DNA of 64,000 nt from Candidatus Aquidulcis sp. (GTDB lineage: Bacteria > Chloroflexota > Anaerolineae > Anaerolineales > UBA4823): contig DYIZ01000007.1 in the NCBI GenBank assembly GCA_020723385.1, positions 1-64,000 of the forward strand. The letters are read 5' to 3'. Position numbers and translations under genes: made by a program. Shown piece by piece: positions 1-64,000 of the stretch; position 1 is the first letter of the stretch, and every line of letters starts with the position of its first letter. The notes under the pieces are model-generated. The model had not been told where the DNA came from. It searched no databases and saw only the letters and a list, made by a program, of their open reading frames with translations.

Positions 1-9
1 CCCATAAGG

Positions 10-34
10 TAGGTCGGATTGCCAATCCGACCTA
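10..34. repeat. Short palindrome TAGGTCGGATTGCCAATCCGACCTA
   Basis: Perfect inverted repeat; a related copy AGGTCGGATTACCAATCCGACT lies at 50531-50552. Confidence 0.7.
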
Positions 35-50
35 CTGACCATACTGTAGA

Positions 51-81
51 GACCTCACGGGTTTTCAAAACCCGTGAGGTC
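51..81. repeat. REP-like/terminator-like palindrome GACCTCACGGGTTTTCAAAACCCGTGAGGTC
   Basis: Perfect inverted repeat followed by TTTT; near-copy at 37841-37881. Confidence 0.75.
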
Positions 82-110
82 TTTTCACATCAGCGGGTAT
101 AATCCCGCCT

Positions 111-2711
111 GTGAGACTCCCTGCCCTCCTCTCCCGCTGGCGATCTGATCCCGATGTGGGCGGCAACGTGGTGGAATGGCGCACCCTGCCCGCCCGCCCG
201 GCGAAGTTCGTCCCCTTTCCCGGTGATCTGCATCCCGCGCTGGCCGCTTCCCTGCACTCGCAGGGCATCTCCGCGCTGTACACACATCAAGCCGAAGCAT
301 GGGAACACGCCCACGCTGGGCGCAGCCTTGTCGTCGTCACCGGCACTGCCTCCGGCAAGACGCTGTGCTACAACCTCCCCGTGCTCGACGCGCTGCTGCG
401 CGACCCGGAGGCGCGGGCGCTGTATTTGTTTCCGACGAAGGCATTGGCGCAAGATCAGTTATCAGTGATCAGTGATCAGTTATCAGTGATTAGTGATCAG
501 TCGTCTCTACCAACTGATAACTGTTCACTGATTACTGATCACTACCCTCTGATCTCTGGCATCTACGATGGCGATACCCCCGCCTCGGCCCGCAAAACCA
601 TTCGAGCCAACGCCCGGTTGATTCTCAGCAACCCCGACATGCTGCACACCGGCATTCTGCCGCATCACACCGCCTGGGCCGACTTTTTCCACGGGCTGCG
701 CTTCGTGGTGATTGACGAGCTGCACACTTATCGCGGCGTGTTTGGCTCGCACGTCGCAAACGTCATCCGGCGGTTGCAGCGGGTGGCGCGGCATTATGGA
801 TCATCTCCCCAGTTCATTCTCACCTCGGCGACGATTGCCAACCCGGTGGAACTGGCCCAATGGCTGGTAGAACAACCGGTGACGCTGGTGGACAATGATG
901 GCTCCGCGCGCGGGCCAAAGCATTTCCTGATCTACAACCCGCCGGTGGTGGACAAAGAATTGGGTCTGCGGCGCAGTGTGCTGTCCGAAACCGTTCGCCT
1001 GGCGGATGATCTGCTCGCCTACGATGTGCAGACAATCATCTTCGGCCAGTCGCGGCGGATGGTGGAGTTGTTGGTGAGAGGAATAAGGGAAAGAGATACA
1101 GGGGATAGGGGAATAGGGCATAAGGGTTCTCCACAGACTCTCGAATCGCCAGCCCCTATCCCCTATCCCCTATCCCCTATACGCGGATACCGCTCCGGTT
1201 ACCTCCCATCCCATCGGCGCGAGATCGAGCAAGGATTACGCGATGGCTCCGTGCGGGCGGTGGCGGCGACGACGGCGCTCGAATTGGGAATTGACATTGG
1301 CGGGATGGGCGCGGCGATCCTGGCGGGTTACCCTGGCACGATTGCTTCGACCCGCCAGCAGATGGGCCGCGCCGGGCGCGGCGATGAACCCTCGCTGGCG
1401 GTGCTGATTACGTCGGCTTCCCCACTCGACCAATTCCTGGCGCGCCACCCTGAATATTTCTTCGACCGCTCGCCGGAGCAGGCGCTGGTCAACCCCGATC
1501 ATTTGTTGATTCTGCTGGGACATTTGCGCTGTGCGGCCTTCGAGCTGCCCTTTCGGGATGGCGATTCCTTCGGGACGGTGGACCCTGAACGGCTGAGGGA
1601 ATTCCTGGATTTCCTGCGGGAGGAGGGCGTCCTCCACCGGTCGGGGGATCGCTATTTCTGGCTGGCCGATCAGTATCCGGCGCAGGCGGTTGCACTGCGC
1701 AGCGCGTCGCCCGAGTCGGTTGTTTTGAAATCCGAAGAGACGACGGTGGGGGTTGTGGATACGCTCTCGGCGGCGTGGATGGTGCATCCCGGGGCGGTCT
1801 ACCTGCACGAGGGGCAGTCGTATCTTGTGGAGGCGCTCGATCTGGAAAACGGCCAGGCCCACCTGCGCCCGATGGAGCTGGATTACTACACCGAGCCGCG
1901 TAACGAGGAGACTGTGGCGCTGGTGGAGATGCTGAGCGAGTCTGAAGCGGCGGGCGGGCAGCGGGCGCACGGCGAGTTAACCGTGACGACGAAGGTGACT
2001 GGTTTCCGCCGCGTGCGCTGGGGCACGCACGAGCAGTTGGGCTTCGAGCCGCTGGATTTGCCGCCTTCGACGCTCCAAACCACCGGCTACTGGCTGTCGT
2101 TGGCCGAAGAGACGGTGGAGAAGCTGAAGGCCGAGGGGCTGTGGACGGGTGCCCCGAACGATTACGGCCCCGGCTGGCCGGCGCTGGCGAAGCGGGTGCG
2201 GACGCGGGACGGCTTCCGCTGCCAGATGTGCGGGACGCCCGAGACGGAGCGCGCCCACGATGTGCATCACAAAATCCCGTTCCGGCAGTTCGCCTCCGCC
2301 GAGCAGGCTAACCAGCTTTTCAACCTCATTACCCTATGTCCGACGTGCCATCACAAGGCCGAGACGGCGGTGCGTATGCGCAGCGGGCTGGCTGGGCTGG
2401 CGTTCGTGCTGGGCAACCTGGCCCCGCTGTTCCTGATGTGCGATGCGCGTGACCTGGGAGTCCACTCTGATCCGCAGTCGCCGCTCGCCGATGGGAAATC
2501 AGCGGTGGTGCTGTACGACCGCGTCCCGGCAGGGATCGGCTTCAGCGCCCGGCTGTTCGATCTGCATGATGAATTGATCCGCCGCGCTCGCGAGCTGGTG
2601 TCGGCTTGCGGATGCAGCGATGGCTGCCCGTCATGTGTGGGGCCGGGAGGGGAAGGGGGAAGCGGGGGAAAACGCGAGGCGAAGGCGATTTTGGATGCGT
2701 TGGGGGGGTAG
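111..2711 (+). CDS. DEAD/DEAH-box helicase of the YprA/MrfA type with C-terminal DUF1998-like Zn region, an inserted HNH domain and two in-frame repeat insertions
   Basis: VVTGTASGKT (Walker A), VIDELHTYRG (DExH), QQMGRAGR (motif VI), PLFLMCDARDLGVHS...CGCSDGCPSCVGP (DUF1998-like); HNH signature CQMCG...HDVHHKIPF...NLITLCPTCHHKAE. Confidence 0.9.
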   Translation: MRLPALLSRWRSDPDVGGNVVEWRTLPARPAKFVPFPGDLHPALAASLHSQGISALYTHQAEAWEHAHAGRSLVVVTGTASGKTLCYNLPVLDALLRDPEARALYLFPTKALAQDQLSVISDQLSVISDQSSLPTDNCSLITDHYPLISGIYDGDTPASARKTIRANARLILSNPDMLHTGILPHHTAWADFFHGLRFVVIDELHTYRGVFGSHVANVIRRLQRVARHYGSSPQFILTSATIANPVELAQWLVEQPVTLVDNDGSARGPKHFLIYNPPVVDKELGLRRSVLSETVRLADDLLAYDVQTIIFGQSRRMVELLVRGIRERDTGDRGIGHKGSPQTLESPAPIPYPLSPIRGYRSGYLPSHRREIEQGLRDGSVRAVAATTALELGIDIGGMGAAILAGYPGTIASTRQQMGRAGRGDEPSLAVLITSASPLDQFLARHPEYFFDRSPEQALVNPDHLLILLGHLRCAAFELPFRDGDSFGTVDPERLREFLDFLREEGVLHRSGDRYFWLADQYPAQAVALRSASPESVVLKSEETTVGVVDTLSAAWMVHPGAVYLHEGQSYLVEALDLENGQAHLRPMELDYYTEPRNEETVALVEMLSESEAAGGQRAHGELTVTTKVTGFRRVRWGTHEQLGFEPLDLPPSTLQTTGYWLSLAEETVEKLKAEGLWTGAPNDYGPGWPALAKRVRTRDGFRCQMCGTPETERAHDVHHKIPFRQFASAEQANQLFNLITLCPTCHHKAETAVRMRSGLAGLAFVLGNLAPLFLMCDARDLGVHSDPQSPLADGKSAVVLYDRVPAGIGFSARLFDLHDELIRRARELVSACGCSDGCPSCVGPGGEGGSGGKREAKAILDALGG
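453..556. repeat. Inverted repeat element (ATCAGTTATCAGTGATCAGTG family) inserted in frame in the helicase CDS
   Basis: Left arm gatcagttatcagtgatcagtgatcagttatcagtgattagtgatcag is partly complementary to right arm ctgataactgttcactgattactgatcac; encodes QLSVISDQLSVISDQSSLPTDNCSLITDHYPLIS. Confidence 0.8.
1078..1184. repeat. Inverted repeat element (GGGGATAGGGGATAGGG family) inserted in frame in the helicase CDS
   Basis: ggggataggggaatagggcataaggg ... cccctatcccctatcccctatcccctat; encodes low-complexity RERDTGDRGIGHKGSPQTLESPAPIPYPLSP. Confidence 0.8.
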
Positions 2712-2832
2712 CGATCAGCGGTCAGCAGTCAGCCGTCAGCTTTCAGCCGCCAGCACAGAAGTGGCGGAGGAAGAAAATCCGTGTTATCCCTGAATCTGTG
2801 ATAAAAATCCGATGGAGATTATTTGCCCGCGA

Positions 2833-3570
2833 CTACAACTCCATCTTCCCCAAAAAATACGGCATCATCTTGCGCCACCACGGCCAGTCGTGATTAACAT
2901 CGTAGCCCCAAAAGTCCACACAGGACGGGATGCCCTTTGCCTCCAAAATGCGCTTCAAAGCCAGCGTGTCTTCCAACATTGGGCCTTCCCACGCCCCTTG
3001 CCCGCAGCAGATGATGATCGTGCTCTGGCGGTATTGATCGAGATACCAGGCATCGGTCAGGTTGGGCAGATAAGCCAGAGGGGTGTTGAAGTAGACCGTC
3101 TCGTCCATGTAATCGCCGATGAACAGGCTCAGGTGGAACAACCCGCTCAGAGCGATCACTGCGTCGAATACATCGGGATGGCGGAAGAAGAAATTAGGCG
3201 CATGATAAGCGCCCATCGAGCAGCCAGTGGTCATGAATTTTCCGGTTGAGGGATTGCGCTCCCGGATGAAAGGGACAACTTCTGCGATGATGTACCGGTC
3301 GTAAGCCTCGTGCCGCCGGGCGCGGTCTGCGGGATGGAGGAAGCTGTTCGCCCAGGATTGGTTGTCAATACTGTCTACGGCATACAACTGGATTTTGCCT
3401 GTCTCGATGAACGGACGGCACGACTCGACCATGCCGAAATCTTCGTATTCGTAGAAACGTCCGCCCTGGCAGGGGAAAACCACCACGGGCTTGCCGCTAT
3501 GCCCGTAGATTTTCAGCTCCATATCCTGCCCGAGCTGGCTGCTCCAATTCTTGTGGTATTCGATGTTCAT
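2833..3570 (-). CDS. Putative esterase / alpha-beta hydrolase
   Basis: GHSGKPVVVFPCQGGRFYEYEDFG and nucleophile elbow-like TTGCSMGAYHAPNF; ends with DVNHDWPWW (likely His region). Confidence 0.75.
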   Translation of the reverse strand: MNIEYHKNWSSQLGQDMELKIYGHSGKPVVVFPCQGGRFYEYEDFGMVESCRPFIETGKIQLYAVDSIDNQSWANSFLHPADRARRHEAYDRYIIAEVVPFIRERNPSTGKFMTTGCSMGAYHAPNFFFRHPDVFDAVIALSGLFHLSLFIGDYMDETVYFNTPLAYLPNLTDAWYLDQYRQSTIIICCGQGAWEGPMLEDTLALKRILEAKGIPSCVDFWGYDVNHDWPWWRKMMPYFLGKMEL

Positions 3571-3713
3571 GGAATCCTTTGATTGATCTGCGCCAAGGGG
3601 ACGACAGTCCCCGTTACCGTCATACTTGGGTCGCCGGACTGTCGTCCGGTGCGAGCATCCTGGAAATTCCCAAAAAGCTCACATTTGCGGCGAAAATGGG
3701 GGCGCCGAGGGGC

Positions 3714-4877
3714 CTACGCCGGTTCATGGATGTAATCGGCGATCTCGGTGATCTCTCCCAATTCCGCTGAACGGGCCAGGTAGCCATAATCGCCCAGGGC
3801 TGCGGAGAATATCCCGCTGATCGGTGTGTGATAGATAATGTCCGCTCCGTATTTGTACAGCACCTGCTCGTGGGTGTGGGCGTAGTGCTTGCGGTACTTC
3901 CGGCCGATGTAGCAGCAGTGGTATTTGTAGTTGTATTTGGCGGTGAAGCGGTTATGGACGACAACGTGCGCCCACTCGCGGTAAATATCAATATTGTTGG
4001 CGTAGTTCCACATATCGGTGGTCAGACCCCCCGGCGGGCGGATGTTGACCTCCAGGGCCACGATCGAATTATCCGCGTTGGAGCGGAAAAACTCGAAATG
4101 GAAGAATCGCTCACGGACATCGAAAGCCCGCAGCACTTTTCGCCCGGCAACCGCCAGATCCTCTGGGATTTTTCGTAACGTGTAATAATAAACGTCGGCG
4201 TCATCATTGACCGCCTCCATGATGCCCTGGCTATACTGGAGCGACGAGTGGAAAACTGGAAGGCCGTCCTGATCGGCCAATCCATCGAAGGTGCAGATCA
4301 CACCGTCAATGAATTCTTCCATGATGTAATCCACCGGGGGCTTCTGCTCGAAGAATTGCTTCAGCTCCTCCAGGTTGTGGATTTTATAGGTCGCGGCCGC
4401 GCCGACGCCGATGTCGGGCTTGGCGACCACCGGGTATCCGGTTTCCCGGATGAGACGCTTCGCCTCCGCCAGGGTGCGGACAACCTTCCCGCGCGCCACC
4501 TTGACCCCGGCCTCGATAAAGGTTTGTTTCATCAGAGATTTCCGTTTGGATTTGGCGATCTCGGCGGTTTTTAGGCCGGGGATGTTGAAGTCAGTGCGCA
4601 GTTGCGCTTCGGTCTCCAGCCAATATTCGTTTTGCGAATCGAGACGGTCGAGTTTGCCGTGACGGTGAGTGAAGTATCCCATCGCTCTGAGCAACTCGTC
4701 GTAGCTGTGCATATTGTTGACGAGGTAATATTCGCTCAGAACGGCTCTAAGCTCCGGGCGCAGGTTATTGAAGGGTTCATCGGCCAACCCCAACACGTTG
4801 ACACCCAGGTCGTGCAGGCCCACGCAAAATTGGTAATAATTGGGCGGGAAATGGGGGGACATGAAAACGAAGTTCAT
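3714..4877 (-). CDS. ATP-grasp domain protein (carboxylate-amine/peptide ligase-like)
   Basis: GYPVVAKPDIGVGAAATYKIHN, YIMEEFIDGVICTFDGL, FFHFEFFRS...VALEVNIRPPGGLTTDMWNYA. Confidence 0.8.
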   Translation of the reverse strand: MNFVFMSPHFPPNYYQFCVGLHDLGVNVLGLADEPFNNLRPELRAVLSEYYLVNNMHSYDELLRAMGYFTHRHGKLDRLDSQNEYWLETEAQLRTDFNIPGLKTAEIAKSKRKSLMKQTFIEAGVKVARGKVVRTLAEAKRLIRETGYPVVAKPDIGVGAAATYKIHNLEELKQFFEQKPPVDYIMEEFIDGVICTFDGLADQDGLPVFHSSLQYSQGIMEAVNDDADVYYYTLRKIPEDLAVAGRKVLRAFDVRERFFHFEFFRSNADNSIVALEVNIRPPGGLTTDMWNYANNIDIYREWAHVVVHNRFTAKYNYKYHCCYIGRKYRKHYAHTHEQVLYKYGADIIYHTPISGIFSAALGDYGYLARSAELGEITEIADYIHEPA

Positions 4878-4952
4878 CGCGTTTCTCTCCTTTGTAGCGG
4901 ACGGCGTAATTATGGTGGAAAAACCCCGCTTCGGTTGATTGGTTACGGGCTG

Positions 4953-6035
4953 TTACGCCTCGATCAAACCCCCGCCCAGGCAGATTTCATCGTTGTAAAA
5001 AACGACTTGCTGTCCTGGGGTGATGTCGCGCAGCGGGAAATCGAATCCCACGTGGGCGCGGCCGCCCTCGATGGGTATGACTGTCCCCCAGGCTTCGGCA
5101 GCCTTGTAGCGAATCTTGATCTGCGCCCGGAGGGGGGCGGTGGGCAGCTCGCCGCTGATCCAGTTGACGCTGGATGCCGTCAACGTCTGCCCGCCCAGTT
5201 CCGCCACGGTCCCCACGATCAACGCGTTGTGGGCAGCATCCTTCCCCAGCACGTACAACGGCTCCGGTGCGCCGATGCCCAATCCCTTGCGCTGCCCGAT
5301 AGTGTAAAACGCCAGCCCGTGATGCCCGCCAAGCTGCCGCCCATCTTTGGCGAGGATCGGGCCGGGCTGGTCAACCCCGGGGGCGTGGCGGCGCAGGAAA
5401 TCGCGATAATCCGAGCTGCCCAGGAAACACAAATCCTGGCTCTCGGCGCGTTCCGCCACCGGCAGGCCGAAGTCGCGCGCAAGCTGGCGCACCTGCGGCT
5501 TGGTGAACTCGCCGAGAGGGAACATGGCATGGCCGAGCTGCGCCTGTGTCAAAATACTCAACACGTAGGATTGGTCTTTGAGCGGGTCAACGCCGCGCAA
5601 CAATTGGAGCGTGTTTCCCATCGCCGGGAGAAGGGGAGACACTCGCGCGTAATGCCCGGTCGCCAGGAAATCGGCCCCCATCGCCAGCGCACGGTTCAAC
5701 AGGAAATCCCAGCGGATATAGCGGTTGCACGCCAGGCACGGGTTAGGGGTGACGCCATGCGTGTAGCCATCAATAAATTCACGGACAACCGTACCGTGAA
5801 AGATGGATTGGGCGTCCACCGCGTAAAACGGAATCCCCAATTTTGCCGCCACCCGCCGCGCCAGCGCCATCGCATCGGGGGTACAGCAGCGATTGGATTC
5901 TTCGCTGCCCTCCTCGGACCACAGGCGCATCATCATCCCGATGACATCATGCCCCTGCTGCTTGAGCAGGGCTGCTGCCACCGAACTGTCCACGCCGCCC
6001 GACATGGCAACCACCACACGCTTCGTCTCAGCCAT
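4953..6035 (-). CDS. mnmA: tRNA-specific 2-thiouridylase MnmA
   Basis: VVVAMSGGVDSSVAAALLKQQGHDVIGMMMRLW, CCTPDAMALARRVAAKLGIPFYAVD, TPNPCLACNRYIRWDFLL, LCFLGSSDYRDFL. Confidence 0.95.
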   Translation of the reverse strand: MAETKRVVVAMSGGVDSSVAAALLKQQGHDVIGMMMRLWSEEGSEESNRCCTPDAMALARRVAAKLGIPFYAVDAQSIFHGTVVREFIDGYTHGVTPNPCLACNRYIRWDFLLNRALAMGADFLATGHYARVSPLLPAMGNTLQLLRGVDPLKDQSYVLSILTQAQLGHAMFPLGEFTKPQVRQLARDFGLPVAERAESQDLCFLGSSDYRDFLRRHAPGVDQPGPILAKDGRQLGGHHGLAFYTIGQRKGLGIGAPEPLYVLGKDAAHNALIVGTVAELGGQTLTASSVNWISGELPTAPLRAQIKIRYKAAEAWGTVIPIEGGRAHVGFDFPLRDITPGQQVVFYNDEICLGGGLIEA

Positions 6036-9000
6036 CGCCGATCACCTCCCGGACGCCCGGCCAGTTCAGGTATCCCTGACGCAGCTCGGCGTCGTTGGTC
6101 TGGCGCAGCGTCTCTTCCGCCGATTGCCGGCCTGCCTCATGCCAGAGTCGGCTTTGATGGCTGTCCCCACAGCGGGCGTAGTAATTACTCATCGCTGATT
6201 GGATGGGAACAAAACAACATCGAAGATTTCCCGCCTCGGCTCGCTCCCAGGCAGAGCGCAATAGCGCCTCAGCGGAAATGAGATCTCCCATATCGAGCAG
6301 CGCTCGCCCTTTGACAGCCAACAGCTCGATCCGGCAGCGATGGAACATTGTCTGATCAGAATCGAGAACCTCATCTGCAAGCGCAACAACCCCGGAAGGG
6401 TCGCGTCGGGCGGCAGCCAGCTCGCAGCGCACGAGATACAGCCAACCGTGTAGTGCAAAAAAATCGGTTGAGAAGCCCAAGATGGTTTGGCTGGCTTCAT
6501 CCAAAATTTCTGAAGCCTTCTCGAGCTGCTGTTGATAGACTGCCAGGCGCGCCGCCGCTACTCTTTGAGCAAGCCGGATCGCCTCCGGCCACATGATGGA
6601 TATACGGGCCGAGGCCGCTTCGATTAGCCTGGTCAACGCCGAGAAATGCTCCCCTGCGCCCAGCGAAGCGATCGCCAGAACAGCGCGGACCACCGTCCGG
6701 CTGAAAAGCGCCACCAGCCCGGCCTGCTCCGATAGACGAAGCGCATTACCGAAAGCCTCGATGCTCTCATCGAACCGCCCCAACTCGAAGCAAGCCAACC
6801 CACGAATATCCATCGCAAAAGCCTGATTCCAACGGTTTCCGATGGCTTCACTGAGCCGGTAAGCCTCATCGGCCAGCGCCAGCGCTTGCTCCGATTTCCC
6901 GGAGTCGTGCATGATGTCCCCGGCGCTGTTGAGATTATCGGCCAGCATGGGGAAATTGCCCAGCTCCCGCCAAAGCTGCCGCGCCTCTTCCAACAGCGCC
7001 ATCGCCCGATCATAATCGCCGATGCGCGAATAATAGGGATGAATATCCTGTAAGGTATATGCCAGTTGCTCGCGCAAATCCAATTCACGTGATAAGGCGA
7101 GCGATTGCTGACCGTGTTCGATGGCAGCCTCGAATTCGCCTTGCCAGCGAAGGGCCAGCAGCAAAATCCAATGCAGCCGCGCTTGTGCGGCCCGGTCGCC
7201 GGCCTGCTGCGCCAATTGTAAAGCGCGGTTTGCCAGGTGTTGCCCTTCCTCGGAGTCTGCCACCGTAGTGGGCGTGGCGTGCAGTTTGGCATGTTCGGTC
7301 AATGCAGCTAGCTCGATAGCCAGGTTATCGAGCGACTTCCCGGCGGCAGCCATTTCAGAATAATTTTCCAAAGCCTGTTTGAATTGGGCGCTCAGCTCGA
7401 AGGCGCGCCCGCGCTGTAGATACAGATGGCGCAGCATCTTCGGGCTGGCAATGCCCGCGGCGCGTTTGACAATTTCCAGCGCCCGCGAGTACAAGCCAAT
7501 TGCCTCGGGGAGGGCGAACTTTCGGAAGGCCACATCCCCGGCCAGCGTATTGTAGCGCAAGGCGCGCGGGAAATCCTCGGCTGCGTCGAAGTGATAGGCC
7601 AGGGTGACAGCGCGCTCTTCCTGCTGACTGGCATAGAACGTCTCCAGCACTTCGCCCACCGCCAGGTGCAGACGTTTTCGATCCTGCCGCAGGATGGATT
7701 GATAAGCGGCTTCGTACACCAGCGTGTGGCGGAAGCGGTATTCGGCTTCCGGCTCCGGCTCCACCGATTGGAGGATGCCAGCCCGCTCCAGCTCGTCGAG
7801 AGTCTCCACCGGGGTTTCACCGGCCCCTTTCAATACCACGTCGAGCACCCGCCGGGAGAAGCGCCGCCCGATCACCGTCGCCACTCGCAAAATCTGGCGC
7901 GCGGCATCCGGCAGCCGGTCAACCCGCGCCATCAGCAATCCTTGCAAAGTCGCCGGAATTTCGATCTCCTGGGTGTCATCCAGTGAAATCCAGCCTCCAG
8001 CCTTGCGGAAGATCACCCCCCGGTCAATTAGGATGCGGATGATCTCTTCGATGAAAAACGGATTGCCCTCCGCCCGTTTGAGAATCAGCGAACGCACCGG
8101 TGCCGAAAGGGATTCGCCTTCGAGCAGGTTCGTCACCAGCCTTTGGCTTTCTGCCTCCGAGAGCGGTGGCAGCATCAGCTCGATGCGTTCGGGCGCAGGA
8201 TTGTCGCGCACGGTCGAAACCAGCGCCCAGGCGGGCGCGTCGGCGTCCGGGCGGACGACGAAACAGAACAGCACCGGCGCTTCGTTGGCCAGCGGCAGCA
8301 GCCGGGTTGCCAGCCCTACGGAAGAGGGGTCGGCCCAATGGAAATCTTCGAGCACCAGCGTCAGCGGTTGTTTGGCAGTCAGCGACGTGAGCACCCGCCG
8401 CAGCGCTTCGACGTATCTCTCCTGCAGCACTTGCGGGTCGAGCTGGCTGATCGTCGCCAGGGTGGATGCCTCGAGCGGCAGTGAAAGCAGATGACTCAGG
8501 TAAGTACAGGTGTAGTCATCCGGCTCGACTGAGCCGTTGCGTGCCAACTTTTGCACGGCCTCGGCGAGTTTGGATTCGGGATCGCCCGGATGCACCTCGG
8601 CCAGGGCGCGCACCAGATCGGTCGCCAACCGGTAGGCCAATCCCTGGCCGTAGGACAGGCAGTGTTCGCCTGCCCAGCGGATCTCGGGATAATGGGATTG
8701 GGCGGTGGCCTGCCACTCGTTGACGAGACGGCTTTTACCCAGGCCGGGATCGCCGAGCACGAAGACCACGCCGCCTTTGTCCGTTCGCAGCGAGCGGCTC
8801 AAACCGAGCAGTGACGCCATCTCGGTCTCGCGGCCCACCATCGGGCTGGACAGGCCGAGCAGGCCGCGCATCGGGCTGGGTTGTGCTTTCGGCCCGATAA
8901 GGCGGTAGATTTTAACCGGCTCGGAGCGGCCGCGGATCGGCGCTTCGCCGCGTGGCTCGAAGTCGAAGCGCGCCGCAGACAGATGGTGAGTTTCCTCGCC

Positions 9001-9465
9001 GAGCAGGATGTCGCCGGCTTCGGAGAGCGACTGGATGCGGTGGGCCACATTGGCGGCGTCGCCGATCACCGAATAAGCCTGCCGCCCCTGTGAGCCGATG
9101 CCTCCCGCGACGACCAGCCCGGTGTTGATGCCGACGTGCAAACCCAACGCGGTGTGATTTTCGGCGTTGAAGGCTGCGAGTGCGGCCATCATTTCCAGCG
9201 CGGTGTGCAGGGCGCGTTCGGCGTCGTCTTCGTGAGCGGCTGGCGCGCCAAACAACGCCATGATTTCATCGCCAACGAATTTATCAATCGTCCCGCCGAA
9301 CTGTTCGATGACCGGGGCCAGGCGGTCGAAACAGGCGTTGAGCAGCGAGCGCGCCTCTTCGGGGTCAGCCTGCTCGGAGAGATGCGTAAAACCGGCGAGA
9401 TCGGCAAACAGGATGGTGACGACGCGCCGTTCGGCAGGGAGGGATGCGGGAGGAGGGGGAGTCAT
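6028..9465 (-). CDS. Class III adenylate/guanylate cyclase domain + AAA/STAND ATPase + TPR-like repeats
   Basis: ILFADLAGFTHLSEQADPEEAR...DKFVGDEIMALFGAP (cyclase); VFVLGDPGLGKSRLVNEW (P-loop); helical repeat C-terminus. Confidence 0.88.
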   Translation of the reverse strand: MTPPPPASLPAERRVVTILFADLAGFTHLSEQADPEEARSLLNACFDRLAPVIEQFGGTIDKFVGDEIMALFGAPAAHEDDAERALHTALEMMAALAAFNAENHTALGLHVGINTGLVVAGGIGSQGRQAYSVIGDAANVAHRIQSLSEAGDILLGEETHHLSAARFDFEPRGEAPIRGRSEPVKIYRLIGPKAQPSPMRGLLGLSSPMVGRETEMASLLGLSRSLRTDKGGVVFVLGDPGLGKSRLVNEWQATAQSHYPEIRWAGEHCLSYGQGLAYRLATDLVRALAEVHPGDPESKLAEAVQKLARNGSVEPDDYTCTYLSHLLSLPLEASTLATISQLDPQVLQERYVEALRRVLTSLTAKQPLTLVLEDFHWADPSSVGLATRLLPLANEAPVLFCFVVRPDADAPAWALVSTVRDNPAPERIELMLPPLSEAESQRLVTNLLEGESLSAPVRSLILKRAEGNPFFIEEIIRILIDRGVIFRKAGGWISLDDTQEIEIPATLQGLLMARVDRLPDAARQILRVATVIGRRFSRRVLDVVLKGAGETPVETLDELERAGILQSVEPEPEAEYRFRHTLVYEAAYQSILRQDRKRLHLAVGEVLETFYASQQEERAVTLAYHFDAAEDFPRALRYNTLAGDVAFRKFALPEAIGLYSRALEIVKRAAGIASPKMLRHLYLQRGRAFELSAQFKQALENYSEMAAAGKSLDNLAIELAALTEHAKLHATPTTVADSEEGQHLANRALQLAQQAGDRAAQARLHWILLLALRWQGEFEAAIEHGQQSLALSRELDLREQLAYTLQDIHPYYSRIGDYDRAMALLEEARQLWRELGNFPMLADNLNSAGDIMHDSGKSEQALALADEAYRLSEAIGNRWNQAFAMDIRGLACFELGRFDESIEAFGNALRLSEQAGLVALFSRTVVRAVLAIASLGAGEHFSALTRLIEAASARISIMWPEAIRLAQRVAAARLAVYQQQLEKASEILDEASQTILGFSTDFFALHGWLYLVRCELAAARRDPSGVVALADEVLDSDQTMFHRCRIELLAVKGRALLDMGDLISAEALLRSAWERAEAGNLRCCFVPIQSAMSNYYARCGDSHQSRLWHEAGRQSAEETLRQTNDAELRQGYLNWPGVREVIGDG

Positions 9466-9493
9466 CTTTTGTGAACTCGGAAATGATGGATGA

Positions 9494-9545
9494 GTAAAAC
9501 GTAAAACGGAAGGCGCTCTTTACGGAATACGTTTTACGCTTTACG
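9494..9545. repeat. Imperfect inverted repeat (GTAAAACGTAAAACG / CGTTTTACGCTTTAC)
   Basis: Arms complementary; overlaps the stop codon of the cysteine desulfurase CDS. Confidence 0.7.
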
Positions 9546-10691
9546 AGCTTTCTCTACCAATCCCGGCAGCGCTGACAAAAACGCATCCACTGCCTCCAGG
9601 GTTGTATCCATTCCCAGGGTGACGCGCAGCGAGCCGAGCGCCCAACGCGGCGGCAATCCCAGGGCAAGCAGTACGTCCGACGGCTTTGGGTCGCCGCTCT
9701 TGCAGGCTGAGCCGGACGAGCAGGCGAAACCGGCCACATCGAGCAGCATCAGCAAGGCATTGCCATCCACGCCTTCGAAAACGAAGCTGGCATGGTTGGG
9801 CAGGCGGGTTACCGGATGCCCGGTCAGCCGGGCGGATGGGATGTCTTCCAGCACGCGGCCGATCAACCTGTCGCGCAGCGGTTTGAGGTGGGAGATGCGG
9901 ACTTCACGTTCGATTTGCGCCAGCCGGAAGGCTTCGGCCATCCCGGCGATGTACGGAACGTTGGAGGTGCCCGCCCGCAGGTTGTGTTCCTGGCCGCCGC
10001 CGGTCTGCACCGGGAGGATGGGCGTCCCGGCGCGAACGTACAGCGCGCCGACGCCCTTCGGCCCATAAAATTTATGGGCCCCGAGGGCCAGCAAATCCAC
10101 GTTGAGGGCAGTCACGTCCACCGGGAGATGGGCGGCGGCCTGCACGGCATCGGTGTGGAAGGGGATGCCGCGTTCCCGGCACAGCGCGCCAATCTCGGCG
10201 ATGGGGTTGATCGTGCCGATTTCATTGTTGGCGTACATCACTGAGACGACGGCGGTGTCGTCTCGCAGGCGTTTGGCGACTTCGCGCGGGTGAACTTTAC
10301 CGGCGTCGTCCACCGGCAGGTATTCCAGCTCGAACTTGTGCAAGGCGGCCAATTGTTGGGCGGTGTGCGAGACAGCGTGGTGTTCCACCGGGCTGATGAG
10401 GATATGCCGGGCGTCGCGCTCCCGGCGGGCGGCGAGCGCCGCGCCGCGCAGCGCCAAATTATCGGATTCGGAACCGCAGGAAGTGAAGACAACCTCCTCC
10501 GGGCGGCAGTTCAACCCGCGTGCGACTGTTTCCCTCGCTTCTTCAACGGTTGCTTCGGCCTGCTGTCCGTAGGTGTGAACGGACGATGGGTTACCGAAGG
10601 TCTCCCGGAAGTACGGCATCATCGTTTCCAGCACGCGCGGGTCAACCGGCGTGGTGGCGGCGTAATCGAGATAGGTTTTATAGGTTTTCAT
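9534..10691 (-). CDS. iscS: Cysteine desulfurase (NifS/IscS family)
   Basis: YLDYAATTPVDPRVLETMMPYF, GNPSSVHTYG, SPVEHHAV, DAVQAAAHLPVDV, LGAHKFYGPKGVGALY, CSSGSACKSGDPKPSDVL; ATG at 10691 overlaps the upstream TGA (TGATG). Confidence 0.93.
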   Translation of the reverse strand: MKTYKTYLDYAATTPVDPRVLETMMPYFRETFGNPSSVHTYGQQAEATVEEARETVARGLNCRPEEVVFTSCGSESDNLALRGAALAARRERDARHILISPVEHHAVSHTAQQLAALHKFELEYLPVDDAGKVHPREVAKRLRDDTAVVSVMYANNEIGTINPIAEIGALCRERGIPFHTDAVQAAAHLPVDVTALNVDLLALGAHKFYGPKGVGALYVRAGTPILPVQTGGGQEHNLRAGTSNVPYIAGMAEAFRLAQIEREVRISHLKPLRDRLIGRVLEDIPSARLTGHPVTRLPNHASFVFEGVDGNALLMLLDVAGFACSSGSACKSGDPKPSDVLLALGLPPRWALGSLRVTLGMDTTLEAVDAFLSALPGLVEKARKA

Positions 10692-11608
10692 CAGGGTTCC
10701 CAATTAAGATGCTGCATGGCGAACAGATAGGGCTGGCCGTTGACATAATCGAAGCCGATGACCCAGGCGCTCCAGTTCAGTTCATCGCCTTCCCCAGGGG
10801 GGCGGTAGTAAGTGTAATAGTTGATATTGGTGTATTCCGAAGGCCAGGAATAGGTAAAGCTGGCTTCGCCAATGGCGATTGTATTACAGTTTGCAGTGTA
10901 ATTGCCATCGAATACATCCAACAGAGCAGGCAAGACTTCCCTGTAAAAAGTGGCCTGGACGATTTGCCCGCTGACCGGGTCAACGCCCCAATTTATCATC
11001 AACTTGCTGTCGAATATGGTTATAGCCTCGGCAGGGGTATAGTTGACGATATGACCGTCACGCAGGTAGCGCAAACTCATGCCGTGCATCGGGCTGACCA
11101 GTGAAGCGAAGAAGTTACTGTTTTGAGATTGTAACGCGCTTTTCAACCCTTCGACAAGTGTGGCGATGCGCGTGTCGGCGCAAAAGACTTCCGGGGCGAT
11201 ATATTCAGCCAGGTGATTGGCGCTCACCCAGCCGATGAGACCGTTCGGGAGACGCACTTCGACCCAAGGGTCGTCGTCCACCTTCATTTCCGCACCGGTC
11301 AGCGTGATGCCGATGCGGTTATAGGGGATAGTTTCCAACACCAGCCCGCCTTCCCCGGCGGTTTTACGAATGTTCAAGGTATGATTTTCGGCAACCTGAA
11401 TGACGGCATATTGAAGTTGGATGTCCGCAGTGGGGGATGTGTCAGCCGAGAGAGTTGTGGCGGTGGCCGACGGCGCTGGTGTGGCGGGCGGGATTGCCGG
11501 CGTGAATGTCGCCGCGGGCGGAGGCGTGGCCGACGGAATGACGATGGGCCAGGCCGCGCAGGCGGTTGTCAGAAAGGGTAAAACGAGGATAACAGTAAGT
11601 TTTTTCAC
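10691..11608 (-). CDS. SH3b-like domain lipoprotein
   Basis: From GTG at 11608: MKKLTVILVLPFLTTACAA lipobox; SH3b-like HTLNIRKTAGEGGLVLETIPYNRIGITLTG...WVEVRLPNGLIGWVSANHLAEY. Confidence 0.75.
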   Translation of the reverse strand: MKKLTVILVLPFLTTACAAWPIVIPSATPPPAATFTPAIPPATPAPSATATTLSADTSPTADIQLQYAVIQVAENHTLNIRKTAGEGGLVLETIPYNRIGITLTGAEMKVDDDPWVEVRLPNGLIGWVSANHLAEYIAPEVFCADTRIATLVEGLKSALQSQNSNFFASLVSPMHGMSLRYLRDGHIVNYTPAEAITIFDSKLMINWGVDPVSGQIVQATFYREVLPALLDVFDGNYTANCNTIAIGEASFTYSWPSEYTNINYYTYYRPPGEGDELNWSAWVIGFDYVNGQPYLFAMQHLNWEP

Positions 11609-11766
11609 ACAGTTACCTGTAAATTCGATCACGAATGTCACGAATTAGCGAATAGCACGAATTCAAGTTAAAAAATACTCGTGGCATTCGTTCATTCGTG
11701 GTATTCGTGATAAAAAAGCAGCATCCATTCGAGAACAACTGGACAGCAAGTTGTTAAATTGGGGGC

Positions 11767-12762
11767 CTACGGCTCCCACTCGAAATGGATCAGCGTGAAC
11801 AAATACGGCTGTCCGTCAACGTATTCAATTCCTGCCAGCCAGACGCGCCAGTCCAGCTCGACGCCCGGTGTGCCGGGGCGGTACAGGCCATAATAATTCA
11901 CAGCGGCGTACTCATACGGCCAGGAGTGTTCTGCAAAAATCCCAACATTGGGCAATTGATCGCAGGTTTTCGTGTAATCAGCCAGCAGTACATCCAGCAG
12001 GTTGGGCAGGACAATATCCCGGAAAGCGCCTTTCACATCCTGCCCGCTGGCAGGGTGTTTGCCCCAATCCATCACGTAGGTGCTGGTGAACACCCACTTG
12101 GCCTCATCGGGCGTGTAATTGGCGATGTTGCCAAACCGGTAGAGGTAAACGTTCAGGCCATGCACCGGGCTGACCAGCGAGGCATACAACTCGCCATTTT
12201 CTGTGGAGAGAGCCGCAGTCAGGTTATCGAGCAGCGTCAAAACTCGATTGTCGCCGCAAAAATTGGCTGTGGGTACATACTCGGTGAGATAGTGTGCGTT
12301 GACCCAGCCCAGGCTGCCTTCGGGCCGGTAGATTTCGACCCATTCTTCCACCCCGATAGTGGTTGTGTTGCCGGTGAGAGCGATTCCGGTGGCATTGTAA
12401 GGCAATGTTCCGACCGCAGGTTGGTCTGCGCCCGGCGATTGGCGTACATTGAGCACATCGTTATAGGGTACAAGCACGACCGCGTAAAGTCCCATCAGCG
12501 AGGAGGGCGGGGTCAGCGTCGGGTTCGCGACGGTCGGGGGAATGGGCGTATTGGTGAGAGTCGCTGGTTGCGTGGGAGCGGCGGTTGGCGGGATGGGAGT
12601 CAGCGTCACCGTGGGGGAAATCGTCGGGGTGTAGGTGGCAGGAAGCTGCGGGAAGGTGGGAATAATCGGTGCGGGGAGCGTCGGCGCAAGCGTTGGCTGC
12701 GTCGCGCACCCCAGAGCAACAAAGAACAGCATACCGATTGCCCAATAACGGTGAGTTTTCAT
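11767..12762 (-). CDS. SH3b-like domain lipoprotein (paralogue of the preceding CDS)
   Basis: From ATG at 12762: MKTHRYWAIGMLFFVALGCA; YNDVLNVRQSPGADQPAVGTLPYNATGIALTG...GSLGWVNAHYLTEYV; collinear similarity to 10691..11608. Confidence 0.78.
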   Translation of the reverse strand: MKTHRYWAIGMLFFVALGCATQPTLAPTLPAPIIPTFPQLPATYTPTISPTVTLTPIPPTAAPTQPATLTNTPIPPTVANPTLTPPSSLMGLYAVVLVPYNDVLNVRQSPGADQPAVGTLPYNATGIALTGNTTTIGVEEWVEIYRPEGSLGWVNAHYLTEYVPTANFCGDNRVLTLLDNLTAALSTENGELYASLVSPVHGLNVYLYRFGNIANYTPDEAKWVFTSTYVMDWGKHPASGQDVKGAFRDIVLPNLLDVLLADYTKTCDQLPNVGIFAEHSWPYEYAAVNYYGLYRPGTPGVELDWRVWLAGIEYVDGQPYLFTLIHFEWEP

Positions 12763-12794
12763 CGAATACCTCCGGTTTTCCACCGTCATTATAG

Positions 12795-12839
12795 CAGACC
12801 CCAGGGGTTTCAAAAACCCTTCGGGTCTGGGCGAATCCC
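12795..12839. repeat. Imperfect palindrome CAGACCCCAGGGGTTTCAAAAACCCTTCGGGTCTG
   Basis: Inverted repeat with the TTTCAAAA-type centre seen in other palindromes of this window. Confidence 0.6.
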
Positions 12840-12984
12840 GCCTCCCCCTCTCCCCTATCCCTTGATATAATACCAACCGTTCTTATCCCCTAACCCGCAT
12901 AAAGCGGAACATCTGTGGCCCTATCCTGGAATTTGAATTTTCCCTGTCAAACACCCCGGTTAGGCCATACACCCTGGAGGCAAT

Positions 12985-14406
12985 ATGGCAGACAAAATCG
13001 TATTCGGCACGGACGGCTGGCGGGGACGTATCGCCGAGGATTACACCTTTGCCAATCTGCGCCGCTGTGCGCAAGGTTTCGCCGATTACCTGATCGGAAA
13101 AGGCTGGCAAGGGGAATGGGTCGTTGTCGGGCATGATAAACGTTTCCATTCCGAGAATTTTGCTGTCTCGGTCGCTGAAGTGCTGGCTGCCAACGGGCTG
13201 CGTGTTTATCTCACCCAGGGTGCGACCCCCACCCCGGTGATTTCATTCTCGGTACCCAACCGTAAAGCGGTCGGGGCGGTCAACATCACGGCCTCGCACA
13301 ACCCCGCCACCGACAATGGCTTTAAAGTTCGCGACCCCAACGGCGGCGCGATTGACCCTGCCGGGTTGAAGCAAATTGAGGCTCTGATCCCTGACGATCC
13401 GAAAAACGTAAAACGTAAATCGTATCAGGAAGCCGAGGCTGCGGGCCTTATTGTGAAGTTCGATCCCGCCCCGGCTTATATCGAGCGAGTACACGATTTG
13501 CTCGACCTCCAGCCGATCAAGGATGCCGGGCTGAAAGTGCTGGTAGATCCGATGTGGGGCAATGGCGCCGGATGGTTTCCATTCTTGCTGGCGGGCGGTA
13601 AAACCCAGGTGGAAGAGATCCACAATTACCGCAACCCCATTTTCCCAGAGATGAGCCGCCCCGAACCGATCCCGCCCAACGTCAACGTCGGCCTGCAGCA
13701 AACCGTGGCGCGCGGCGCGGACGTGCTGGTGATCACCGACGGCGACGCTGACCGGGTGGGCATTGGCGATGAAAACGGTAATTTCATTGACCAGTTGCGC
13801 GTCTTTGGCTTGCTGGCATACTACCTGCTCGAAGTACGCGGCGAGCGCGGGCCGATCGTCAAGACCCTCTCCACCACCTCCATGCTCGACAAACTGGGCA
13901 AGCTGTACAACGTCCCTGTTCACAACACCGGCGTCGGCTTCAAATATGTCGCGCCGATGATGATGGAAACCCAGGCAATGATCGGCGGCGAGGAATCGGG
14001 CGGCTACGCCTTCCGCGGGCATGTGCCCGAGCGGGACGGCATCGTTGCCGGGCTGTACATGCTGGATATGATGGTGCGCACCGGACGCAAGCCGTCGCAG
14101 CTCCTCGAGGCGCTGTTCGCCAAAGTCGGGGCGCATTATTACGACCGGATTGACCGGCCTTTCACGGGCGAGCGCCAGGCCCGCGAGCAGGCTATCCTCG
14201 ACGCCAAGCCAGCCACCATCGGCGGCGTTCCGGTTGTCAATCTCGATACCACCGATGGCTATAAATTCAACCTGGCAGACGGCGGCTGGCTGCTCATCCG
14301 CTTCTCCGGCACCGAGCCGATCATGCGGGTGTACTGCGAAACAACTGACAAAGAACGCGTCAAGGGTATCCTCGAAGACGGGATGCGGGTGGCGGGGTTG
14401 GCGTGA
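12985..14406 (+). CDS. Phosphoglucomutase/phosphomannomutase family
   Basis: [77 protein letters not shown]. Confidence 0.95.
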
Positions 14407-14411
14407 TAGAT

Positions 14412-14484
14412 GTGTCACGTATCATGTGTCATGTGTCACGTGATATCAGAAAACTTGACACCGGAGCACGTGACACGTGACACT
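14412..14484. repeat. Inverted repeat rich in GTGTCACGT / ACGTGACAC between phosphohexomutase and tatD
   Basis: tgtcacgtatcatgtgtcatgtgtcacgtg ... cacgtgacacgtgaca; supplies the GTG start used for the TatD CDS. Confidence 0.7.
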
Positions 14485-15283
14485 GACCGACACTCACTGC
14501 CATCTCGATTTTCATGCATTCGACGACGATCGGGAGATGGTGCTGGACCGGGCGCGGTCGGCGGGATTGACGAGGATTCTCGACCCTGGAATTGACCTGG
14601 CATCGAGCGGGGTCGCGGTCAAACTGAGTGAGTCTTATCCCGAAGTCTACGCGGCGGTAGGCATCCACCCGAGCGATGCCCGCCAATGGGAGCCGGGCAC
14701 GCCCGCCAGCCTGCACAAACTGGCGAAAAGCCCCAAAGTCGTCGCCATTGGCGAGATCGGGCTGGATTATTATCGTGACCGCGCGCCGCGTGACGTACAG
14801 CAGCGGGTTTTCCACCAGCAGCTCGACCTGGCTGCGGAGTTGAATCTGCCGGTGATCGTCCACTGCCGGGATGCGGCGGACGATGTCCTCGGGATTTTGA
14901 CCGATTGGCAGAGCCGGCTGTTGGCGGCAGGCTCCCCGGTTGCTGATCGTCCTGGGGTGCTGCACTCCTTTTCAGGCGAGGAATCCACTGCCCGGCGGGC
15001 CATCGCCCTCAATTTTTTCATCGGGATCACCGGGCCGGTGACATTTCTAAATGCCAGGGATCATCAGGCAGTGATTGCGCGGCTGCCGTTGGAAAAATTG
15101 TTGATCGAGACGGATGCGCCTTTCCTGACCCCGCATCCGCATCGCGGCCAGCGTAATGAACCGGGCCATGTCCGGTTGGTCGCCCAAAAAATATCTGAGC
15201 TTCACCACTTACCGGTGGAATTTGTTGCAGAAACGACGACAGCCAATGCAAACCGGCTGTTCGCGTGGAGAGACGATTGTTGA
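14477..15283 (+). CDS. tatD: TatD family metal-dependent hydrolase
   Basis: TDTHCHLDFHAFDDDREMVLDRA, AVGIHPSDA, AIGEIGLDYYRD, PVIVHCRDA, LIETDAPFLTPHPHRGQRNEP. Confidence 0.93.
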   Translation: MTLTDTHCHLDFHAFDDDREMVLDRARSAGLTRILDPGIDLASSGVAVKLSESYPEVYAAVGIHPSDARQWEPGTPASLHKLAKSPKVVAIGEIGLDYYRDRAPRDVQQRVFHQQLDLAAELNLPVIVHCRDAADDVLGILTDWQSRLLAAGSPVADRPGVLHSFSGEESTARRAIALNFFIGITGPVTFLNARDHQAVIARLPLEKLLIETDAPFLTPHPHRGQRNEPGHVRLVAQKISELHHLPVEFVAETTTANANRLFAWRDDC

Positions 15284-16242
15284 AGACAGTTTCGTTTTTC
15301 GAGCCTGTGCGGGTGCAAATCGAGCAAGTCGAAGCGCTGATGCGCTCCCAGTCGAACGGGCATCATTCGGAGTTGGCCGCGGCCCTCGACCATTTGTTAT
15401 CGGCAGGCGGCAAACGCGTTCGCCCGGCGGTGACGCTGCTGGCCGGACGGATGTTGGGCGGCGCGCCGGAACGGCTGGTGACGCTGGCGGCGGCAATCGA
15501 AATGCTGCACACCGCTACCCTGGTTCACGATGATTTGATTGACGGGGCGCTCTTCCGGCGGGGGTCGCCCACTTTGAACGCCCAGTGGTCGCCAGCCGCT
15601 ACGGTGCTGACCGGAGATTTCATTTTCGCCCGCGCTGCCAAGCTGGCCGCTTCAACCGATTCAATCGAAGTGATGCACTTGTTTTCATCTACCTTGTCTA
15701 CCATTGTCAATGGGGAGATCGTCCAATTATTCTCCGGGCGGGGCAAGGCGAATCGCGATAGTTATTATCATCGCATTTATGCCAAAACCGCCTCGCTGTT
15801 CGAGACGGCAGCCTCGGCAGCGGCTATTCTCAGCCCGGTTAGCGATGAGACTGTGGAAATCATGCGAATCTATGGGCGGGAGATTGGCATGGCATTTCAA
15901 ATCGTGGATGATGTGTTGGATTTCACCGGAGAGCAGGCGACGGTGGGCAAGCCATTAGCCAGTGACCTGCGCCAGGGGTTGGTAACTCTGCCGGCGTTGA
16001 ATTATCTCGAGGTTTGGCCTGAAGATCCCGATATGGCTGCTATTCTGGCAGGTACGATTTCTGAGCCTTGCGTCGCCCGGCTGATAGCTGCGATTCGCCA
16101 AAGCGGCGCGATCCAACGCGCATTAGAAGAAGCAGAGCAGTTTGTGAAGCGGGGCGTGGATGCGTTGTCATCCCTGCCAGATTGCGTCGAGCGGCAGGCG
16201 CTGCTAGACCTGGCTGAATATTTCGTACAGCGCCAGTTGTAG
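15265..16242 (+). CDS. Polyprenyl diphosphate synthase
   Basis: GGKRVRPAVTLLAGRM, LVHDDLIDGALFRRGSPT (first Asp-rich), FQIVDDVLDFTGEQATVGKPLASDLRQGLVTLP (second Asp-rich). Confidence 0.94.
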   Translation: MERRLLKTVSFFEPVRVQIEQVEALMRSQSNGHHSELAAALDHLLSAGGKRVRPAVTLLAGRMLGGAPERLVTLAAAIEMLHTATLVHDDLIDGALFRRGSPTLNAQWSPAATVLTGDFIFARAAKLAASTDSIEVMHLFSSTLSTIVNGEIVQLFSGRGKANRDSYYHRIYAKTASLFETAASAAAILSPVSDETVEIMRIYGREIGMAFQIVDDVLDFTGEQATVGKPLASDLRQGLVTLPALNYLEVWPEDPDMAAILAGTISEPCVARLIAAIRQSGAIQRALEEAEQFVKRGVDALSSLPDCVERQALLDLAEYFVQRQL

Positions 16243-16295
16243 TTCGTTGACAAAAACCGGAGACCGTAGTAAGATTTCGCCGCTCTACCGGTCAT

Positions 16296-16367
16296 GGCGA
16301 GGTAGCTCAATGGCGGAGCAGTGGCATCATAATCCATCGGTTGTGGGTTCAAGTCCCACCCTCGCCA
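16296..16367 (+). tRNA. tRNA with anticodon CAU (probably elongator tRNA-Met; tRNA-Ile2 not excluded)
   Basis: Acceptor GGCGAGG/CCTCGCC, D-stem GCTC/GAGC, anticodon loop ATCATAA, T-stem GTGGG/CCCAC with TTCAAGT loop; one C-U mismatch next to the anticodon loop; 3' CCA not encoded. Confidence 0.9.
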
Positions 16368-16388
16368 CACCAGAATATCCCACACGCG

Positions 16389-16417
16389 ACACCCCGCAGG
16401 GCTGACCTGCGGGGTGT
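16389..16417. terminator. Terminator-like hairpin downstream of the tRNA
   Basis: acaccccgcagg gctga cctgcggggtgt, followed by tgt. Confidence 0.65.
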
Positions 16418-16454
16418 TGTGCTATAAATGAGACGGCGGGTTGGTCCGCTGACT

Positions 16455-17543
16455 TTACCCCTTTTTCAAAGCCAGCCATATAAAGTGCACCAGACGAGGC
16501 CAGGCGCGGGGAGATCGAAAGTAGGGCAAGCTCAGGAAGCCATGATGGTGGCAATAACATTCCTCCTGTCGAATGCATTTCCTGAATTCCTGGGCGATCG
16601 GGCTAACCCACAACCGGGAAAGGTCCATACCAACTTCGCGCAAATTACCCACCTTCTCATCGCGCAATTCGCAGCCTGCTACTGTTCCATCGGAATGAAT
16701 CACGACATTTTCACGCATTGCGCCGCAGCGGATTGGCGCCCGGCGGTTCAATAGAATTTGGTTGATCAAGTCACGCACCATCATCTCTTTGGCTCTCGAG
16801 AGAATTTCCATGGGCAAACGACTAGATTCAGGGCGAAACTGATTTCGACCTTCGCCCGAGTGGATCAGGCGGGTATAAGATTGAATGCAAGCCGGGTCGA
16901 GTGCCTGGGCATTGCGCGGGCGTCCGCGCACTAGGCTGAGTTTCAAAGCATCTATGGGCAGCGTTTCCCAAACCCGGCGGATTGTCTCCTCTACGTGGAT
17001 ATAATTCAAGCCTGAGACACACGTGCTGCAGGTCAGGTGAAGCTGGGGGTACGCCGATTTCAATGCTGCCAGAGCTTCGAAGGATGTCACGACATCCTTG
17101 AAAAGCCCAGGCGCGCCCCGTAACCGGTCGTGTTCGTCTCCCCAAGCGTCAATTGAAAGGCTGATGTTTACTCTCTGGTTCGGGCACGTTCTGAGGATCT
17201 CTTCTACCTGAGACAAAATTCGAGCGGGTAAAGACCCGCCCATGCAAATGCTCATATTCGCTGGGCGGCAATGGTGAACAAACCGACGGGCAACCTCGGG
17301 CAGGTCCTCACGTAGTTCCGGGCTTCCGCCCGTCAGGGTAACCTGTAAAACAGGCCCGATTGATTGCGCCAGTGCATCTATTTCAGTAATGGTTAGCTCG
17401 TCCTGAACATTCCTATTCAGCTCGCGCCAGAAAAAACAATGGCCGCAGCGGGCATTACACCTGTGGGTGACATACATCATCACAAAAACAGGCATTTGTA
17501 AGCCGGGCGCCAGCATCCTTTTCGCAACTTGAAGCGAGTTCAT
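16455..17543 (-). CDS. Radical SAM protein with SPASM-like C-terminus
   Basis: VTHRCNARCGHCFFW (CxxxCxxC), VTLTGGSPELREDL, C-terminal RCGAMRENVVIHSDGTVAGCELRDEKVGN. Confidence 0.88.
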   Translation of the reverse strand: MNSLQVAKRMLAPGLQMPVFVMMYVTHRCNARCGHCFFWRELNRNVQDELTITEIDALAQSIGPVLQVTLTGGSPELREDLPEVARRFVHHCRPANMSICMGGSLPARILSQVEEILRTCPNQRVNISLSIDAWGDEHDRLRGAPGLFKDVVTSFEALAALKSAYPQLHLTCSTCVSGLNYIHVEETIRRVWETLPIDALKLSLVRGRPRNAQALDPACIQSYTRLIHSGEGRNQFRPESSRLPMEILSRAKEMMVRDLINQILLNRRAPIRCGAMRENVVIHSDGTVAGCELRDEKVGNLREVGMDLSRLWVSPIAQEFRKCIRQEECYCHHHGFLSLPYFRSPRAWPRLVHFIWLALKKG

Positions 17544-18529
17544 GCTCTGCTCTCACCCCGATTTCGTGAACGCAAGCGCCCGGTAAGCGTTTTCGAAAGC
17601 CCCACGAGGATACAGAGACCGCGCACCAGGTCGAGGAGAAAGGCTGTAAAAACGGCTTTGACCAGAAAAATAAACCCCTGCCTGCGATAAACAGCGAGCA
17701 TACTGGAGCGGACAATCAAATAGGCGCAGGCAAATGCCAAAAATAACAGGATGCCTTCAGGCAACGGAAGCAACCATTGAGCGACGGCCATGATTATCAG
17801 GAAATATGCAAGGCAGACGGCCAGGATATTACGAGGAGATGCATGGCGGTAACTGGATAAGCGCTCACCGAAGTTGGAGTAGAGCGAGGTGATGCAAATG
17901 CCTTTACGCAAATCGTTTAGGATCATTTTTACGAAAGTATACGGCTTGAGATGCCTGCCGCGCGCTTCGGGAACGGCGAAAATCCGTCTGCCGCTCTGGG
18001 AGATGCGATGGCCCAATTCTGTATCTTCCCCAGGTTCATAGGTAGAGCAGAATCCGCCTAACTCGGCGAACAGGCCTGCCTCCACCGCTCCCAGCGCAGT
18101 CCAGAATTCGTTGCGTAGATAACCAGACCGCCGGGAATAGATATAGGATACGTAAAGTTGTTTGTATTTCTGGGAGAAATTCATTCCGTGAGTATCGTCC
18201 GAATAATTCCCGACAGCCGCCTCGCTGAGGCGCTGGCGAATCGGGGCAGTCAGCCGTTCGATTGCATTCGGCTCGACCTCTACATCGGCGTCAACAAATA
18301 CCAGGATATCCCCTGTGTAGTTGGCGGCGCCTCGATTGCGCGCTTTGGCTGCTCCCTGGTGAGGGCCTTGCAAGACCTGGACTGGATACGGCGATAAAAG
18401 TTCTCGGAGATCCCCATTTTCGCCATCATCTACAACGATAATCTCGAATGTCAAATTGGAGCGCAGAAGCGCCTGAATACAAATGGGTAGTGTATTGGCA
18501 GCACGATAAGCAGGAATAACGACACGCAT
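17540..18529 (-). CDS. Family 2 glycosyltransferase with C-terminal TM segments
   Basis: From M at 18529: MRVVIPAYRAANTLPICIQALL...FEIIVVDDGE, VFVDADVEVEPNAIERL, GEDTELGHRISQSGRRI. Confidence 0.88.
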   Translation of the reverse strand: MRVVIPAYRAANTLPICIQALLRSNLTFEIIVVDDGENGDLRELLSPYPVQVLQGPHQGAAKARNRGAANYTGDILVFVDADVEVEPNAIERLTAPIRQRLSEAAVGNYSDDTHGMNFSQKYKQLYVSYIYSRRSGYLRNEFWTALGAVEAGLFAELGGFCSTYEPGEDTELGHRISQSGRRIFAVPEARGRHLKPYTFVKMILNDLRKGICITSLYSNFGERLSSYRHASPRNILAVCLAYFLIIMAVAQWLLPLPEGILLFLAFACAYLIVRSSMLAVYRRQGFIFLVKAVFTAFLLDLVRGLCILVGLSKTLTGRLRSRNRGESRA

Positions 18530-18754
18530 AGCAATAGTCTCCAAAATAACCAATAAACTCCAGCCTGTTTGGTATTTTACCCCCTCTTTCTGCATTACGG
18601 TGAATGGGATAGGCAAGCCAAGCCCGGAGCTTCAAGGTTACACCAGTCCTTGTGATAATTGTGAGATACCTCACTGCTACACTGGTATCTACCGGAAGCT
18701 TTGGGTTTCACGCAACACCTGGAGTGATCCACTCATAAAACAAAGGAGGACTGA

Positions 18755-21700
18755 ATGACCACAAAAACGATGCGCTATTTATCCATTCTGATTGCTCCCC
18801 TGGCGGGGTTGGTAATTCTGGGGATTGTGCTGTTCCCCGTACAGCCCGCGGGGGCCGCCCAACCGTTGGGGATAGCCGCCCCGTTGTCTGGCGACGACGC
18901 CGGGCGCGGCGGCGACTTCCTCATTTCCACCGCCGAGGATTATCAGATGTCCGCGGACATTGCCTATAATCCTGACGATGATGAATACCTGATCGTGTGG
19001 GCAGATCAGCGCGACGGCGCAACCACCTATACTGACATTTACGGCCAAATCTACTCGGCTCAGGGCTTCCCCCAGGGTGAGCCGATACCCATTGAAACTG
19101 ACGTCAACGATCAGGATTATCCTTCTGTCGCATACAATACAACCGATAACGAGTATCTGGTTGCCTGGCAAGACAAGGCAGCCTCTAATAATACCCTGAT
19201 CGCCGCACGGCGTGTCACGGCAGATGGCGTCCCGAATGCGACCAAGCTTCTCTATGGTGTGACCACCCTTTATGAACACACCATGCCAGTCCTGGTTTAC
19301 GATCCAAATGCCAACCACTATCTGCTCGTGTGGTGGAATAGCACGGATGCCAATATCGAGGGTGCTATTCTGACGCCTGATGGCCTGGCCGTTGGCGGTT
19401 TGTTGATGATTGCCAATGACGGCCAATATCCTAAGGTGGCCTACAACAGCCATACTTTTAGCTATCTTGTTATCTATTTCAGCGGCGGCGATATCTACAG
19501 CCAACCGATTGCCGGTGATGGCAGTTTGGCTGGCGCCGCTTCAATCGTCGTGGATGATCCACCCGGGCTTCATTCGTATGAGTTGGCGTTCGATTCGCAT
19601 GACCATGAATACCTGGCCGTTTGGACCGACACTCGCAACAGCGCCGAGTTGGATGTTTTTGCCCGGCGGGTGGGTGAGAACGGCAGCAGCCTGGGCAGTG
19701 TCATTACCATTGCCGATGCTCCCGAAGAGCAGTATTACCCGGTTGTGGTCTACAATCCCAATGTCAACCAATATCTGGTGGTGTGGTACGATTTTCGCAA
19801 TTCCGTCGCCAGCGGGGGCGATATTTACGGACAACGATTAAAAGGCGATGGCAGCCTGGCTGAACAGGGCAACTTTGCCATAAGCAATAGACCAGGTGTC
19901 CAGCAGAATCCGGTTGCGGCCTTCAGCACAGTTTCCAATCAATACCTGGTTGTTTGGGAAGATGGACGCGCCAGCGACTATACCTATGATCTCTACGGAC
20001 AGCGGCTGCACTGGCTGGGTATCCCGATCTCCTATGAGTTCATCGTCACGACTGCCCTCGATGTTCAGGAGGAACCCGCGATAGTGTTTAACTCGATCAC
20101 CCGGGAGTATCTCGTTGCCTGGGCTGATGACCGCGACGCAGATGGCGAGATGGATATTTGGGGCCAACGTTATACGGATGATGGCATCCCCTTGGGTGAA
20201 AATATAGCCATCCGCGTCGAGCCGGGGAACGAAACCCATCCACGCCTAGCGTTCGACATTCATCACAACACCTATCTCATCGTTTGGGATGATGAAACCG
20301 AAGGCGACATCGAGGGCTACATCCTCGCTTCCGATGGCGCCCCAATCGGCGACGCCTTCAATGTTTCGGATGGGAGCGATGTGCGCGGCTATCCAGATGT
20401 CGCTTTTGGGGATAACGCCGAAGAATATCTGGTTGTATTTCAGCTTCAGATCGGGGGACAATGGAACATTTATGGTCGTCGCGTCTCGGTTGATGGTTCG
20501 CGGCCCGGCAAGGAATTTGCCATTACGAATGCCGAAAGCGATCAGTTGTACCCGGTAGTTATCTACAACCCGGTCGAGGACGAATTTTTGGCAGCCTGGA
20601 GCGACACATCGAACGACGCCGGCGACATCTCCGCCCGCCGGGTACACCCAACCGAGACGATGTGGGACAAATTCGCCGTTTCCACCGCCGCCGACGCTCA
20701 ATCTTATCCCGCGCTGGCCTACAACGGCGCCGACAACGAATACCTGGCAGCCTGGCATGATTACCGCAACTCGGGCGCAACCGCAGCCGATGTTTACGGC
20801 CAGCGCCTGGGCAATACCGGCAGCCTGTTAGGCGGTAACTTCGCCATTTCGGCTGCCAGCGGCGACCAGCAATATCCGCACATCAGTTATATCGCCTCCA
20901 ACAATCGTTATTCAGTGCTCTGGCAGGATAATCGCAACGTTCCCACCGGATGGGATCTCTACGGCCAATGGGTGTTGGCTGATGGCAGCCTGGCTGGATT
21001 CAACCTGCCTTTCTTCAGCTACTCCGGCTGGCAAACCCGGCCCACGGGTGCGTATAATACTTTCCTTGATCAGGGCTTTACCGTTTGGCAAGATGGGCGT
21101 AATGGTGCGGCGTATAAAATCTATGGCCGCCAGGCGGTTGTTGATCTCGAACCCCCGGAGGCAGCCTTCAACTACATTCCCAGCGTCGGTGATACCAATA
21201 CCGTATTTGTTTTCAACGCTTCGCCCAGCTACGACAACGCCACCCCCTCCGGAGCGCTGATCGTGCGCTGGGATTGGGAGAGCGACGGCGTGTACGACAC
21301 CGGCCTGAGTCTCTCGAAATGGATGACGCACACTTACGACACACCAGGCGTGTACAACATCACCCTGGAAGTGCGCGACCTGGCCTGGCTGACGGATACC
21401 GTTATTCATGCAATCACCGTTCTAACACCCACGGCCAATACCCCGCCCACCGCGACGCTGACGGTCTCACCCTCACTGATTTTGGCCGGCGACGAATTGA
21501 CTTTCGACGCCACAGCTTCCACCGATGTTGAGACCCCCGTCAGCCTGCAAGCCCGCTGGGATTGGGAAGACGATGGCGTTTGGGACACAGCTTTCACCGG
21601 AGTATTGACCTCTACCCATGAATACACCGTTGCCGGGGATTATACGATCCGGGTCGAGGTCAAGGATGCGGGAGGGCTGGTCGGGTCAGCCTCTGTGAAT

Positions 21701-22015
21701 ATCACCGTTCTTCCGGGCGGGCTTGTCACCATGAAGACATCGCCTTCCGCGGCCATGCTGGTTGCAGGCCACTCGATCCAGTTTGGCGTTGTCGGCTGGG
21801 ATATATATGGCAACGAGATCGGCAACCCGCCGGTAATTTGGTCGGTTGCGGACCCGCTAGCCGGGACAATTGACGCCAACGGGCTTTTCACCGCCACACT
21901 GACCGCAGGAACGTACCCCGATGCCATCCTGGCCCAAAGCGGGGTGGTGACGTGTACCACCACGGTGGTTGTCTATTGGCCGTACCAGGTGTATTTGCCG
22001 GTGGTGGTCCGGTAG
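18755..22015 (+). CDS. Secreted repeat protein: 14 beta-propeller-like repeats, two PKD domains, Big-like domain, C-terminal VYLPVVVR
   Basis: N-terminal signal peptide; 14 repeats of (x)AYNxxxxEYLVVWxDxR...; two PKD motifs (WDWESDGVYDTG, WDWEDDGVWDTA); ends YQVYLPVVVR*. Confidence 0.85.
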   Translation: MTTKTMRYLSILIAPLAGLVILGIVLFPVQPAGAAQPLGIAAPLSGDDAGRGGDFLISTAEDYQMSADIAYNPDDDEYLIVWADQRDGATTYTDIYGQIYSAQGFPQGEPIPIETDVNDQDYPSVAYNTTDNEYLVAWQDKAASNNTLIAARRVTADGVPNATKLLYGVTTLYEHTMPVLVYDPNANHYLLVWWNSTDANIEGAILTPDGLAVGGLLMIANDGQYPKVAYNSHTFSYLVIYFSGGDIYSQPIAGDGSLAGAASIVVDDPPGLHSYELAFDSHDHEYLAVWTDTRNSAELDVFARRVGENGSSLGSVITIADAPEEQYYPVVVYNPNVNQYLVVWYDFRNSVASGGDIYGQRLKGDGSLAEQGNFAISNRPGVQQNPVAAFSTVSNQYLVVWEDGRASDYTYDLYGQRLHWLGIPISYEFIVTTALDVQEEPAIVFNSITREYLVAWADDRDADGEMDIWGQRYTDDGIPLGENIAIRVEPGNETHPRLAFDIHHNTYLIVWDDETEGDIEGYILASDGAPIGDAFNVSDGSDVRGYPDVAFGDNAEEYLVVFQLQIGGQWNIYGRRVSVDGSRPGKEFAITNAESDQLYPVVIYNPVEDEFLAAWSDTSNDAGDISARRVHPTETMWDKFAVSTAADAQSYPALAYNGADNEYLAAWHDYRNSGATAADVYGQRLGNTGSLLGGNFAISAASGDQQYPHISYIASNNRYSVLWQDNRNVPTGWDLYGQWVLADGSLAGFNLPFFSYSGWQTRPTGAYNTFLDQGFTVWQDGRNGAAYKIYGRQAVVDLEPPEAAFNYIPSVGDTNTVFVFNASPSYDNATPSGALIVRWDWESDGVYDTGLSLSKWMTHTYDTPGVYNITLEVRDLAWLTDTVIHAITVLTPTANTPPTATLTVSPSLILAGDELTFDATASTDVETPVSLQARWDWEDDGVWDTAFTGVLTSTHEYTVAGDYTIRVEVKDAGGLVGSASVNITVLPGGLVTMKTSPSAAMLVAGHSIQFGVVGWDIYGNEIGNPPVIWSVADPLAGTIDANGLFTATLTAGTYPDAILAQSGVVTCTTTVVVYWPYQVYLPVVVR

Positions 22016-22047
22016 TTTTCTTCCTGGGTTTTTGATTCTGTTATGCT

Positions 22048-22083
22048 AAACCGGCCTTGCGGCGAGAGTCGCAAGGCCGGTTT
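22048..22083. terminator. Bidirectional terminator-like hairpin between convergent genes
   Basis: AAACCGGCCTTGCGgcgagagtCGCAAGGCCGGTTT. Confidence 0.8.
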
Positions 22084-22106
22084 GTTGAAGTAGCAGCTTA
22101 AAATTT

Positions 22107-25100
22107 TCAGCCCAGCCCCACCAGCAGCCGGCCGTCTACATCTTCCAAACGGTCCACTTCGCCGCTGGCGGCGGCGCGGGCGAAAACGATGCCGGGGCGT
22201 TTCGCCCGCCGCGCCCGAGCCAGCACATTCAAGCTGGCCGGGTCGCTGCGTTTCAGCACGTCTCCCAGTATCTGGTCGTTTTGCACGTTGAGCTGGGCGA
22301 AACCCTGGCGCGCTCCGGCCACGCCGGCAACCATTTCGTCTGGCGTGAGACCTTGTGCGTAGTTACGCCGCACGACGACCGGTTTCCCGGACGCGTCGGT
22401 AGTCACGCCGCGCACGCCCACCACCATGTGCAGCGTCCGCCTGGCCCACGGGCGGGCGCGGGCGTCCAGAAGCTGCGGGCCAAGATCGAGACTGAGATAA
22501 TCCGTTGAAGCCAGGATTTGTTCGGTCAACTCATCGGTGTATGCCTCCCACTGGGCGGGGTCGTTCCCATCGGGCGGGGGGGACAGCTTCAGGCTGCCGC
22601 CGATGAACGGGCTTAGCGAAGCCCCCGATGCCTGGGCAGCCTCGTATCCGTATCGAACCAGCCGTTCCAGAGTTTCCAAAGTTGACGGGATTCCCTTTCG
22701 GCTGAGTGTCATCTCGAGGAGATCAGCTATCGCGCCTTGGGTGAGAACAGCCCCGAAAGCGGTATCCTCAATCTCGAGGATTTCTGCAATCTCCTTGCGC
22801 CCGTCCGGGTTCAGCGAGCGGTAAGCCAGCCCCCAGATGACTTCGGCAGACGGCAGGAGAGTCTTGACCAGGGAAGGATCGTGCGCTAGATGCCCGGCCA
22901 CCGAGAGCAGCTCTTTCGCCTCCTGCTGTCCGCCATCTGTCAGCGGGAGATAGAAGGCGACCTGATCGCCGTCGAAGTCGGTGTTCATCCAGCGGCATAC
23001 GACGGGGTTGAGACGGATAGCCCGGCTGGGATCTCTCACCGGGTGAAAGGCGAGCATGGCCGTGGGGGAGAGGGCTGGCGCCCGGTAGATCACCAGCCAC
23101 GAGCGGGACAGGATTTCGTCGAGTATCTGGACCGCCTGGGGGTTGTCGGGATGAGCCAGGGCTTCGCCTTTCAATTCACGAACTACCAATGGGCCAAACA
23201 GCTTCCAGCACAACTCTTCAGGGAAGCCGACTTGATCCAGATGCAGGTCCACGCCTGGCGCGGCCACCGAGCGCCCGCTGAAAAGCTGCGGTTCCTCGAA
23301 GCGCAGAACTTCTGGCGGGAGCAGCGCCTCGAAATAGGCATTCAGCGTGCTTTCCAGGCGGATCTCGGCCTCCCGCGCCAGCCGCTCGGGAACCCGGCTG
23401 GAGAGCATCCGCGCCAACCGGGCATTGGCTTCGACCAGTTGGGCGGCTTCCGGGCTGCTTTTCTCACCTTCGAGCATTCCCACTGCCGACAGCAGACGCT
23501 CGTGCAGCCAGGGGTGCGGCATTGGGCGGGCCAGTTCGAGAGTCTCCCCATTGGGTGGGGCGAACCCGAAGGTTAATTGGCCATCGGTCAGCTCGGCGTG
23601 GATTCCGGCCGCTTGCAGGCGGGAGGCCAGGTCGGTGAACATTGGCGAGGGGAAGCCGGCCTGGGCGATTTTGCCTTTGGCGGCCCGTTGGGCTAACGCA
23701 GCGGCATCTGGCCGGCGGGAAGAGCGGGTGTTCAGGGCTTCTCGCAAGTTGCTGATCGCGCCCAGATTACGCAGAGTGGTGTATTCGGGTTCACTCAAAA
23801 TTTGATCGCGGGATTGATCCACCGTGGCCCAGATTTTGTCTTTGACCAGATGGGCCAGGCGGCTCCAGTACACCCACCCGATGGCGCTGGGGCGCTCCAG
23901 CGGCGCGCCGTTTTTTCCCCGGAGGAGCGTCTCCATCCCGGTTTCCGGCAGCCCCGCCTGGATGAGCCGCTGGCGCAGCTCGTTGGGGGCGGGGGCGTGG
24001 AACGGCGGGACGATGGCGGGAGCGCCATCCAGCCGGGCAATGCGGCTCATCACGGCCTCGCGCACCTGGCCGATGTGCATGCGGGTTCGCAGGCCGGGGA
24101 AATTGTAGATCAGCTCGACGGGCGTGCCATCCGGCAGATGCGGCATTTGATCGTCGGGGAGGATGTAACTGACCACGCCCTTTGCGCCGTGCCGGTTGCT
24201 GATCTTGTCGCCCGGCTCGACCGGGAAGGGGTCGTTCATCCGGCGGGCCGCCGACTCACTGAGAATGATGCCATCCTCGGAAACGCCCGGCCCCCAGGCA
24301 ATGAAGGCTGTCAGCAGGCTGCGCCCGCACCAAAAGTCGGGAGCGTCCGGCTCGTTGCCGGTCTGCACCCAGGCTGGCTCGGGGTGGTTGGGGACGATGG
24401 CCTGGCGCATCATATTGGCGGCCATCAGCAGCCGGTTGGGATCGTTGTTTTCGAGGAAGGGCAGCATCGAGGCGGATAACCCCAGCCCGGCCTCGGGGCG
24501 CTCGTCCACCACGATCAGCCGCCCGCCGCGAATCTCGGCCCCGATGGCGACGGTGAAGATGCGTCCGATGTACGGGCCTTCGGGCGTCTCAAAAGGGCAA
24601 ACGCGCCCTTTCTCTTCGGGAGCGACCACTCTGGCGGTACCGGACAGCGCTCCCCGGGTTGGGATGATCAACCGCCGCAGGTGGGTATGCCGGCTGAGCC
24701 AGTTGGTTGTATCCAATCGTTGGGATTTGGCCTGGAGGAACTCGTTGAGCCAGCGGTCGAGGGGCAGCCAGGCGCGCAGGATCTCATTGTCCCACGCCAC
24801 ACCGTTGGAGGCCTGCCCGAGCTGATCCAGAATATGACTGAATAGCTGTTCGCCAACGCAGGCGACCTCGGCTGCATCCAGCGGATGATCGGAAACCGTG
24901 GGGATAACGATGCGTGGTTCGCCATCCAGATAGAAGATGCCAGAGTCGTCTGGGGAGGGGATCGCCGGGTAGCCGGCTTGCACCCCGCCGGACAGCTCGA
25001 TTTGGATGTGGCAGGTCTGAGGGCTATCCTCGGTGACCGAGTAACCGGCCAGCGGCAGGCGCTCGGCCAGCAGTTGGGGCAGGCGGTCGGATATGAATTG

Positions 25101-25145
25101 TTCGAATGACGCTTTGTGCCAGGGCGTCGAGGGATTGATGGTCAT
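22107..25145 (-). CDS. Single-chain minimal RNA polymerase-like protein with beta-like and beta'-like regions fused (~1012 aa)
   Basis: Beta-like: LRRLIIPTRGALSGTARVVAPEEKGRVCPFETPEGPYIG, LPFLENNDPNRLLMAANMMRQAIV, GDKISNRHGAKGVVSYILPDDQMPHLPDGTPVELIYNFPGLRTRMHIGQ, IGWVYWSRLAHLVKDKI. Beta'-like: SGRSVAAPGVDLHLDQVGFPEELCWKLF, VIYRAPALSPTAMLAFHPV...RLNPVVCRWMNTDFDGDQVAFYLPLT, VGVRGVTTDASGKPVVVRRNYAQGLTPDEMVAGVAGARQGF. ORF-track start 25250 trimmed to ATG 25145 because the extension overlaps the sigma gene. Confidence 0.88.
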   Translation of the reverse strand: MTINPSTPWHKASFEQFISDRLPQLLAERLPLAGYSVTEDSPQTCHIQIELSGGVQAGYPAIPSPDDSGIFYLDGEPRIVIPTVSDHPLDAAEVACVGEQLFSHILDQLGQASNGVAWDNEILRAWLPLDRWLNEFLQAKSQRLDTTNWLSRHTHLRRLIIPTRGALSGTARVVAPEEKGRVCPFETPEGPYIGRIFTVAIGAEIRGGRLIVVDERPEAGLGLSASMLPFLENNDPNRLLMAANMMRQAIVPNHPEPAWVQTGNEPDAPDFWCGRSLLTAFIAWGPGVSEDGIILSESAARRMNDPFPVEPGDKISNRHGAKGVVSYILPDDQMPHLPDGTPVELIYNFPGLRTRMHIGQVREAVMSRIARLDGAPAIVPPFHAPAPNELRQRLIQAGLPETGMETLLRGKNGAPLERPSAIGWVYWSRLAHLVKDKIWATVDQSRDQILSEPEYTTLRNLGAISNLREALNTRSSRRPDAAALAQRAAKGKIAQAGFPSPMFTDLASRLQAAGIHAELTDGQLTFGFAPPNGETLELARPMPHPWLHERLLSAVGMLEGEKSSPEAAQLVEANARLARMLSSRVPERLAREAEIRLESTLNAYFEALLPPEVLRFEEPQLFSGRSVAAPGVDLHLDQVGFPEELCWKLFGPLVVRELKGEALAHPDNPQAVQILDEILSRSWLVIYRAPALSPTAMLAFHPVRDPSRAIRLNPVVCRWMNTDFDGDQVAFYLPLTDGGQQEAKELLSVAGHLAHDPSLVKTLLPSAEVIWGLAYRSLNPDGRKEIAEILEIEDTAFGAVLTQGAIADLLEMTLSRKGIPSTLETLERLVRYGYEAAQASGASLSPFIGGSLKLSPPPDGNDPAQWEAYTDELTEQILASTDYLSLDLGPQLLDARARPWARRTLHMVVGVRGVTTDASGKPVVVRRNYAQGLTPDEMVAGVAGARQGFAQLNVQNDQILGDVLKRSDPASLNVLARARRAKRPGIVFARAAASGEVDRLEDVDGRLLVGLG

Positions 25146-25149
25146 TGGA

Positions 25150-25755
25150 TCACTCCTGTTCGGCCTGCAATTCACGCTTGACGTGCTCACGCGCATAGTG
25201 CAGGCGAGATTTGGCAGTTCCTTCGGGAATGCCCAGCTCGTCAGCCGCATCCCGCAGGCTCAACTCCATCTGGTGCACCAGGCGGAGTAACTCACGTTTT
25301 TCTTCGGGCAAATCCTGGATGATTTGCCGGAGCCGGGCGTTTTGCTCACTCTGTTCGATCACCGCATCCGGCCCGAGGCTGGCGGTATCCACCAGCCAGG
25401 AGGGTGAATCGAGTTGCTCGCCTTCGCCGGTGAATTCTTCTGGCGTCTCCAGTGGTTGTTCTGGCCGCCGTTTGCGGGTGCGCAAGTGGTTGAGGGCCAG
25501 GTTGGCGGCGATGCGGAACAACCAGGCTTTCACGGCTCCCTGCCCATTCCACTGCCCGGCGCGTGTCCAGACCCGCAGGAAAGTTTCTTGCAGCAGATCA
25601 TCGGCGGCAGCCTCATCGCGTACGAAGTGGGTGAGGTAGCGGCGGATGGATGCCTCGTAGCGCTCGAAGAACAGCTCGAAAGCATAAGCCTGCTGCGCCT
25701 GGATGTGTTCTATCAGCTCGTGGTCGGGTAGGGGATCGGTCAATTTCGGCTCCAC
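25150..25755 (-). CDS. ECF-type RNA polymerase sigma factor
   Basis: Region 2 FFERYEASIRRYLTHFVRDEAAADDLLQETFLRVWTRAGQW...KAWLFRIAANLALNHLR; region 4 LPEEKRELLRLVHQMELSLRDAADELGIPEGTAKSRLHYAREHVKREL. Confidence 0.92.
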   Translation of the reverse strand: MEPKLTDPLPDHELIEHIQAQQAYAFELFFERYEASIRRYLTHFVRDEAAADDLLQETFLRVWTRAGQWNGQGAVKAWLFRIAANLALNHLRTRKRRPEQPLETPEEFTGEGEQLDSPSWLVDTASLGPDAVIEQSEQNARLRQIIQDLPEEKRELLRLVHQMELSLRDAADELGIPEGTAKSRLHYAREHVKRELQAEQE

Positions 25756-25894
25756 TCTCTAAGACACCGCACAGAGGGGGATGGTTCAATTATTGCCTGA
25801 CTGAACAGAGCGGAGGTTTTCACAGGCCGAAGCATATCACTATTTTTCTCGGGAAAGTCTTTGCATTCTTGCGTCTTTGGGTTAGACTCGGTGC

Positions 25895-26581
25895 GTGAAG
25901 ACGCATCCCCTCGATATTCGCCAACTCTACAACAATTTCGATGCTCCCGTTGTTGCTTTCGACTGCGGCCAGCGCTGCGCTGCGTATAACTCCAGCGGCC
26001 TGCCTTTCTGCTGTGACATTTGCCGCGCTGTTCCGGCGGCGCTTCAGCCTGAATGGGATTACCTGCGCCCGAATACGGATTTATGGCATGTCTGGCGCGG
26101 TGACGAGTGTGAATCTGCACCCGAAGACCCTCAGAATCTTCTGGATGAGACTCCCGAACACATGCTGCTGCTAGCCTGCCTTGGGCCGGACCGCTGCCAG
26201 CGGCAGTACCGCGCTCTGAGCTGCCGTCAGTTCCCATTCTTCCCGTACATCACATCAGATTTGCGCTTTCTGGGTCTGGCGTACGATTGGGAATTCGACG
26301 CGCTGTGCTGGGTGATCAGCCATCTCGATCAGGTGACGGGTGAATACCGGCAGCAATTCATTCAAACCTATGATAACCTGTTCGCTGCCTGGCCTGCGGA
26401 GTTGATGAGTTATGCGCTTCGCTCGCAGGATATGCGTGAATGCTTTATCGAACGCCGCCGCCGCATCCCACTCTTGCACCGCAATGGGGAAGCCTATCTG
26501 ATCAGCCCATCCAGCGAGCGAATGCAGCGCGTTTCACCAGAGCGATTGCCGACAATGGGATACTACCATTCAACTCAGTGA
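25895..26581 (+). CDS. YkgJ-like Cys-cluster (putative Zn/Fe-chelating) protein
   Basis: GTG start; CGQRCAAYNSSGLPFCCDICRA ... CLGPDRCQRQYRALSCRQFPFFPY. Confidence 0.7.
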   Translation: MKTHPLDIRQLYNNFDAPVVAFDCGQRCAAYNSSGLPFCCDICRAVPAALQPEWDYLRPNTDLWHVWRGDECESAPEDPQNLLDETPEHMLLLACLGPDRCQRQYRALSCRQFPFFPYITSDLRFLGLAYDWEFDALCWVISHLDQVTGEYRQQFIQTYDNLFAAWPAELMSYALRSQDMRECFIERRRRIPLLHRNGEAYLISPSSERMQRVSPERLPTMGYYHSTQ

Positions 26582-26594
26582 AAGGACGCGAGTC

Positions 26595-28046
26595 ATGTCT
26601 GAATTTACAACCCCCGCCTGGGTTCAGAATGCGGTTTTCTATCAGATTTTCCCCGACCGTTTTGCCAGCAGCCCAAAAGTCGTCAAGCCGGGCAACCTCG
26701 AAGCCTGGGATGCATCGCCCACCGTTCACGGATTTAAAGGCGGCGACCTGCTGGGCGTGGTCGAACATCTCGACTATCTTCAAGACCTGGGCATCACGGC
26801 GATCTATTTTTGCCCGATCTTCCAGTCGGCTTCCAACCATCGCTATCACACGCATGATTATTTCCATGTTGACCCGCTGCTGGGCGGCGACGAGGCTTTC
26901 AAGACCATGCTCGAGGCGTGCCATCAGCGCGGCATTCGGGTTGTGTTGGACGGTGTGTTCAATCACGCCAGCCGTGGGTTTTTCCAGTTCAATCACATCC
27001 TCGAATGCGGGGAATCATCCCCCTATTTGGATTGGTTCGATGTGCGCGGTTTCCCGCTGAACGCTTATGAAGGCAGGCCCAATTATCGCTGCTGGGTGGA
27101 CCTGCCGGCGCTGCCGGAATTCAACTTCAAGAATCCGCAGGTTCGGCAGTATATCTTCGACATCACCCGCTACTGGCTCGACCAGGGTATTGACGGCTGG
27201 CGGCTGGACGTGCCATTTTGCATTGACGATGACAGCTTCTGGCAGGAATTTCGGCAGATCGTCAAGACCTCCAACCCCGAGGCCTACATCGTCGGCGAGA
27301 TTCCCTGGGAGGCGCGCCGCTGGCTGCAAGGCGACCAGTTCGATGCGGTGATGAATTATCTGTTCACGGTGGCTTGCCTGGGTTTCTTTGCCCATGATAC
27401 CTTCGACCGCGATCTGGCGATGGGCATGATGGGGCTGTACGATTTCCCCGTGCTCGATGCGCCGGCGTTTGCCCGCCGCGCCGAGGAACTGCTGGCGATG
27501 TACCCGCATCCAGCGGCATCGGCGCAGCTCAATCTGCTAGACAGTCACGATATGCCGCGTTTTCTCAGCCTGGCAAAGGGCGACAAGACCGCACTCCGGC
27601 TGGCGGCCCTGTTCCAGATGACTTATCCTGGCGCACCGTGTGTTTACTCCGGAGATGAAATCGGGCTGGAAGGGGGTCGTGATCCCGACAATCGCCGCGC
27701 CTTCCCGTGGGATGAACGCCTGTGGGATACCGATTTGCTGGCAGAATTCAAGCGGCTGATTACGCTGCGCAAAGCACACCCGGCTCTGCGCACTGGCGTT
27801 TTCGTCTCGCTGTACGCTGAGGCTGGTGTGTATGCTTACTTGCGGCAATTGGGCGACGAGAAGCTTATCGTGGCGTTGAATACCGCACGGGAAAGCCGAT
27901 CCCTGTCAATTCCAGTCGCCTCTCACTTCGCTGACGGCATTTACCTGCGAGATGCGTTGAGCGCCAGCGAGGTGGTTGTCTCGCAGGAGAAGATCATCAA
28001 TCTGACCCTCCCCCCACGGGCGGGGGCGGTGTTTTCACCCGGGTAA
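26595..28046 (+). CDS. GH13 alpha-amylase family (neopullulanase/cyclomaltodextrinase-like)
   Basis: AVFYQIFPDRF, GIRVVLDGVFNHAS, DGWRLDVPF, YIVGEIPWE, LLDSHDMPR. Confidence 0.9.
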   Translation: MSEFTTPAWVQNAVFYQIFPDRFASSPKVVKPGNLEAWDASPTVHGFKGGDLLGVVEHLDYLQDLGITAIYFCPIFQSASNHRYHTHDYFHVDPLLGGDEAFKTMLEACHQRGIRVVLDGVFNHASRGFFQFNHILECGESSPYLDWFDVRGFPLNAYEGRPNYRCWVDLPALPEFNFKNPQVRQYIFDITRYWLDQGIDGWRLDVPFCIDDDSFWQEFRQIVKTSNPEAYIVGEIPWEARRWLQGDQFDAVMNYLFTVACLGFFAHDTFDRDLAMGMMGLYDFPVLDAPAFARRAEELLAMYPHPAASAQLNLLDSHDMPRFLSLAKGDKTALRLAALFQMTYPGAPCVYSGDEIGLEGGRDPDNRRAFPWDERLWDTDLLAEFKRLITLRKAHPALRTGVFVSLYAEAGVYAYLRQLGDEKLIVALNTARESRSLSIPVASHFADGIYLRDALSASEVVVSQEKIINLTLPPRAGAVFSPG

Positions 28047-28057
28047 AACAGTAACAC

Positions 28058-29560
28058 ATGGCTGAATTGCGCATATCGCTTCTTGGAGGGCTAAACCTGG
28101 TTTTTGGAGGCCGTTCGCTGCCGCCTCCCTCGCCGCCGAAACTGGTTTCGCTGCTGGGTTGTTTGCTGTTGAATCATGAGCAGCCTGTCACCCGAGATCA
28201 GCTTGCAGTATGGCTGTGGCCGGATGTCGAAAGCGCTGATGCCCGCGCCAACTTGCGCCGCCATCTTCATCTGCTGCGCGAGGCGCTGCCCGAGGGGGAA
28301 TGGATTTTGACCGACCGTGATACGGTGCAGTGGAATCCGGCGGCGAAATACTGGCTGGATGTGGACGAATTCACCTGCCGGGTAGCGCGCTGCACGAGCG
28401 ATGGAACGCTACAATCCTGCGAGGCATGCCTGGCGCTATACCAGGGGGATCTGCTTCCAGAGGTTTATGACGATTGGCTTATCCTGGATCGTGAGCGGTT
28501 GAGCCAGCTTTACCTGCAAACTCTGAAGGCAGCCATCGAATGTTTCGGCGAACGAGGCGACTATGCCACCGCGCTCCGGTTTTCACAGCAGTTGCTTCGG
28601 TATGACCCATTGCACGAAGAGACCCACCGCGCGGCGATGCGCCTGAACTACCTTGCCGGGGACCGCCCGGCTGCCTTGCGACAGTTCGAGCAGTGCCGGG
28701 AGCTTTTACACCGCGAATTGAATGTGGAGCCGATGCCCATTACACTGGAACTGCATCGGGCGATTCTCGAAGAGCAGTTGCCGCCCGGCCGCGCCGCGCC
28801 ATTTTCTCGCGCCAGGCAAATAATCCCGGCTGTTCGATTGGTGTCTGTCCCAGCCAGGCCTGCTCGGCGAAGGTGGTGGGTTATGTCAGCCGCCGGAGTG
28901 ATCGTATTGTTGTTACTGCTGGCTTTTATTTGGTTTGTCAGGAGGCCGCTGGCTGTGGATAATCTCATTATCAGCGGGCCAGCTGATGCGGCAGACACAT
29001 GGATTAGCGAGCAATTCCCCAACGATTTGTATTGGCCTGACGACCCTGACCATACGCCGCATAGTCAATATTCCCGTGCTCACTTGCAATATTTCGACCA
29101 TCCTGTAGATCGAATATTGATTCGTTTCGACCTTGGCGCGCTGCCCAAGGATGCAGAAATCGAGCGAGCAATTTTCGAAATCCGCCTGGAAACCTGGATC
29201 GAGCTGGATGGCGCTGGATCACTGATAATGGCATACCCGGCGCAGGTGAGTGCCTACCAGATTTTTCAACCCTGGCAGGCAGACCAGGCGACTTACACTC
29301 GCCCCTGGTCTCAGCCCGGTCTCCAGCGGGGGATAGATATTGGCGATCAGCCGTTGGATACACTGGAGATTAATGGCACGAACTGGCTGGCGTTCGATGT
29401 GACCGAGGCAGTGAAATCGTGGCAGCGTGAGCCTGCCTCGAACAGCGGGCTGATGCTCGTCATCAGCGGCGCTTCAGAAGAAATAGCCCATTACTGGGTG
29501 GATTTGACCGATCAACCTGCGCCTAATTTTCGCCCGGTTCTACGAATTTCCTATCGCTAA
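28058..29560 (+). CDS. SARP/BTAD-like regulator + single TM helix + extracytoplasmic DNRLRE/CBM96-like domain
   Basis: ISLLGGLNLVFGGR...KLVSLLGCLLLNHEQPVTRDQLAVWLWPDVESADARANLRRHLHLLREALP (winged helix); RELNVEPMPITLELHRAIL (BTAD); TM WVMSAAGVIVLLLLLAFIWFV; ADTWISEQFPN...ILIRFDLGALPKDAEIERAIFEIRLE. Confidence 0.82.
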   Translation: MAELRISLLGGLNLVFGGRSLPPPSPPKLVSLLGCLLLNHEQPVTRDQLAVWLWPDVESADARANLRRHLHLLREALPEGEWILTDRDTVQWNPAAKYWLDVDEFTCRVARCTSDGTLQSCEACLALYQGDLLPEVYDDWLILDRERLSQLYLQTLKAAIECFGERGDYATALRFSQQLLRYDPLHEETHRAAMRLNYLAGDRPAALRQFEQCRELLHRELNVEPMPITLELHRAILEEQLPPGRAAPFSRARQIIPAVRLVSVPARPARRRWWVMSAAGVIVLLLLLAFIWFVRRPLAVDNLIISGPADAADTWISEQFPNDLYWPDDPDHTPHSQYSRAHLQYFDHPVDRILIRFDLGALPKDAEIERAIFEIRLETWIELDGAGSLIMAYPAQVSAYQIFQPWQADQATYTRPWSQPGLQRGIDIGDQPLDTLEINGTNWLAFDVTEAVKSWQREPASNSGLMLVISGASEEIAHYWVDLTDQPAPNFRPVLRISYR

Positions 29561-29562
29561 CT

Positions 29563-31137
29563 ATGGGTCTCCGCGTTTGCATGTTGGGTGGTTTTCGAGC
29601 CGAAATCCTTAATCGCCAACTGGCGACTTTCAATCAACCTCATTTGATTGATTTGTGGGCATACTTGTTGCTCCACTCACAGCGTCCAATCCGGCGCGAC
29701 CAACTGGCATTTTCCTTGTGGCCGGATTGCAGCGAACAAGAGGCGCGTGCTCAATTGCGCTCTGCCCTCCACCAATTGCGGTCGCTGTTACCCCCGCAGG
29801 AGGCCGGCTGCCCCTGGATTTTGTCGGTGAAGGGCGCCCTGTGCTGGAATCCCCAGGCTGATTACTGGCTGGATGTGCATGAATTTTCCCAAGCCATAGC
29901 AAGCACTTCCTGCGAGCAGGTGACGGCAGGCGTGGCGCGATATGGCGGCGACCTGCTCCCGGAATTGTCTGGCGAGTGGGTGTTAGCAGAGCGCGCACGG
30001 TTGCGTGACCAATATTTGTCCAGCCTGCATCGGCTGGCGACCATGCAAGCCGAACATTTGCTTTACCTGGCTGCCCTCGATACGGCTCAAAGGCTGGTGC
30101 ACGAGGACCCCTTGAGCGAGGTCGCCCAGCGAGAGCTTGCCAGGCTGCGCTATCTCACCGGCGACCGGGCTGGCGCGCTGCGGCAGATCAGCGATTTCCA
30201 AAATACACTGGAACGGAACGGTTTTGCCTCCCGGCTTTCCTCTGAGACGCTGGCATTGCGCGATTCCATAGTATCTGGCCTGGAAATATCACCGCCTGAA
30301 TCGGCGCGAATGGTTTCTGCCTCGAAATCCGGGCTTCAACCGTCAACTCCTGCTAATATAGCCATGACAGGCGGGCGATCGGTTGTTTCCGAATGGGTCT
30401 CCCGGTTATCGGGGCGGCCGTTTTCGATTGCTCTCACGGTAGTAATCGCTGCCGTGCTATTGGCTATCATGGCGTGGTATCGTCCGTTCGGACCACACGC
30501 AACGATGACTCTCAGCGGGCCGCAAGCCGTTGAGGATACCTGGATCGCTTCGGCGGCGCCCGGCTCGACTTCGGGATTGGGGTTTGAAAATGATCAGTGG
30601 TTGTATATTGATCTGCATGACGGGCGCGGTCCGGTCAAGCCCGAAACACCGTTTGCCCAATATCCGGCAGCGCGGTTGAACTTGGCCGGTTCGACGGTGA
30701 TTGACGCGCTGCTCGCTTTCGACATGGCGCAATTGCCTGCCTGGCGTCATGTCGAAAGCGCCTACCTGACAATCTATCTCGAACGGGATTACTCCTGGAT
30801 GGGCAAGCCTCAGGTACCACCGGTAACCATCACGGCTTACCGGATTCTTCGTGAGTGGGATTCACTTACAGCCACATTCAGCTTTCCCTGGCTCGAACCG
30901 GGTCTCAAGCCTGGAGAGGATTATGAGTCTCGGCCATTGAGCTGGCAGACGGTGACGGCAGATGGCTTTGTAACTTTCGATTTGAGCGATGCCTTTCCAG
31001 CCTGGCAGTGGGGGCATAATTATGGCGTCGTTTTGATGGTCACAGAGGCCCCGGCCGGCGAGTCGGAATTTTGGATGATAACGAGCGAACACCCCGAATC
31101 CTCGCATTGGCCGCGGCTGACCATTCGCTACCGATAG
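29563..31137 (+). CDS. SARP/BTAD-like regulator + TM + DNRLRE/CBM96-like domain (tandem paralogue)
   Basis: VCMLGGFRAEILNRQ...RRDQLAFSLWPDCSEQEARAQLRSALHQLRSLLP; TM FSIALTVVIAAVLLAIMAWY; VEDTWIASAAPGSTSGL...LLAFDMAQLPAWRHVESAYLTIYLE. Confidence 0.82.
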   Translation: MGLRVCMLGGFRAEILNRQLATFNQPHLIDLWAYLLLHSQRPIRRDQLAFSLWPDCSEQEARAQLRSALHQLRSLLPPQEAGCPWILSVKGALCWNPQADYWLDVHEFSQAIASTSCEQVTAGVARYGGDLLPELSGEWVLAERARLRDQYLSSLHRLATMQAEHLLYLAALDTAQRLVHEDPLSEVAQRELARLRYLTGDRAGALRQISDFQNTLERNGFASRLSSETLALRDSIVSGLEISPPESARMVSASKSGLQPSTPANIAMTGGRSVVSEWVSRLSGRPFSIALTVVIAAVLLAIMAWYRPFGPHATMTLSGPQAVEDTWIASAAPGSTSGLGFENDQWLYIDLHDGRGPVKPETPFAQYPAARLNLAGSTVIDALLAFDMAQLPAWRHVESAYLTIYLERDYSWMGKPQVPPVTITAYRILREWDSLTATFSFPWLEPGLKPGEDYESRPLSWQTVTADGFVTFDLSDAFPAWQWGHNYGVVLMVTEAPAGESEFWMITSEHPESSHWPRLTIRYR

Positions 31138-31219
31138 AATTCTTATTAAAATTACCAAAAGGACGCAAATCGGACGCGGTACGAACGTTTTTCGGACGGT
31201 GGTTATGTTAGGCTTGGTT

Positions 31220-31438
31220 ATGGCCGAAACAGAGAACCTCCCGTTAGATATCGAACGTCCCGTATTTGTCGTGCGCCTGTGGTGGGAACCTGCCAGCGAG
31301 GAGAACGAAAAAATCGGCGAGTGGCGCGGCTCGGTAGAGCGGCTCGCCTTGGGGGAACGGCGGTTCTTTCGCCGGCTGGCCGACATCCCCGAGATTTTGG
31401 GGGCGCAACTCGTAGACCTCCCGCCTCCGGCTGAGTGA
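31220..31438 (+). CDS. Small hypothetical protein
   Basis: MAETENLPLDIERPVFVVRLWWEPASEENEKIGEWRGSVERLALGERRFFRRLADIPEIL; fits between flanking co-oriented genes; no family recognised. Confidence 0.45.
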   Translation: MAETENLPLDIERPVFVVRLWWEPASEENEKIGEWRGSVERLALGERRFFRRLADIPEILGAQLVDLPPPAE

Positions 31439-31518
31439 CCATTTGCCAATGACCCCATTTGCTCAATCCCATTTTTCTAAGTCCAAACAATCAAATCTCG
31501 ACTCGAAAGGATATTTCT

Positions 31519-33438
31519 ATGAATACCAAAAGCGCAATCGCTCCAAAAACCATTCGTCTGGTTTTCGGCCTGATTATTTTACTGGCTTTATTGTCGCCGA
31601 TGCCCGGCTCGATGCGAGTAGCGAAGGCCAGCGGGCCTTACGTGGTTAACATGGGCTACGATGGCCCGGACTCGGATCTCGGCGATGGCATCTGCTACGA
31701 TGGGGTTGGGGGCTGCACACTGCGCGCGGCTATCCAGCAGGCTTCTGCTGACGGCGCAGCAACCACCATCACTTTCGATAGCAGCCTGGCCGGGACAACG
31801 ATTCCTTTATCCGGCAGCTATGGCATGATCGTTTGGGCTGGTTCCAATATCACTGTGGATGGCGGAAGCCAGAATATTACGATCAGCGGCGAATTTATGA
31901 ATGCCGGGCAAAACATGTTCCAAATCCAGGGTAATGACAATACCCTTACCAACCTTACGCTAAAAAACTCGCGCTGGGATGGCATTCAGGTTGGCGATTT
32001 TGCCGGGGTCGGTTATGGAAACCGTAACACGATTTCCAATTTGAAAATGACGGGCCATCTTGCAGCAGCAATCTATGTCTACGGTGGGGCGAATAGCGGT
32101 GGTCAAGACAACGTCATCGCTACCAGTGTGATTGGTGCGAGTTCCAATTTAGTGACATCCTGTATCAGCGGTGAAGGTAATGGTTATGATGGCGTTAGAA
32201 TCGAGACCTATGCTCATCGAACGATTGTCAATGGCAACCGCATCGTCTGCAACGGGAATTTTGGAGTCAATGTCTACGGGCCGAGCGGTTCTTCTGAGAA
32301 TGTCCAAATAACCTATAACGATATCGGCGGTTACGGCATCAATGACATGGGGAATGCCTGGGACGGCATCAACGTTGCTGCTACCAATAACACTTTGATT
32401 CACGGTAATGTAATCGTCGGTAATGGTTATGATGGCATTTGGGTGAACAATTCCCAAAACACAACCATGACATTTAATGCCATCGGCGTGAACAGCGGAG
32501 GTGTGTCAGCGGTACCTAATGATCTATGCGGCATAGGTTTGACGGACGCCGCTCATGATAATACGATTGGCGGTTCAGGCGTTGGTGACAAGAATTACAT
32601 CAGCGGCAATGGCGACTCGGGTGTGTGCATCGAAGGCGGCTCGCACGACAACCTGGTCGAAGGCAATCTCATCGGTTTGAACGGCGCCGGTACAACAGCC
32701 ATCCCGAATGGTCAAACGGGGGTGGCAGTGCGGGCATCTGATAATAATTACATTGGTACCTCAATGGGTGGGGTAACGCAATATATCTCCGGCAATACTC
32801 TCGCTGGAATCTATGTCGAGAACTCGAGTGGTACGTTTATTGGTCAGACAAACCGGGTTGGAGTTGCCAGCGATAATGTGACGCCAATAGGAAATGGGCA
32901 GGAAGGTATCCTGTTAAACGGCGCGGTCAACACGAGCGTTTTCCCATGGATCATTGCACACAATGGCGGCGCAGGTGTTGCTGTGGTTGGCGATGCTGCC
33001 CTGGGTAACAAGATTACCATCGTTGATGATGTTCACGGTAACGGCGGCTTGCCGGTTGACCTGGGCAATGATGGGCATACCGCCAACGGCGCACATACCC
33101 CGCCCGGGCCAAATAACTGGCTCGCTTACCCGGTTATTACCGGCGGCGCAGGCAGTAATGTTACCGGAACAGCATGTAATGACTGCCTGATAATTATTTA
33201 CCAGGCATCAGGAAATCCCACGGCGGCCGGGGGAGGCGGGATATACCTCATGGAAGTGACTGCCAATGGGTCGGGCGACTGGTCTGCCGTTTTGCCGGGC
33301 GGTGTGACGGCCTCACAAGTTACCGTGGCGGCCTGCGAAGCGCCATGCTCGACGATTGGCAACACATCCGAAATGAGTCCGATGTATAACAGCGGCGGGG
33401 GCGGTTATAAAATCTATCTGCCGATTGTCAAGCGGTAG
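31519..33438 (+). CDS. Secreted CSLREA-like parallel beta-helix protein with C-terminal IYLPIVKR
   Basis: Signal peptide MNTKSAIAPKTIRLVFGLIILLALLSP; DGICYDGVGGCTLRAAIQQAS; beta-helix repeats (NTISNL, YISGNGDSGVCIEGGSHDNLVEGNLIG); ends YKIYLPIVKR*. Confidence 0.85.
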   Translation: MNTKSAIAPKTIRLVFGLIILLALLSPMPGSMRVAKASGPYVVNMGYDGPDSDLGDGICYDGVGGCTLRAAIQQASADGAATTITFDSSLAGTTIPLSGSYGMIVWAGSNITVDGGSQNITISGEFMNAGQNMFQIQGNDNTLTNLTLKNSRWDGIQVGDFAGVGYGNRNTISNLKMTGHLAAAIYVYGGANSGGQDNVIATSVIGASSNLVTSCISGEGNGYDGVRIETYAHRTIVNGNRIVCNGNFGVNVYGPSGSSENVQITYNDIGGYGINDMGNAWDGINVAATNNTLIHGNVIVGNGYDGIWVNNSQNTTMTFNAIGVNSGGVSAVPNDLCGIGLTDAAHDNTIGGSGVGDKNYISGNGDSGVCIEGGSHDNLVEGNLIGLNGAGTTAIPNGQTGVAVRASDNNYIGTSMGGVTQYISGNTLAGIYVENSSGTFIGQTNRVGVASDNVTPIGNGQEGILLNGAVNTSVFPWIIAHNGGAGVAVVGDAALGNKITIVDDVHGNGGLPVDLGNDGHTANGAHTPPGPNNWLAYPVITGGAGSNVTGTACNDCLIIIYQASGNPTAAGGGGIYLMEVTANGSGDWSAVLPGGVTASQVTVAACEAPCSTIGNTSEMSPMYNSGGGGYKIYLPIVKR

Positions 33439-33457
33439 CTTGAAAGTCAGATTTTAT

Positions 33458-33496
33458 ACGGCAGGTTGAAGGCAGGTTATGCTTTCAACCTGCCGT
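33458..33496. terminator. Terminator-like hairpin
   Basis: ACGGCAGGTTGAA...TTCAACCTGCCGT, 20 bp after the stop at 33438. Confidence 0.65.
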
Positions 33497-33623
33497 TGCG
33501 TTGCAATTTCAGACGTTCTATGCGACAATCAAGCTGGAAATCGTATCATTTCGATGCCGGGAAGATAGGTAACGGTCACCGGCCAGGTAATTGGTCCCCC
33601 AAGGATAAACAAAAGGAGTTTCT

Positions 33624-35522
33624 ATGGCAGCCAATCATAACCTCATTCGTTTGATCGTTCGCTCGATGATTGTTGTTGCATTGGTCTTGATCGCGCCTGG
33701 GGTGAATGTATCCCAGGTGGCTTATGCGGATGCATCGTTCGTGGTCAACTCCACGGATGACAGCGTCTCCTCCGGCTCAGCCAATGGGGTTTGTGACAAC
33801 GGGAGCGGCGTCTGCACCCTGCGGGAGGCTGTCAAAGAGGCCAACGCTGCCTCGGGCAATAAGACGATCACCTTTAGCCTGGGAACGGCGACGATTACCC
33901 TGACCCAGGGGATGCTGGTGATCTCCGCGGATAACATCACCCTCGACGGCGGCGCGCTTTCTACGATCACCCTCAGCGGAGCAGGGCTGGCAGATGGTAC
34001 CAGCATCTTACGCGTGCAGGGGGGGAACAATCAGATCCTGAACCTGACGGTGCGCGCATCCAAATGGAATGGCATCCAGGTGGGGGACTTCGCTGGCGTC
34101 GGCAGCGGCAACTACAATCTCGTCTCGAACGTTGCCGTCATTGGCAGTGTCGCAGCCGGGATATACGTTCACGGCAGTGCAGAGAGCGGCGGCAACGGGA
34201 ATTCGATCAGCGGATCTGTCATTGGCGCTCCTAACTGGTCGGCTAATATGTGCGTCAGTTGGGCCAGCAATGGTCTGGATGGCGTTTACATTGACGGCGG
34301 GGCAGATGATACGCTGATCTCAGGCAGCCGCGTGGTGTGCAGCGGCGGCAACGGGATATACATTGATGGCGGCGCGAGCGGTACGAATCTGCGCACCATC
34401 ATCGCGACCAGCGACATCGGCACGAACAACATGGGGATGATGCATAATTTCCTTTCGGGCATCTTCGACAGGCTGAACACCGGAACCGTTATCCATGACA
34501 ATCGCATTGGCGGGAATCTATATTCCGGGATAAATCTGTACGGTTCCAGCCAGACGGAAATCTACGGCAATACGATAGGCGTCACCGAGAACTCTGGGTA
34601 TGTCATACCCAATGGAACTGAGGGCATTCTGGTCTCCGACGCATCTCACGATGTCGCCGTTGGCAGCGCCACGGATCCCAGTTACCGCAATATCATCAGC
34701 GGGAACACCGGGAGCGGCGTATCCATCGAAAGTGGATCCTATAATATTTTCTTGAATGGAAATTTGCTTGGATTGCACAGCAACGGCACTGCACTCATTC
34801 CCAACCATCTGGCTGGGGTGGCGGTTTTCGACTCATCGGCTGTCGTTCTGAGCGCTATTGATGCCACGACCCAACAGTTCATCTCTGGTAATACCCGAGA
34901 GGGGGTCTACGTGCAAAATTCGAGCGCCGTCTCGATTTACTACAATACCTACATCGGGGTCGCAGCAGATACGGTCACTGCCAAAGGCAACGGCCGGGAG
35001 GGTATCCTGCTGGTGGATTCGACATTATCCAGCATAACCTCTGCCAAAGTTGACTACAACGGGCTGGCTGGCATTGCTGTTACGGGAAACACATCGAGCG
35101 GCAATTATATTCTGCCCTACGAAGTACGCTCGAATGGCGGCCTGCCGCTCGATTTGGGCAACGATGGGCACACACCCAATGACAGCGGCGACGGGGATAC
35201 GGGGCCAAATGGGCTTTTGAATTACCCCGTGATTACCACCGCCAATGGCAGCAACATCGGCGGGACAGTCTGCGCCAGTTGTACCGTTTGGATCTACGAA
35301 GCGTTCGGCAACCCGGCAGGTAATGGAGGCGGGGGGGCATATTTGACAAATACATCTGCCGATCCCTCGGGTAATTGGAATGCGGCCCTGCCAGGTGGAT
35401 TGACTGCTGCCGATGTGACTCTGATCGCTCAAGGCGGCGGCCCAAATAACGTTTCTGAGATGAGTCCCATTTACGTCGCTGGCGGCGGGCATCGGGTTTA
35501 TTTGCCTGTCGTCAGGCGGTAG
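33624..35522 (+). CDS. Secreted CSLREA-like parallel beta-helix protein (paralogue) with C-terminal VYLPVVRR
   Basis: NGVCDNGSGVCTLREAVKEANAASGNKTITF; beta-helix repeats; ends HRVYLPVVRR*. Confidence 0.87.
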   Translation: MAANHNLIRLIVRSMIVVALVLIAPGVNVSQVAYADASFVVNSTDDSVSSGSANGVCDNGSGVCTLREAVKEANAASGNKTITFSLGTATITLTQGMLVISADNITLDGGALSTITLSGAGLADGTSILRVQGGNNQILNLTVRASKWNGIQVGDFAGVGSGNYNLVSNVAVIGSVAAGIYVHGSAESGGNGNSISGSVIGAPNWSANMCVSWASNGLDGVYIDGGADDTLISGSRVVCSGGNGIYIDGGASGTNLRTIIATSDIGTNNMGMMHNFLSGIFDRLNTGTVIHDNRIGGNLYSGINLYGSSQTEIYGNTIGVTENSGYVIPNGTEGILVSDASHDVAVGSATDPSYRNIISGNTGSGVSIESGSYNIFLNGNLLGLHSNGTALIPNHLAGVAVFDSSAVVLSAIDATTQQFISGNTREGVYVQNSSAVSIYYNTYIGVAADTVTAKGNGREGILLVDSTLSSITSAKVDYNGLAGIAVTGNTSSGNYILPYEVRSNGGLPLDLGNDGHTPNDSGDGDTGPNGLLNYPVITTANGSNIGGTVCASCTVWIYEAFGNPAGNGGGGAYLTNTSADPSGNWNAALPGGLTAADVTLIAQGGGPNNVSEMSPIYVAGGGHRVYLPVVRR

Positions 35523-35600
35523 TGCTCGATGTTGGTTCCTTTTACAAGTTGTCCAACTATTCAAACCGCTGTAGAATAGAACCGTTGTAAATCCTGCCCA

Positions 35601-37829
35601 TTGGAGGTTCTGGTGGATAATGCACCCTTGCAATCAAACCCCGATTCAGAAGAATCTATCCCAGAGGTGATCGAGACTGGTGAGGCTTCTCCGAGCGAGG
35701 CCGCGCCAACTGGAGTCGCCACCCCCCGGCAATTCCAGTTAGACCCTCGTTGGTTGGCGATTTTCCCGGCATTAGCGGCTATCCTCGTTTTCTTGCCCGC
35801 TGTGCAGTATCTCTTTGTGTGGGATGACACCATCTATCTGCGGGACATGGCCGTCTATACCAATGTCGCCGCGATCTTTCGCCCCTTTGTGCTATCGCCC
35901 AACTATTTCCGCCCGCTGGCGCTGCTGACTTTTTTGGTCGAGATGCGTCTCGCACCTGCCAACCCAACGATTCCGCATGTCACGAATATATTGTTCCATG
36001 CGCTCAATGCCGCTCTGGCGACGCTCCTGGGGTTAAAACTGACCGAGGGTAGATTGAAACTTTCTGTGACTGCGGCGCGGCGGGCGGCGTTATTGGCAGG
36101 GTCGCTCTATGCGCTGCATCCGGTTGTGATCGAAGGCGTGGCATTCGTTTCCAGCCGTTTCGATCTGCTGATGACGACTTTCCTGCTGATGGGATTGCTG
36201 GCTGACCTGAACATTCTGAGCCGGAGGGGGCGGGCGGTCTCGGTGGGGATTCTATTCCTTTTGGCGGCCTTGACCAAGGAGATGGCGCTGGCCTTTGTTT
36301 TTGCGCTGCCCTTTTGGCATCTTGGGCTGCAAGTTGATGAGTTGAAGGTCGAGGGTTTATCGAATGAACCACAACCCTCAATTTTCAACCGGATAACCAT
36401 CACCCTGAAGCGCAATTGGCCCATTTATTTGTCTGTCTTGATTGCCGGGTTAGCCTACCTCGGCATTCGTTATGCTGCACTCGGATATCTGGTGACAGCC
36501 ACAAGCCAGGAGCCTTCAATTACAGGAACAGTCTGGCAGCATGGGCTGTTGATCGTCAAGTCGCTCGGAGCCTATTTCATGCTCGTTTTGTGGCCGTTTA
36601 CCTCTCTGACGCCGATCCATTACAGCGCCATGCCGGTCCAGGCTACGGATTGGGCGGTATGGTTGTCGCTGGCGCTGATCGCGGTGGTGATTGCCGGGTT
36701 GGTGACGTGGGTGCGGCGTGCGCCGCGTTCCGGTTGGCTGGCCGTTGCCGGAGCGCTGGCGCTCCTGCCGGTGATCAATCTCATGCCGCTTGAATTGGGC
36801 GGCGGCGCTTTCATTTCCGAACGATATTTGTTGTTCCCGCTGGCGTTCATGGCGCTTGCCATCTTGAGCCTGGCTGAGTCATTTGTGGAGTCTGCCTTGC
36901 CGCTTCGGCGCGCGCTGGGAATCATCGCGGTCCTTTGGCTGGTAACGAGTATTGCTGTAATTCAGTTGACGTTGCCTTACTGGCGGGATGATCTCAGCCT
37001 GTGGACTTGGGCTGCGCGCCGCTCGCCGCTATCGGATACGCCACCCACCAATCTTGCTTTGGAATACGTCAACCGGGCTCAATACGAGGCAGGGCTGGAT
37101 TTCGCCGACCAGGCTGTCACCCTGAACCCGGATAACGCTGATGCCTGGGATAACGGCGGACTGGCCTTGTTTTACATGGGCAAATACCCCGAAGCGCAGG
37201 CCGCCTTCGAGCAGGCGGTTCAACGCCAGCCTGAAAATGCCTTGTATTGGAATAATTTAGCAGGCGCGCTGCGTGAGCAGGAAAACCTGGCTGACGCCGA
37301 GAAGATCTTGCTCGACAAGGCGCTGGCTCTCGATCCCAATCTAACGGCGGCGCATATCAACCTGGGTATCGTCTACCTGCGCGCCGACCGGCCTGATTTA
37401 GCCTCGCAGCATCTGCTAGAGGCGCAGCGCCTGTCCTTGACGGGACAGGCTGAGATCGAGAGCCTTTTGACGCAGACGCAGGAACCTGACCGCTGGCTGC
37501 GGCTGGGCGATCTGCTGATGCAGCATCAAGAATACGAGGGCGCGGCGCGGGCTTTCGACCAGGCGGCGGTTTTTGGCGCTCCGCTTGGCGACGCGGCTGC
37601 CGGGTTAAGTTCAGCGCTGATTGTCATGCAAGATTGGGAGAACGCGGCCAAAGTGCTCGAACAGGGCCTCCAGGCCGCGCCGGATGACGCCCGGCTGTAT
37701 TACAATGCCGGGATCGTTGCCCGCGAGCAGGGCGATATCGAAAAAGCCCGGCAGATGTTCGCCAAAGCCATCGAGCTTCAGCCGACCTGGATTCAACCAC
37801 AGGATGCGCTGGCCGAATTGCCGGAATAG
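35601..37829 (+). CDS. Multi-pass membrane protein with C-terminal TPRs (PMT/TMTC-like)
   Basis: LFVWDDTIYLRDM, PNYFRPLALLTF, multiple TM segments, then TPRs (LNPDNADAWDNGGLALFYMGKYPEAQAAFEQAV...). Confidence 0.8.
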   Translation: MEVLVDNAPLQSNPDSEESIPEVIETGEASPSEAAPTGVATPRQFQLDPRWLAIFPALAAILVFLPAVQYLFVWDDTIYLRDMAVYTNVAAIFRPFVLSPNYFRPLALLTFLVEMRLAPANPTIPHVTNILFHALNAALATLLGLKLTEGRLKLSVTAARRAALLAGSLYALHPVVIEGVAFVSSRFDLLMTTFLLMGLLADLNILSRRGRAVSVGILFLLAALTKEMALAFVFALPFWHLGLQVDELKVEGLSNEPQPSIFNRITITLKRNWPIYLSVLIAGLAYLGIRYAALGYLVTATSQEPSITGTVWQHGLLIVKSLGAYFMLVLWPFTSLTPIHYSAMPVQATDWAVWLSLALIAVVIAGLVTWVRRAPRSGWLAVAGALALLPVINLMPLELGGGAFISERYLLFPLAFMALAILSLAESFVESALPLRRALGIIAVLWLVTSIAVIQLTLPYWRDDLSLWTWAARRSPLSDTPPTNLALEYVNRAQYEAGLDFADQAVTLNPDNADAWDNGGLALFYMGKYPEAQAAFEQAVQRQPENALYWNNLAGALREQENLADAEKILLDKALALDPNLTAAHINLGIVYLRADRPDLASQHLLEAQRLSLTGQAEIESLLTQTQEPDRWLRLGDLLMQHQEYEGAARAFDQAAVFGAPLGDAAAGLSSALIVMQDWENAAKVLEQGLQAAPDDARLYYNAGIVAREQGDIEKARQMFAKAIELQPTWIQPQDALAELPE

Positions 37830-37840
37830 TGATACAGAAT

Positions 37841-37881
37841 CAAAAGACCTCACTGGTTTTCAAACCCCGTGAGGTCTTTTG
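37841..37881. terminator. Palindromic terminator/REP-like element between convergent genes
   Basis: caaaagacctcac tggttttcaaacccc gtgaggtcttttg; near-copy of 51-81. Confidence 0.75.
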
Positions 37882-37882
37882 A

Positions 37883-38866
37883 TTATAGAGCGACCGGCTT
37901 TCCCACTCGAGCAGATTCCAACAGCGCAACAATTGTCGCTACATTCCCACGGCTATAATCCAGGCTGAGATAGGGCGGCTTGCCGAGCAGCACTGCGTCG
38001 GCCATATCCTCGACTTCGCCGGTATATAAGTCCTGTCCCTTGATTTTGATGGTTTCGACTTCTTCCCCCCGCGTCAGGAATATTTTTTCACTGCGGCCTG
38101 GCTTGAAAGGTGTGGGGATTTGCAAGCTCGCCTGGCTCCCGACGATTTCTACGAATGCCCGGAAGGGGGCCTTGAACCCGCAGTCGAACTGCGCATAGAC
38201 ACCATTCGCGAACCGCATCTGGCCCACGAGGGTCAGGTCAATCCCGGTGGGGCCGGTATCCTGCCAGCCGAAGACCTCTACCGGGTCGGCTCCTGCAATG
38301 GCGCGGGAATAACTCACCGGGTAGCAGCCTACATCCCATAAACTGCCTCCCCCAAGGGCCGGATCGAGGCGCACATCATTCTGGCGGGTGTTGGTATAGG
38401 TGTAAGCGCCCCGGATCAACTCAATATTGCCGAGTATCCCGCTCGCCGCAATTTCCAGAACTTTCCGGGTTTGGGGGTGGTGGCGATACATAAAAGCCTC
38501 GGCCACTACCACGCCCGCTTTAGCGGCTGTTTCAGCCATCGCGTCCACTTCGGTCACTGTAACTGCAAGTGGTTTTTCGCAAAGTACGTGTTTACCTGCC
38601 TGTGCGGCAGCGATCGTCCACTCGGCGTGCAGGCTGTTGGGCAGCGGGTTGAAGATCACGTCAATTTCTGGGTCTGCCAGCAGCGCTTCGTAGCTTCTGT
38701 GAGCGCGCGGAATTTCCCATTGCCGGGCGTAGCTGTCAGCCTGTTCCTGCGTCCGGCTTCCGACGGCGACCAATTGGCAGCGTTTGGAGGCACGTATGGC
38801 GGGGATCAACGCGCGGTTGATGCGTGCGGTGCTGAGAAGACCCCATCGAAGGAGTTTTTTTGGCAT
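37883..38866 (-). CDS. Gfo/Idh/MocA family oxidoreductase
   Basis: LRWGLLSTARINRALIPAIRAS, AGKHVLCEKPLAVTVTEVDAM, EAFMYRHHPQTRKV. Confidence 0.92.
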   Translation of the reverse strand: MPKKLLRWGLLSTARINRALIPAIRASKRCQLVAVGSRTQEQADSYARQWEIPRAHRSYEALLADPEIDVIFNPLPNSLHAEWTIAAAQAGKHVLCEKPLAVTVTEVDAMAETAAKAGVVVAEAFMYRHHPQTRKVLEIAASGILGNIELIRGAYTYTNTRQNDVRLDPALGGGSLWDVGCYPVSYSRAIAGADPVEVFGWQDTGPTGIDLTLVGQMRFANGVYAQFDCGFKAPFRAFVEIVGSQASLQIPTPFKPGRSEKIFLTRGEEVETIKIKGQDLYTGEVEDMADAVLLGKPPYLSLDYSRGNVATIVALLESARVGKPVAL

Positions 38867-38878
38867 GAGGACCTCTGA

Positions 38879-39841
38879 TTAACCCTTCAATGATCCAGCT
38901 AACAGGCCGCGCATGAAGTAGCGGCCTAAGACGATGAAGATGAGCAGGGTGGGCAGGGCCGCCATCAGTGCGCCCGCCATTTGAACGTTCCACTCGACGA
39001 TGAAACTTCCCGCCAGGTTGTTGAGGGCCACGGTGATCGGCTGAACTTCGGCTTTGTTAGTGATGACCGTGGCGAACAAAAATTCATTCCATACCGACTG
39101 GAATTGCCAGATGATGACCACGACGAAAGCTGGCATTGAGATTGGAAACAGGATGTAGCGGTAGATGCCAGTAAACCCGGCGCCGTCAATCTTGCCGGCC
39201 TCCACCAGCTCATCCGGGATCTCGGCGTAATAGTTGCGGAAGATCAAGGTTGTGATCGGGATACCGTAAATCACGTGGATTAATACCAGCCCGCCGATGG
39301 TGCCGTAAGCCGGGGTGTATGTTGTAATCAGCCACTTCAACCAGCCCAGGTAAACCGGCGCTTGCCAGGCGATGACTGTCTCCAGCCAGGGTTTGATCAT
39401 TTGGCCCCAACCTTGCATCGTCTGTACTAGCGGGATGAGCACGCTCTGGTATGGGATGAACATCCCAAACAGGAGGGCTGGAAAGACAATATTGGCTCCG
39501 CGGAATTTCCATTTCGACAGCACGTAACCATTCAATGAGCCGAGCATCGCCGAGAGCAGCGTGGCCGGGATCGCCAACTTGATGCTGTTCATGAAATTGT
39601 TGGATAAACCAAGCGTCCCTTTGGATGGGTCGCCGTTCCAGGCTTGCAGGAAGCTATCCAGGTGGATTCCCCCCGGTAGCGACCACATCGTCGCCAGGTT
39701 GACCTCGGCGTAACTTTTCAGGCTGGTTGCCAGTAAAATATACACCGGCAGCAGGTAAAAAATCGCCGCCGCAATGAGAACGGCATAGGTGGCGATGCGG
39801 GCAGGGCGGAATTTGAACTTGGGGCGCGGCCTGGTGTTCAT
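38879..39841 (-). CDS. Carbohydrate ABC transporter permease (MalG-like)
   Basis: NYYAEIPDELVEAGKIDGAGFTGIYRYILFPISMPAF (EAA loop). Confidence 0.92.
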   Translation of the reverse strand: MNTRPRPKFKFRPARIATYAVLIAAAIFYLLPVYILLATSLKSYAEVNLATMWSLPGGIHLDSFLQAWNGDPSKGTLGLSNNFMNSIKLAIPATLLSAMLGSLNGYVLSKWKFRGANIVFPALLFGMFIPYQSVLIPLVQTMQGWGQMIKPWLETVIAWQAPVYLGWLKWLITTYTPAYGTIGGLVLIHVIYGIPITTLIFRNYYAEIPDELVEAGKIDGAGFTGIYRYILFPISMPAFVVVIIWQFQSVWNEFLFATVITNKAEVQPITVALNNLAGSFIVEWNVQMAGALMAALPTLLIFIVLGRYFMRGLLAGSLKG

Positions 39842-40881
39842 TGGTGCACCTCCGTTCTGATGCTATTGATCAGATAAGGAACAACCAGCACTGCCACGCT
39901 CAATAGAAGAATGATAGCTATCGCTGCGCCGCGGGCAAAATGATTGCCGCGAAAAACCGTGTCGAACATGTAATAAGCCGGCACATCGGTGGCGAAGGCC
40001 GGGCCGGGGCCGGTCATCGCCGAGACGAGATCGAATATTTTGAGGGAGATGTGTCCCAGGATGATCACGGCGCTCAATGTGATCGGCTGGAGCAGGGGCA
40101 TGATGATATGCCGGTAGATTTGCAGCTCGTTAGCGCCATCCACTCGGGCGGCTTCGCGCAACTCCTCCGGGATGCCGCGCAGCCCGGCGAGATACAGCGC
40201 CATCGTGTAGCCGGACATCTGCCAGGTGGCAGCCAGCACGACTGAAAGAATCGCCAGCGGTATGCCGAATTTAGCTGTGGTCAGAAAATCCAGGCCGATG
40301 TTGCCAAGAAATGTGCCGACTGTTGACGATGGTGAAATGAACCAGACATCAGGATTGGTGTACCAGGCCGATTTCAGGAAGGGCAGGCCAAGTTTCTCGA
40401 AGAGCAGGTTAACCCCAACGGCTCCAGATTGATTCCCGGGGTTCAGCAGCCACCGCCAGACCACGCCAGTCACGATGAAAGAGACCGCCATCGGGAAGAG
40501 ATAAATCCCGCGGAAGATGCCCTCCCCCTTGATCTTCTGATCCAGCAGGATCGCCAGGATCAGCCCCATCGCCAGACATGCAACGATGAAACACAACGTG
40601 AAAACGACTGTGTTGCGTAAATCGGTTTGAAACCGCTGGTCAGTGGTCAGCAGGCGGATGTAGTTGTTCAGCAGCGGGTCTGCCTGGGGCACCTGCGGAA
40701 GCAGGGAACCTTCCAGCGGGCAGCATTTCAGCCCTGGGATGCGGGCGATATTGTCCCACTTGAGCAGAGACGCCAGGCTGGTCCATCCGATGAAGCCATA
40801 AACAAAAATCAGCACTGCGATGATCGAAGGGGTTATGAATAAGATGGCGAGCAAGCGGTCGCTGTTGAAACGCAGGCGCAT
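39838..40881 (-). CDS. Carbohydrate ABC transporter permease (MalF-like)
   Basis: LRGIPEELREAARVDGANELQIYRHIIMPLLQPI (EAA loop); multiple TM segments. Confidence 0.92.
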   Translation of the reverse strand: MRLRFNSDRLLAILFITPSIIAVLIFVYGFIGWTSLASLLKWDNIARIPGLKCCPLEGSLLPQVPQADPLLNNYIRLLTTDQRFQTDLRNTVVFTLCFIVACLAMGLILAILLDQKIKGEGIFRGIYLFPMAVSFIVTGVVWRWLLNPGNQSGAVGVNLLFEKLGLPFLKSAWYTNPDVWFISPSSTVGTFLGNIGLDFLTTAKFGIPLAILSVVLAATWQMSGYTMALYLAGLRGIPEELREAARVDGANELQIYRHIIMPLLQPITLSAVIILGHISLKIFDLVSAMTGPGPAFATDVPAYYMFDTVFRGNHFARGAAIAIILLLSVAVLVVPYLINSIRTEVHQ

Positions 40882-41016
40882 CGGGGCCTCCGAAAAAGGT
40901 TGGAAGGTCGAAAGATCGGGGTTTGCCAGTCTCTCCCATGATTATACAATATCTCATTCAATGGGAGGCTGTTTTGGCCGGCGATCTTCGACCTTCCAAC
41001 CATCAGGTTTGATTAG

Positions 41017-43545
41017 TTATTGGCAGACGCCTGCATCGGTGCAAGCAGCAGCCAGGGCAGCCTGCGTTGCCGCCACGTCGCCGGTGGTGACGAATGCGCC
41101 GATGGCATCAATAAAGCTGGTCGCCCAGCCTTCAGATGCGGCTGCGCCGTGTACGACTGACGGGACGATAATGTCCACCTGCCAGTCGGCAGCCGACGAT
41201 TGCAGGTAAGCATCGAAGGCGCTGTAGTCGCAGTCCGTCCGGGCGCAGATCGAACCCTTCAGGATGTTGAAGGCTTCCTGGCCTTCCTTGGAGCCAAGCA
41301 CGCCCAGGAATGCCTTGATGGCTTCGGGATTCTTGACGCCCTTGGGCAGGCCGAAGGTATCGGACAAGGCGATATACACGCCATCCGAGCCTGGAGGCGG
41401 CGCCCAGCCGTAGCCGGTGAAGCTCTTGGCAACATAGTCGCCGTCCACCCAGTCGCCCATGATGGTCATGGCGGCTGTGCCGTCAATCACCAACTGGTTA
41501 GCCTGATCCCAACTGAGGGCGGCATGGTCATCATTGGTGTAGGAGATCATCTTTTTGAAGTTCTCCAGCGCCAATGTGACCTCAGCGCCGTTCCAATCGG
41601 TTGTGCCATCCCACAAACCCTTGTATTGGTCAGGGGTCAGCGTGCCGGCTAAGACGACCTCGAACAGGTGCGCGGCAGCCCATGGGCCATTGTCGCCCAG
41701 GGCCAGCGGGGTTACTCCGGCGGCTTTGAGCGTCTCAGCGGCGGCAAACCAGCCATCCCAGGTTGACAGAGTAGCTGGGTCAATGCCGTTGGCTTCGATG
41801 ATCGCTACGTTGTACCACAGGACGTTGGAGCGGTGGATGTTGACGGGTACCGACCAGGGGTGGCCATCGTAGGAGACGATGTCGAGCACGCCCTGAGGAA
41901 AGGCATCGTTCAAGCCGTAGGTTTCGTACACATCATCGAGCGGCTCCATGAAGCCGGTGGTGACCCAGGTGTCAATCAGCTCGTGGCCCATGTGGACCTG
42001 GAAGCTGTCGGGAGGATCGCCGCCGAGCATACGGGTCTTGAGAACCGCTTTGGCGTTAGAACCGGCGCCGCCCGCGACCGCTGCATTGATAACCTCAGCG
42101 TTTGGATGGGCAGCGTTGAACTGATCCATTAACTTCTGCAGACCATTCGCCTCGCCGCCGGTCGTCCACCACGAGAAAACCTCAACCGGGACTTTGATCT
42201 TGCCAGATTCCTGACCGCTGTCAGCATCAACGGCGGCCTGGATCAGCGCGTTCTGCGCCCCGGCAACATCCTTGGTGGTGACGAATGCGCCGATAGCGTC
42301 AATGTAGGCGGTCGCCCAGCCTTCGGATGCCGCGGCGCCGTGTACAACGGACGGAACGATAGTGTCTTTCTGCCAGTCGGCAGCTGCGGATTGCAGGTAG
42401 GCATCGAAGGCGCTGTAATCGCAGTCCTTGCGGGCGCAGATCGAACCCTTCAGGATATTGAAGGCTTCCTGGCCTTCCTTGGAGCCGAGCACACCCAGGA
42501 ATTCCTTGGTCAGCTCGGGGTTTTTGCTGCCCTTGGGCAGGCCGAAGGTGTCTGACAGGGCAACGAAGACGCCCTGCGTGCCGGGAACCGGCGCCCAGCC
42601 GTAATCGGTGAAGCCCTTGGCAACGTAATCGCCATCGCACCAGTCACCCATGATGGTCATGGCGGCTTTACCGTCAATCACCAACTGGTTGGCCTGGTCC
42701 CAGGTGAGGGCGGCGTGATCTTCGTTGATGTAGTTCAGGATATTGCGGAAGGTGTTGAGGGCATCGGTTACTTTCGGGTCTGACCAGGATGTAGTGCCAT
42801 CCCACAAACCTTTATACGCGTCGGGGCCGACAGCGCTGGCGAGGATATCCTCGAACAGGTGCGCGGCAGCCCACGGGCCGTTATCGCCCAGGGCCAGCGG
42901 GGTGATCCCCTGAGCCTTCAGGGTCTCAGCAACCGTGAAAAATTCCGCCCAGGTCGTGGGTGCATTTTCGATTCCGGCATTGGCGAAGACAGTTTTGTTG
43001 TACCACAGGACGTTGGAGCGGTGGATGTTGACGGGTACCGACCAGGGATGGCCATCGTAGGAGACGATGTCGAGCACGCCCTGGGGGAAGGCCTCGTTCA
43101 GGCCGTAGGTTGCGTACACGTCATCGAGCGGCTCCATGAAGCCGGTGGTGACCCAGGTGTCAATCAGCTCGTGGCCCATGTGGACCTGGAAGCTGTCGGG
43201 AGGATCGCCGCCGAGCATACGGGTCTTGAGAACCGCTTTGGCGTTAGAACCGGCGCCGCCCGCGACCGCTGCATTGATAACCTCAGCGTTTGGATGGGCA
43301 GCGTTGAACTGATCCATTAACTTCTGCAGACCATTCGCCTCGCCGCCGGTCGTCCACCACGAGAAGACCTCAACCTGGGTTTTGCCAGGTGTGGTCGGAA
43401 CCGCAGTCGGCTGGGGTGGGGTGGTGGCTTTGGGAGGGGTGGTCGGCTGAATCTCGGCGGTTTTTGTCTCACCGCAGGCGGTGAGCAAGATGGAAGCAAT
43501 TACGACAACCGCAAAGAGGCTATACCAAACATTTTTCTTGGACAT
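41017..43545 (-). CDS. Sugar ABC substrate-binding lipoprotein with two tandem binding-protein modules
   Basis: Lipobox SILLTACGE; module VEVFSWWTTGGEANGLQKLMDQFNAAHPNAEVINAAVAGGAGSNAKAVLKTRMLGGDPPDSFQVHMGHELIDTW occurs twice, 396 codons apart. Confidence 0.92.
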   Translation of the reverse strand: MSKKNVWYSLFAVVVIASILLTACGETKTAEIQPTTPPKATTPPQPTAVPTTPGKTQVEVFSWWTTGGEANGLQKLMDQFNAAHPNAEVINAAVAGGAGSNAKAVLKTRMLGGDPPDSFQVHMGHELIDTWVTTGFMEPLDDVYATYGLNEAFPQGVLDIVSYDGHPWSVPVNIHRSNVLWYNKTVFANAGIENAPTTWAEFFTVAETLKAQGITPLALGDNGPWAAAHLFEDILASAVGPDAYKGLWDGTTSWSDPKVTDALNTFRNILNYINEDHAALTWDQANQLVIDGKAAMTIMGDWCDGDYVAKGFTDYGWAPVPGTQGVFVALSDTFGLPKGSKNPELTKEFLGVLGSKEGQEAFNILKGSICARKDCDYSAFDAYLQSAAADWQKDTIVPSVVHGAAASEGWATAYIDAIGAFVTTKDVAGAQNALIQAAVDADSGQESGKIKVPVEVFSWWTTGGEANGLQKLMDQFNAAHPNAEVINAAVAGGAGSNAKAVLKTRMLGGDPPDSFQVHMGHELIDTWVTTGFMEPLDDVYETYGLNDAFPQGVLDIVSYDGHPWSVPVNIHRSNVLWYNVAIIEANGIDPATLSTWDGWFAAAETLKAAGVTPLALGDNGPWAAAHLFEVVLAGTLTPDQYKGLWDGTTDWNGAEVTLALENFKKMISYTNDDHAALSWDQANQLVIDGTAAMTIMGDWVDGDYVAKSFTGYGWAPPPGSDGVYIALSDTFGLPKGVKNPEAIKAFLGVLGSKEGQEAFNILKGSICARTDCDYSAFDAYLQSSAADWQVDIIVPSVVHGAAASEGWATSFIDAIGAFVTTGDVAATQAALAAACTDAGVCQ

Positions 43546-43670
43546 GTTACTCTCTTCTCCTTACTGGGAATTTTTATTGGGTGAATTCAGGCCAGGGTTT
43601 CTCTGGCAATGGAAAAATCTTGGCTTTGATATTTTGACGGTAATCACCTCCTTCCAAAATGATCGAACAA

Positions 43671-44900
43671 TTAATTGACTGAAGACGGCCTGGATAGGGT
43701 CGCTTTCACCACCAGGGAAACAGCGCCAATCAGACTGGCGTTTGCTCCGGATGCAGATAACATCACCTGTGACTGTTGGCCGATCTCCGGCAGCGACCGT
43801 TTTGCGACACAATCAACAATGGCTGGCAGGATATGCTTACCGGCAGTGCTCAATGGCCCGCCGATGACTACCATTTCGGGGTTCAGAATATTGATGAGAT
43901 TTGCAACCCCCATACCCATCGCCGCGCCAGCCTCGGCCAAAACATCTCTGGCTTCTTTGTCGCCGGCATCAGCAGCTTTTGTGATGATCGCGAAGGATAG
44001 CGGGGAATTGCTCTCTGCCATCATTTGAGGAATGAGACTGCTTCGTCTGACTTCCAATCGAGCGCGCACACGCTCGACGATGGAATATTGGTTGGCGTAG
44101 GTTTCCCAGCAGCCCCGGTTACCGCAGTGACATGGCGGCTGGAAGGTCTCTGCCATGAATACCGAATGCCCGATCTCGCCGGCAAACCCGCTCTTTCCCC
44201 GGTAGAGTTCACCATTGAGAAACAGCCCGCCTCCAATTCCCACCCCTGCGAACACGAAAACGAAATTCTGCGCCTGTCGTGCTACACCAAACAAGTGCTC
44301 GCCAACAGCGGCGGCATTGGCGTCGTTGTCTACGAGCACGGGCAACCCGGTGTGCTGTGAATAGATTTTTCGCAGCGGAACGTTGCGCCAGTGCAGGTTC
44401 GGCGCAAAGATCAGCACCCCCTCGTCGAGATTGACCGTGCCCGGCGTGGCAACTCCCACTCCAAGCAAGCGCGTTGTTTTTTCCCGGCTGACGGTGATCG
44501 CTTCGTCTACCAGGTGAAGTGTTTGCGTGATGGTGGCCTCTTGCCCTTCGGTGGGATCGGCGTCTTGCAGGCGCTGCCAAAGCGTTTTGCCGCAAAAATC
44601 TGTCAGGATGACCGAAACGAAATCCACTCCCAATTCCACCCCGATGATACCGCCCGCGCCTGGGTCAATATCAAGGAAAGTCGCCGGCCGCCCGGTGCCA
44701 GCATTGGTGATCCCGATTTCATGGATCAAGCTTCGCTCGATCAACTCTTCGACCAGGCTTGAAACCGTGGATTTGTTCAGGCCAATTGCGTTTGCCAACT
44801 GCGCCCGCGACATCGGCGCATTGGCGTGAAGATAACGCAATACGGTTGAAAGATTGATTTCTCGAACGAGGGTTTGATCGCCTGTGCTGTAGGGGAGCAT
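43671..44900 (-). CDS. ROK family transcriptional regulator
   Basis: VLRYLHANAPMSRAQLANAIGLNKSTVSSLVEELIERSLI (HTH); VLVDNDANAAAVGEHLFG; GIGGGLFLNGELYRG; CHCGNRGCWETYAN; start placed at internal M 44900. Confidence 0.92.
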   Translation of the reverse strand: MLPYSTGDQTLVREINLSTVLRYLHANAPMSRAQLANAIGLNKSTVSSLVEELIERSLIHEIGITNAGTGRPATFLDIDPGAGGIIGVELGVDFVSVILTDFCGKTLWQRLQDADPTEGQEATITQTLHLVDEAITVSREKTTRLLGVGVATPGTVNLDEGVLIFAPNLHWRNVPLRKIYSQHTGLPVLVDNDANAAAVGEHLFGVARQAQNFVFVFAGVGIGGGLFLNGELYRGKSGFAGEIGHSVFMAETFQPPCHCGNRGCWETYANQYSIVERVRARLEVRRSSLIPQMMAESNSPLSFAIITKAADAGDKEARDVLAEAGAAMGMGVANLINILNPEMVVIGGPLSTAGKHILPAIVDCVAKRSLPEIGQQSQVMLSASGANASLIGAVSLVVKATLSRPSSVN

Positions 44901-44906
44901 AATCAC

Positions 44907-44933
44907 CTTAGTAGGTTGTGGCAACAAACTAAG
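44907..44933. promoter_or_regulatory. Candidate ROK operator CTTAGTAGGTTGTGGCAACAAACTAAG
   Basis: 27-bp near-palindrome immediately upstream of the proposed ROK start at 44900. Confidence 0.6.
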
Positions 44934-45006
44934 TCTATTAAATCAAAAATATGTTCCTTTGTCAATAGCGTAACTTGCCGCCCGAATCGTTGGCGGCAAT
45001 GGCAAA

Positions 45007-45037
45007 GACTCCCGGAGTTTCCGAAACTCCGGGAGTC
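45007..45037. repeat. REP-like palindrome GACTCCCGGAGTTTCCGAAACTCCGGGAGTC
   Basis: Near-perfect inverted repeat; near-identical copy at 50601-50631. Confidence 0.75.
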
Positions 45038-45118
45038 TGACCCGATCTACGCTTTCATCTCGAACCCTCGAAGGGGACGAAAGCCACCGTTTCTGTTGGT
45101 ATAGTTTCGAGAGTAAAC

Positions 45119-46009
45119 TTACCTTCCCCCAGAGAAAATTCGCTGCACTGTTCGCTGAAGCGACGGCTGAAGCAGTTGCTGGATTTTGGGCAGCGCCCGC
45201 TGCGCCGCCTGTTCACCAGCAGCGATGGCTTCGCTGGCATGTGTGAATCCCAGTAAAATGCTAATTTCATCGGGCATTGCAGGCTGTATAACCAGATCAG
45301 GCCGGGCCTCGTGCAGGTTCGCCCTGACGGTATGGGCTGTCATAATGAGCAGCGCCTGATAGAGGTTGCCGGTCAACTTTGGAAATGGGGCGGGTAGCTG
45401 GTGAAGAGTCTGGGCCGCATCCGGGCTAATCTCGCGCGGGAAAATCGGGGCTACGTCCACCGCGATCACCACCTCTGCGCCTAACGCCTTTACCGCATTA
45501 GCCGGGACATTGTTGATCAGCCCACCGTCAACCATCATGCACCCCTCGATCTCGACTGGTGGAAATACGCCCGGCACAGCGCTGGTAGCCATAGCGGCCT
45601 CCAGCACCGATCCATGGGTCAATTGGCATTCGACCCCGCGCAAAAAATCAACTGTTACGAGAGCCAGCGGGATATGCAGCTTATCGAAAGTTATGTCGCC
45701 CAATTTATCGGCCAGGAATTCACGCACCCGCTGACCTTCGAGCAGACCGCGGCGCATGGGGGCTACGTCGAGCAGCCGCATCATCTGGCTGGGCTTCGCC
45801 ATTTGTAACGCCATAATTTCAAGTTCTGCCACGCTGAGGCCAGCGGAATAAGCCGCGGCGATGATCCCGCCAATACTGGTTCCGGCCAGGAAATCAACCG
45901 GGATGCGCGCCGCCTCCAGGGTTTTGAGAACCCCAATGTGCGCCAGGCCGCGCGCCCCGCCTCCGCCTAACGCCAGGCCAACGGTTTGTCTACGAATGAT
46001 TTGTGGCAT
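45119..46009 (-). CDS. Patatin-like phospholipase (RssA-like)
   Basis: LALGGGGARGLAHIGVLKTLE, FLAGTSIGGIIAAAYSAG (GxSxG), MMVDGGLINNVPANAV. Confidence 0.92.
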   Translation of the reverse strand: MPQIIRRQTVGLALGGGGARGLAHIGVLKTLEAARIPVDFLAGTSIGGIIAAAYSAGLSVAELEIMALQMAKPSQMMRLLDVAPMRRGLLEGQRVREFLADKLGDITFDKLHIPLALVTVDFLRGVECQLTHGSVLEAAMATSAVPGVFPPVEIEGCMMVDGGLINNVPANAVKALGAEVVIAVDVAPIFPREISPDAAQTLHQLPAPFPKLTGNLYQALLIMTAHTVRANLHEARPDLVIQPAMPDEISILLGFTHASEAIAAGEQAAQRALPKIQQLLQPSLQRTVQRIFSGGR

Positions 46010-47444
46010 GATTCCCTCGTATCAGTGATGTCACAACGCCCATCGCAGCGATCAATGATGCTGCCAGGAAGCTGATTTGGATCGCCACGAAAAGCGGCGG
46101 CACTTGGACTTCGCCGGCCAGTCCAGTGATGCCCTGAGAGACGATTGTCGTAAAAATCGCCCCCGCAAGGCCTACGCCAAGAACCATCCCAAAATTACGC
46201 GCCGTTGCCAGTGTCCCGGCCGCGATTCCCTGCCGGTGACGGGGCGCCGCTCCCATCAAGGCGCTATTATTGGGTGAGATGAATATGCCGGTTCCCAGGC
46301 CCACCATCACCAGCGCCAGGATGATGCTGATTTGAGGAGATTGCGGACCGAGCCGCGAGAGCAGGAACATCCCGATCGAGAGCATCCCCATTCCCACCGC
46401 GCCTGGAATCTGCGCGCCAATCCGGTCGGATAGCGTCCCGCTGAGTGGGGCGACAATTGCCATAATGATCGGTTGAGCGGTGAGCAGCAGCCCAGCCTCC
46501 GCAGAGCTAAAACCGCGCCCTTGAATAAGATAGAAGGGCAGTAAAAAAATCGAGCTGTAGACACAAATATAGTTCAAGACAGCAGTAGTGACGGATAATG
46601 AAAACTGGGGCCGCTGGAAGAGCGAGAGATCGAGCATCGGGCTGGGGGCGCGCCGCTCGATGTAAATAAACACCGCCAGCAGGAATCCTGCACCCAGAAG
46701 TAAAACCAGCACTCGCGGGGAACCCCAACCCCAATTGTGCCCCTGGTTCAAGCCGAGCAGCAAAGCGCTCAACCCCACCAAAAAAGCCAGCGCGCCAGGG
46801 ATGTCAAATTTCTCTTCCCTCCGAGGTGTGTCATGGGGAACGAAGCGCAAGCTCATGATCACGGCTGCCAGGCATACCGGCACATTGATATAGAAAACGT
46901 AGCGCCAGCCAAACTGGCTTGCGATCCAGCCGCCCAGCGACGGCCCAACGGTCAGCCCCAGGTACGTCATTGTAGCTTGCAGCCCAAGGGCGCGCCCGCG
47001 CTGGCTGGCCGGGAAACTTTTGGTGAGGATAGCCGGCGAATTGGCCGCCAGCATCGCGCCTCCCAGGGCTTGCATCGCCCGGCAGGCAACCAACACGGGC
47101 ACGTTGGGCGCTAATCCTGCCACGATAGAGCTGACCATGAACGTCCCAAAACCTAACACGTAAACCGGTTTATGCCCGCGCAGGTCGCCAAGCCTCCCAA
47201 AACTGAGCAGCAGCCCGCTGAGCAGCAGCAGGTAAATCGTCACCACCCATTCGACGCCCGCTACACTGCTGTGCAGGTCTTTCTGGATGAGCGGCAGGGT
47301 GGTATTGACCACGCTGGTATCCAGCGCAGTCATGAAGGTGCCGATGCCGGTGGTTACCAACACCCACCAGCGGGCATCCGGCGCAGTTGGTTCGAGGGGC
47401 TGATCAGATTCAGCGGTACGGGGATTGTCAGGAAGAAGGTTCAT
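45990..47444 (-). CDS. MFS transporter (DHA2/EmrB-like)
   Basis: TALDTSVVNTTLPLIQKDLHSSVAGVEWVVTIYLLLLSGLLLSFGRLGDLRGHKPVY; many TM helices. Confidence 0.88.
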   Translation of the reverse strand: MNLLPDNPRTAESDQPLEPTAPDARWWVLVTTGIGTFMTALDTSVVNTTLPLIQKDLHSSVAGVEWVVTIYLLLLSGLLLSFGRLGDLRGHKPVYVLGFGTFMVSSIVAGLAPNVPVLVACRAMQALGGAMLAANSPAILTKSFPASQRGRALGLQATMTYLGLTVGPSLGGWIASQFGWRYVFYINVPVCLAAVIMSLRFVPHDTPRREEKFDIPGALAFLVGLSALLLGLNQGHNWGWGSPRVLVLLLGAGFLLAVFIYIERRAPSPMLDLSLFQRPQFSLSVTTAVLNYICVYSSIFLLPFYLIQGRGFSSAEAGLLLTAQPIIMAIVAPLSGTLSDRIGAQIPGAVGMGMLSIGMFLLSRLGPQSPQISIILALVMVGLGTGIFISPNNSALMGAAPRHRQGIAAGTLATARNFGMVLGVGLAGAIFTTIVSQGITGLAGEVQVPPLFVAIQISFLAASLIAAMGVVTSLIRGNHATNHS

Positions 47445-48720
47445 AGTTTTGATTGCGCGGGTCACGCAGCTTGAGCACCAGCAGCAGCGCAGTCACCAAT
47501 CCGCCGATGACAGAGGTTGCGAAAGTCGCCGAATAACCGGCATTGTCGGCCAGCCAGCCTCCGGCCAGCGGGGCCAGGATCGTCGCCGGGGCAATCAGGG
47601 TGTTCGCCATGCCGATATAGGTCGGGCGTTCCGCATCGCTGCCGAAGTGCATATTCATGGTCATCGTTACAGTCCACATCGTCGTGTTGGCGATCCCGGT
47701 CAGAATCACCACCAGATAGAACCACCCCACGCTCGGGGCCATCCAGGCGATAGCCGCGCTCAGCGCGGCAAACAGCGCCCCGCCTGCCATCACCAGCCGG
47801 TGATCGAACCGGTCGCCGATCCAACCCAGCACCGGGTTGGCGATGATGCCTGTGACCAGCAGCACGCTGGTCATCACCCCGGCTGTGCTTTCACTCATTC
47901 CATAAAACCGAACCGCATACACGACATAAAAGGCAAAAGCCATTGCTCCAACCTGCGTGGTCATGCGGCAGATCAAAAACCAGACGAAATTGTTATCCTT
48001 GCGAAGGATCGCCAGGGATTGCCGGGCAAGGATGCCAAGCTCCTGGATTAGAGATGAATTTTCGGAGAGCGATGCAGAATTTGGGCTATCCTGCTCGCGG
48101 GTCATTGCCAAAGACCCCCACGAAAAGACCATTGCGCCGGTTGCAAACAGGAAACACAGTGTGAAATCGAGGGGTGAATCCACTTTTTCGAGAATGAACC
48201 CGGCAATGATCGCGCTGCCGCTGGCGAGCAGGTTTGCCGCTGAACCTTGCGCTCCCAGAAAGGTGCCACGCAGCTCGCTGGGTATGATCTTGACGATCAT
48301 GCTTTGCCAGGCCGTTGCAGTAAAACCCCCGCCCAACCCCTGCCAGATGAGCAGCAGGAAGGTCAGAACGAGGGCTAATTTTACATGCAGATAGGGAGCA
48401 AACCAGGCAATCGCCGCCAACCCGAGGAACGGGAAGCGCTCATTGATGGTGATTAACAACACCATCGGCTTGACCCGGCGAAGCCGCGCGACTCTATTCG
48501 CCGTCAACAGTTGCGGCAACTGCCAGCCCACGTTGTGAATCGCCGGTATCAAGCCAATGAGCAAGGCCGAATTCGTCATCGTGCTGACGAACAGCGGTAT
48601 TACGGTGACGAAAGATGCAAACCCGAGGGCAAAGCCAAAGAAGCCGCCATCAAAAAGGTTGACGACGAAATTGTGAACCAGGTTTTTGTCGCTATTGGAT
48701 TTCAGCAATGTATACCTCAT
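47428..48720 (-). CDS. MFS transporter
   Basis: NLFDGGFFGFALGFASFVTVIPLFVSTMTNSALLIGLI...; multiple TM helices; start at internal M 48720. Confidence 0.82.
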   Translation of the reverse strand: MRYTLLKSNSDKNLVHNFVVNLFDGGFFGFALGFASFVTVIPLFVSTMTNSALLIGLIPAIHNVGWQLPQLLTANRVARLRRVKPMVLLITINERFPFLGLAAIAWFAPYLHVKLALVLTFLLLIWQGLGGGFTATAWQSMIVKIIPSELRGTFLGAQGSAANLLASGSAIIAGFILEKVDSPLDFTLCFLFATGAMVFSWGSLAMTREQDSPNSASLSENSSLIQELGILARQSLAILRKDNNFVWFLICRMTTQVGAMAFAFYVVYAVRFYGMSESTAGVMTSVLLVTGIIANPVLGWIGDRFDHRLVMAGGALFAALSAAIAWMAPSVGWFYLVVILTGIANTTMWTVTMTMNMHFGSDAERPTYIGMANTLIAPATILAPLAGGWLADNAGYSATFATSVIGGLVTALLLVLKLRDPRNQNYEPSS

Positions 48721-50416
48721 AGGGCTGGATCGGAATGGACGATAGAATATCTTCCCCGATGCCAACCGTAGAGCTGCGAAAGACACATTTTGCGGTTTTA
48801 TGTTGTCCTGGCAGGTCGAAGGCAAGCAGGTGCGCTTTTTCTGATAAGTTCAGGATGACCAGGCAAGTCTGCTCATTGCATCGCCGCAGGAATGCGAAAT
48901 AGTCGCTTGAATCTTCGTGCAGCGGGGTGTAATCTCCCCGGATCAGGGCTGGCATTTGCTGGCGAAAATGGAGCATCCGGCGGTAGAAATTCAGCATCGA
49001 GGCCGGATTGCTCTCCTGATCGGCGACGTTGACGCAGCTGGCATAGTCGGGATTGACTGGCAGCCAGGTCTCGACACCCTCGGGGGAGAATCCGCCATTC
49101 GGGGCGTTCTGCCACTGCATGGGGGTGCGGTTTTTATCGCGGGTCAGCCGGGCGGCGTGCTCCAGCGCCTCTTTTTGAGGCACACCCAGCTCTTCGATTT
49201 CTGCGTGATAAACCCATGTACCGAGAGTATCCCGGAATTGACCGATATCCTCCAGGATCAAATCTGTCATCCCGATTTCCTCGCCGTTGTACAGGAAGGG
49301 CGTGCCGCGCAGGGTCAGCATGAGCGCCAGATGAAGGCGGGCTAACGCGTCTTTGGGCAAGCCGTCGCAGAAGCTGGTGAAGAGACGGGGGCAGTCATGG
49401 TTCCCGAGGGTGTTGCAGGGCCAGCTTTCGGGGGAGATAGCTCCCAGGGCGGCTAGCCGATCCCGCTGGTTGGCGCGAATCCAATCCGGGGACAACCGGT
49501 CGGTGCGCATCAGCGGGAAGTTGAAAACCATGTGCAGCTCGTTATCGCCGCTGCCGTGGTAAGCAATATCGTCGTTCTCGCCGACCAGCATCCGGTCGCC
49601 GTCGTACTCATCCAAAACCGCCCGCAGTTCCTGCATCAATTCGTGCATACCGAGCTGTTCAACTTGAAATTTGAACATCTTTTCCCAGGTTTTGCCCAGC
49701 TCAGCCCGCTCTTCGGCGGTCTGGCAGGTGTGGAACCGGCGGCGCAGCTCGGCCAAAGTCATGTTTACCGGGTGATTGGGCATGTCAGGGTGCTCGAAGA
49801 TTGTACCGATGGCGTCCAGCCGGAAGCCGTCCACGCCGAGGTCAAGCCAGAAACGGGCCGCGTCGAACATGGCTTGTTTGACCTGCGGATTGCGCCAGTT
49901 CAGATCAGGCTGCTGTTTGAAAAAGAAATGATAATAATATTGGCCGGTAGTTTCGTCGAATTCCCAGGCGGAGCCGTCGAAGGTGGAGTTCCAATTGTTG
50001 GGCGCGCCGCCATCGGGGGCGGGGTCCAGCCAGATATACCAATCCCGTTTGGGATTATCGCGGCTCGACCGGGATTCGAGAAACCAGGGATGCTCGTCCG
50101 AAGTGTGGTTGAGCACCAGATCGAGAATGACCCGCATCCCCCGCAGGTGCGCTCCCGCCAGAAATGCCTTGAAATCTTCGAGCGTGCCATATTCCGGGGC
50201 AACCGCAGTGTAGTCGCTGATGTCGTAGCCGCAATCGTCCATCGGAGAGGGGTAATGCGGCGAAAGCCAGATCGCGCCGATCCCCAGGTCACGCAGGTAG
50301 TCGAGTTTTTCGATCATGCCTCGGAAATCGCCGATGCCATCGCCGTTGCCATCCGCAAAGCTGCGCGGGTAGATTTGATAGAACACCACTTCTTGCCACC
50401 ATTTGAGCTGTGACAT
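48692..50416 (-). CDS. GH13 alpha-glucosidase/oligo-1,6-glucosidase-like
   Basis: From M 50416: MSQLKWWQEVVFYQIYPRSFADGNGDGIGDFRG; VILDLVLNHTSDEHPWF; DGFRLDAIG; NTLGNHDCPRL. Confidence 0.92.
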   Translation of the reverse strand: MSQLKWWQEVVFYQIYPRSFADGNGDGIGDFRGMIEKLDYLRDLGIGAIWLSPHYPSPMDDCGYDISDYTAVAPEYGTLEDFKAFLAGAHLRGMRVILDLVLNHTSDEHPWFLESRSSRDNPKRDWYIWLDPAPDGGAPNNWNSTFDGSAWEFDETTGQYYYHFFFKQQPDLNWRNPQVKQAMFDAARFWLDLGVDGFRLDAIGTIFEHPDMPNHPVNMTLAELRRRFHTCQTAEERAELGKTWEKMFKFQVEQLGMHELMQELRAVLDEYDGDRMLVGENDDIAYHGSGDNELHMVFNFPLMRTDRLSPDWIRANQRDRLAALGAISPESWPCNTLGNHDCPRLFTSFCDGLPKDALARLHLALMLTLRGTPFLYNGEEIGMTDLILEDIGQFRDTLGTWVYHAEIEELGVPQKEALEHAARLTRDKNRTPMQWQNAPNGGFSPEGVETWLPVNPDYASCVNVADQESNPASMLNFYRRMLHFRQQMPALIRGDYTPLHEDSSDYFAFLRRCNEQTCLVILNLSEKAHLLAFDLPGQHKTAKCVFRSSTVGIGEDILSSIPIQPYEVYIAEIQ

Positions 50417-50530
50417 AGTCAGTCTTGAGCCTCCGTTATTTTTGTGGTTTATCTTTGTTCTTCGGTTTGAGCGATATTCTATCAGCAATCTGGGGCTTCG
50501 CCTTTTGGAGATTTCTGGCTCTTCGGTGGC

Positions 50531-50552
50531 AGGTCGGATTACCAATCCGACT
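50531..50552. repeat. Short palindrome AGGTCGGATTACCAATCCGACT
   Basis: Related to the palindrome at 10-34. Confidence 0.6.
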
Positions 50553-50600
50553 TGCGTCGCGCTGCCAACTGGCGGGGCATATCGCAAAACTATCGGAAAA

Positions 50601-50631
50601 GACTCCCGGAGTTTCCAAAACTCCGGGAGTC
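50601..50631. repeat. REP-like palindrome GACTCCCGGAGTTTCCAAAACTCCGGGAGTC
   Basis: Near-identical to 45007-45037. Confidence 0.75.
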
Positions 50632-50660
50632 TTTGATGCGTCGGTAATCCCCTATGGCTA

Positions 50661-52619
50661 TCAACTCAACTGTATCGCCACCAGATCCAGCGCAGCCAGG
50701 GCTATATCGCCTGATGGGGCCACGATGCTGATGCCATGAAGCTGCTTCCCCGGATAACAGCCGTGATCTTTCAGCACACGGGCTGAGATGACCTGCCCAT
50801 GCTCAGAAAAATTGGCAAAGATCACGGCGCGCTGCCCTCGATGGCGGCGGATAAAACCGAGTACGTGCTCGTTTTCGGCAGCGATGATTTCGAGGTCGCC
50901 GCCTGCAAAAACCGGCTGATCTTTGCGCAGGCGGATCAACGCCTGCAATCCCTGATAAACGCGGCCTTCCATTGTGTCGGGGTCGTTTCGCCGTTGGAAG
51001 CGATACCAATCGGCGCGCGGGCGGTGAACCCAACGGCTGTCGCGCGCCTTGTCGGGGTCGTCGCGGTAGGAATAATCATTCAACGTGCCAATTTCGTCGC
51101 CCAAATAAATCAGCGGGATGCCGCCCACCATCAGGATGATCCCATGAATGAGGAGAATCCGCCGGATGGCAAGCTCCTTTTCGGCGGCGTTATCCTCATC
51201 GAGCGCCTTTTCCAGCCCCGCCAGCGAGGCGCAGCTCCCCGAGATACGGCAATCGCCGGTCTTCGGGTTTTCCTGAAAGGGCAAGCCGCGCGCAAAACTG
51301 CCGGGAAATTGACCGCGATAGAACTCGTTCAAAAAGCGGCGGTGATCCCCGCCGTTGACGCCCAGAATGGCAGCGTCTTCATCGGAAAACGTCCAGCCGA
51401 TGTCGTCGTGGCAACGCACATAGTTGACCCACGCCGTTTGCGGGTGGATTTTGAAGTGGGCAGCGAGCGCCTGCGAGAGCAGCCGCGTCTTGCGGGTGGC
51501 CAGAGAGTTCCACAGCAGCGCCATCAGCAGCGGATTGTACGAAAGCTGGCATTCGGCGGGGTCAATGTACCGGGCAACCTCGTCCGGGTGAACGATGGCT
51601 TCGGATTTGAACAGCAGCGCCGGGGCAGAGATGCGCGCGGCCGCATTGAAAGCGCGGATCAGGGCGTGGGCTTCCGGCAGGTTTTCACAGCTCGTGCCCA
51701 TTTGTTTCCAGATGAACGCCACCGCGTCGAGGCGGATGACTTCCACGCCCTGGTTGGCGAGGAAAAGCATTTCCTCCGCCATACGGTTGAAAACTGCCGG
51801 GTTGGCGTAATTCAAATCCCACTGGTAGCGGTGAAAAGTCGTCCAAACCCATCCGCTGGCCCCCGTGCCGTTTTGAAGGGGCGAGAATGCGCCGAGGTGT
51901 TCGTCGGGGAAGATTTCGCGCAGGGTGCGCTCGTAGGCGTCGGGCAGGGTCCGGTTCGGGTAGATGTGATACATTTCCCGCGCCGCTTCATCGCCAGCCT
52001 TGGCCCTTTCTGCCCAAAGGTGCTCATCGGAAGTGTGGTTGAAAACCAGGTCCACCACCATACTGATGCCGGCGGCGCGCAGATCGTGGGCAAGCGAGCC
52101 GAGCTGCGCCATCGAGCCGAGCGGGCGGTGTACCTCGCGGTAGCTGCTGACAGCGTAACCGCCGTCGTTTTCGCCTGCCGGCATTTCGAACAGCGGCATC
52201 AAGTGGAGATACGTCAACCCAAGCTCTTTGAAATAGGGAATTTTGGCGCGCACCCCCTCCAGATCGGAGGCGAACAGATCAACGTAGATCACGCCTCCCA
52301 CCATCCGGTTTGACTGGTACCAAAGGGGATCCTGCTCCCGGCTGCGATCCAGCTCCCGCAGGTCCGCGGGACGGTCGAACCAGGCGCGCGCCAGACAGGT
52401 GAGCAAATCTTCGAGGTGGAAGTAAAAATCGTAGCGAGCGCGGTACAGCCCGAAATACAGCTCGAACAGCGCCGGGAAATGCGCCGACAAGCGTTGGATA
52501 AACGCCTGCCAGCCCTGCGGATCGGCGGCGATCTCATCGGCCAGCGACTGGGTGAGGCGCGGCATCAGGCGGGCAAAGGTGCGGGATGTTTCGCGAGGTA
52601 GAGAAAATTCGGGATTCAT
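50661..52619 (-). CDS. GH13 amylosucrase-like protein
   Basis: [107 protein letters not shown]; start overlaps upstream stop (ATGA). Confidence 0.9.
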
Positions 52620-54049
52620 AAGCAAAGGTTGGCAGGCTTGAGATGGTAAATATCGAGCTGACCGAGCTTCACACTGCCCCCCTCGACAAACAGCTCAAGT
52701 CCCTGGCTCGAAGCGGACGGGAAAATGATCTCGCAGAAAGTCACAAGTCCATCGTTGGCAAATACTTCTACCGAAGAACGATCAACAAAAATGTGCAGAC
52801 TCACCCGCTTTCCGTGTGGAGCAAGCTGAGCGGTATGCCGGGCTGCAAACCCGGCGTAGAAATCGCTCTTTCCTGAACGCGTGCGGTCGAAAAAGAGCGT
52901 CTGCTGGCGAATCGCATACCCAATTGTGGTCTGTTCCTCTTTGCCGACGCGCACACGCAGGCCACAGGCAGTCGCATGTCCGTCAAGCTCGAATTCGGCC
53001 AGGATTTCGAGACATTCTCCGCGGATTCCTGCGAGCAGGTTTTCCTCGGGATTGATGATCCCATCCTGCCAGTGATTCCGCTCGCCGCGCAGAGCTTGCA
53101 ATTCAACGATAGGCCGCTGCGCCAGGCGGATGCCATCCGCCGTCCGGGTGAGCGACATTTGGCGCGGCAGGCTGAACATGCCGCGCCAGGCTTCGGAGGG
53201 CGTCACAGCGGCGTACTGCCAGTTCGAAAGCCAGCCAAGCATGATGCGGCGGCCGTTCGGCGACTCGTTCCAGGACTGAGCCGCGTAATAATCTGCGCCA
53301 AAGTCCGCCCATAGAACGGTATTCTTGGGATTTTCAGAGACGAAACTTTTTCCATCGAAATCGCCGATGAAATATTGCGTGCCTGACCCGCCCGTAGATG
53401 CGCCATCGCCTACCCCCACCATCAACACCCACCGGCTTTCGGAGCCGCCATCTATGGGAAGCTGAAACAAGTCGGGCGTCTCCCACACGCCGGATGTAGA
53501 CCCATACCCGCTCCCAAAACTACCGCTGAATTCCCATTGTTTCAGGTTGGGCGACGTGTAGAAAAGAACCCTATCCTTCGCGGCCAGCGCCATCACCCAA
53601 AGATCGTTGCTCCAAAAAACCTTCGGGTCGCGGCAATCGCTCAAAGGGACAGGGTGCGGGATGACCGGGTTGCCGGCATATTTCGTCCACGAGCGGCCCC
53701 GGTCTGTGGAGTACGCCAGGTTTTGGGTTTCCTGGTAATCTTTATGGCAGGTATAAACAGCCGCCAAAACTTCTTCGCCAAAACCGGCGGTGTTATTCCA
53801 ATCCACCACCGTGCTGCCGGAGAAGATCATGCCGTGCTCGTCCGGGTAGAGCGCAATCGGCAGGTGACGCCAGTTGATCAGATCCCGGCTGACGGCGTGT
53901 CCCCAGTGCATTGGCCCCCAAACGCTGCTGCCAGGGTGATGTTGATAAAATAGATGATACTCCCCATCGTAATAAACCAGCCCATTGGGGTCGTTCATCC
54001 AGTGGGCTGGCGGAGTAAAGTGAAACGCCGGACGGTGGGCGTCGCTCAT
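52616..54049 (-). CDS. GH32 beta-fructosidase (sucrose/levan hydrolase-like)
   Basis: [57 protein letters not shown]. Confidence 0.95.
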
Positions 54050-54050
54050 A

Positions 54051-54884
54051 TCAACCCTTCAAGCCGGTCTGCGCCACGCTTTCGACGAACCGCCGCTGGA
54101 GGAAGAGGAACATCACAATCGGAGGAATACTAGCGAGAACGATGCCGGCCATGAGATAGGCGATGGTTGGGGTGGTCACTTGAGCGCCGCGGTTGAGAAA
54201 ATTCAGCCCGACTTGCAGCGTCCACATATTTTTGTCGGTGGTGAAGAGCATTTGCTTGAGCAGCCCGCTCCACTCGGCCAGCCAGGTGAGGATGAAGATC
54301 GAAATCGTCGGCGGGCCGGAGAGGGGCAGCATCAGCGACCAAAAGACACGCAGATAACCAGCGCCGTCAATGAGCATGGCCTCCTCCAGCTCTTTGGGGA
54401 CGGTGATGAAGAACTGGCGGAACATGAAAATGGCGAAGGGATTGCCCAGGCTGGGGATGATCAGGGCGGCGTAAGTGTTGATCCAGCCCCACTTGGCCAG
54501 CATGAGATAGAGAGGGACGAACAACAGCTCGAAGGGGACGATCAGGGTTGCCAGGAAGATCAAGAACAGCGGGTCGCGCCCGATGAATTTGATGCGCGCA
54601 AAGGCGTAACCGGCCAGCGCGGCTACCAATATCTGCCCAAAGGTCACGGCGAAAGTGGTCACAAACGAGTTGAAGGTTTGGATGGGGATATCAATCTGCC
54701 CTTCAGTGAATACCGCGGCGAAGTTCTCGAAGTGCAACGAGCCGGAGATGATCTGTGCGGGCTTGGTAAGGGCATCGTCGTTGGTTTTGAGCGCGCCGCC
54801 CATCAGGTAGACGAACGGAAATGTGAATAGAACGGCTAGGATGAACAGGACCACCAGCAAGATTGGGGAATTTTTCGTTTTCAT
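54051..54884 (-). CDS. Carbohydrate ABC transporter permease
   Basis: TVPKELEEAMLIDGAGYLRVFWSLMLPLSGPP (EAA loop). Confidence 0.92.
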   Translation of the reverse strand: MKTKNSPILLVVLFILAVLFTFPFVYLMGGALKTNDDALTKPAQIISGSLHFENFAAVFTEGQIDIPIQTFNSFVTTFAVTFGQILVAALAGYAFARIKFIGRDPLFLIFLATLIVPFELLFVPLYLMLAKWGWINTYAALIIPSLGNPFAIFMFRQFFITVPKELEEAMLIDGAGYLRVFWSLMLPLSGPPTISIFILTWLAEWSGLLKQMLFTTDKNMWTLQVGLNFLNRGAQVTTPTIAYLMAGIVLASIPPIVMFLFLQRRFVESVAQTGLKG

Positions 54885-54899
54885 CGCGCCTCCGCCGGT

Positions 54900-55799
54900 T
54901 TAGTAATATTTCTCGCTGTGACGGTTGCCCCAATATTGGACTGCCGTCAGCATGATGATGGCCAGCAGCAAGAAAATCGCTGCCGCCGAAGAGACCCCCA
55001 TCAGGTTGGGGAATTTTTTGAAGATGTAATAAACTAGCGTAGTCGTGGCCCCCGCTGGGCCGCCCTGGGTCATCACGAAAATCGGCTCGAAGCCGCGCAC
55101 CGTGAAAATGGTGGTCGAGACGATGAGCAGGAAGGTGGTAGGCGCCAGCAGCGGCCACGTGATGAAACGGAACATCTGCCAATCGTTTTTGACGCCGTCA
55201 ATCTGCGCCGCTTCGTAATAATCGTTGTTGATGCTTTGCAAACCGGCCAGGTAGATCACCATACAGTACCCGGCAGATTTCCACGTGTTCATCAATACGA
55301 TCATTACCATCGCCCAGCCGGGGTCGGTGGTCTGCCACAGGGGGAACTGTAGCCCCAGGTTGTTAATCAAGTTGGGGAGGAAGCCGCTCATCGGGGTGGC
55401 GGTCAAAATCCAGCTAAAGATAATCCCAGCGGCGACGAACGAAACCGACATGGGGATAAAGAAGATGGTGCGGAAAACACCGCGGGCAAAGAGATTCTTC
55501 TTGTTGACAAGAAAAGCCAGCAGCAGGCCAATCCCGATTTGCGACGGCACAGCCAGGATCAGGTAATAAGCCGTGTTGCCAAGCGCCGTCCAAAAGTTCT
55601 TGTCTTTGAAAATGCGCACGTAATTGTCGAAACCGACGAATTCCGGCTTTCCCAGGATGCCCCATTCGTGAAAGCTGATGTAAAGCACAAAGCCAATCGG
55701 GTAGAGCAGGAAAATCGAAACGAGGATGATGGCAGGTAAGACGAATGAATACCCGGTGACGGTGACGCGGAATTTGTTCAATCGTTTTGCAGTCAACAT
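54900..55799 (-). CDS. Carbohydrate ABC transporter permease
   Basis: LQSINNDYYEAAQIDGVKNDWQMFRFITWPLLAPT (EAA loop). Confidence 0.92.
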   Translation of the reverse strand: MLTAKRLNKFRVTVTGYSFVLPAIILVSIFLLYPIGFVLYISFHEWGILGKPEFVGFDNYVRIFKDKNFWTALGNTAYYLILAVPSQIGIGLLLAFLVNKKNLFARGVFRTIFFIPMSVSFVAAGIIFSWILTATPMSGFLPNLINNLGLQFPLWQTTDPGWAMVMIVLMNTWKSAGYCMVIYLAGLQSINNDYYEAAQIDGVKNDWQMFRFITWPLLAPTTFLLIVSTTIFTVRGFEPIFVMTQGGPAGATTTLVYYIFKKFPNLMGVSSAAAIFLLLAIIMLTAVQYWGNRHSEKYY

Positions 55800-55869
55800 G
55801 GAGCGCCTCCTGGCTTAGAATTGATTGCGGGCCACGTTTTCACGCAGCCCGCAATTTCAGAGCGTCGCA

Positions 55870-57207
55870 CTACTTACCCAGGATATCGTTCACTTCTTCT
55901 TGCAGGGCTTTGAATGTTTCTTTTATGTCAGCATCGTTGAGCATAACCGCATCCCAGGCAGGTGTAAAGGCATTGGAGATCTCGCCGAATTGCGGCAGGG
56001 GCGGGCGGGCAACGCCGTAGGGGGTCTGGTTGACGAAGCCGGCCATGAAGGGATACTTGGCGAGGTGCTCCTGGTATTCCTTGCTGGCGGCAGCGGTCAA
56101 GGTCACCGGCAGGTTGCCAGATTGCTTCTGGAAAGCGATCTGGAATTCATCGGTGAGGATCCATTCACCGAAGGCGAAGGCGCAGGCTTCCTGTTCTTTA
56201 GTGGAGGTCTTGCCGATAAAGAGTTGGTCGCCGCCCAGGTTGGCAGCGGGTTTCACATCGCGGGGGTAAGGTACCACGGTGAACTTGAAATCAGTAAAGG
56301 TGGACAGCTTGGGGAAGTTCCACGGGCCATTGGCCATAACCGCGACTTCACCCGCATACCATGGCGCGGCATCCCAACCGGTGGGAGTCGTGGTGGCGTA
56401 ACCGGCGTCCAATAAATCCTTCTGGAGTTGGACAGATTTGAAAGTGGCTTCGCTGTCGAGAACGGCCAGCCCGGAGACATCGCCGCCAGCCGCGCCGTAC
56501 CAGGAATGGAAGGTCCAGAAATCCCACCCGGTGTTGACAGTGACGAGGAAGCCTTTCATACCGGAGTTGGCATCGGTGACTTTCTTCATTGCGTCAGCGA
56601 ACTCATCCCAGGTCCAGGTTTTCTCAGGATCCTGTGAGGGAATCGGCACGCCGGCTTTTTCGAAAGCATCAACGTTGATCCACATGGCGGTGTTGTTGGT
56701 CATCCACGGCAGGCTGCGAACTTTGCCTTCCCAGGATGAAAGCTCGAGCAGAGAGGGGATGATGTTGTCTTTGATGGTGGGATTGGCATTCAGCCAGCCG
56801 TCAACGTCGGCCAGCACGTCTGCTTCCACATAAGCGCCGGTCTCGGAGCTGGCGATCCACCACAGGTGCGGGCGGTTGGCATCATCGAGGGGCAGCGCCA
56901 GGCCGGTGCGGACGATGGCGGGGTCTTCGATGCCCAGGTTGCGGGCAACGATGGTGCATTCCGGGTGCAGGGCGTTGAACTTGGGCAGCAGATCACCGAT
57001 GAGGAAGGTTTCGGTATCGGTGGGAATGGTGTGCCAGAGGTTGACACGGGCTTTCGAGCCGCTGTACGGAGCCGGAGTGACCTCGACAGACTCACCGGGG
57101 ACGATTTGAGTCTGGACGACGACTTGGGCGGTAGGAGTGCTGCAAGCCGCCAGCAGCATCGCGGCCACCATCAACAGCGAAAACAATAGCCATAAGTTTC
57201 TTTTCAT
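55870..57207 (-). CDS. Sugar ABC transporter substrate-binding lipoprotein
   Basis: MKRNLWLLFSLLMVAAMLLAACSTPTAQ lipobox; VNLWHTIPTDTETFLIGDLLPKFNALHPECTIVARN. Confidence 0.92.
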   Translation of the reverse strand: MKRNLWLLFSLLMVAAMLLAACSTPTAQVVVQTQIVPGESVEVTPAPYSGSKARVNLWHTIPTDTETFLIGDLLPKFNALHPECTIVARNLGIEDPAIVRTGLALPLDDANRPHLWWIASSETGAYVEADVLADVDGWLNANPTIKDNIIPSLLELSSWEGKVRSLPWMTNNTAMWINVDAFEKAGVPIPSQDPEKTWTWDEFADAMKKVTDANSGMKGFLVTVNTGWDFWTFHSWYGAAGGDVSGLAVLDSEATFKSVQLQKDLLDAGYATTTPTGWDAAPWYAGEVAVMANGPWNFPKLSTFTDFKFTVVPYPRDVKPAANLGGDQLFIGKTSTKEQEACAFAFGEWILTDEFQIAFQKQSGNLPVTLTAAASKEYQEHLAKYPFMAGFVNQTPYGVARPPLPQFGEISNAFTPAWDAVMLNDADIKETFKALQEEVNDILGK

Positions 57208-57344
57208 TTTCCTATCTCCTTCTTAGATTTGATACGAAAGTGGAGTGATTGTGAGAAGAAAGTGTGAAAATGGACAATAAAGCGCCTCCTCCTGTGCATG
57301 TTGTTTTCTTTCAAGATATTGGTCTTCGACAGAAAGTAGTTTAC

Positions 57345-57358
57345 TGAAAGCACTTTCA
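57345..57358. promoter_or_regulatory. Candidate LacI-type operator TGAAAGCACTTTCA
   Basis: Near-palindrome upstream of the SBP start at 57207; same core GAAAGCACTTTC at 58575-58586. Confidence 0.65.
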
Positions 57359-57537
57359 TAATTGAGTATAGCACTGACGGAAGGATGAGTCAAGAGGAAA
57401 TTTGCTTTGCGCCCACCGCATGCTCAGGATTTCACGTTTCTAATTCTTCAGTTTCCCCTCAGTTCTGCTTCTCCATGCCGCGACGGAAAGCGGCTGGCCG
57501 AAACCTTCCACGCAAGATGTGAATGGGTTCGAGATGC

Positions 57538-58545
57538 TCAAGCTGTCTGTCTCTCGATGAGCATCAAAGGCAGATGGATGTGTTGCATTGGCCGGTCAGG
57601 CTCAGCAATGCGCGAAAGCAAGATTTCAACTGCCAATCGTCCGGATTCATCGAGGTGCTGGCGAATGGTGGTCAGTTCGGCGTATTCGGCCATATCCAGA
57701 TCATCGAACCCGATAATAGCCAGGTTTTCGGGAACCAGGAAACCCATCTTACGGGCAGCTTTCAGAACGCCCAATGCCTGAAAATCGGTGGCGGCAAAGA
57801 TAGCGGTTGGCGGATCTGGCCGGTTGAGCAGTTCAGCGGCTACGCGGTGGGTCTGTTCCTGGGTGTAAGGCGCCAGACGGACGAAATCATCCGGGAGAGG
57901 GATTCCCGCACTCTGCATAGATTGACGAAACCCCGAGAGACGCATTCCGACGGGGTGAATAGCATATTCCGGCAGATCAGTATCGCCCAAGAAGGCGATT
58001 CGGCGATGCCCTTTTTGAATAAGATAGTCCGCCGCCATGCGCCCGCCAGCAACATCGTCAATCTCGACGCTGCTCAGATCGGAATGGGGATATTCGATCA
58101 GCACTGTCGGAATGTTGTGTGCGACCAGACGACGGGTATTATCGTCGCTGATAGGCAGCGACATGATTACCAGCCCATCCAGGTTGCCGGTGAGTGGAAC
58201 CGTGGCAAAGTAGCTCTCCAAATGAGCTGCCGATTCAACGGTGTATACCACCAATTCGTAGTTTTCTTTCGACAGCGCAGCCGCGATGCCGCGCAGCCGC
58301 TGAACGAAGGATGGCGCGGTAAAAAAGGGGGTGATGACGCCGATGCGCCCGGTTTTGCGAAGGGCGCGGGCGCGCGCTTCGGCTTTAGGTACGAAACCGA
58401 GCTGGTCTATGGCCGCCAGGATGCGCTCGCGGGTTTCCGGGTTGACTTTGTCGGGAGCGTTGAGCATCCGGGACACGGTTGTGATGCTCACCCCGGCCAG
58501 CCTGGCCACATCGTAGATTGTCGAAGGTTTATTTGAGGAATCCAT
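57538..58545 (-). CDS. LacI family transcriptional regulator
   Basis: KPSTIYDVARLAGVSITTVSRMLNAPDKVNPETRERILAAIDQLGFVPKAEARA; IGVITPFFTAPSF. Confidence 0.95.
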   Translation of the reverse strand: MDSSNKPSTIYDVARLAGVSITTVSRMLNAPDKVNPETRERILAAIDQLGFVPKAEARARALRKTGRIGVITPFFTAPSFVQRLRGIAAALSKENYELVVYTVESAAHLESYFATVPLTGNLDGLVIMSLPISDDNTRRLVAHNIPTVLIEYPHSDLSSVEIDDVAGGRMAADYLIQKGHRRIAFLGDTDLPEYAIHPVGMRLSGFRQSMQSAGIPLPDDFVRLAPYTQEQTHRVAAELLNRPDPPTAIFAATDFQALGVLKAARKMGFLVPENLAIIGFDDLDMAEYAELTTIRQHLDESGRLAVEILLSRIAEPDRPMQHIHLPLMLIERQTA

Positions 58546-58573
58546 GTCGCGTTAGATCGTGATGTAGAATTGA

Positions 58574-58587
58574 CGAAAGCACTTTCA
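58574..58587. promoter_or_regulatory. Candidate LacI-type operator CGAAAGCACTTTCA
   Basis: About 30 bp upstream of the LacI-family start; shares the 12-bp core with 57345-57358. Confidence 0.65.
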
Positions 58588-58632
58588 TTATAACATTATC
58601 GGCAGGTTGGCGATAATGTCCATTGAAGGATT

Positions 58633-61600
58633 TCACGCTTCGCTGACGACCCATTTCAAAAGATCATTTATAACAGTTTCCAGGTTGTAAGAGCGTGCCT
58701 TCTCGGACGCGATTTGTTCTTCGTCCGGTGAGAGTTGGCCCTCGATGCCCTTGTTTACCCGAGCCGCGCGTTCTTCAGTATCCTGGCTGCCGGCTGGATG
58801 ATCACTGGCAAATAAAAGCAGTGCTTTGGCAAAGAGAGTTTGGCCTTGTTTCGCCATCAAATTGGCGACGGCGACGATGGTTTCCAGCGCCAGTGGGCTT
58901 GAGTTGCTGTCGCGGGCCGATTGCAGGGCCGTGCGAAGAAAATGCCTGGCTCGATCATTCTGGCCGAGGGAAACTGCCACCGCGCTCAATTGATTACAAG
59001 AATAACCAGTACCCAAAGAACTGTGAATTTCCTGGTAAATCGAGAGACTTTCCGTGGCACGCAACTCAGCCGTTCCGTAGTCGCCTTGAACGTAGGCAAT
59101 ATCCGCCAAATTATTGAGCGAAACTGCGGCCCCATAGCGGTCGCCGATTTCCCGGCAGATCTCGACGCTCTGCTCGATCAGGCGCTTTGCCTCGGGCAGG
59201 TTGCCGAGCAGACGGGCGGTATCGCCCAGGTTGTTCATCAGCACCGATACACCTGAGCGGTCATTCAACGCCTGCCCGATGGCCAGGCTTTCTTCGTACT
59301 GGTTGACGGCTTCCTGAAAATTACCCAACTCGGCATCGGCGTTCGCACCGTTGATCAGGGTGCGGGAGATGCCCCATGGGTCGTGCATTTCCCGCAGGAT
59401 CGAGAGAGCCGCTTGTTGGTGCTTCTTCGATTCGGCGTAATTGCCCTGGAAATACGCCACGACGCTGGCCTCATTGAGCACATAAGCCATCCCGCGCTGG
59501 TCACCCAGGGATTCGTAATACCCGTAACTGAGACGGCAGTATTCCTCTGCCTGGGAATAATGCGCCCGCGATTCTTCGATGGTTCCCATGGCCAGGTAAA
59601 GGGTTGCCAGTGTTTCTGTATCCTTGCAATCCGCGATCAAGTCTTTGCTTTGGGTGTACAGATCCCAGGCTGTGTCGAAGTGGGCCATGCGGGTATTGAA
59701 TATTCCCTGCCGGATTTGCAAGTTCGCCAGGAGGAGTTTCCCTGTCGGTGTACACGCAATGGCTTGGCGAGAATTTTTAACCGCCTCGACCGCTCGCTGC
59801 ATGGCGTCTACGCCTTCTTGATGTAAGCCATGGATTTCATAGTACCGGTATAGGCTTTCGTAGGCTTTCTTGACCAAATCGAATTGTTCGTGTTCGGTGG
59901 CAAAAGCCCAGGCGGCGCGCAGGTTGTCTATTTCCTCGGTTAATTCGGCCAGAACGACTTTCTGCCGTTCGGCTTTGAGTGTCTCTTCACGCTGGTGCAA
60001 GAACTCCGTGTAATAATCACAATGCGCCTGTCTCATCCTGGCCTGTTCTTCGGGCATCTCGGCCAGTTTTTCGGCGGCATACTGCTTGAGAACTTCGTGC
60101 AGACTGTACCGGCTGGCGGGGGTTCGGTGAAGGAGGGATTTCTGCGCCAGAGCCGACAAAGCCGAGAGCGACGCGCCCGCAACAGAGGCTGCCGCCTCCC
60201 GGTCGAAGCTGCCCTGAAAGATCGCCAGCCGGGCAAACAAGGTTTTCTCATCCTGGGCGAGAAGATTCCATGAGCTTTCGAAGACTGCCCGCAGGCTGCG
60301 ATGGCGTTCGGGGATATTGCGCTTCGTCGTCGCAACGAAATCCAGGCTTTTTTCCATCTCGCGGGCGATTTCCTGGCAAGAAAGCATTCGCAGCCAGGCG
60401 GAAGCCAGCTCGATTCCCAACGGGCTGCCGTCAATGGATTGGCACACCTTCACGATCCAGGCTCGATCCTCCTCGGTTGGGGTGAAGGTCGGTTGCACGC
60501 GGCGCGCACTTTGCAGGAACATTTGGACGGCGGGGTATATTTCGACCTTCGCTGGATCAGGTTCTTGCGGATATTCCATGCCCCTGATTTCCAGTATCAT
60601 CTCCTCGTGGAGGTCGAGGCTGACCCTTGAGGTTACCAGCAGCTTGACGTTAGGCGCACTCGCCAGGATGTCTTCCAGTATGCCGGCTCCCGCCACCAAA
60701 TGCTCGAAATTATCGAAGATCAGGAGCAAATGCTTCTCGCGTAAATAATTGATCAACTGGACTTGGGGGTTATCCTGGCTGTAGAATGAAAAACCCAGCG
60801 CCTCAGCGATGGCCGCTGTCAGAAATTCCGGGGAGGGGGTGGAGGCCAGGGGGACAAAGAAAACACCGTGCGGGAACCGTTCGGCCATTTCGGCGGCAGC
60901 CTGAATGGCGAGACGTGTTTTACCCACACCGCCAGGCCCAATCAGGGTAAGCATTCGCCCGGTAGCCAGGATAGACTGTACTTCGGACAGTTCCCGATCC
61001 CGACCGATGAACGGCGAGGGCGGGATCGGCAGGTTTTGCACGCCGGGTCGGACGCGGCCTGGTATTTGGTGGGTATCAAAGTCAGACGAAAGCCGCCAAC
61101 CGTCATCGGTGCGGCGCAGAATGCCGCGTTCGACGAGGTAAGGGAGAACCTTCTGCACCTCCGCGGGCAAGCCTTGTGTATTTTGGTAAAGCCAGGTGAT
61201 GAATTCTGGCGGGCATTCCCATTGCAGTAGGCTGCGCAGCCAGATCCGTAAACCTGATTCGGACAAAGGAGCCAGGGTTATGGCCATCCGCAGTGGAGCC
61301 TGATCGAGAGGGGTGACGCGTGGTGCAATTTCAGGATCGAGCGCGTAAGCCAACCCAATGGTCGGGATCGAAGATGAAAAGATCAGGTGGTAAACCAACT
61401 CCAATGTTGCCCAATCCAGCTCAAATAGATTATCGGCGGTGATGAAAACCCCCGTTCGGCCCCAATCCTCGATCCGGCTGCGCAAAGCCTCCCCGAAGGC
61501 CTCGATTCCCGCGGATGGCGAGGGCAGCCCCAATTCCTTACTGGCCCTTGCAATCGCGCCGTAGACCCGGTTTTTGACTGCCAGCCCGCCGTGCAGTGCG

Positions 61601-62328
61601 ATAACCTGGTAGCCGCGCAAGCGCGCCATCCGCGCCGTTTCGGCAAGGAAACAGCTTCGCCCTGACCCTGCTGGGCCGCCAATTTGCAGGATGCCTTGCC
61701 CGCCCTCTGGCAGCATATCCAGGAAGCGCATCAGCGTTCTTAGGGCTTCATCGCGCTCGACCAGGCGGGAGGTGTCTCCAAACGACAACTCAACGGGCGG
61801 GGCAGGGCTGTCGCCAACCACGCGCCCGCGCCCTTGCCGTTTGGCCTCGTGATTGCGGATGTCGGCGGCCTCGAAGATGGCCTCAGCGGTCGAGCCGTCA
61901 CCGGGAAAATTTGCCACCCCGATGCTGAGAGAGAGATTCACCGGCGGGCGGCCTCCGAATGGCGAGGATTGGATTGCATCGAGCAATCGCTCTGCAAGAG
62001 CAGTCGCCTGTGGTTTTGCGGTATTGGGCAGCAGAAGAATGAATTCGTCCCCGCCATAACGGAATAAAATGTCCGAGCCGCGCACGCCGTCTTGCAGCCG
62101 TTTGGCCAGTTCGGCCAATACCTCGTCGCCGCGGGAATAACCGAACGCATCGTTGATGCTTTTGAAGTAGTCGAGATCAACCAGGAGCAGCGAGAACGAT
62201 TCATCGTACCGCGCGGCGCGTTCGATTTCTTCTTGCAGCCGCTGGTGCAAATTTGCGCGAGTATAAACACCCGTCAACGGGTCTATGAAAAGGAGTTGAG
62301 GTCGCATGATGAACGAATCGTCTTGCAA
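58633..62328 (-). CDS. GGDEF diguanylate cyclase + two P-loop (AAA/STAND) modules + TPR-like region
   Basis: VRGSDILFRYGGDEFILLLP (RxxD I-site and GGDEF); GGPAGSGRSCFLAE and LIGPGGVGKTRLAIQ P-loops; long helical repeat C-terminus. Confidence 0.9.
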   Translation of the reverse strand: MQDDSFIMRPQLLFIDPLTGVYTRANLHQRLQEEIERAARYDESFSLLLVDLDYFKSINDAFGYSRGDEVLAELAKRLQDGVRGSDILFRYGGDEFILLLPNTAKPQATALAERLLDAIQSSPFGGRPPVNLSLSIGVANFPGDGSTAEAIFEAADIRNHEAKRQGRGRVVGDSPAPPVELSFGDTSRLVERDEALRTLMRFLDMLPEGGQGILQIGGPAGSGRSCFLAETARMARLRGYQVIALHGGLAVKNRVYGAIARASKELGLPSPSAGIEAFGEALRSRIEDWGRTGVFITADNLFELDWATLELVYHLIFSSSIPTIGLAYALDPEIAPRVTPLDQAPLRMAITLAPLSESGLRIWLRSLLQWECPPEFITWLYQNTQGLPAEVQKVLPYLVERGILRRTDDGWRLSSDFDTHQIPGRVRPGVQNLPIPPSPFIGRDRELSEVQSILATGRMLTLIGPGGVGKTRLAIQAAAEMAERFPHGVFFVPLASTPSPEFLTAAIAEALGFSFYSQDNPQVQLINYLREKHLLLIFDNFEHLVAGAGILEDILASAPNVKLLVTSRVSLDLHEEMILEIRGMEYPQEPDPAKVEIYPAVQMFLQSARRVQPTFTPTEEDRAWIVKVCQSIDGSPLGIELASAWLRMLSCQEIAREMEKSLDFVATTKRNIPERHRSLRAVFESSWNLLAQDEKTLFARLAIFQGSFDREAAASVAGASLSALSALAQKSLLHRTPASRYSLHEVLKQYAAEKLAEMPEEQARMRQAHCDYYTEFLHQREETLKAERQKVVLAELTEEIDNLRAAWAFATEHEQFDLVKKAYESLYRYYEIHGLHQEGVDAMQRAVEAVKNSRQAIACTPTGKLLLANLQIRQGIFNTRMAHFDTAWDLYTQSKDLIADCKDTETLATLYLAMGTIEESRAHYSQAEEYCRLSYGYYESLGDQRGMAYVLNEASVVAYFQGNYAESKKHQQAALSILREMHDPWGISRTLINGANADAELGNFQEAVNQYEESLAIGQALNDRSGVSVLMNNLGDTARLLGNLPEAKRLIEQSVEICREIGDRYGAAVSLNNLADIAYVQGDYGTAELRATESLSIYQEIHSSLGTGYSCNQLSAVAVSLGQNDRARHFLRTALQSARDSNSSPLALETIVAVANLMAKQGQTLFAKALLLFASDHPAGSQDTEERAARVNKGIEGQLSPDEEQIASEKARSYNLETVINDLLKWVVSEA

Positions 62329-62406
62329 TAGACGCTTGGATAGGCCGGGCGAGCATAATTGTAGCCTAAAACAACCCCTTTAGATTAACAGAGATGTGAG
62401 GGAGAG

Positions 62407-63270
62407 TCACTTCACGAAGAAGCCAACCGCCAGGATGCCTGGCCCGCCGTGTGTGACAATGGCGGGCGGCATATTGTGCAATGGAATCTCGGCCAACCCC
62501 AGCGCTGCGCGCAGATTTTCGACCAGCTCTTGACCCTGGTCAACGGCGCTGGCGTGCATGACGGTCAGATAGCCTTCGCGCAGGCCGATGCCATCCTCGC
62601 TGCGGGGATATTGTTCGATGACAATCTCCTTTAGACGGGTGAGCGCCGCTTTGTGGGTGCGCACTTTTTCACACGGGTTGACGCGCCCCTCGGAAAAAGT
62701 CAGGATTGGCTTGATTTGCAATAGTGTGCCCACCATCGCTGACGCGCCGCCGATGCGCCCCCCGCGTGCCAGGAAATCCAGAGTCGCCACCAGGAAATAG
62801 AGACGGCAGCGCGCCATCATATCCTGAATCCGCGTCTCGATTGTGTCCACATCCAGCCCAGCTTCGGCCCACTCGACGGCGCACTGTACCATGCTCGCCA
62901 ATGGGCTGGCGATGGTGCGGGTATCAATCACCCGAATGTCGGCGTCGGGGAATTCGGCCTTGGCGGTCAACGCCGAACGCACGGTCCCGCTGACTTCGGA
63001 TGATGGGTGGAGACACAGAATCGGGCGGCCAGTAGGCACGAGCCGTTCGAATTCTTTGACGAACAGTTCGACCGGCGGAGCAGCCGTTTTGGGCAGTTCC
63101 GATGAAGTGCAAAGCCGGTGCATGAAGGCGATGATATCCATCTCGACCCCTTCGAGAAAAGATTCATTCCCAAAGTTGATCACCTGCGGGATTACGGGGA
63201 CATGATGCTGCCTGGCAAACTGGGCAGAAATGACGGATGTCGTATCGGTGATGATATGAGGGGATGACAT
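62407..63270 (-). CDS. DegV family protein
   Basis: From M 63270: SSPHIITDTTSVISAQFARQHHVPVIPQVINFGNESFLEGVEMD; CLHPSSEVSGTVRSALTAKAEFP; FLARGGRIGGASAMVGTLLQIKPIL. Confidence 0.92.
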   Translation of the reverse strand: MSSPHIITDTTSVISAQFARQHHVPVIPQVINFGNESFLEGVEMDIIAFMHRLCTSSELPKTAAPPVELFVKEFERLVPTGRPILCLHPSSEVSGTVRSALTAKAEFPDADIRVIDTRTIASPLASMVQCAVEWAEAGLDVDTIETRIQDMMARCRLYFLVATLDFLARGGRIGGASAMVGTLLQIKPILTFSEGRVNPCEKVRTHKAALTRLKEIVIEQYPRSEDGIGLREGYLTVMHASAVDQGQELVENLRAALGLAEIPLHNMPPAIVTHGGPGILAVGFFVK

Positions 63271-63387
63271 TGCGGCTCCATCGGACGCTGGGATGATTGA
63301 GCAAATGATACCACAGAACATTTACCGTTCAGCAGTATAATTCGGGCTTGCGCCTGGCGCACACATCGAGATACAGGAGTGAATTCT

Positions 63388-64000
63388 ATGAAGTTGTTCG
63401 TACGTTCTGGCTTGATGATTTTTGGTCTTTTAAGTTTTCTGCTGCTGCCGTATGCTCCTGCCCCAATACAAGCCGCCCCGCAGACACCGCGCCTGTTTTG
63501 GGAGACCCAACGGGTGGATGCACCCAGGCTGTTCGACGAAATGGGCGAGCGCGGGCTGGCGGTGGATACATCCGATCACCCGCATGTCGTTTACGGGGCA
63601 GATCATCTTTATCATGCCTGGTTCGATGGAATAACCTGGCATACGGAAGTCGTTGATGGCTCATTTGGCGTCGGTGAATTCACCTCCTTGGCAATAGATG
63701 GCGCAAATCAACTTTATGCGAGTTATTACGACTCGGTGAATGGCGCGCTGAAATATGCATATTTCAACGGCGCGGCTTGGACCATCCAGGTGGTTGACAG
63801 TGCGCCGGCTGGCTCTGTGATGCGGGATTTGACTCCGCGGGACTGGCGGCACCCCTTGTTAACAATGCCCCAGCCGGCGGGGTCTCTCTCCGAGCAGGCG
63901 ACCCTCGTCCCCGGAGGGGTCGGCCAGTTTAATTCGATTGCCATTGGGGCCGATGGTCGGCCTGCTATCAGCTACTATGACGCGCTCAATGCAGATTTGA
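63388..64000 (+). CDS. Secreted repeat protein, 3' truncated by the window end (absent from the supplied ORF track)
   Basis: ATG at 63388 and open to 64000: MKLFVRSGLMIFGLLSFLLLPYAPAPIQAAPQTPRLFWETQRVDAP...GLAVDTSDHPHVVYGADHLYHAWFDGITWHTEVVDGSFGVGEFTSLAIDGANQLYASYYDSVNGALKYAYFNGAAW... Confidence 0.8.
   Translation, partial: MKLFVRSGLMIFGLLSFLLLPYAPAPIQAAPQTPRLFWETQRVDAPRLFDEMGERGLAVDTSDHPHVVYGADHLYHAWFDGITWHTEVVDGSFGVGEFTSLAIDGANQLYASYYDSVNGALKYAYFNGAAWTIQVVDSAPAGSVMRDLTPRDWRHPLLTMPQPAGSLSEQATLVPGGVGQFNSIAIGADGRPAISYYDALNADL

What the first reader, a model, noticed from the sequence alone, without database searches (positions are those of the whole stretch)
22107..25145. Compact single-chain beta/beta'-fused RNA polymerase homologue
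One ~1012-aa ORF holds, in order, beta-type blocks (Rif-pocket/fork-like TNWLSRHTHLRRLIIPTRGALS, RVCPFETPEGPYIG, LPFLENNDPNRLLMAANMMRQAIV, GDKISNRHGAKGV with both catalytic-site lysines eight residues apart at 24177-24212, and C-terminal EYTTLRNLGAISNLREALNTRSS resembling EvWALeAyGAaytLqEmLTvKSDD). Beta'-type blocks follow (LARPMPHPWLHERLLSAVGML, SGRSVAAPGV, VIYRAPALSPTAMLAF, NTDFDGDQVAF at 22965-22985). Canonical beta+beta' total roughly 2,500 aa or more. Known fusions (Helicobacter, Wolbachia) are full length; known compact versions are on yeast linear killer plasmids and SPbeta-like phage (YonO). A chromosomal-looking compact two-barrel enzyme next to housekeeping-type genes appears unusual and could be a second, dedicated transcription machine.
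Basis: partly seen in the sequence, partly recalled or inferred. Interest (0 to 1): 0.95.

Follow-up and report, generated by a model that had tools for sequence, protein, structure and literature searches.

The report
Mini RNA polymerase with private sigma
Some bacteria carry, besides their normal RNA polymerase, a small one-piece RNA polymerase gene that travels with its own sigma factor and its own nearly unique promoter, which suggests a second, self-contained transcription machine that we could not find described anywhere.

Summary
The gene (minus strand, 22107-25145, 1012 aa) encodes a single-chain beta-beta' RNA polymerase homologue with both catalytic barrels. The beta lobe and flap, beta' zinc domain and trigger loop are not detectable. 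Full-length rpoB and rpoC lie on other contigs of the same assembly.

New here: about 60 distinct relatives in Chloroflexota, Poribacteria, Armatimonadota, Latescibacterota and others. In 27 of 27 first-set loci, and in every later locus with readable upstream DNA, a same-strand ECF sigma gene lies upstream. In front of it is a conserved promoter, [TC]GAAC-N15/16-GTGTC (27/27 upstream regions; 0.012 expected). The full version (plus GTRGA) occurs once in each of nine genomes, always at this cassette. Sigma and polymerase distances correlate (r 0.87-0.93); dN/dS is about 0.15. Apart from four syntenic Poribacteria no outer neighbour is shared.

Best explanation: a dedicated minimal sigma-core transcription machine that drives its own operon. 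Enzyme activity, sigma-core contact and further targets are unproven. Rivals: the sigma uses host RNAP, or the compact protein controls sigma by mimicry. No description was found in the library searched. New variant of a known kind; interest 0.88.

The parts
22107..25145 (-). Compact single-chain beta-beta' RNA polymerase homologue, 1012 aa (P0007)
25150..25755 (-). ECF sigma factor gene (GTG start 25755, or TTG at 25743); ends 4 nt before the RNAP start codon
   Evidence: Pfam Sigma70_r2 2.3e-17 and Sigma70_r4_2 1e-10; present upstream in every locus where upstream DNA was readable
25784..25788 (-). -35 element TGAAC of the cassette promoter
25763..25767 (-). -10 element GTGTC of the cassette promoter, 16 nt after TGAAC
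   Evidence: full promoter is unique in the 6.4-Mb assembly
25751..25755 (-). Conserved GTRGA element near the presumed transcription start (7 nt after -10); in short-leader copies it may also act as ribosome-binding site
22048..22083 (-). Terminator-like hairpin AAACCGGCCTTGCG-8-CGCAAGGCCGGTTT just after the RNAP stop (no long U tract)
24903..25112 (-). Residues 12-81: reduced N-terminal beta (protrusion) part, matches E. coli beta 33-146
24531..24719 (-). Residues 143-205: beta fork / Rpb2 domain 3
23823..24221 (-). Residues 309-441: beta double-psi barrel region with K314 and K322 (C-terminal part of Rpb2 domain 6); the flap is absent just before it
23322..23453 (-). Residues 565-608: counterpart of the beta' clamp helices, the canonical binding site of sigma region 2
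22899..23117 (-). Residues 677-749: beta' double-psi barrel region with the D723-D725-D727 triad (Rpb1 domain 2)
22248..22343 (-). Residues 935-966: bridge helix (one 32-residue helix); no trigger loop follows, the chain ends 46 residues later

Best explanation
The locus is a self-contained transcription cassette: private promoter, ECF sigma gene, minimal single-chain RNA polymerase, terminator-like hairpin. The compact protein is a template-dependent RNA polymerase reduced to the two double-psi barrels, fork, clamp helices and bridge helix, made as one chain in the order beta-beta'. Its co-translated ECF sigma binds it through the retained clamp helices and brings it to TGAAC-N16-GTGTC in front of its own operon, a positive feedback loop. 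In one clade a further gene sits inside the operon and would be transcribed as cargo. Shown here: anatomy, conservation of the sigma-RNAP-promoter unit, its near-uniqueness per genome, correlated evolution, purifying selection, co-existence with host rpoB/rpoC. Inferred: catalysis, the sigma-core contact, which polymerase reads the promoter, and the trigger (perhaps stress or a block of the host RNAP).
For: Two-barrel anatomy. All five catalytic residues (K, K, D, D, D) intact in 46 of 55 near-full-length members; the last two aspartates in 59 of 59 readable rows. Sigma upstream on the same strand in 27/27 first-set loci, 13 of them overlapping the RNAP start by 1-4 nt, and in every later locus with readable upstream DNA. 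Promoter in 27/27 upstream regions (26 loci and the window) against 0.012 expected, and found again in members not used to define it. Full promoter once per genome in 9/9 matching genomes, always at the cassette; with one mismatch no consistent second site. Cassette sigma scores 244-320 bits; all other ECF sigmas, and the best sigma of genomes without the cassette, score 130 or less. Mantel r 0.93, reduced set 0.87. dN/dS 0.14-0.20 for the RNAP. rpoC over cut-off in 12/12 host genomes, rpoB in 11/12. No other shared neighbour outside four syntenic Poribacteria. YonO shows that a two-barrel chain without a detectable trigger loop can be a processive RNAP (PMC5467207).
Against: The beta flap, to which sigma region 4 binds in the usual holoenzyme, is missing, yet the promoter keeps the ordinary ECF spacing, as expected if the host RNAP were the core. 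Residues of the clamp-helix counterpart are only loosely kept. Nine of 55 near-full-length members have a changed catalytic residue, for example K to A/T in L140/L141 and first D to N in L046. No target other than its own operon is established. No trigger loop, so catalysis may be slow or inaccurate. No biochemical or expression data.
Confidence: 0.6

Rival explanations
1. The ECF sigma works with the host RNA polymerase and switches on the operon; the compact polymerase then acts without sigma on another template or task, for example short or RNA-templated RNA synthesis, like a QDE-1/YonO type enzyme.
For: Promoter spacing is that of ordinary ECF promoters (compared with family knowledge); the compact enzyme lacks the flap; catalytic residues mostly kept; YonO acts with no sigma identified (PMC5467207).
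Against: The strict sigma-RNAP pairing across phyla, with correlated distances and no second strong sigma target in the genomes, would need a separate reason. The clamp-helix counterpart is retained.
Confidence: 0.22
2. The compact protein is a core mimic in the place of an anti-sigma factor: it holds the ECF sigma and releases it on a signal; polymerase activity is secondary or lost.
For: Gene order and promoter copy the classical autoregulated ECF sigma/anti-sigma operon (family knowledge); no anti-sigma gene is shared by the loci; some members have altered catalytic residues.
Against: Active-site segments are among the best conserved of the protein, the last two catalytic aspartates are unbroken in 59/59 rows, and no second strong sigma-dependent promoter was found that would need such control.
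Confidence: 0.12
3. It is a relic of a phage or plasmid RNA polymerase without present function.
For: Patchy distribution, changing neighbourhoods, a broken copy in Dictyobacter kobayashii.
Against: dN/dS 0.14-0.20 for the RNAP in six pairs; promoter present in every readable copy; no relative in the viral contigs or among phage and plasmid records beyond canonical rpoB/rpoC matches; present on multi-Mb contigs.
Confidence: 0.04

Closest known systems
Bacterial multisubunit RNAP beta and beta' (RpoB, RpoC) with an ECF sigma (RpoE/SigH/SigW type)
   Same: Fork, both double-psi barrels, clamp helices, bridge helix, catalytic lysines and aspartates; ECF sigma with regions 2 and 4; ECF-type -35/-10 promoter.
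   Different: One 1012-aa chain instead of about 2,700 aa in two chains; no lobe, flap, zinc domain, trigger loop or jaw detectable; exists beside the host's own rpoB/rpoC; sigma, core and promoter travel as one unit.
YonO of Bacillus phage SPbeta and YonO-like proteins
   Same: Single chain, two-barrel, no detectable trigger loop; YonO is a proven processive RNAP (PMC5467207).
   Different: No detectable sequence relation beyond the DGD stretch (hmmsearch E 0.087, hhalign E 0.26); this family keeps long RpoB/RpoC blocks that YonO lacks; YonO has no sigma partner reported.
K2ORF6p/K2ORF7p RNAP of yeast linear plasmids (virus-like elements)
   Same: beta-beta' fusion in the same order, reduced (PMC6211774).
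   Different: The yeast-element enzyme has a second small subunit for the beta' C-terminus and works with a viral-type capping enzyme and helicase; here an ECF sigma and a bacterial promoter. Not compared by sequence here.
P23-45 gp64/gp96 and crAss-like phage phi14:2 gp66 RNAPs
   Same: Single-subunit two-barrel DNA-dependent RNAPs with a bridge helix (PMC10770324).
   Different: [quoted passage not shown] here chromosomal with sigma. Not compared one to one; they are not among the 50 best Foldseek hits shown.

Membership tests
Canonical RpoB/RpoC | Catalytic double-psi barrel blocks with the beta lysines and beta' DxDxD triad | tested here: met
Canonical RpoB/RpoC | Full set of domains (Rpb2_1, 2, 45, 7; Rpb1_1, 3, 4, 5) | tested here: not met
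   None of Rpb2_1, Rpb2_2, Rpb2_45, Rpb1_1, 3, 4, 5 in any of 27 members (Rpb2_7 in one, E 0.004), while the host's and E. coli's own subunits match them; NCBIfam rpoB/rpoC models hit far below their cut-offs
Canonical RpoB/RpoC | beta flap and beta lobe | tested here: not met
   E. coli beta 842-1056 and about 147-441 have no counterpart in the profile alignment
Canonical RpoB/RpoC | beta' trigger loop | tested here: not met
   No Rpb1_5 match in 27 members; the model ends 46 residues after the bridge helix with only short helices; relation of the last 30 residues to the beta' C-terminus not significant, 0.12
YonO-like RNAPs | Sequence relation to YonO | tested here: not met
YonO-like RNAPs | DNA-dependent RNA synthesis by one chain | not testable with these tools
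   needs purified protein
ECF sigma factor (neighbour gene) | Regions 2 and 4 without region 3 | tested here: met
ECF sigma/anti-sigma operon | Co-transcribed conventional anti-sigma gene | tested here: not met
   No shared neighbour other than the compact RNAP across phyla; the partner position is taken by the RNAP
ECF sigma/anti-sigma operon | Autoregulated ECF-type promoter before sigma | tested here: inconclusive
   Promoter conserved 27/27; that the sigma itself reads it is inferred, not shown
Phage/virion two-barrel RNAPs (P23-45, crAss-like) | Carried by phage genomes | tested here: not met
   long chromosomal contigs
Phage/virion two-barrel RNAPs (P23-45, crAss-like) | Direct sequence or structure similarity | not tested
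   their sequences were not compared one to one

The most novel reading that the evidence does not exclude
Bacteria of several phyla own a second cellular transcription system: a minimal single-chain RNA polymerase with a dedicated sigma and a private, genome-unique promoter, working independently of the host RNAP and able to carry cargo genes in its operon. It would be among the smallest sigma-dependent RNA polymerases known.
Probability: 0.5. Interest if true: 0.97.

Novelty: new variant of a known kind. Interest (0 to 1): 0.88.

Why it matters
Transcription of a bacterial chromosome is taken to depend on one core enzyme. A small sigma-linked, flapless enzyme without a detectable trigger loop in several phyla would test which parts of RNAP are needed for sigma-directed initiation and for catalysis, questions so far approached mainly by deleting parts of the large enzyme. 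It might also serve as an orthogonal promoter/polymerase pair in the laboratory, and it opens the question of what a cell gains from a private transcription line (for example survival when the host RNAP is blocked by an antibiotic or a phage).

Tried and rejected
Viral origin: no hits in IMG/VR with one protein or the alignment, only canonical-type rpoB/rpoC matches in phage and plasmid records. YonO membership: rejected by sequence. Shared defence or stress neighbours: none; only four syntenic Poribacteria share flanks. Wider regulon: a looser pattern (TGAAC-N15/16-GGTGTC) gave 56 sites in 12 genomes, 9 of them the cassette's own, against 31 for the reversed-pattern control; this mild excess was not examined site by site, so weak further targets are not excluded; the one-mismatch search of the full pattern gave no consistent second target. 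GGAAC-type ECF promoter: none. A first script for promoters in the new loci used a wrong window and gave almost none; corrected. Tree: the compact family is monophyletic (support 99) and outside the sampled bacterial beta, but placement inside Chloroflexota beta is not rejected (p-AU 0.105), so its age is open. The match of the last 30 residues to the beta' C-terminus is only suggestive.

Full report
OBSERVATION. The ORF is real, on the minus strand at 22107-25145 (1012 aa from the start that relatives support; 1047 aa from an upstream ATG). Pfam finds Rpb2_3, the C-terminal part of Rpb2_6 and Rpb1_2. A profile of 24 relatives aligns with E. coli beta at 4.5e-50 and beta' at 3.3e-35, in the order beta, beta'. 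AlphaFold2 gives mean pLDDT 92 and pTM 0.88 with a 32-residue bridge helix at 935-966; Foldseek's PDB hits are RpoB and RpoC chains.

WHAT IS MISSING. Relative to E. coli the lobe (about beta 147-441), the flap (beta 842-1056), the beta' N-terminal zinc region and the part of beta' after about residue 840, which includes the trigger loop, have no counterpart. None of 27 members matches Rpb1_1, Rpb1_3, Rpb1_4, Rpb1_5, Rpb2_1, Rpb2_2 or Rpb2_45, while the host's own and the E. coli subunits do. Retained are the fork, both barrels with K314, K322 and D723/D725/D727, a counterpart of the clamp helices (residues 565-608) and the bridge helix. A conserved C-terminal motif may correspond to the beta' C-terminus (E. 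coli about 1330-1354), but the match is not significant.

SECOND ENZYME. The same assembly holds full-length rpoC (contig C42) and rpoB (contig C230). Of 12 host genomes checked, 12 have rpoC and 11 rpoB above the curated cut-offs.

FAMILY. A genome scan found 27 members in named records of Poribacteria, Armatimonadota, Chloroflexota (including Anaerolineae, Ktedonobacteria and the isolate Dictyobacter kobayashii), Hydrogenedentota, Latescibacterota and Gemmatimonadaceae (names are those of the records, mostly metagenome bins). Deeper sampling gave Poribacteria 11/85, Armatimonadota 17/291, phylum of G489 22/64, and 5 of a 400-genome sample of the window's own phylum. 62 distinct rows were aligned; 46 of 55 near-full-length ones keep all five catalytic residues. 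No viral, phage or plasmid relative of the compact family was found. Four carriers sit on contigs of about 5.7-6.5 Mb.

THE CASSETTE. In all 27 first-set loci an ECF sigma ORF lies upstream on the same strand, in 13 overlapping the RNAP start by 1-4 nt; in Poribacteria the gap is usually larger. In the window the gap is 4 nt. The later loci repeat the pairing wherever the upstream DNA could be read. Outer neighbours are not shared, apart from four syntenic Poribacteria. Sigma and RNAP distances correlate (Mantel r 0.93; 0.87 after removing close relatives); shared descent of a linked pair alone would give this, so it shows that the pair stays together rather than that the proteins touch. dN/dS is 0.14-0.20 for the RNAP in six pairs and 0.13-0.19 for sigma in five of them (0.455 in the sixth). 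The cassette sigma scores 244-320 bits against its own profile (three of these genomes were not in the profile), all other ECF sigmas in 12 genomes 130 or less, and the six sampled genomes without the RNAP lack it.

THE PROMOTER. Upstream of the sigma gene is [TC]GAAC-N15/16-GTGTC: 27 of 27 upstream regions (26 loci and the window), 0.012 expected in shuffles. Most copies also have GTRGA or close to it about seven bases further, about where transcription should start. Three new Poribacteria and the new Armatimonadota carry the promoter; one further clade has GCGTC or GAGTC at -10. The full pattern occurs exactly once in each of the nine genomes where it matches, at the cassette; one mismatch adds no consistent second site; a looser pattern shows a mild excess over its control that was not examined. 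In the window the promoter is TGAACCATCCCCCTCTGTGCGGTGTCTTAGAGAGTGGA at 25788-25751 (minus), the only TGAAC-N15-17-GTGTC in the window. A 14-bp hairpin follows the RNAP stop.

CARGO. In one clade (L190-L193, L197) a gene sits between sigma and RNAP: a 381-396 aa protein (L190, L192) or an ABC exporter (L191, L193, L197); close relatives L172 and L177 have none. This fits an operon that can take extra genes under the private promoter.

MECHANISM. The simplest reading is a minimal holoenzyme: sigma region 2 on the clamp helices, promoter melting at GTGTC, synthesis by the two-barrel active site without a trigger loop. YonO shows that such a chain can be a processive RNAP (PMC5467207). The main difficulty is the absent flap, the usual seat of sigma region 4, with an ordinary ECF promoter spacing; this keeps alive the rival that the host core reads this promoter. 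The nine members with changed catalytic residues keep alive a role in sigma control. Which polymerase reads the promoter is the decisive open question.

NOVELTY. The closest known enzymes of this kind (YonO, killer-plasmid RNAP, P23-45 and crAss-like RNAPs) have no dedicated ECF sigma reported in the papers read, and YonO is not detectably related by sequence. Literature searches in an open-access library found no description of this family; subscription papers and most preprints were not searchable, so absence is not proven. I file it as a new variant of the two-barrel RNAP kind; as a system it may deserve more.

Noticed in passing
L036:7976-11032 (- strand) = L058, Dictyobacter kobayashii NZ_BIFS01000001.1: The compact RNAP frame is broken by two in-frame TGA stops in this cultured isolate, while its sigma gene and promoter look intact.
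   Followed up: partly
L140, L141, L046, L048, L161, L162, L176, L184, L185: Members with a changed catalytic lysine or first aspartate (K to A/T/R/M, D to N/Y) that still have the sigma gene and promoter; possible loss or change of catalysis.
   Followed up: partly
L190:1660-2850, L192:3226-4371, L191:5008-6870, L193:1453-3246, L197:3435-5228: Cargo genes (a 381-396 aa protein with a marginal TPR match, or an ABC exporter) inserted between sigma and RNAP in one clade only; which cargo is present differs between close relatives.
   Followed up: partly
L169, L170, L174-L176, L178, L184, L185, L189: One clade uses TGAAC-N16-GCGTC or GAGTC instead of GTGTC at -10: a promoter that may have changed together with its sigma.
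   Followed up: no
L044, L045, L046, L047, L050, L057: Most Poribacteria have a 73-324 nt gap between sigma and RNAP instead of the usual overlap; content of the gap not explained.
   Followed up: no
G416, G354, G368, G409, G422, G428 and others of family f41: Several genomes of this family have two rpoB-type matches at high score, and G416 and G354 also a second rpoC.
   Followed up: no
plasmid records NZ_CP011111.1 and NC_009037.1: Plasmid-type records of about 16.6-16.8 kb annotated with rpoB (and rpoC) turned up in the search; not examined.
   Followed up: no
window 18755-22015, 31459-33438, 33624-35522: Large secreted-looking proteins ending in YLPVV/YLPIV-type motifs flank the region, a recurrent C-terminal motif here.
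   Followed up: no
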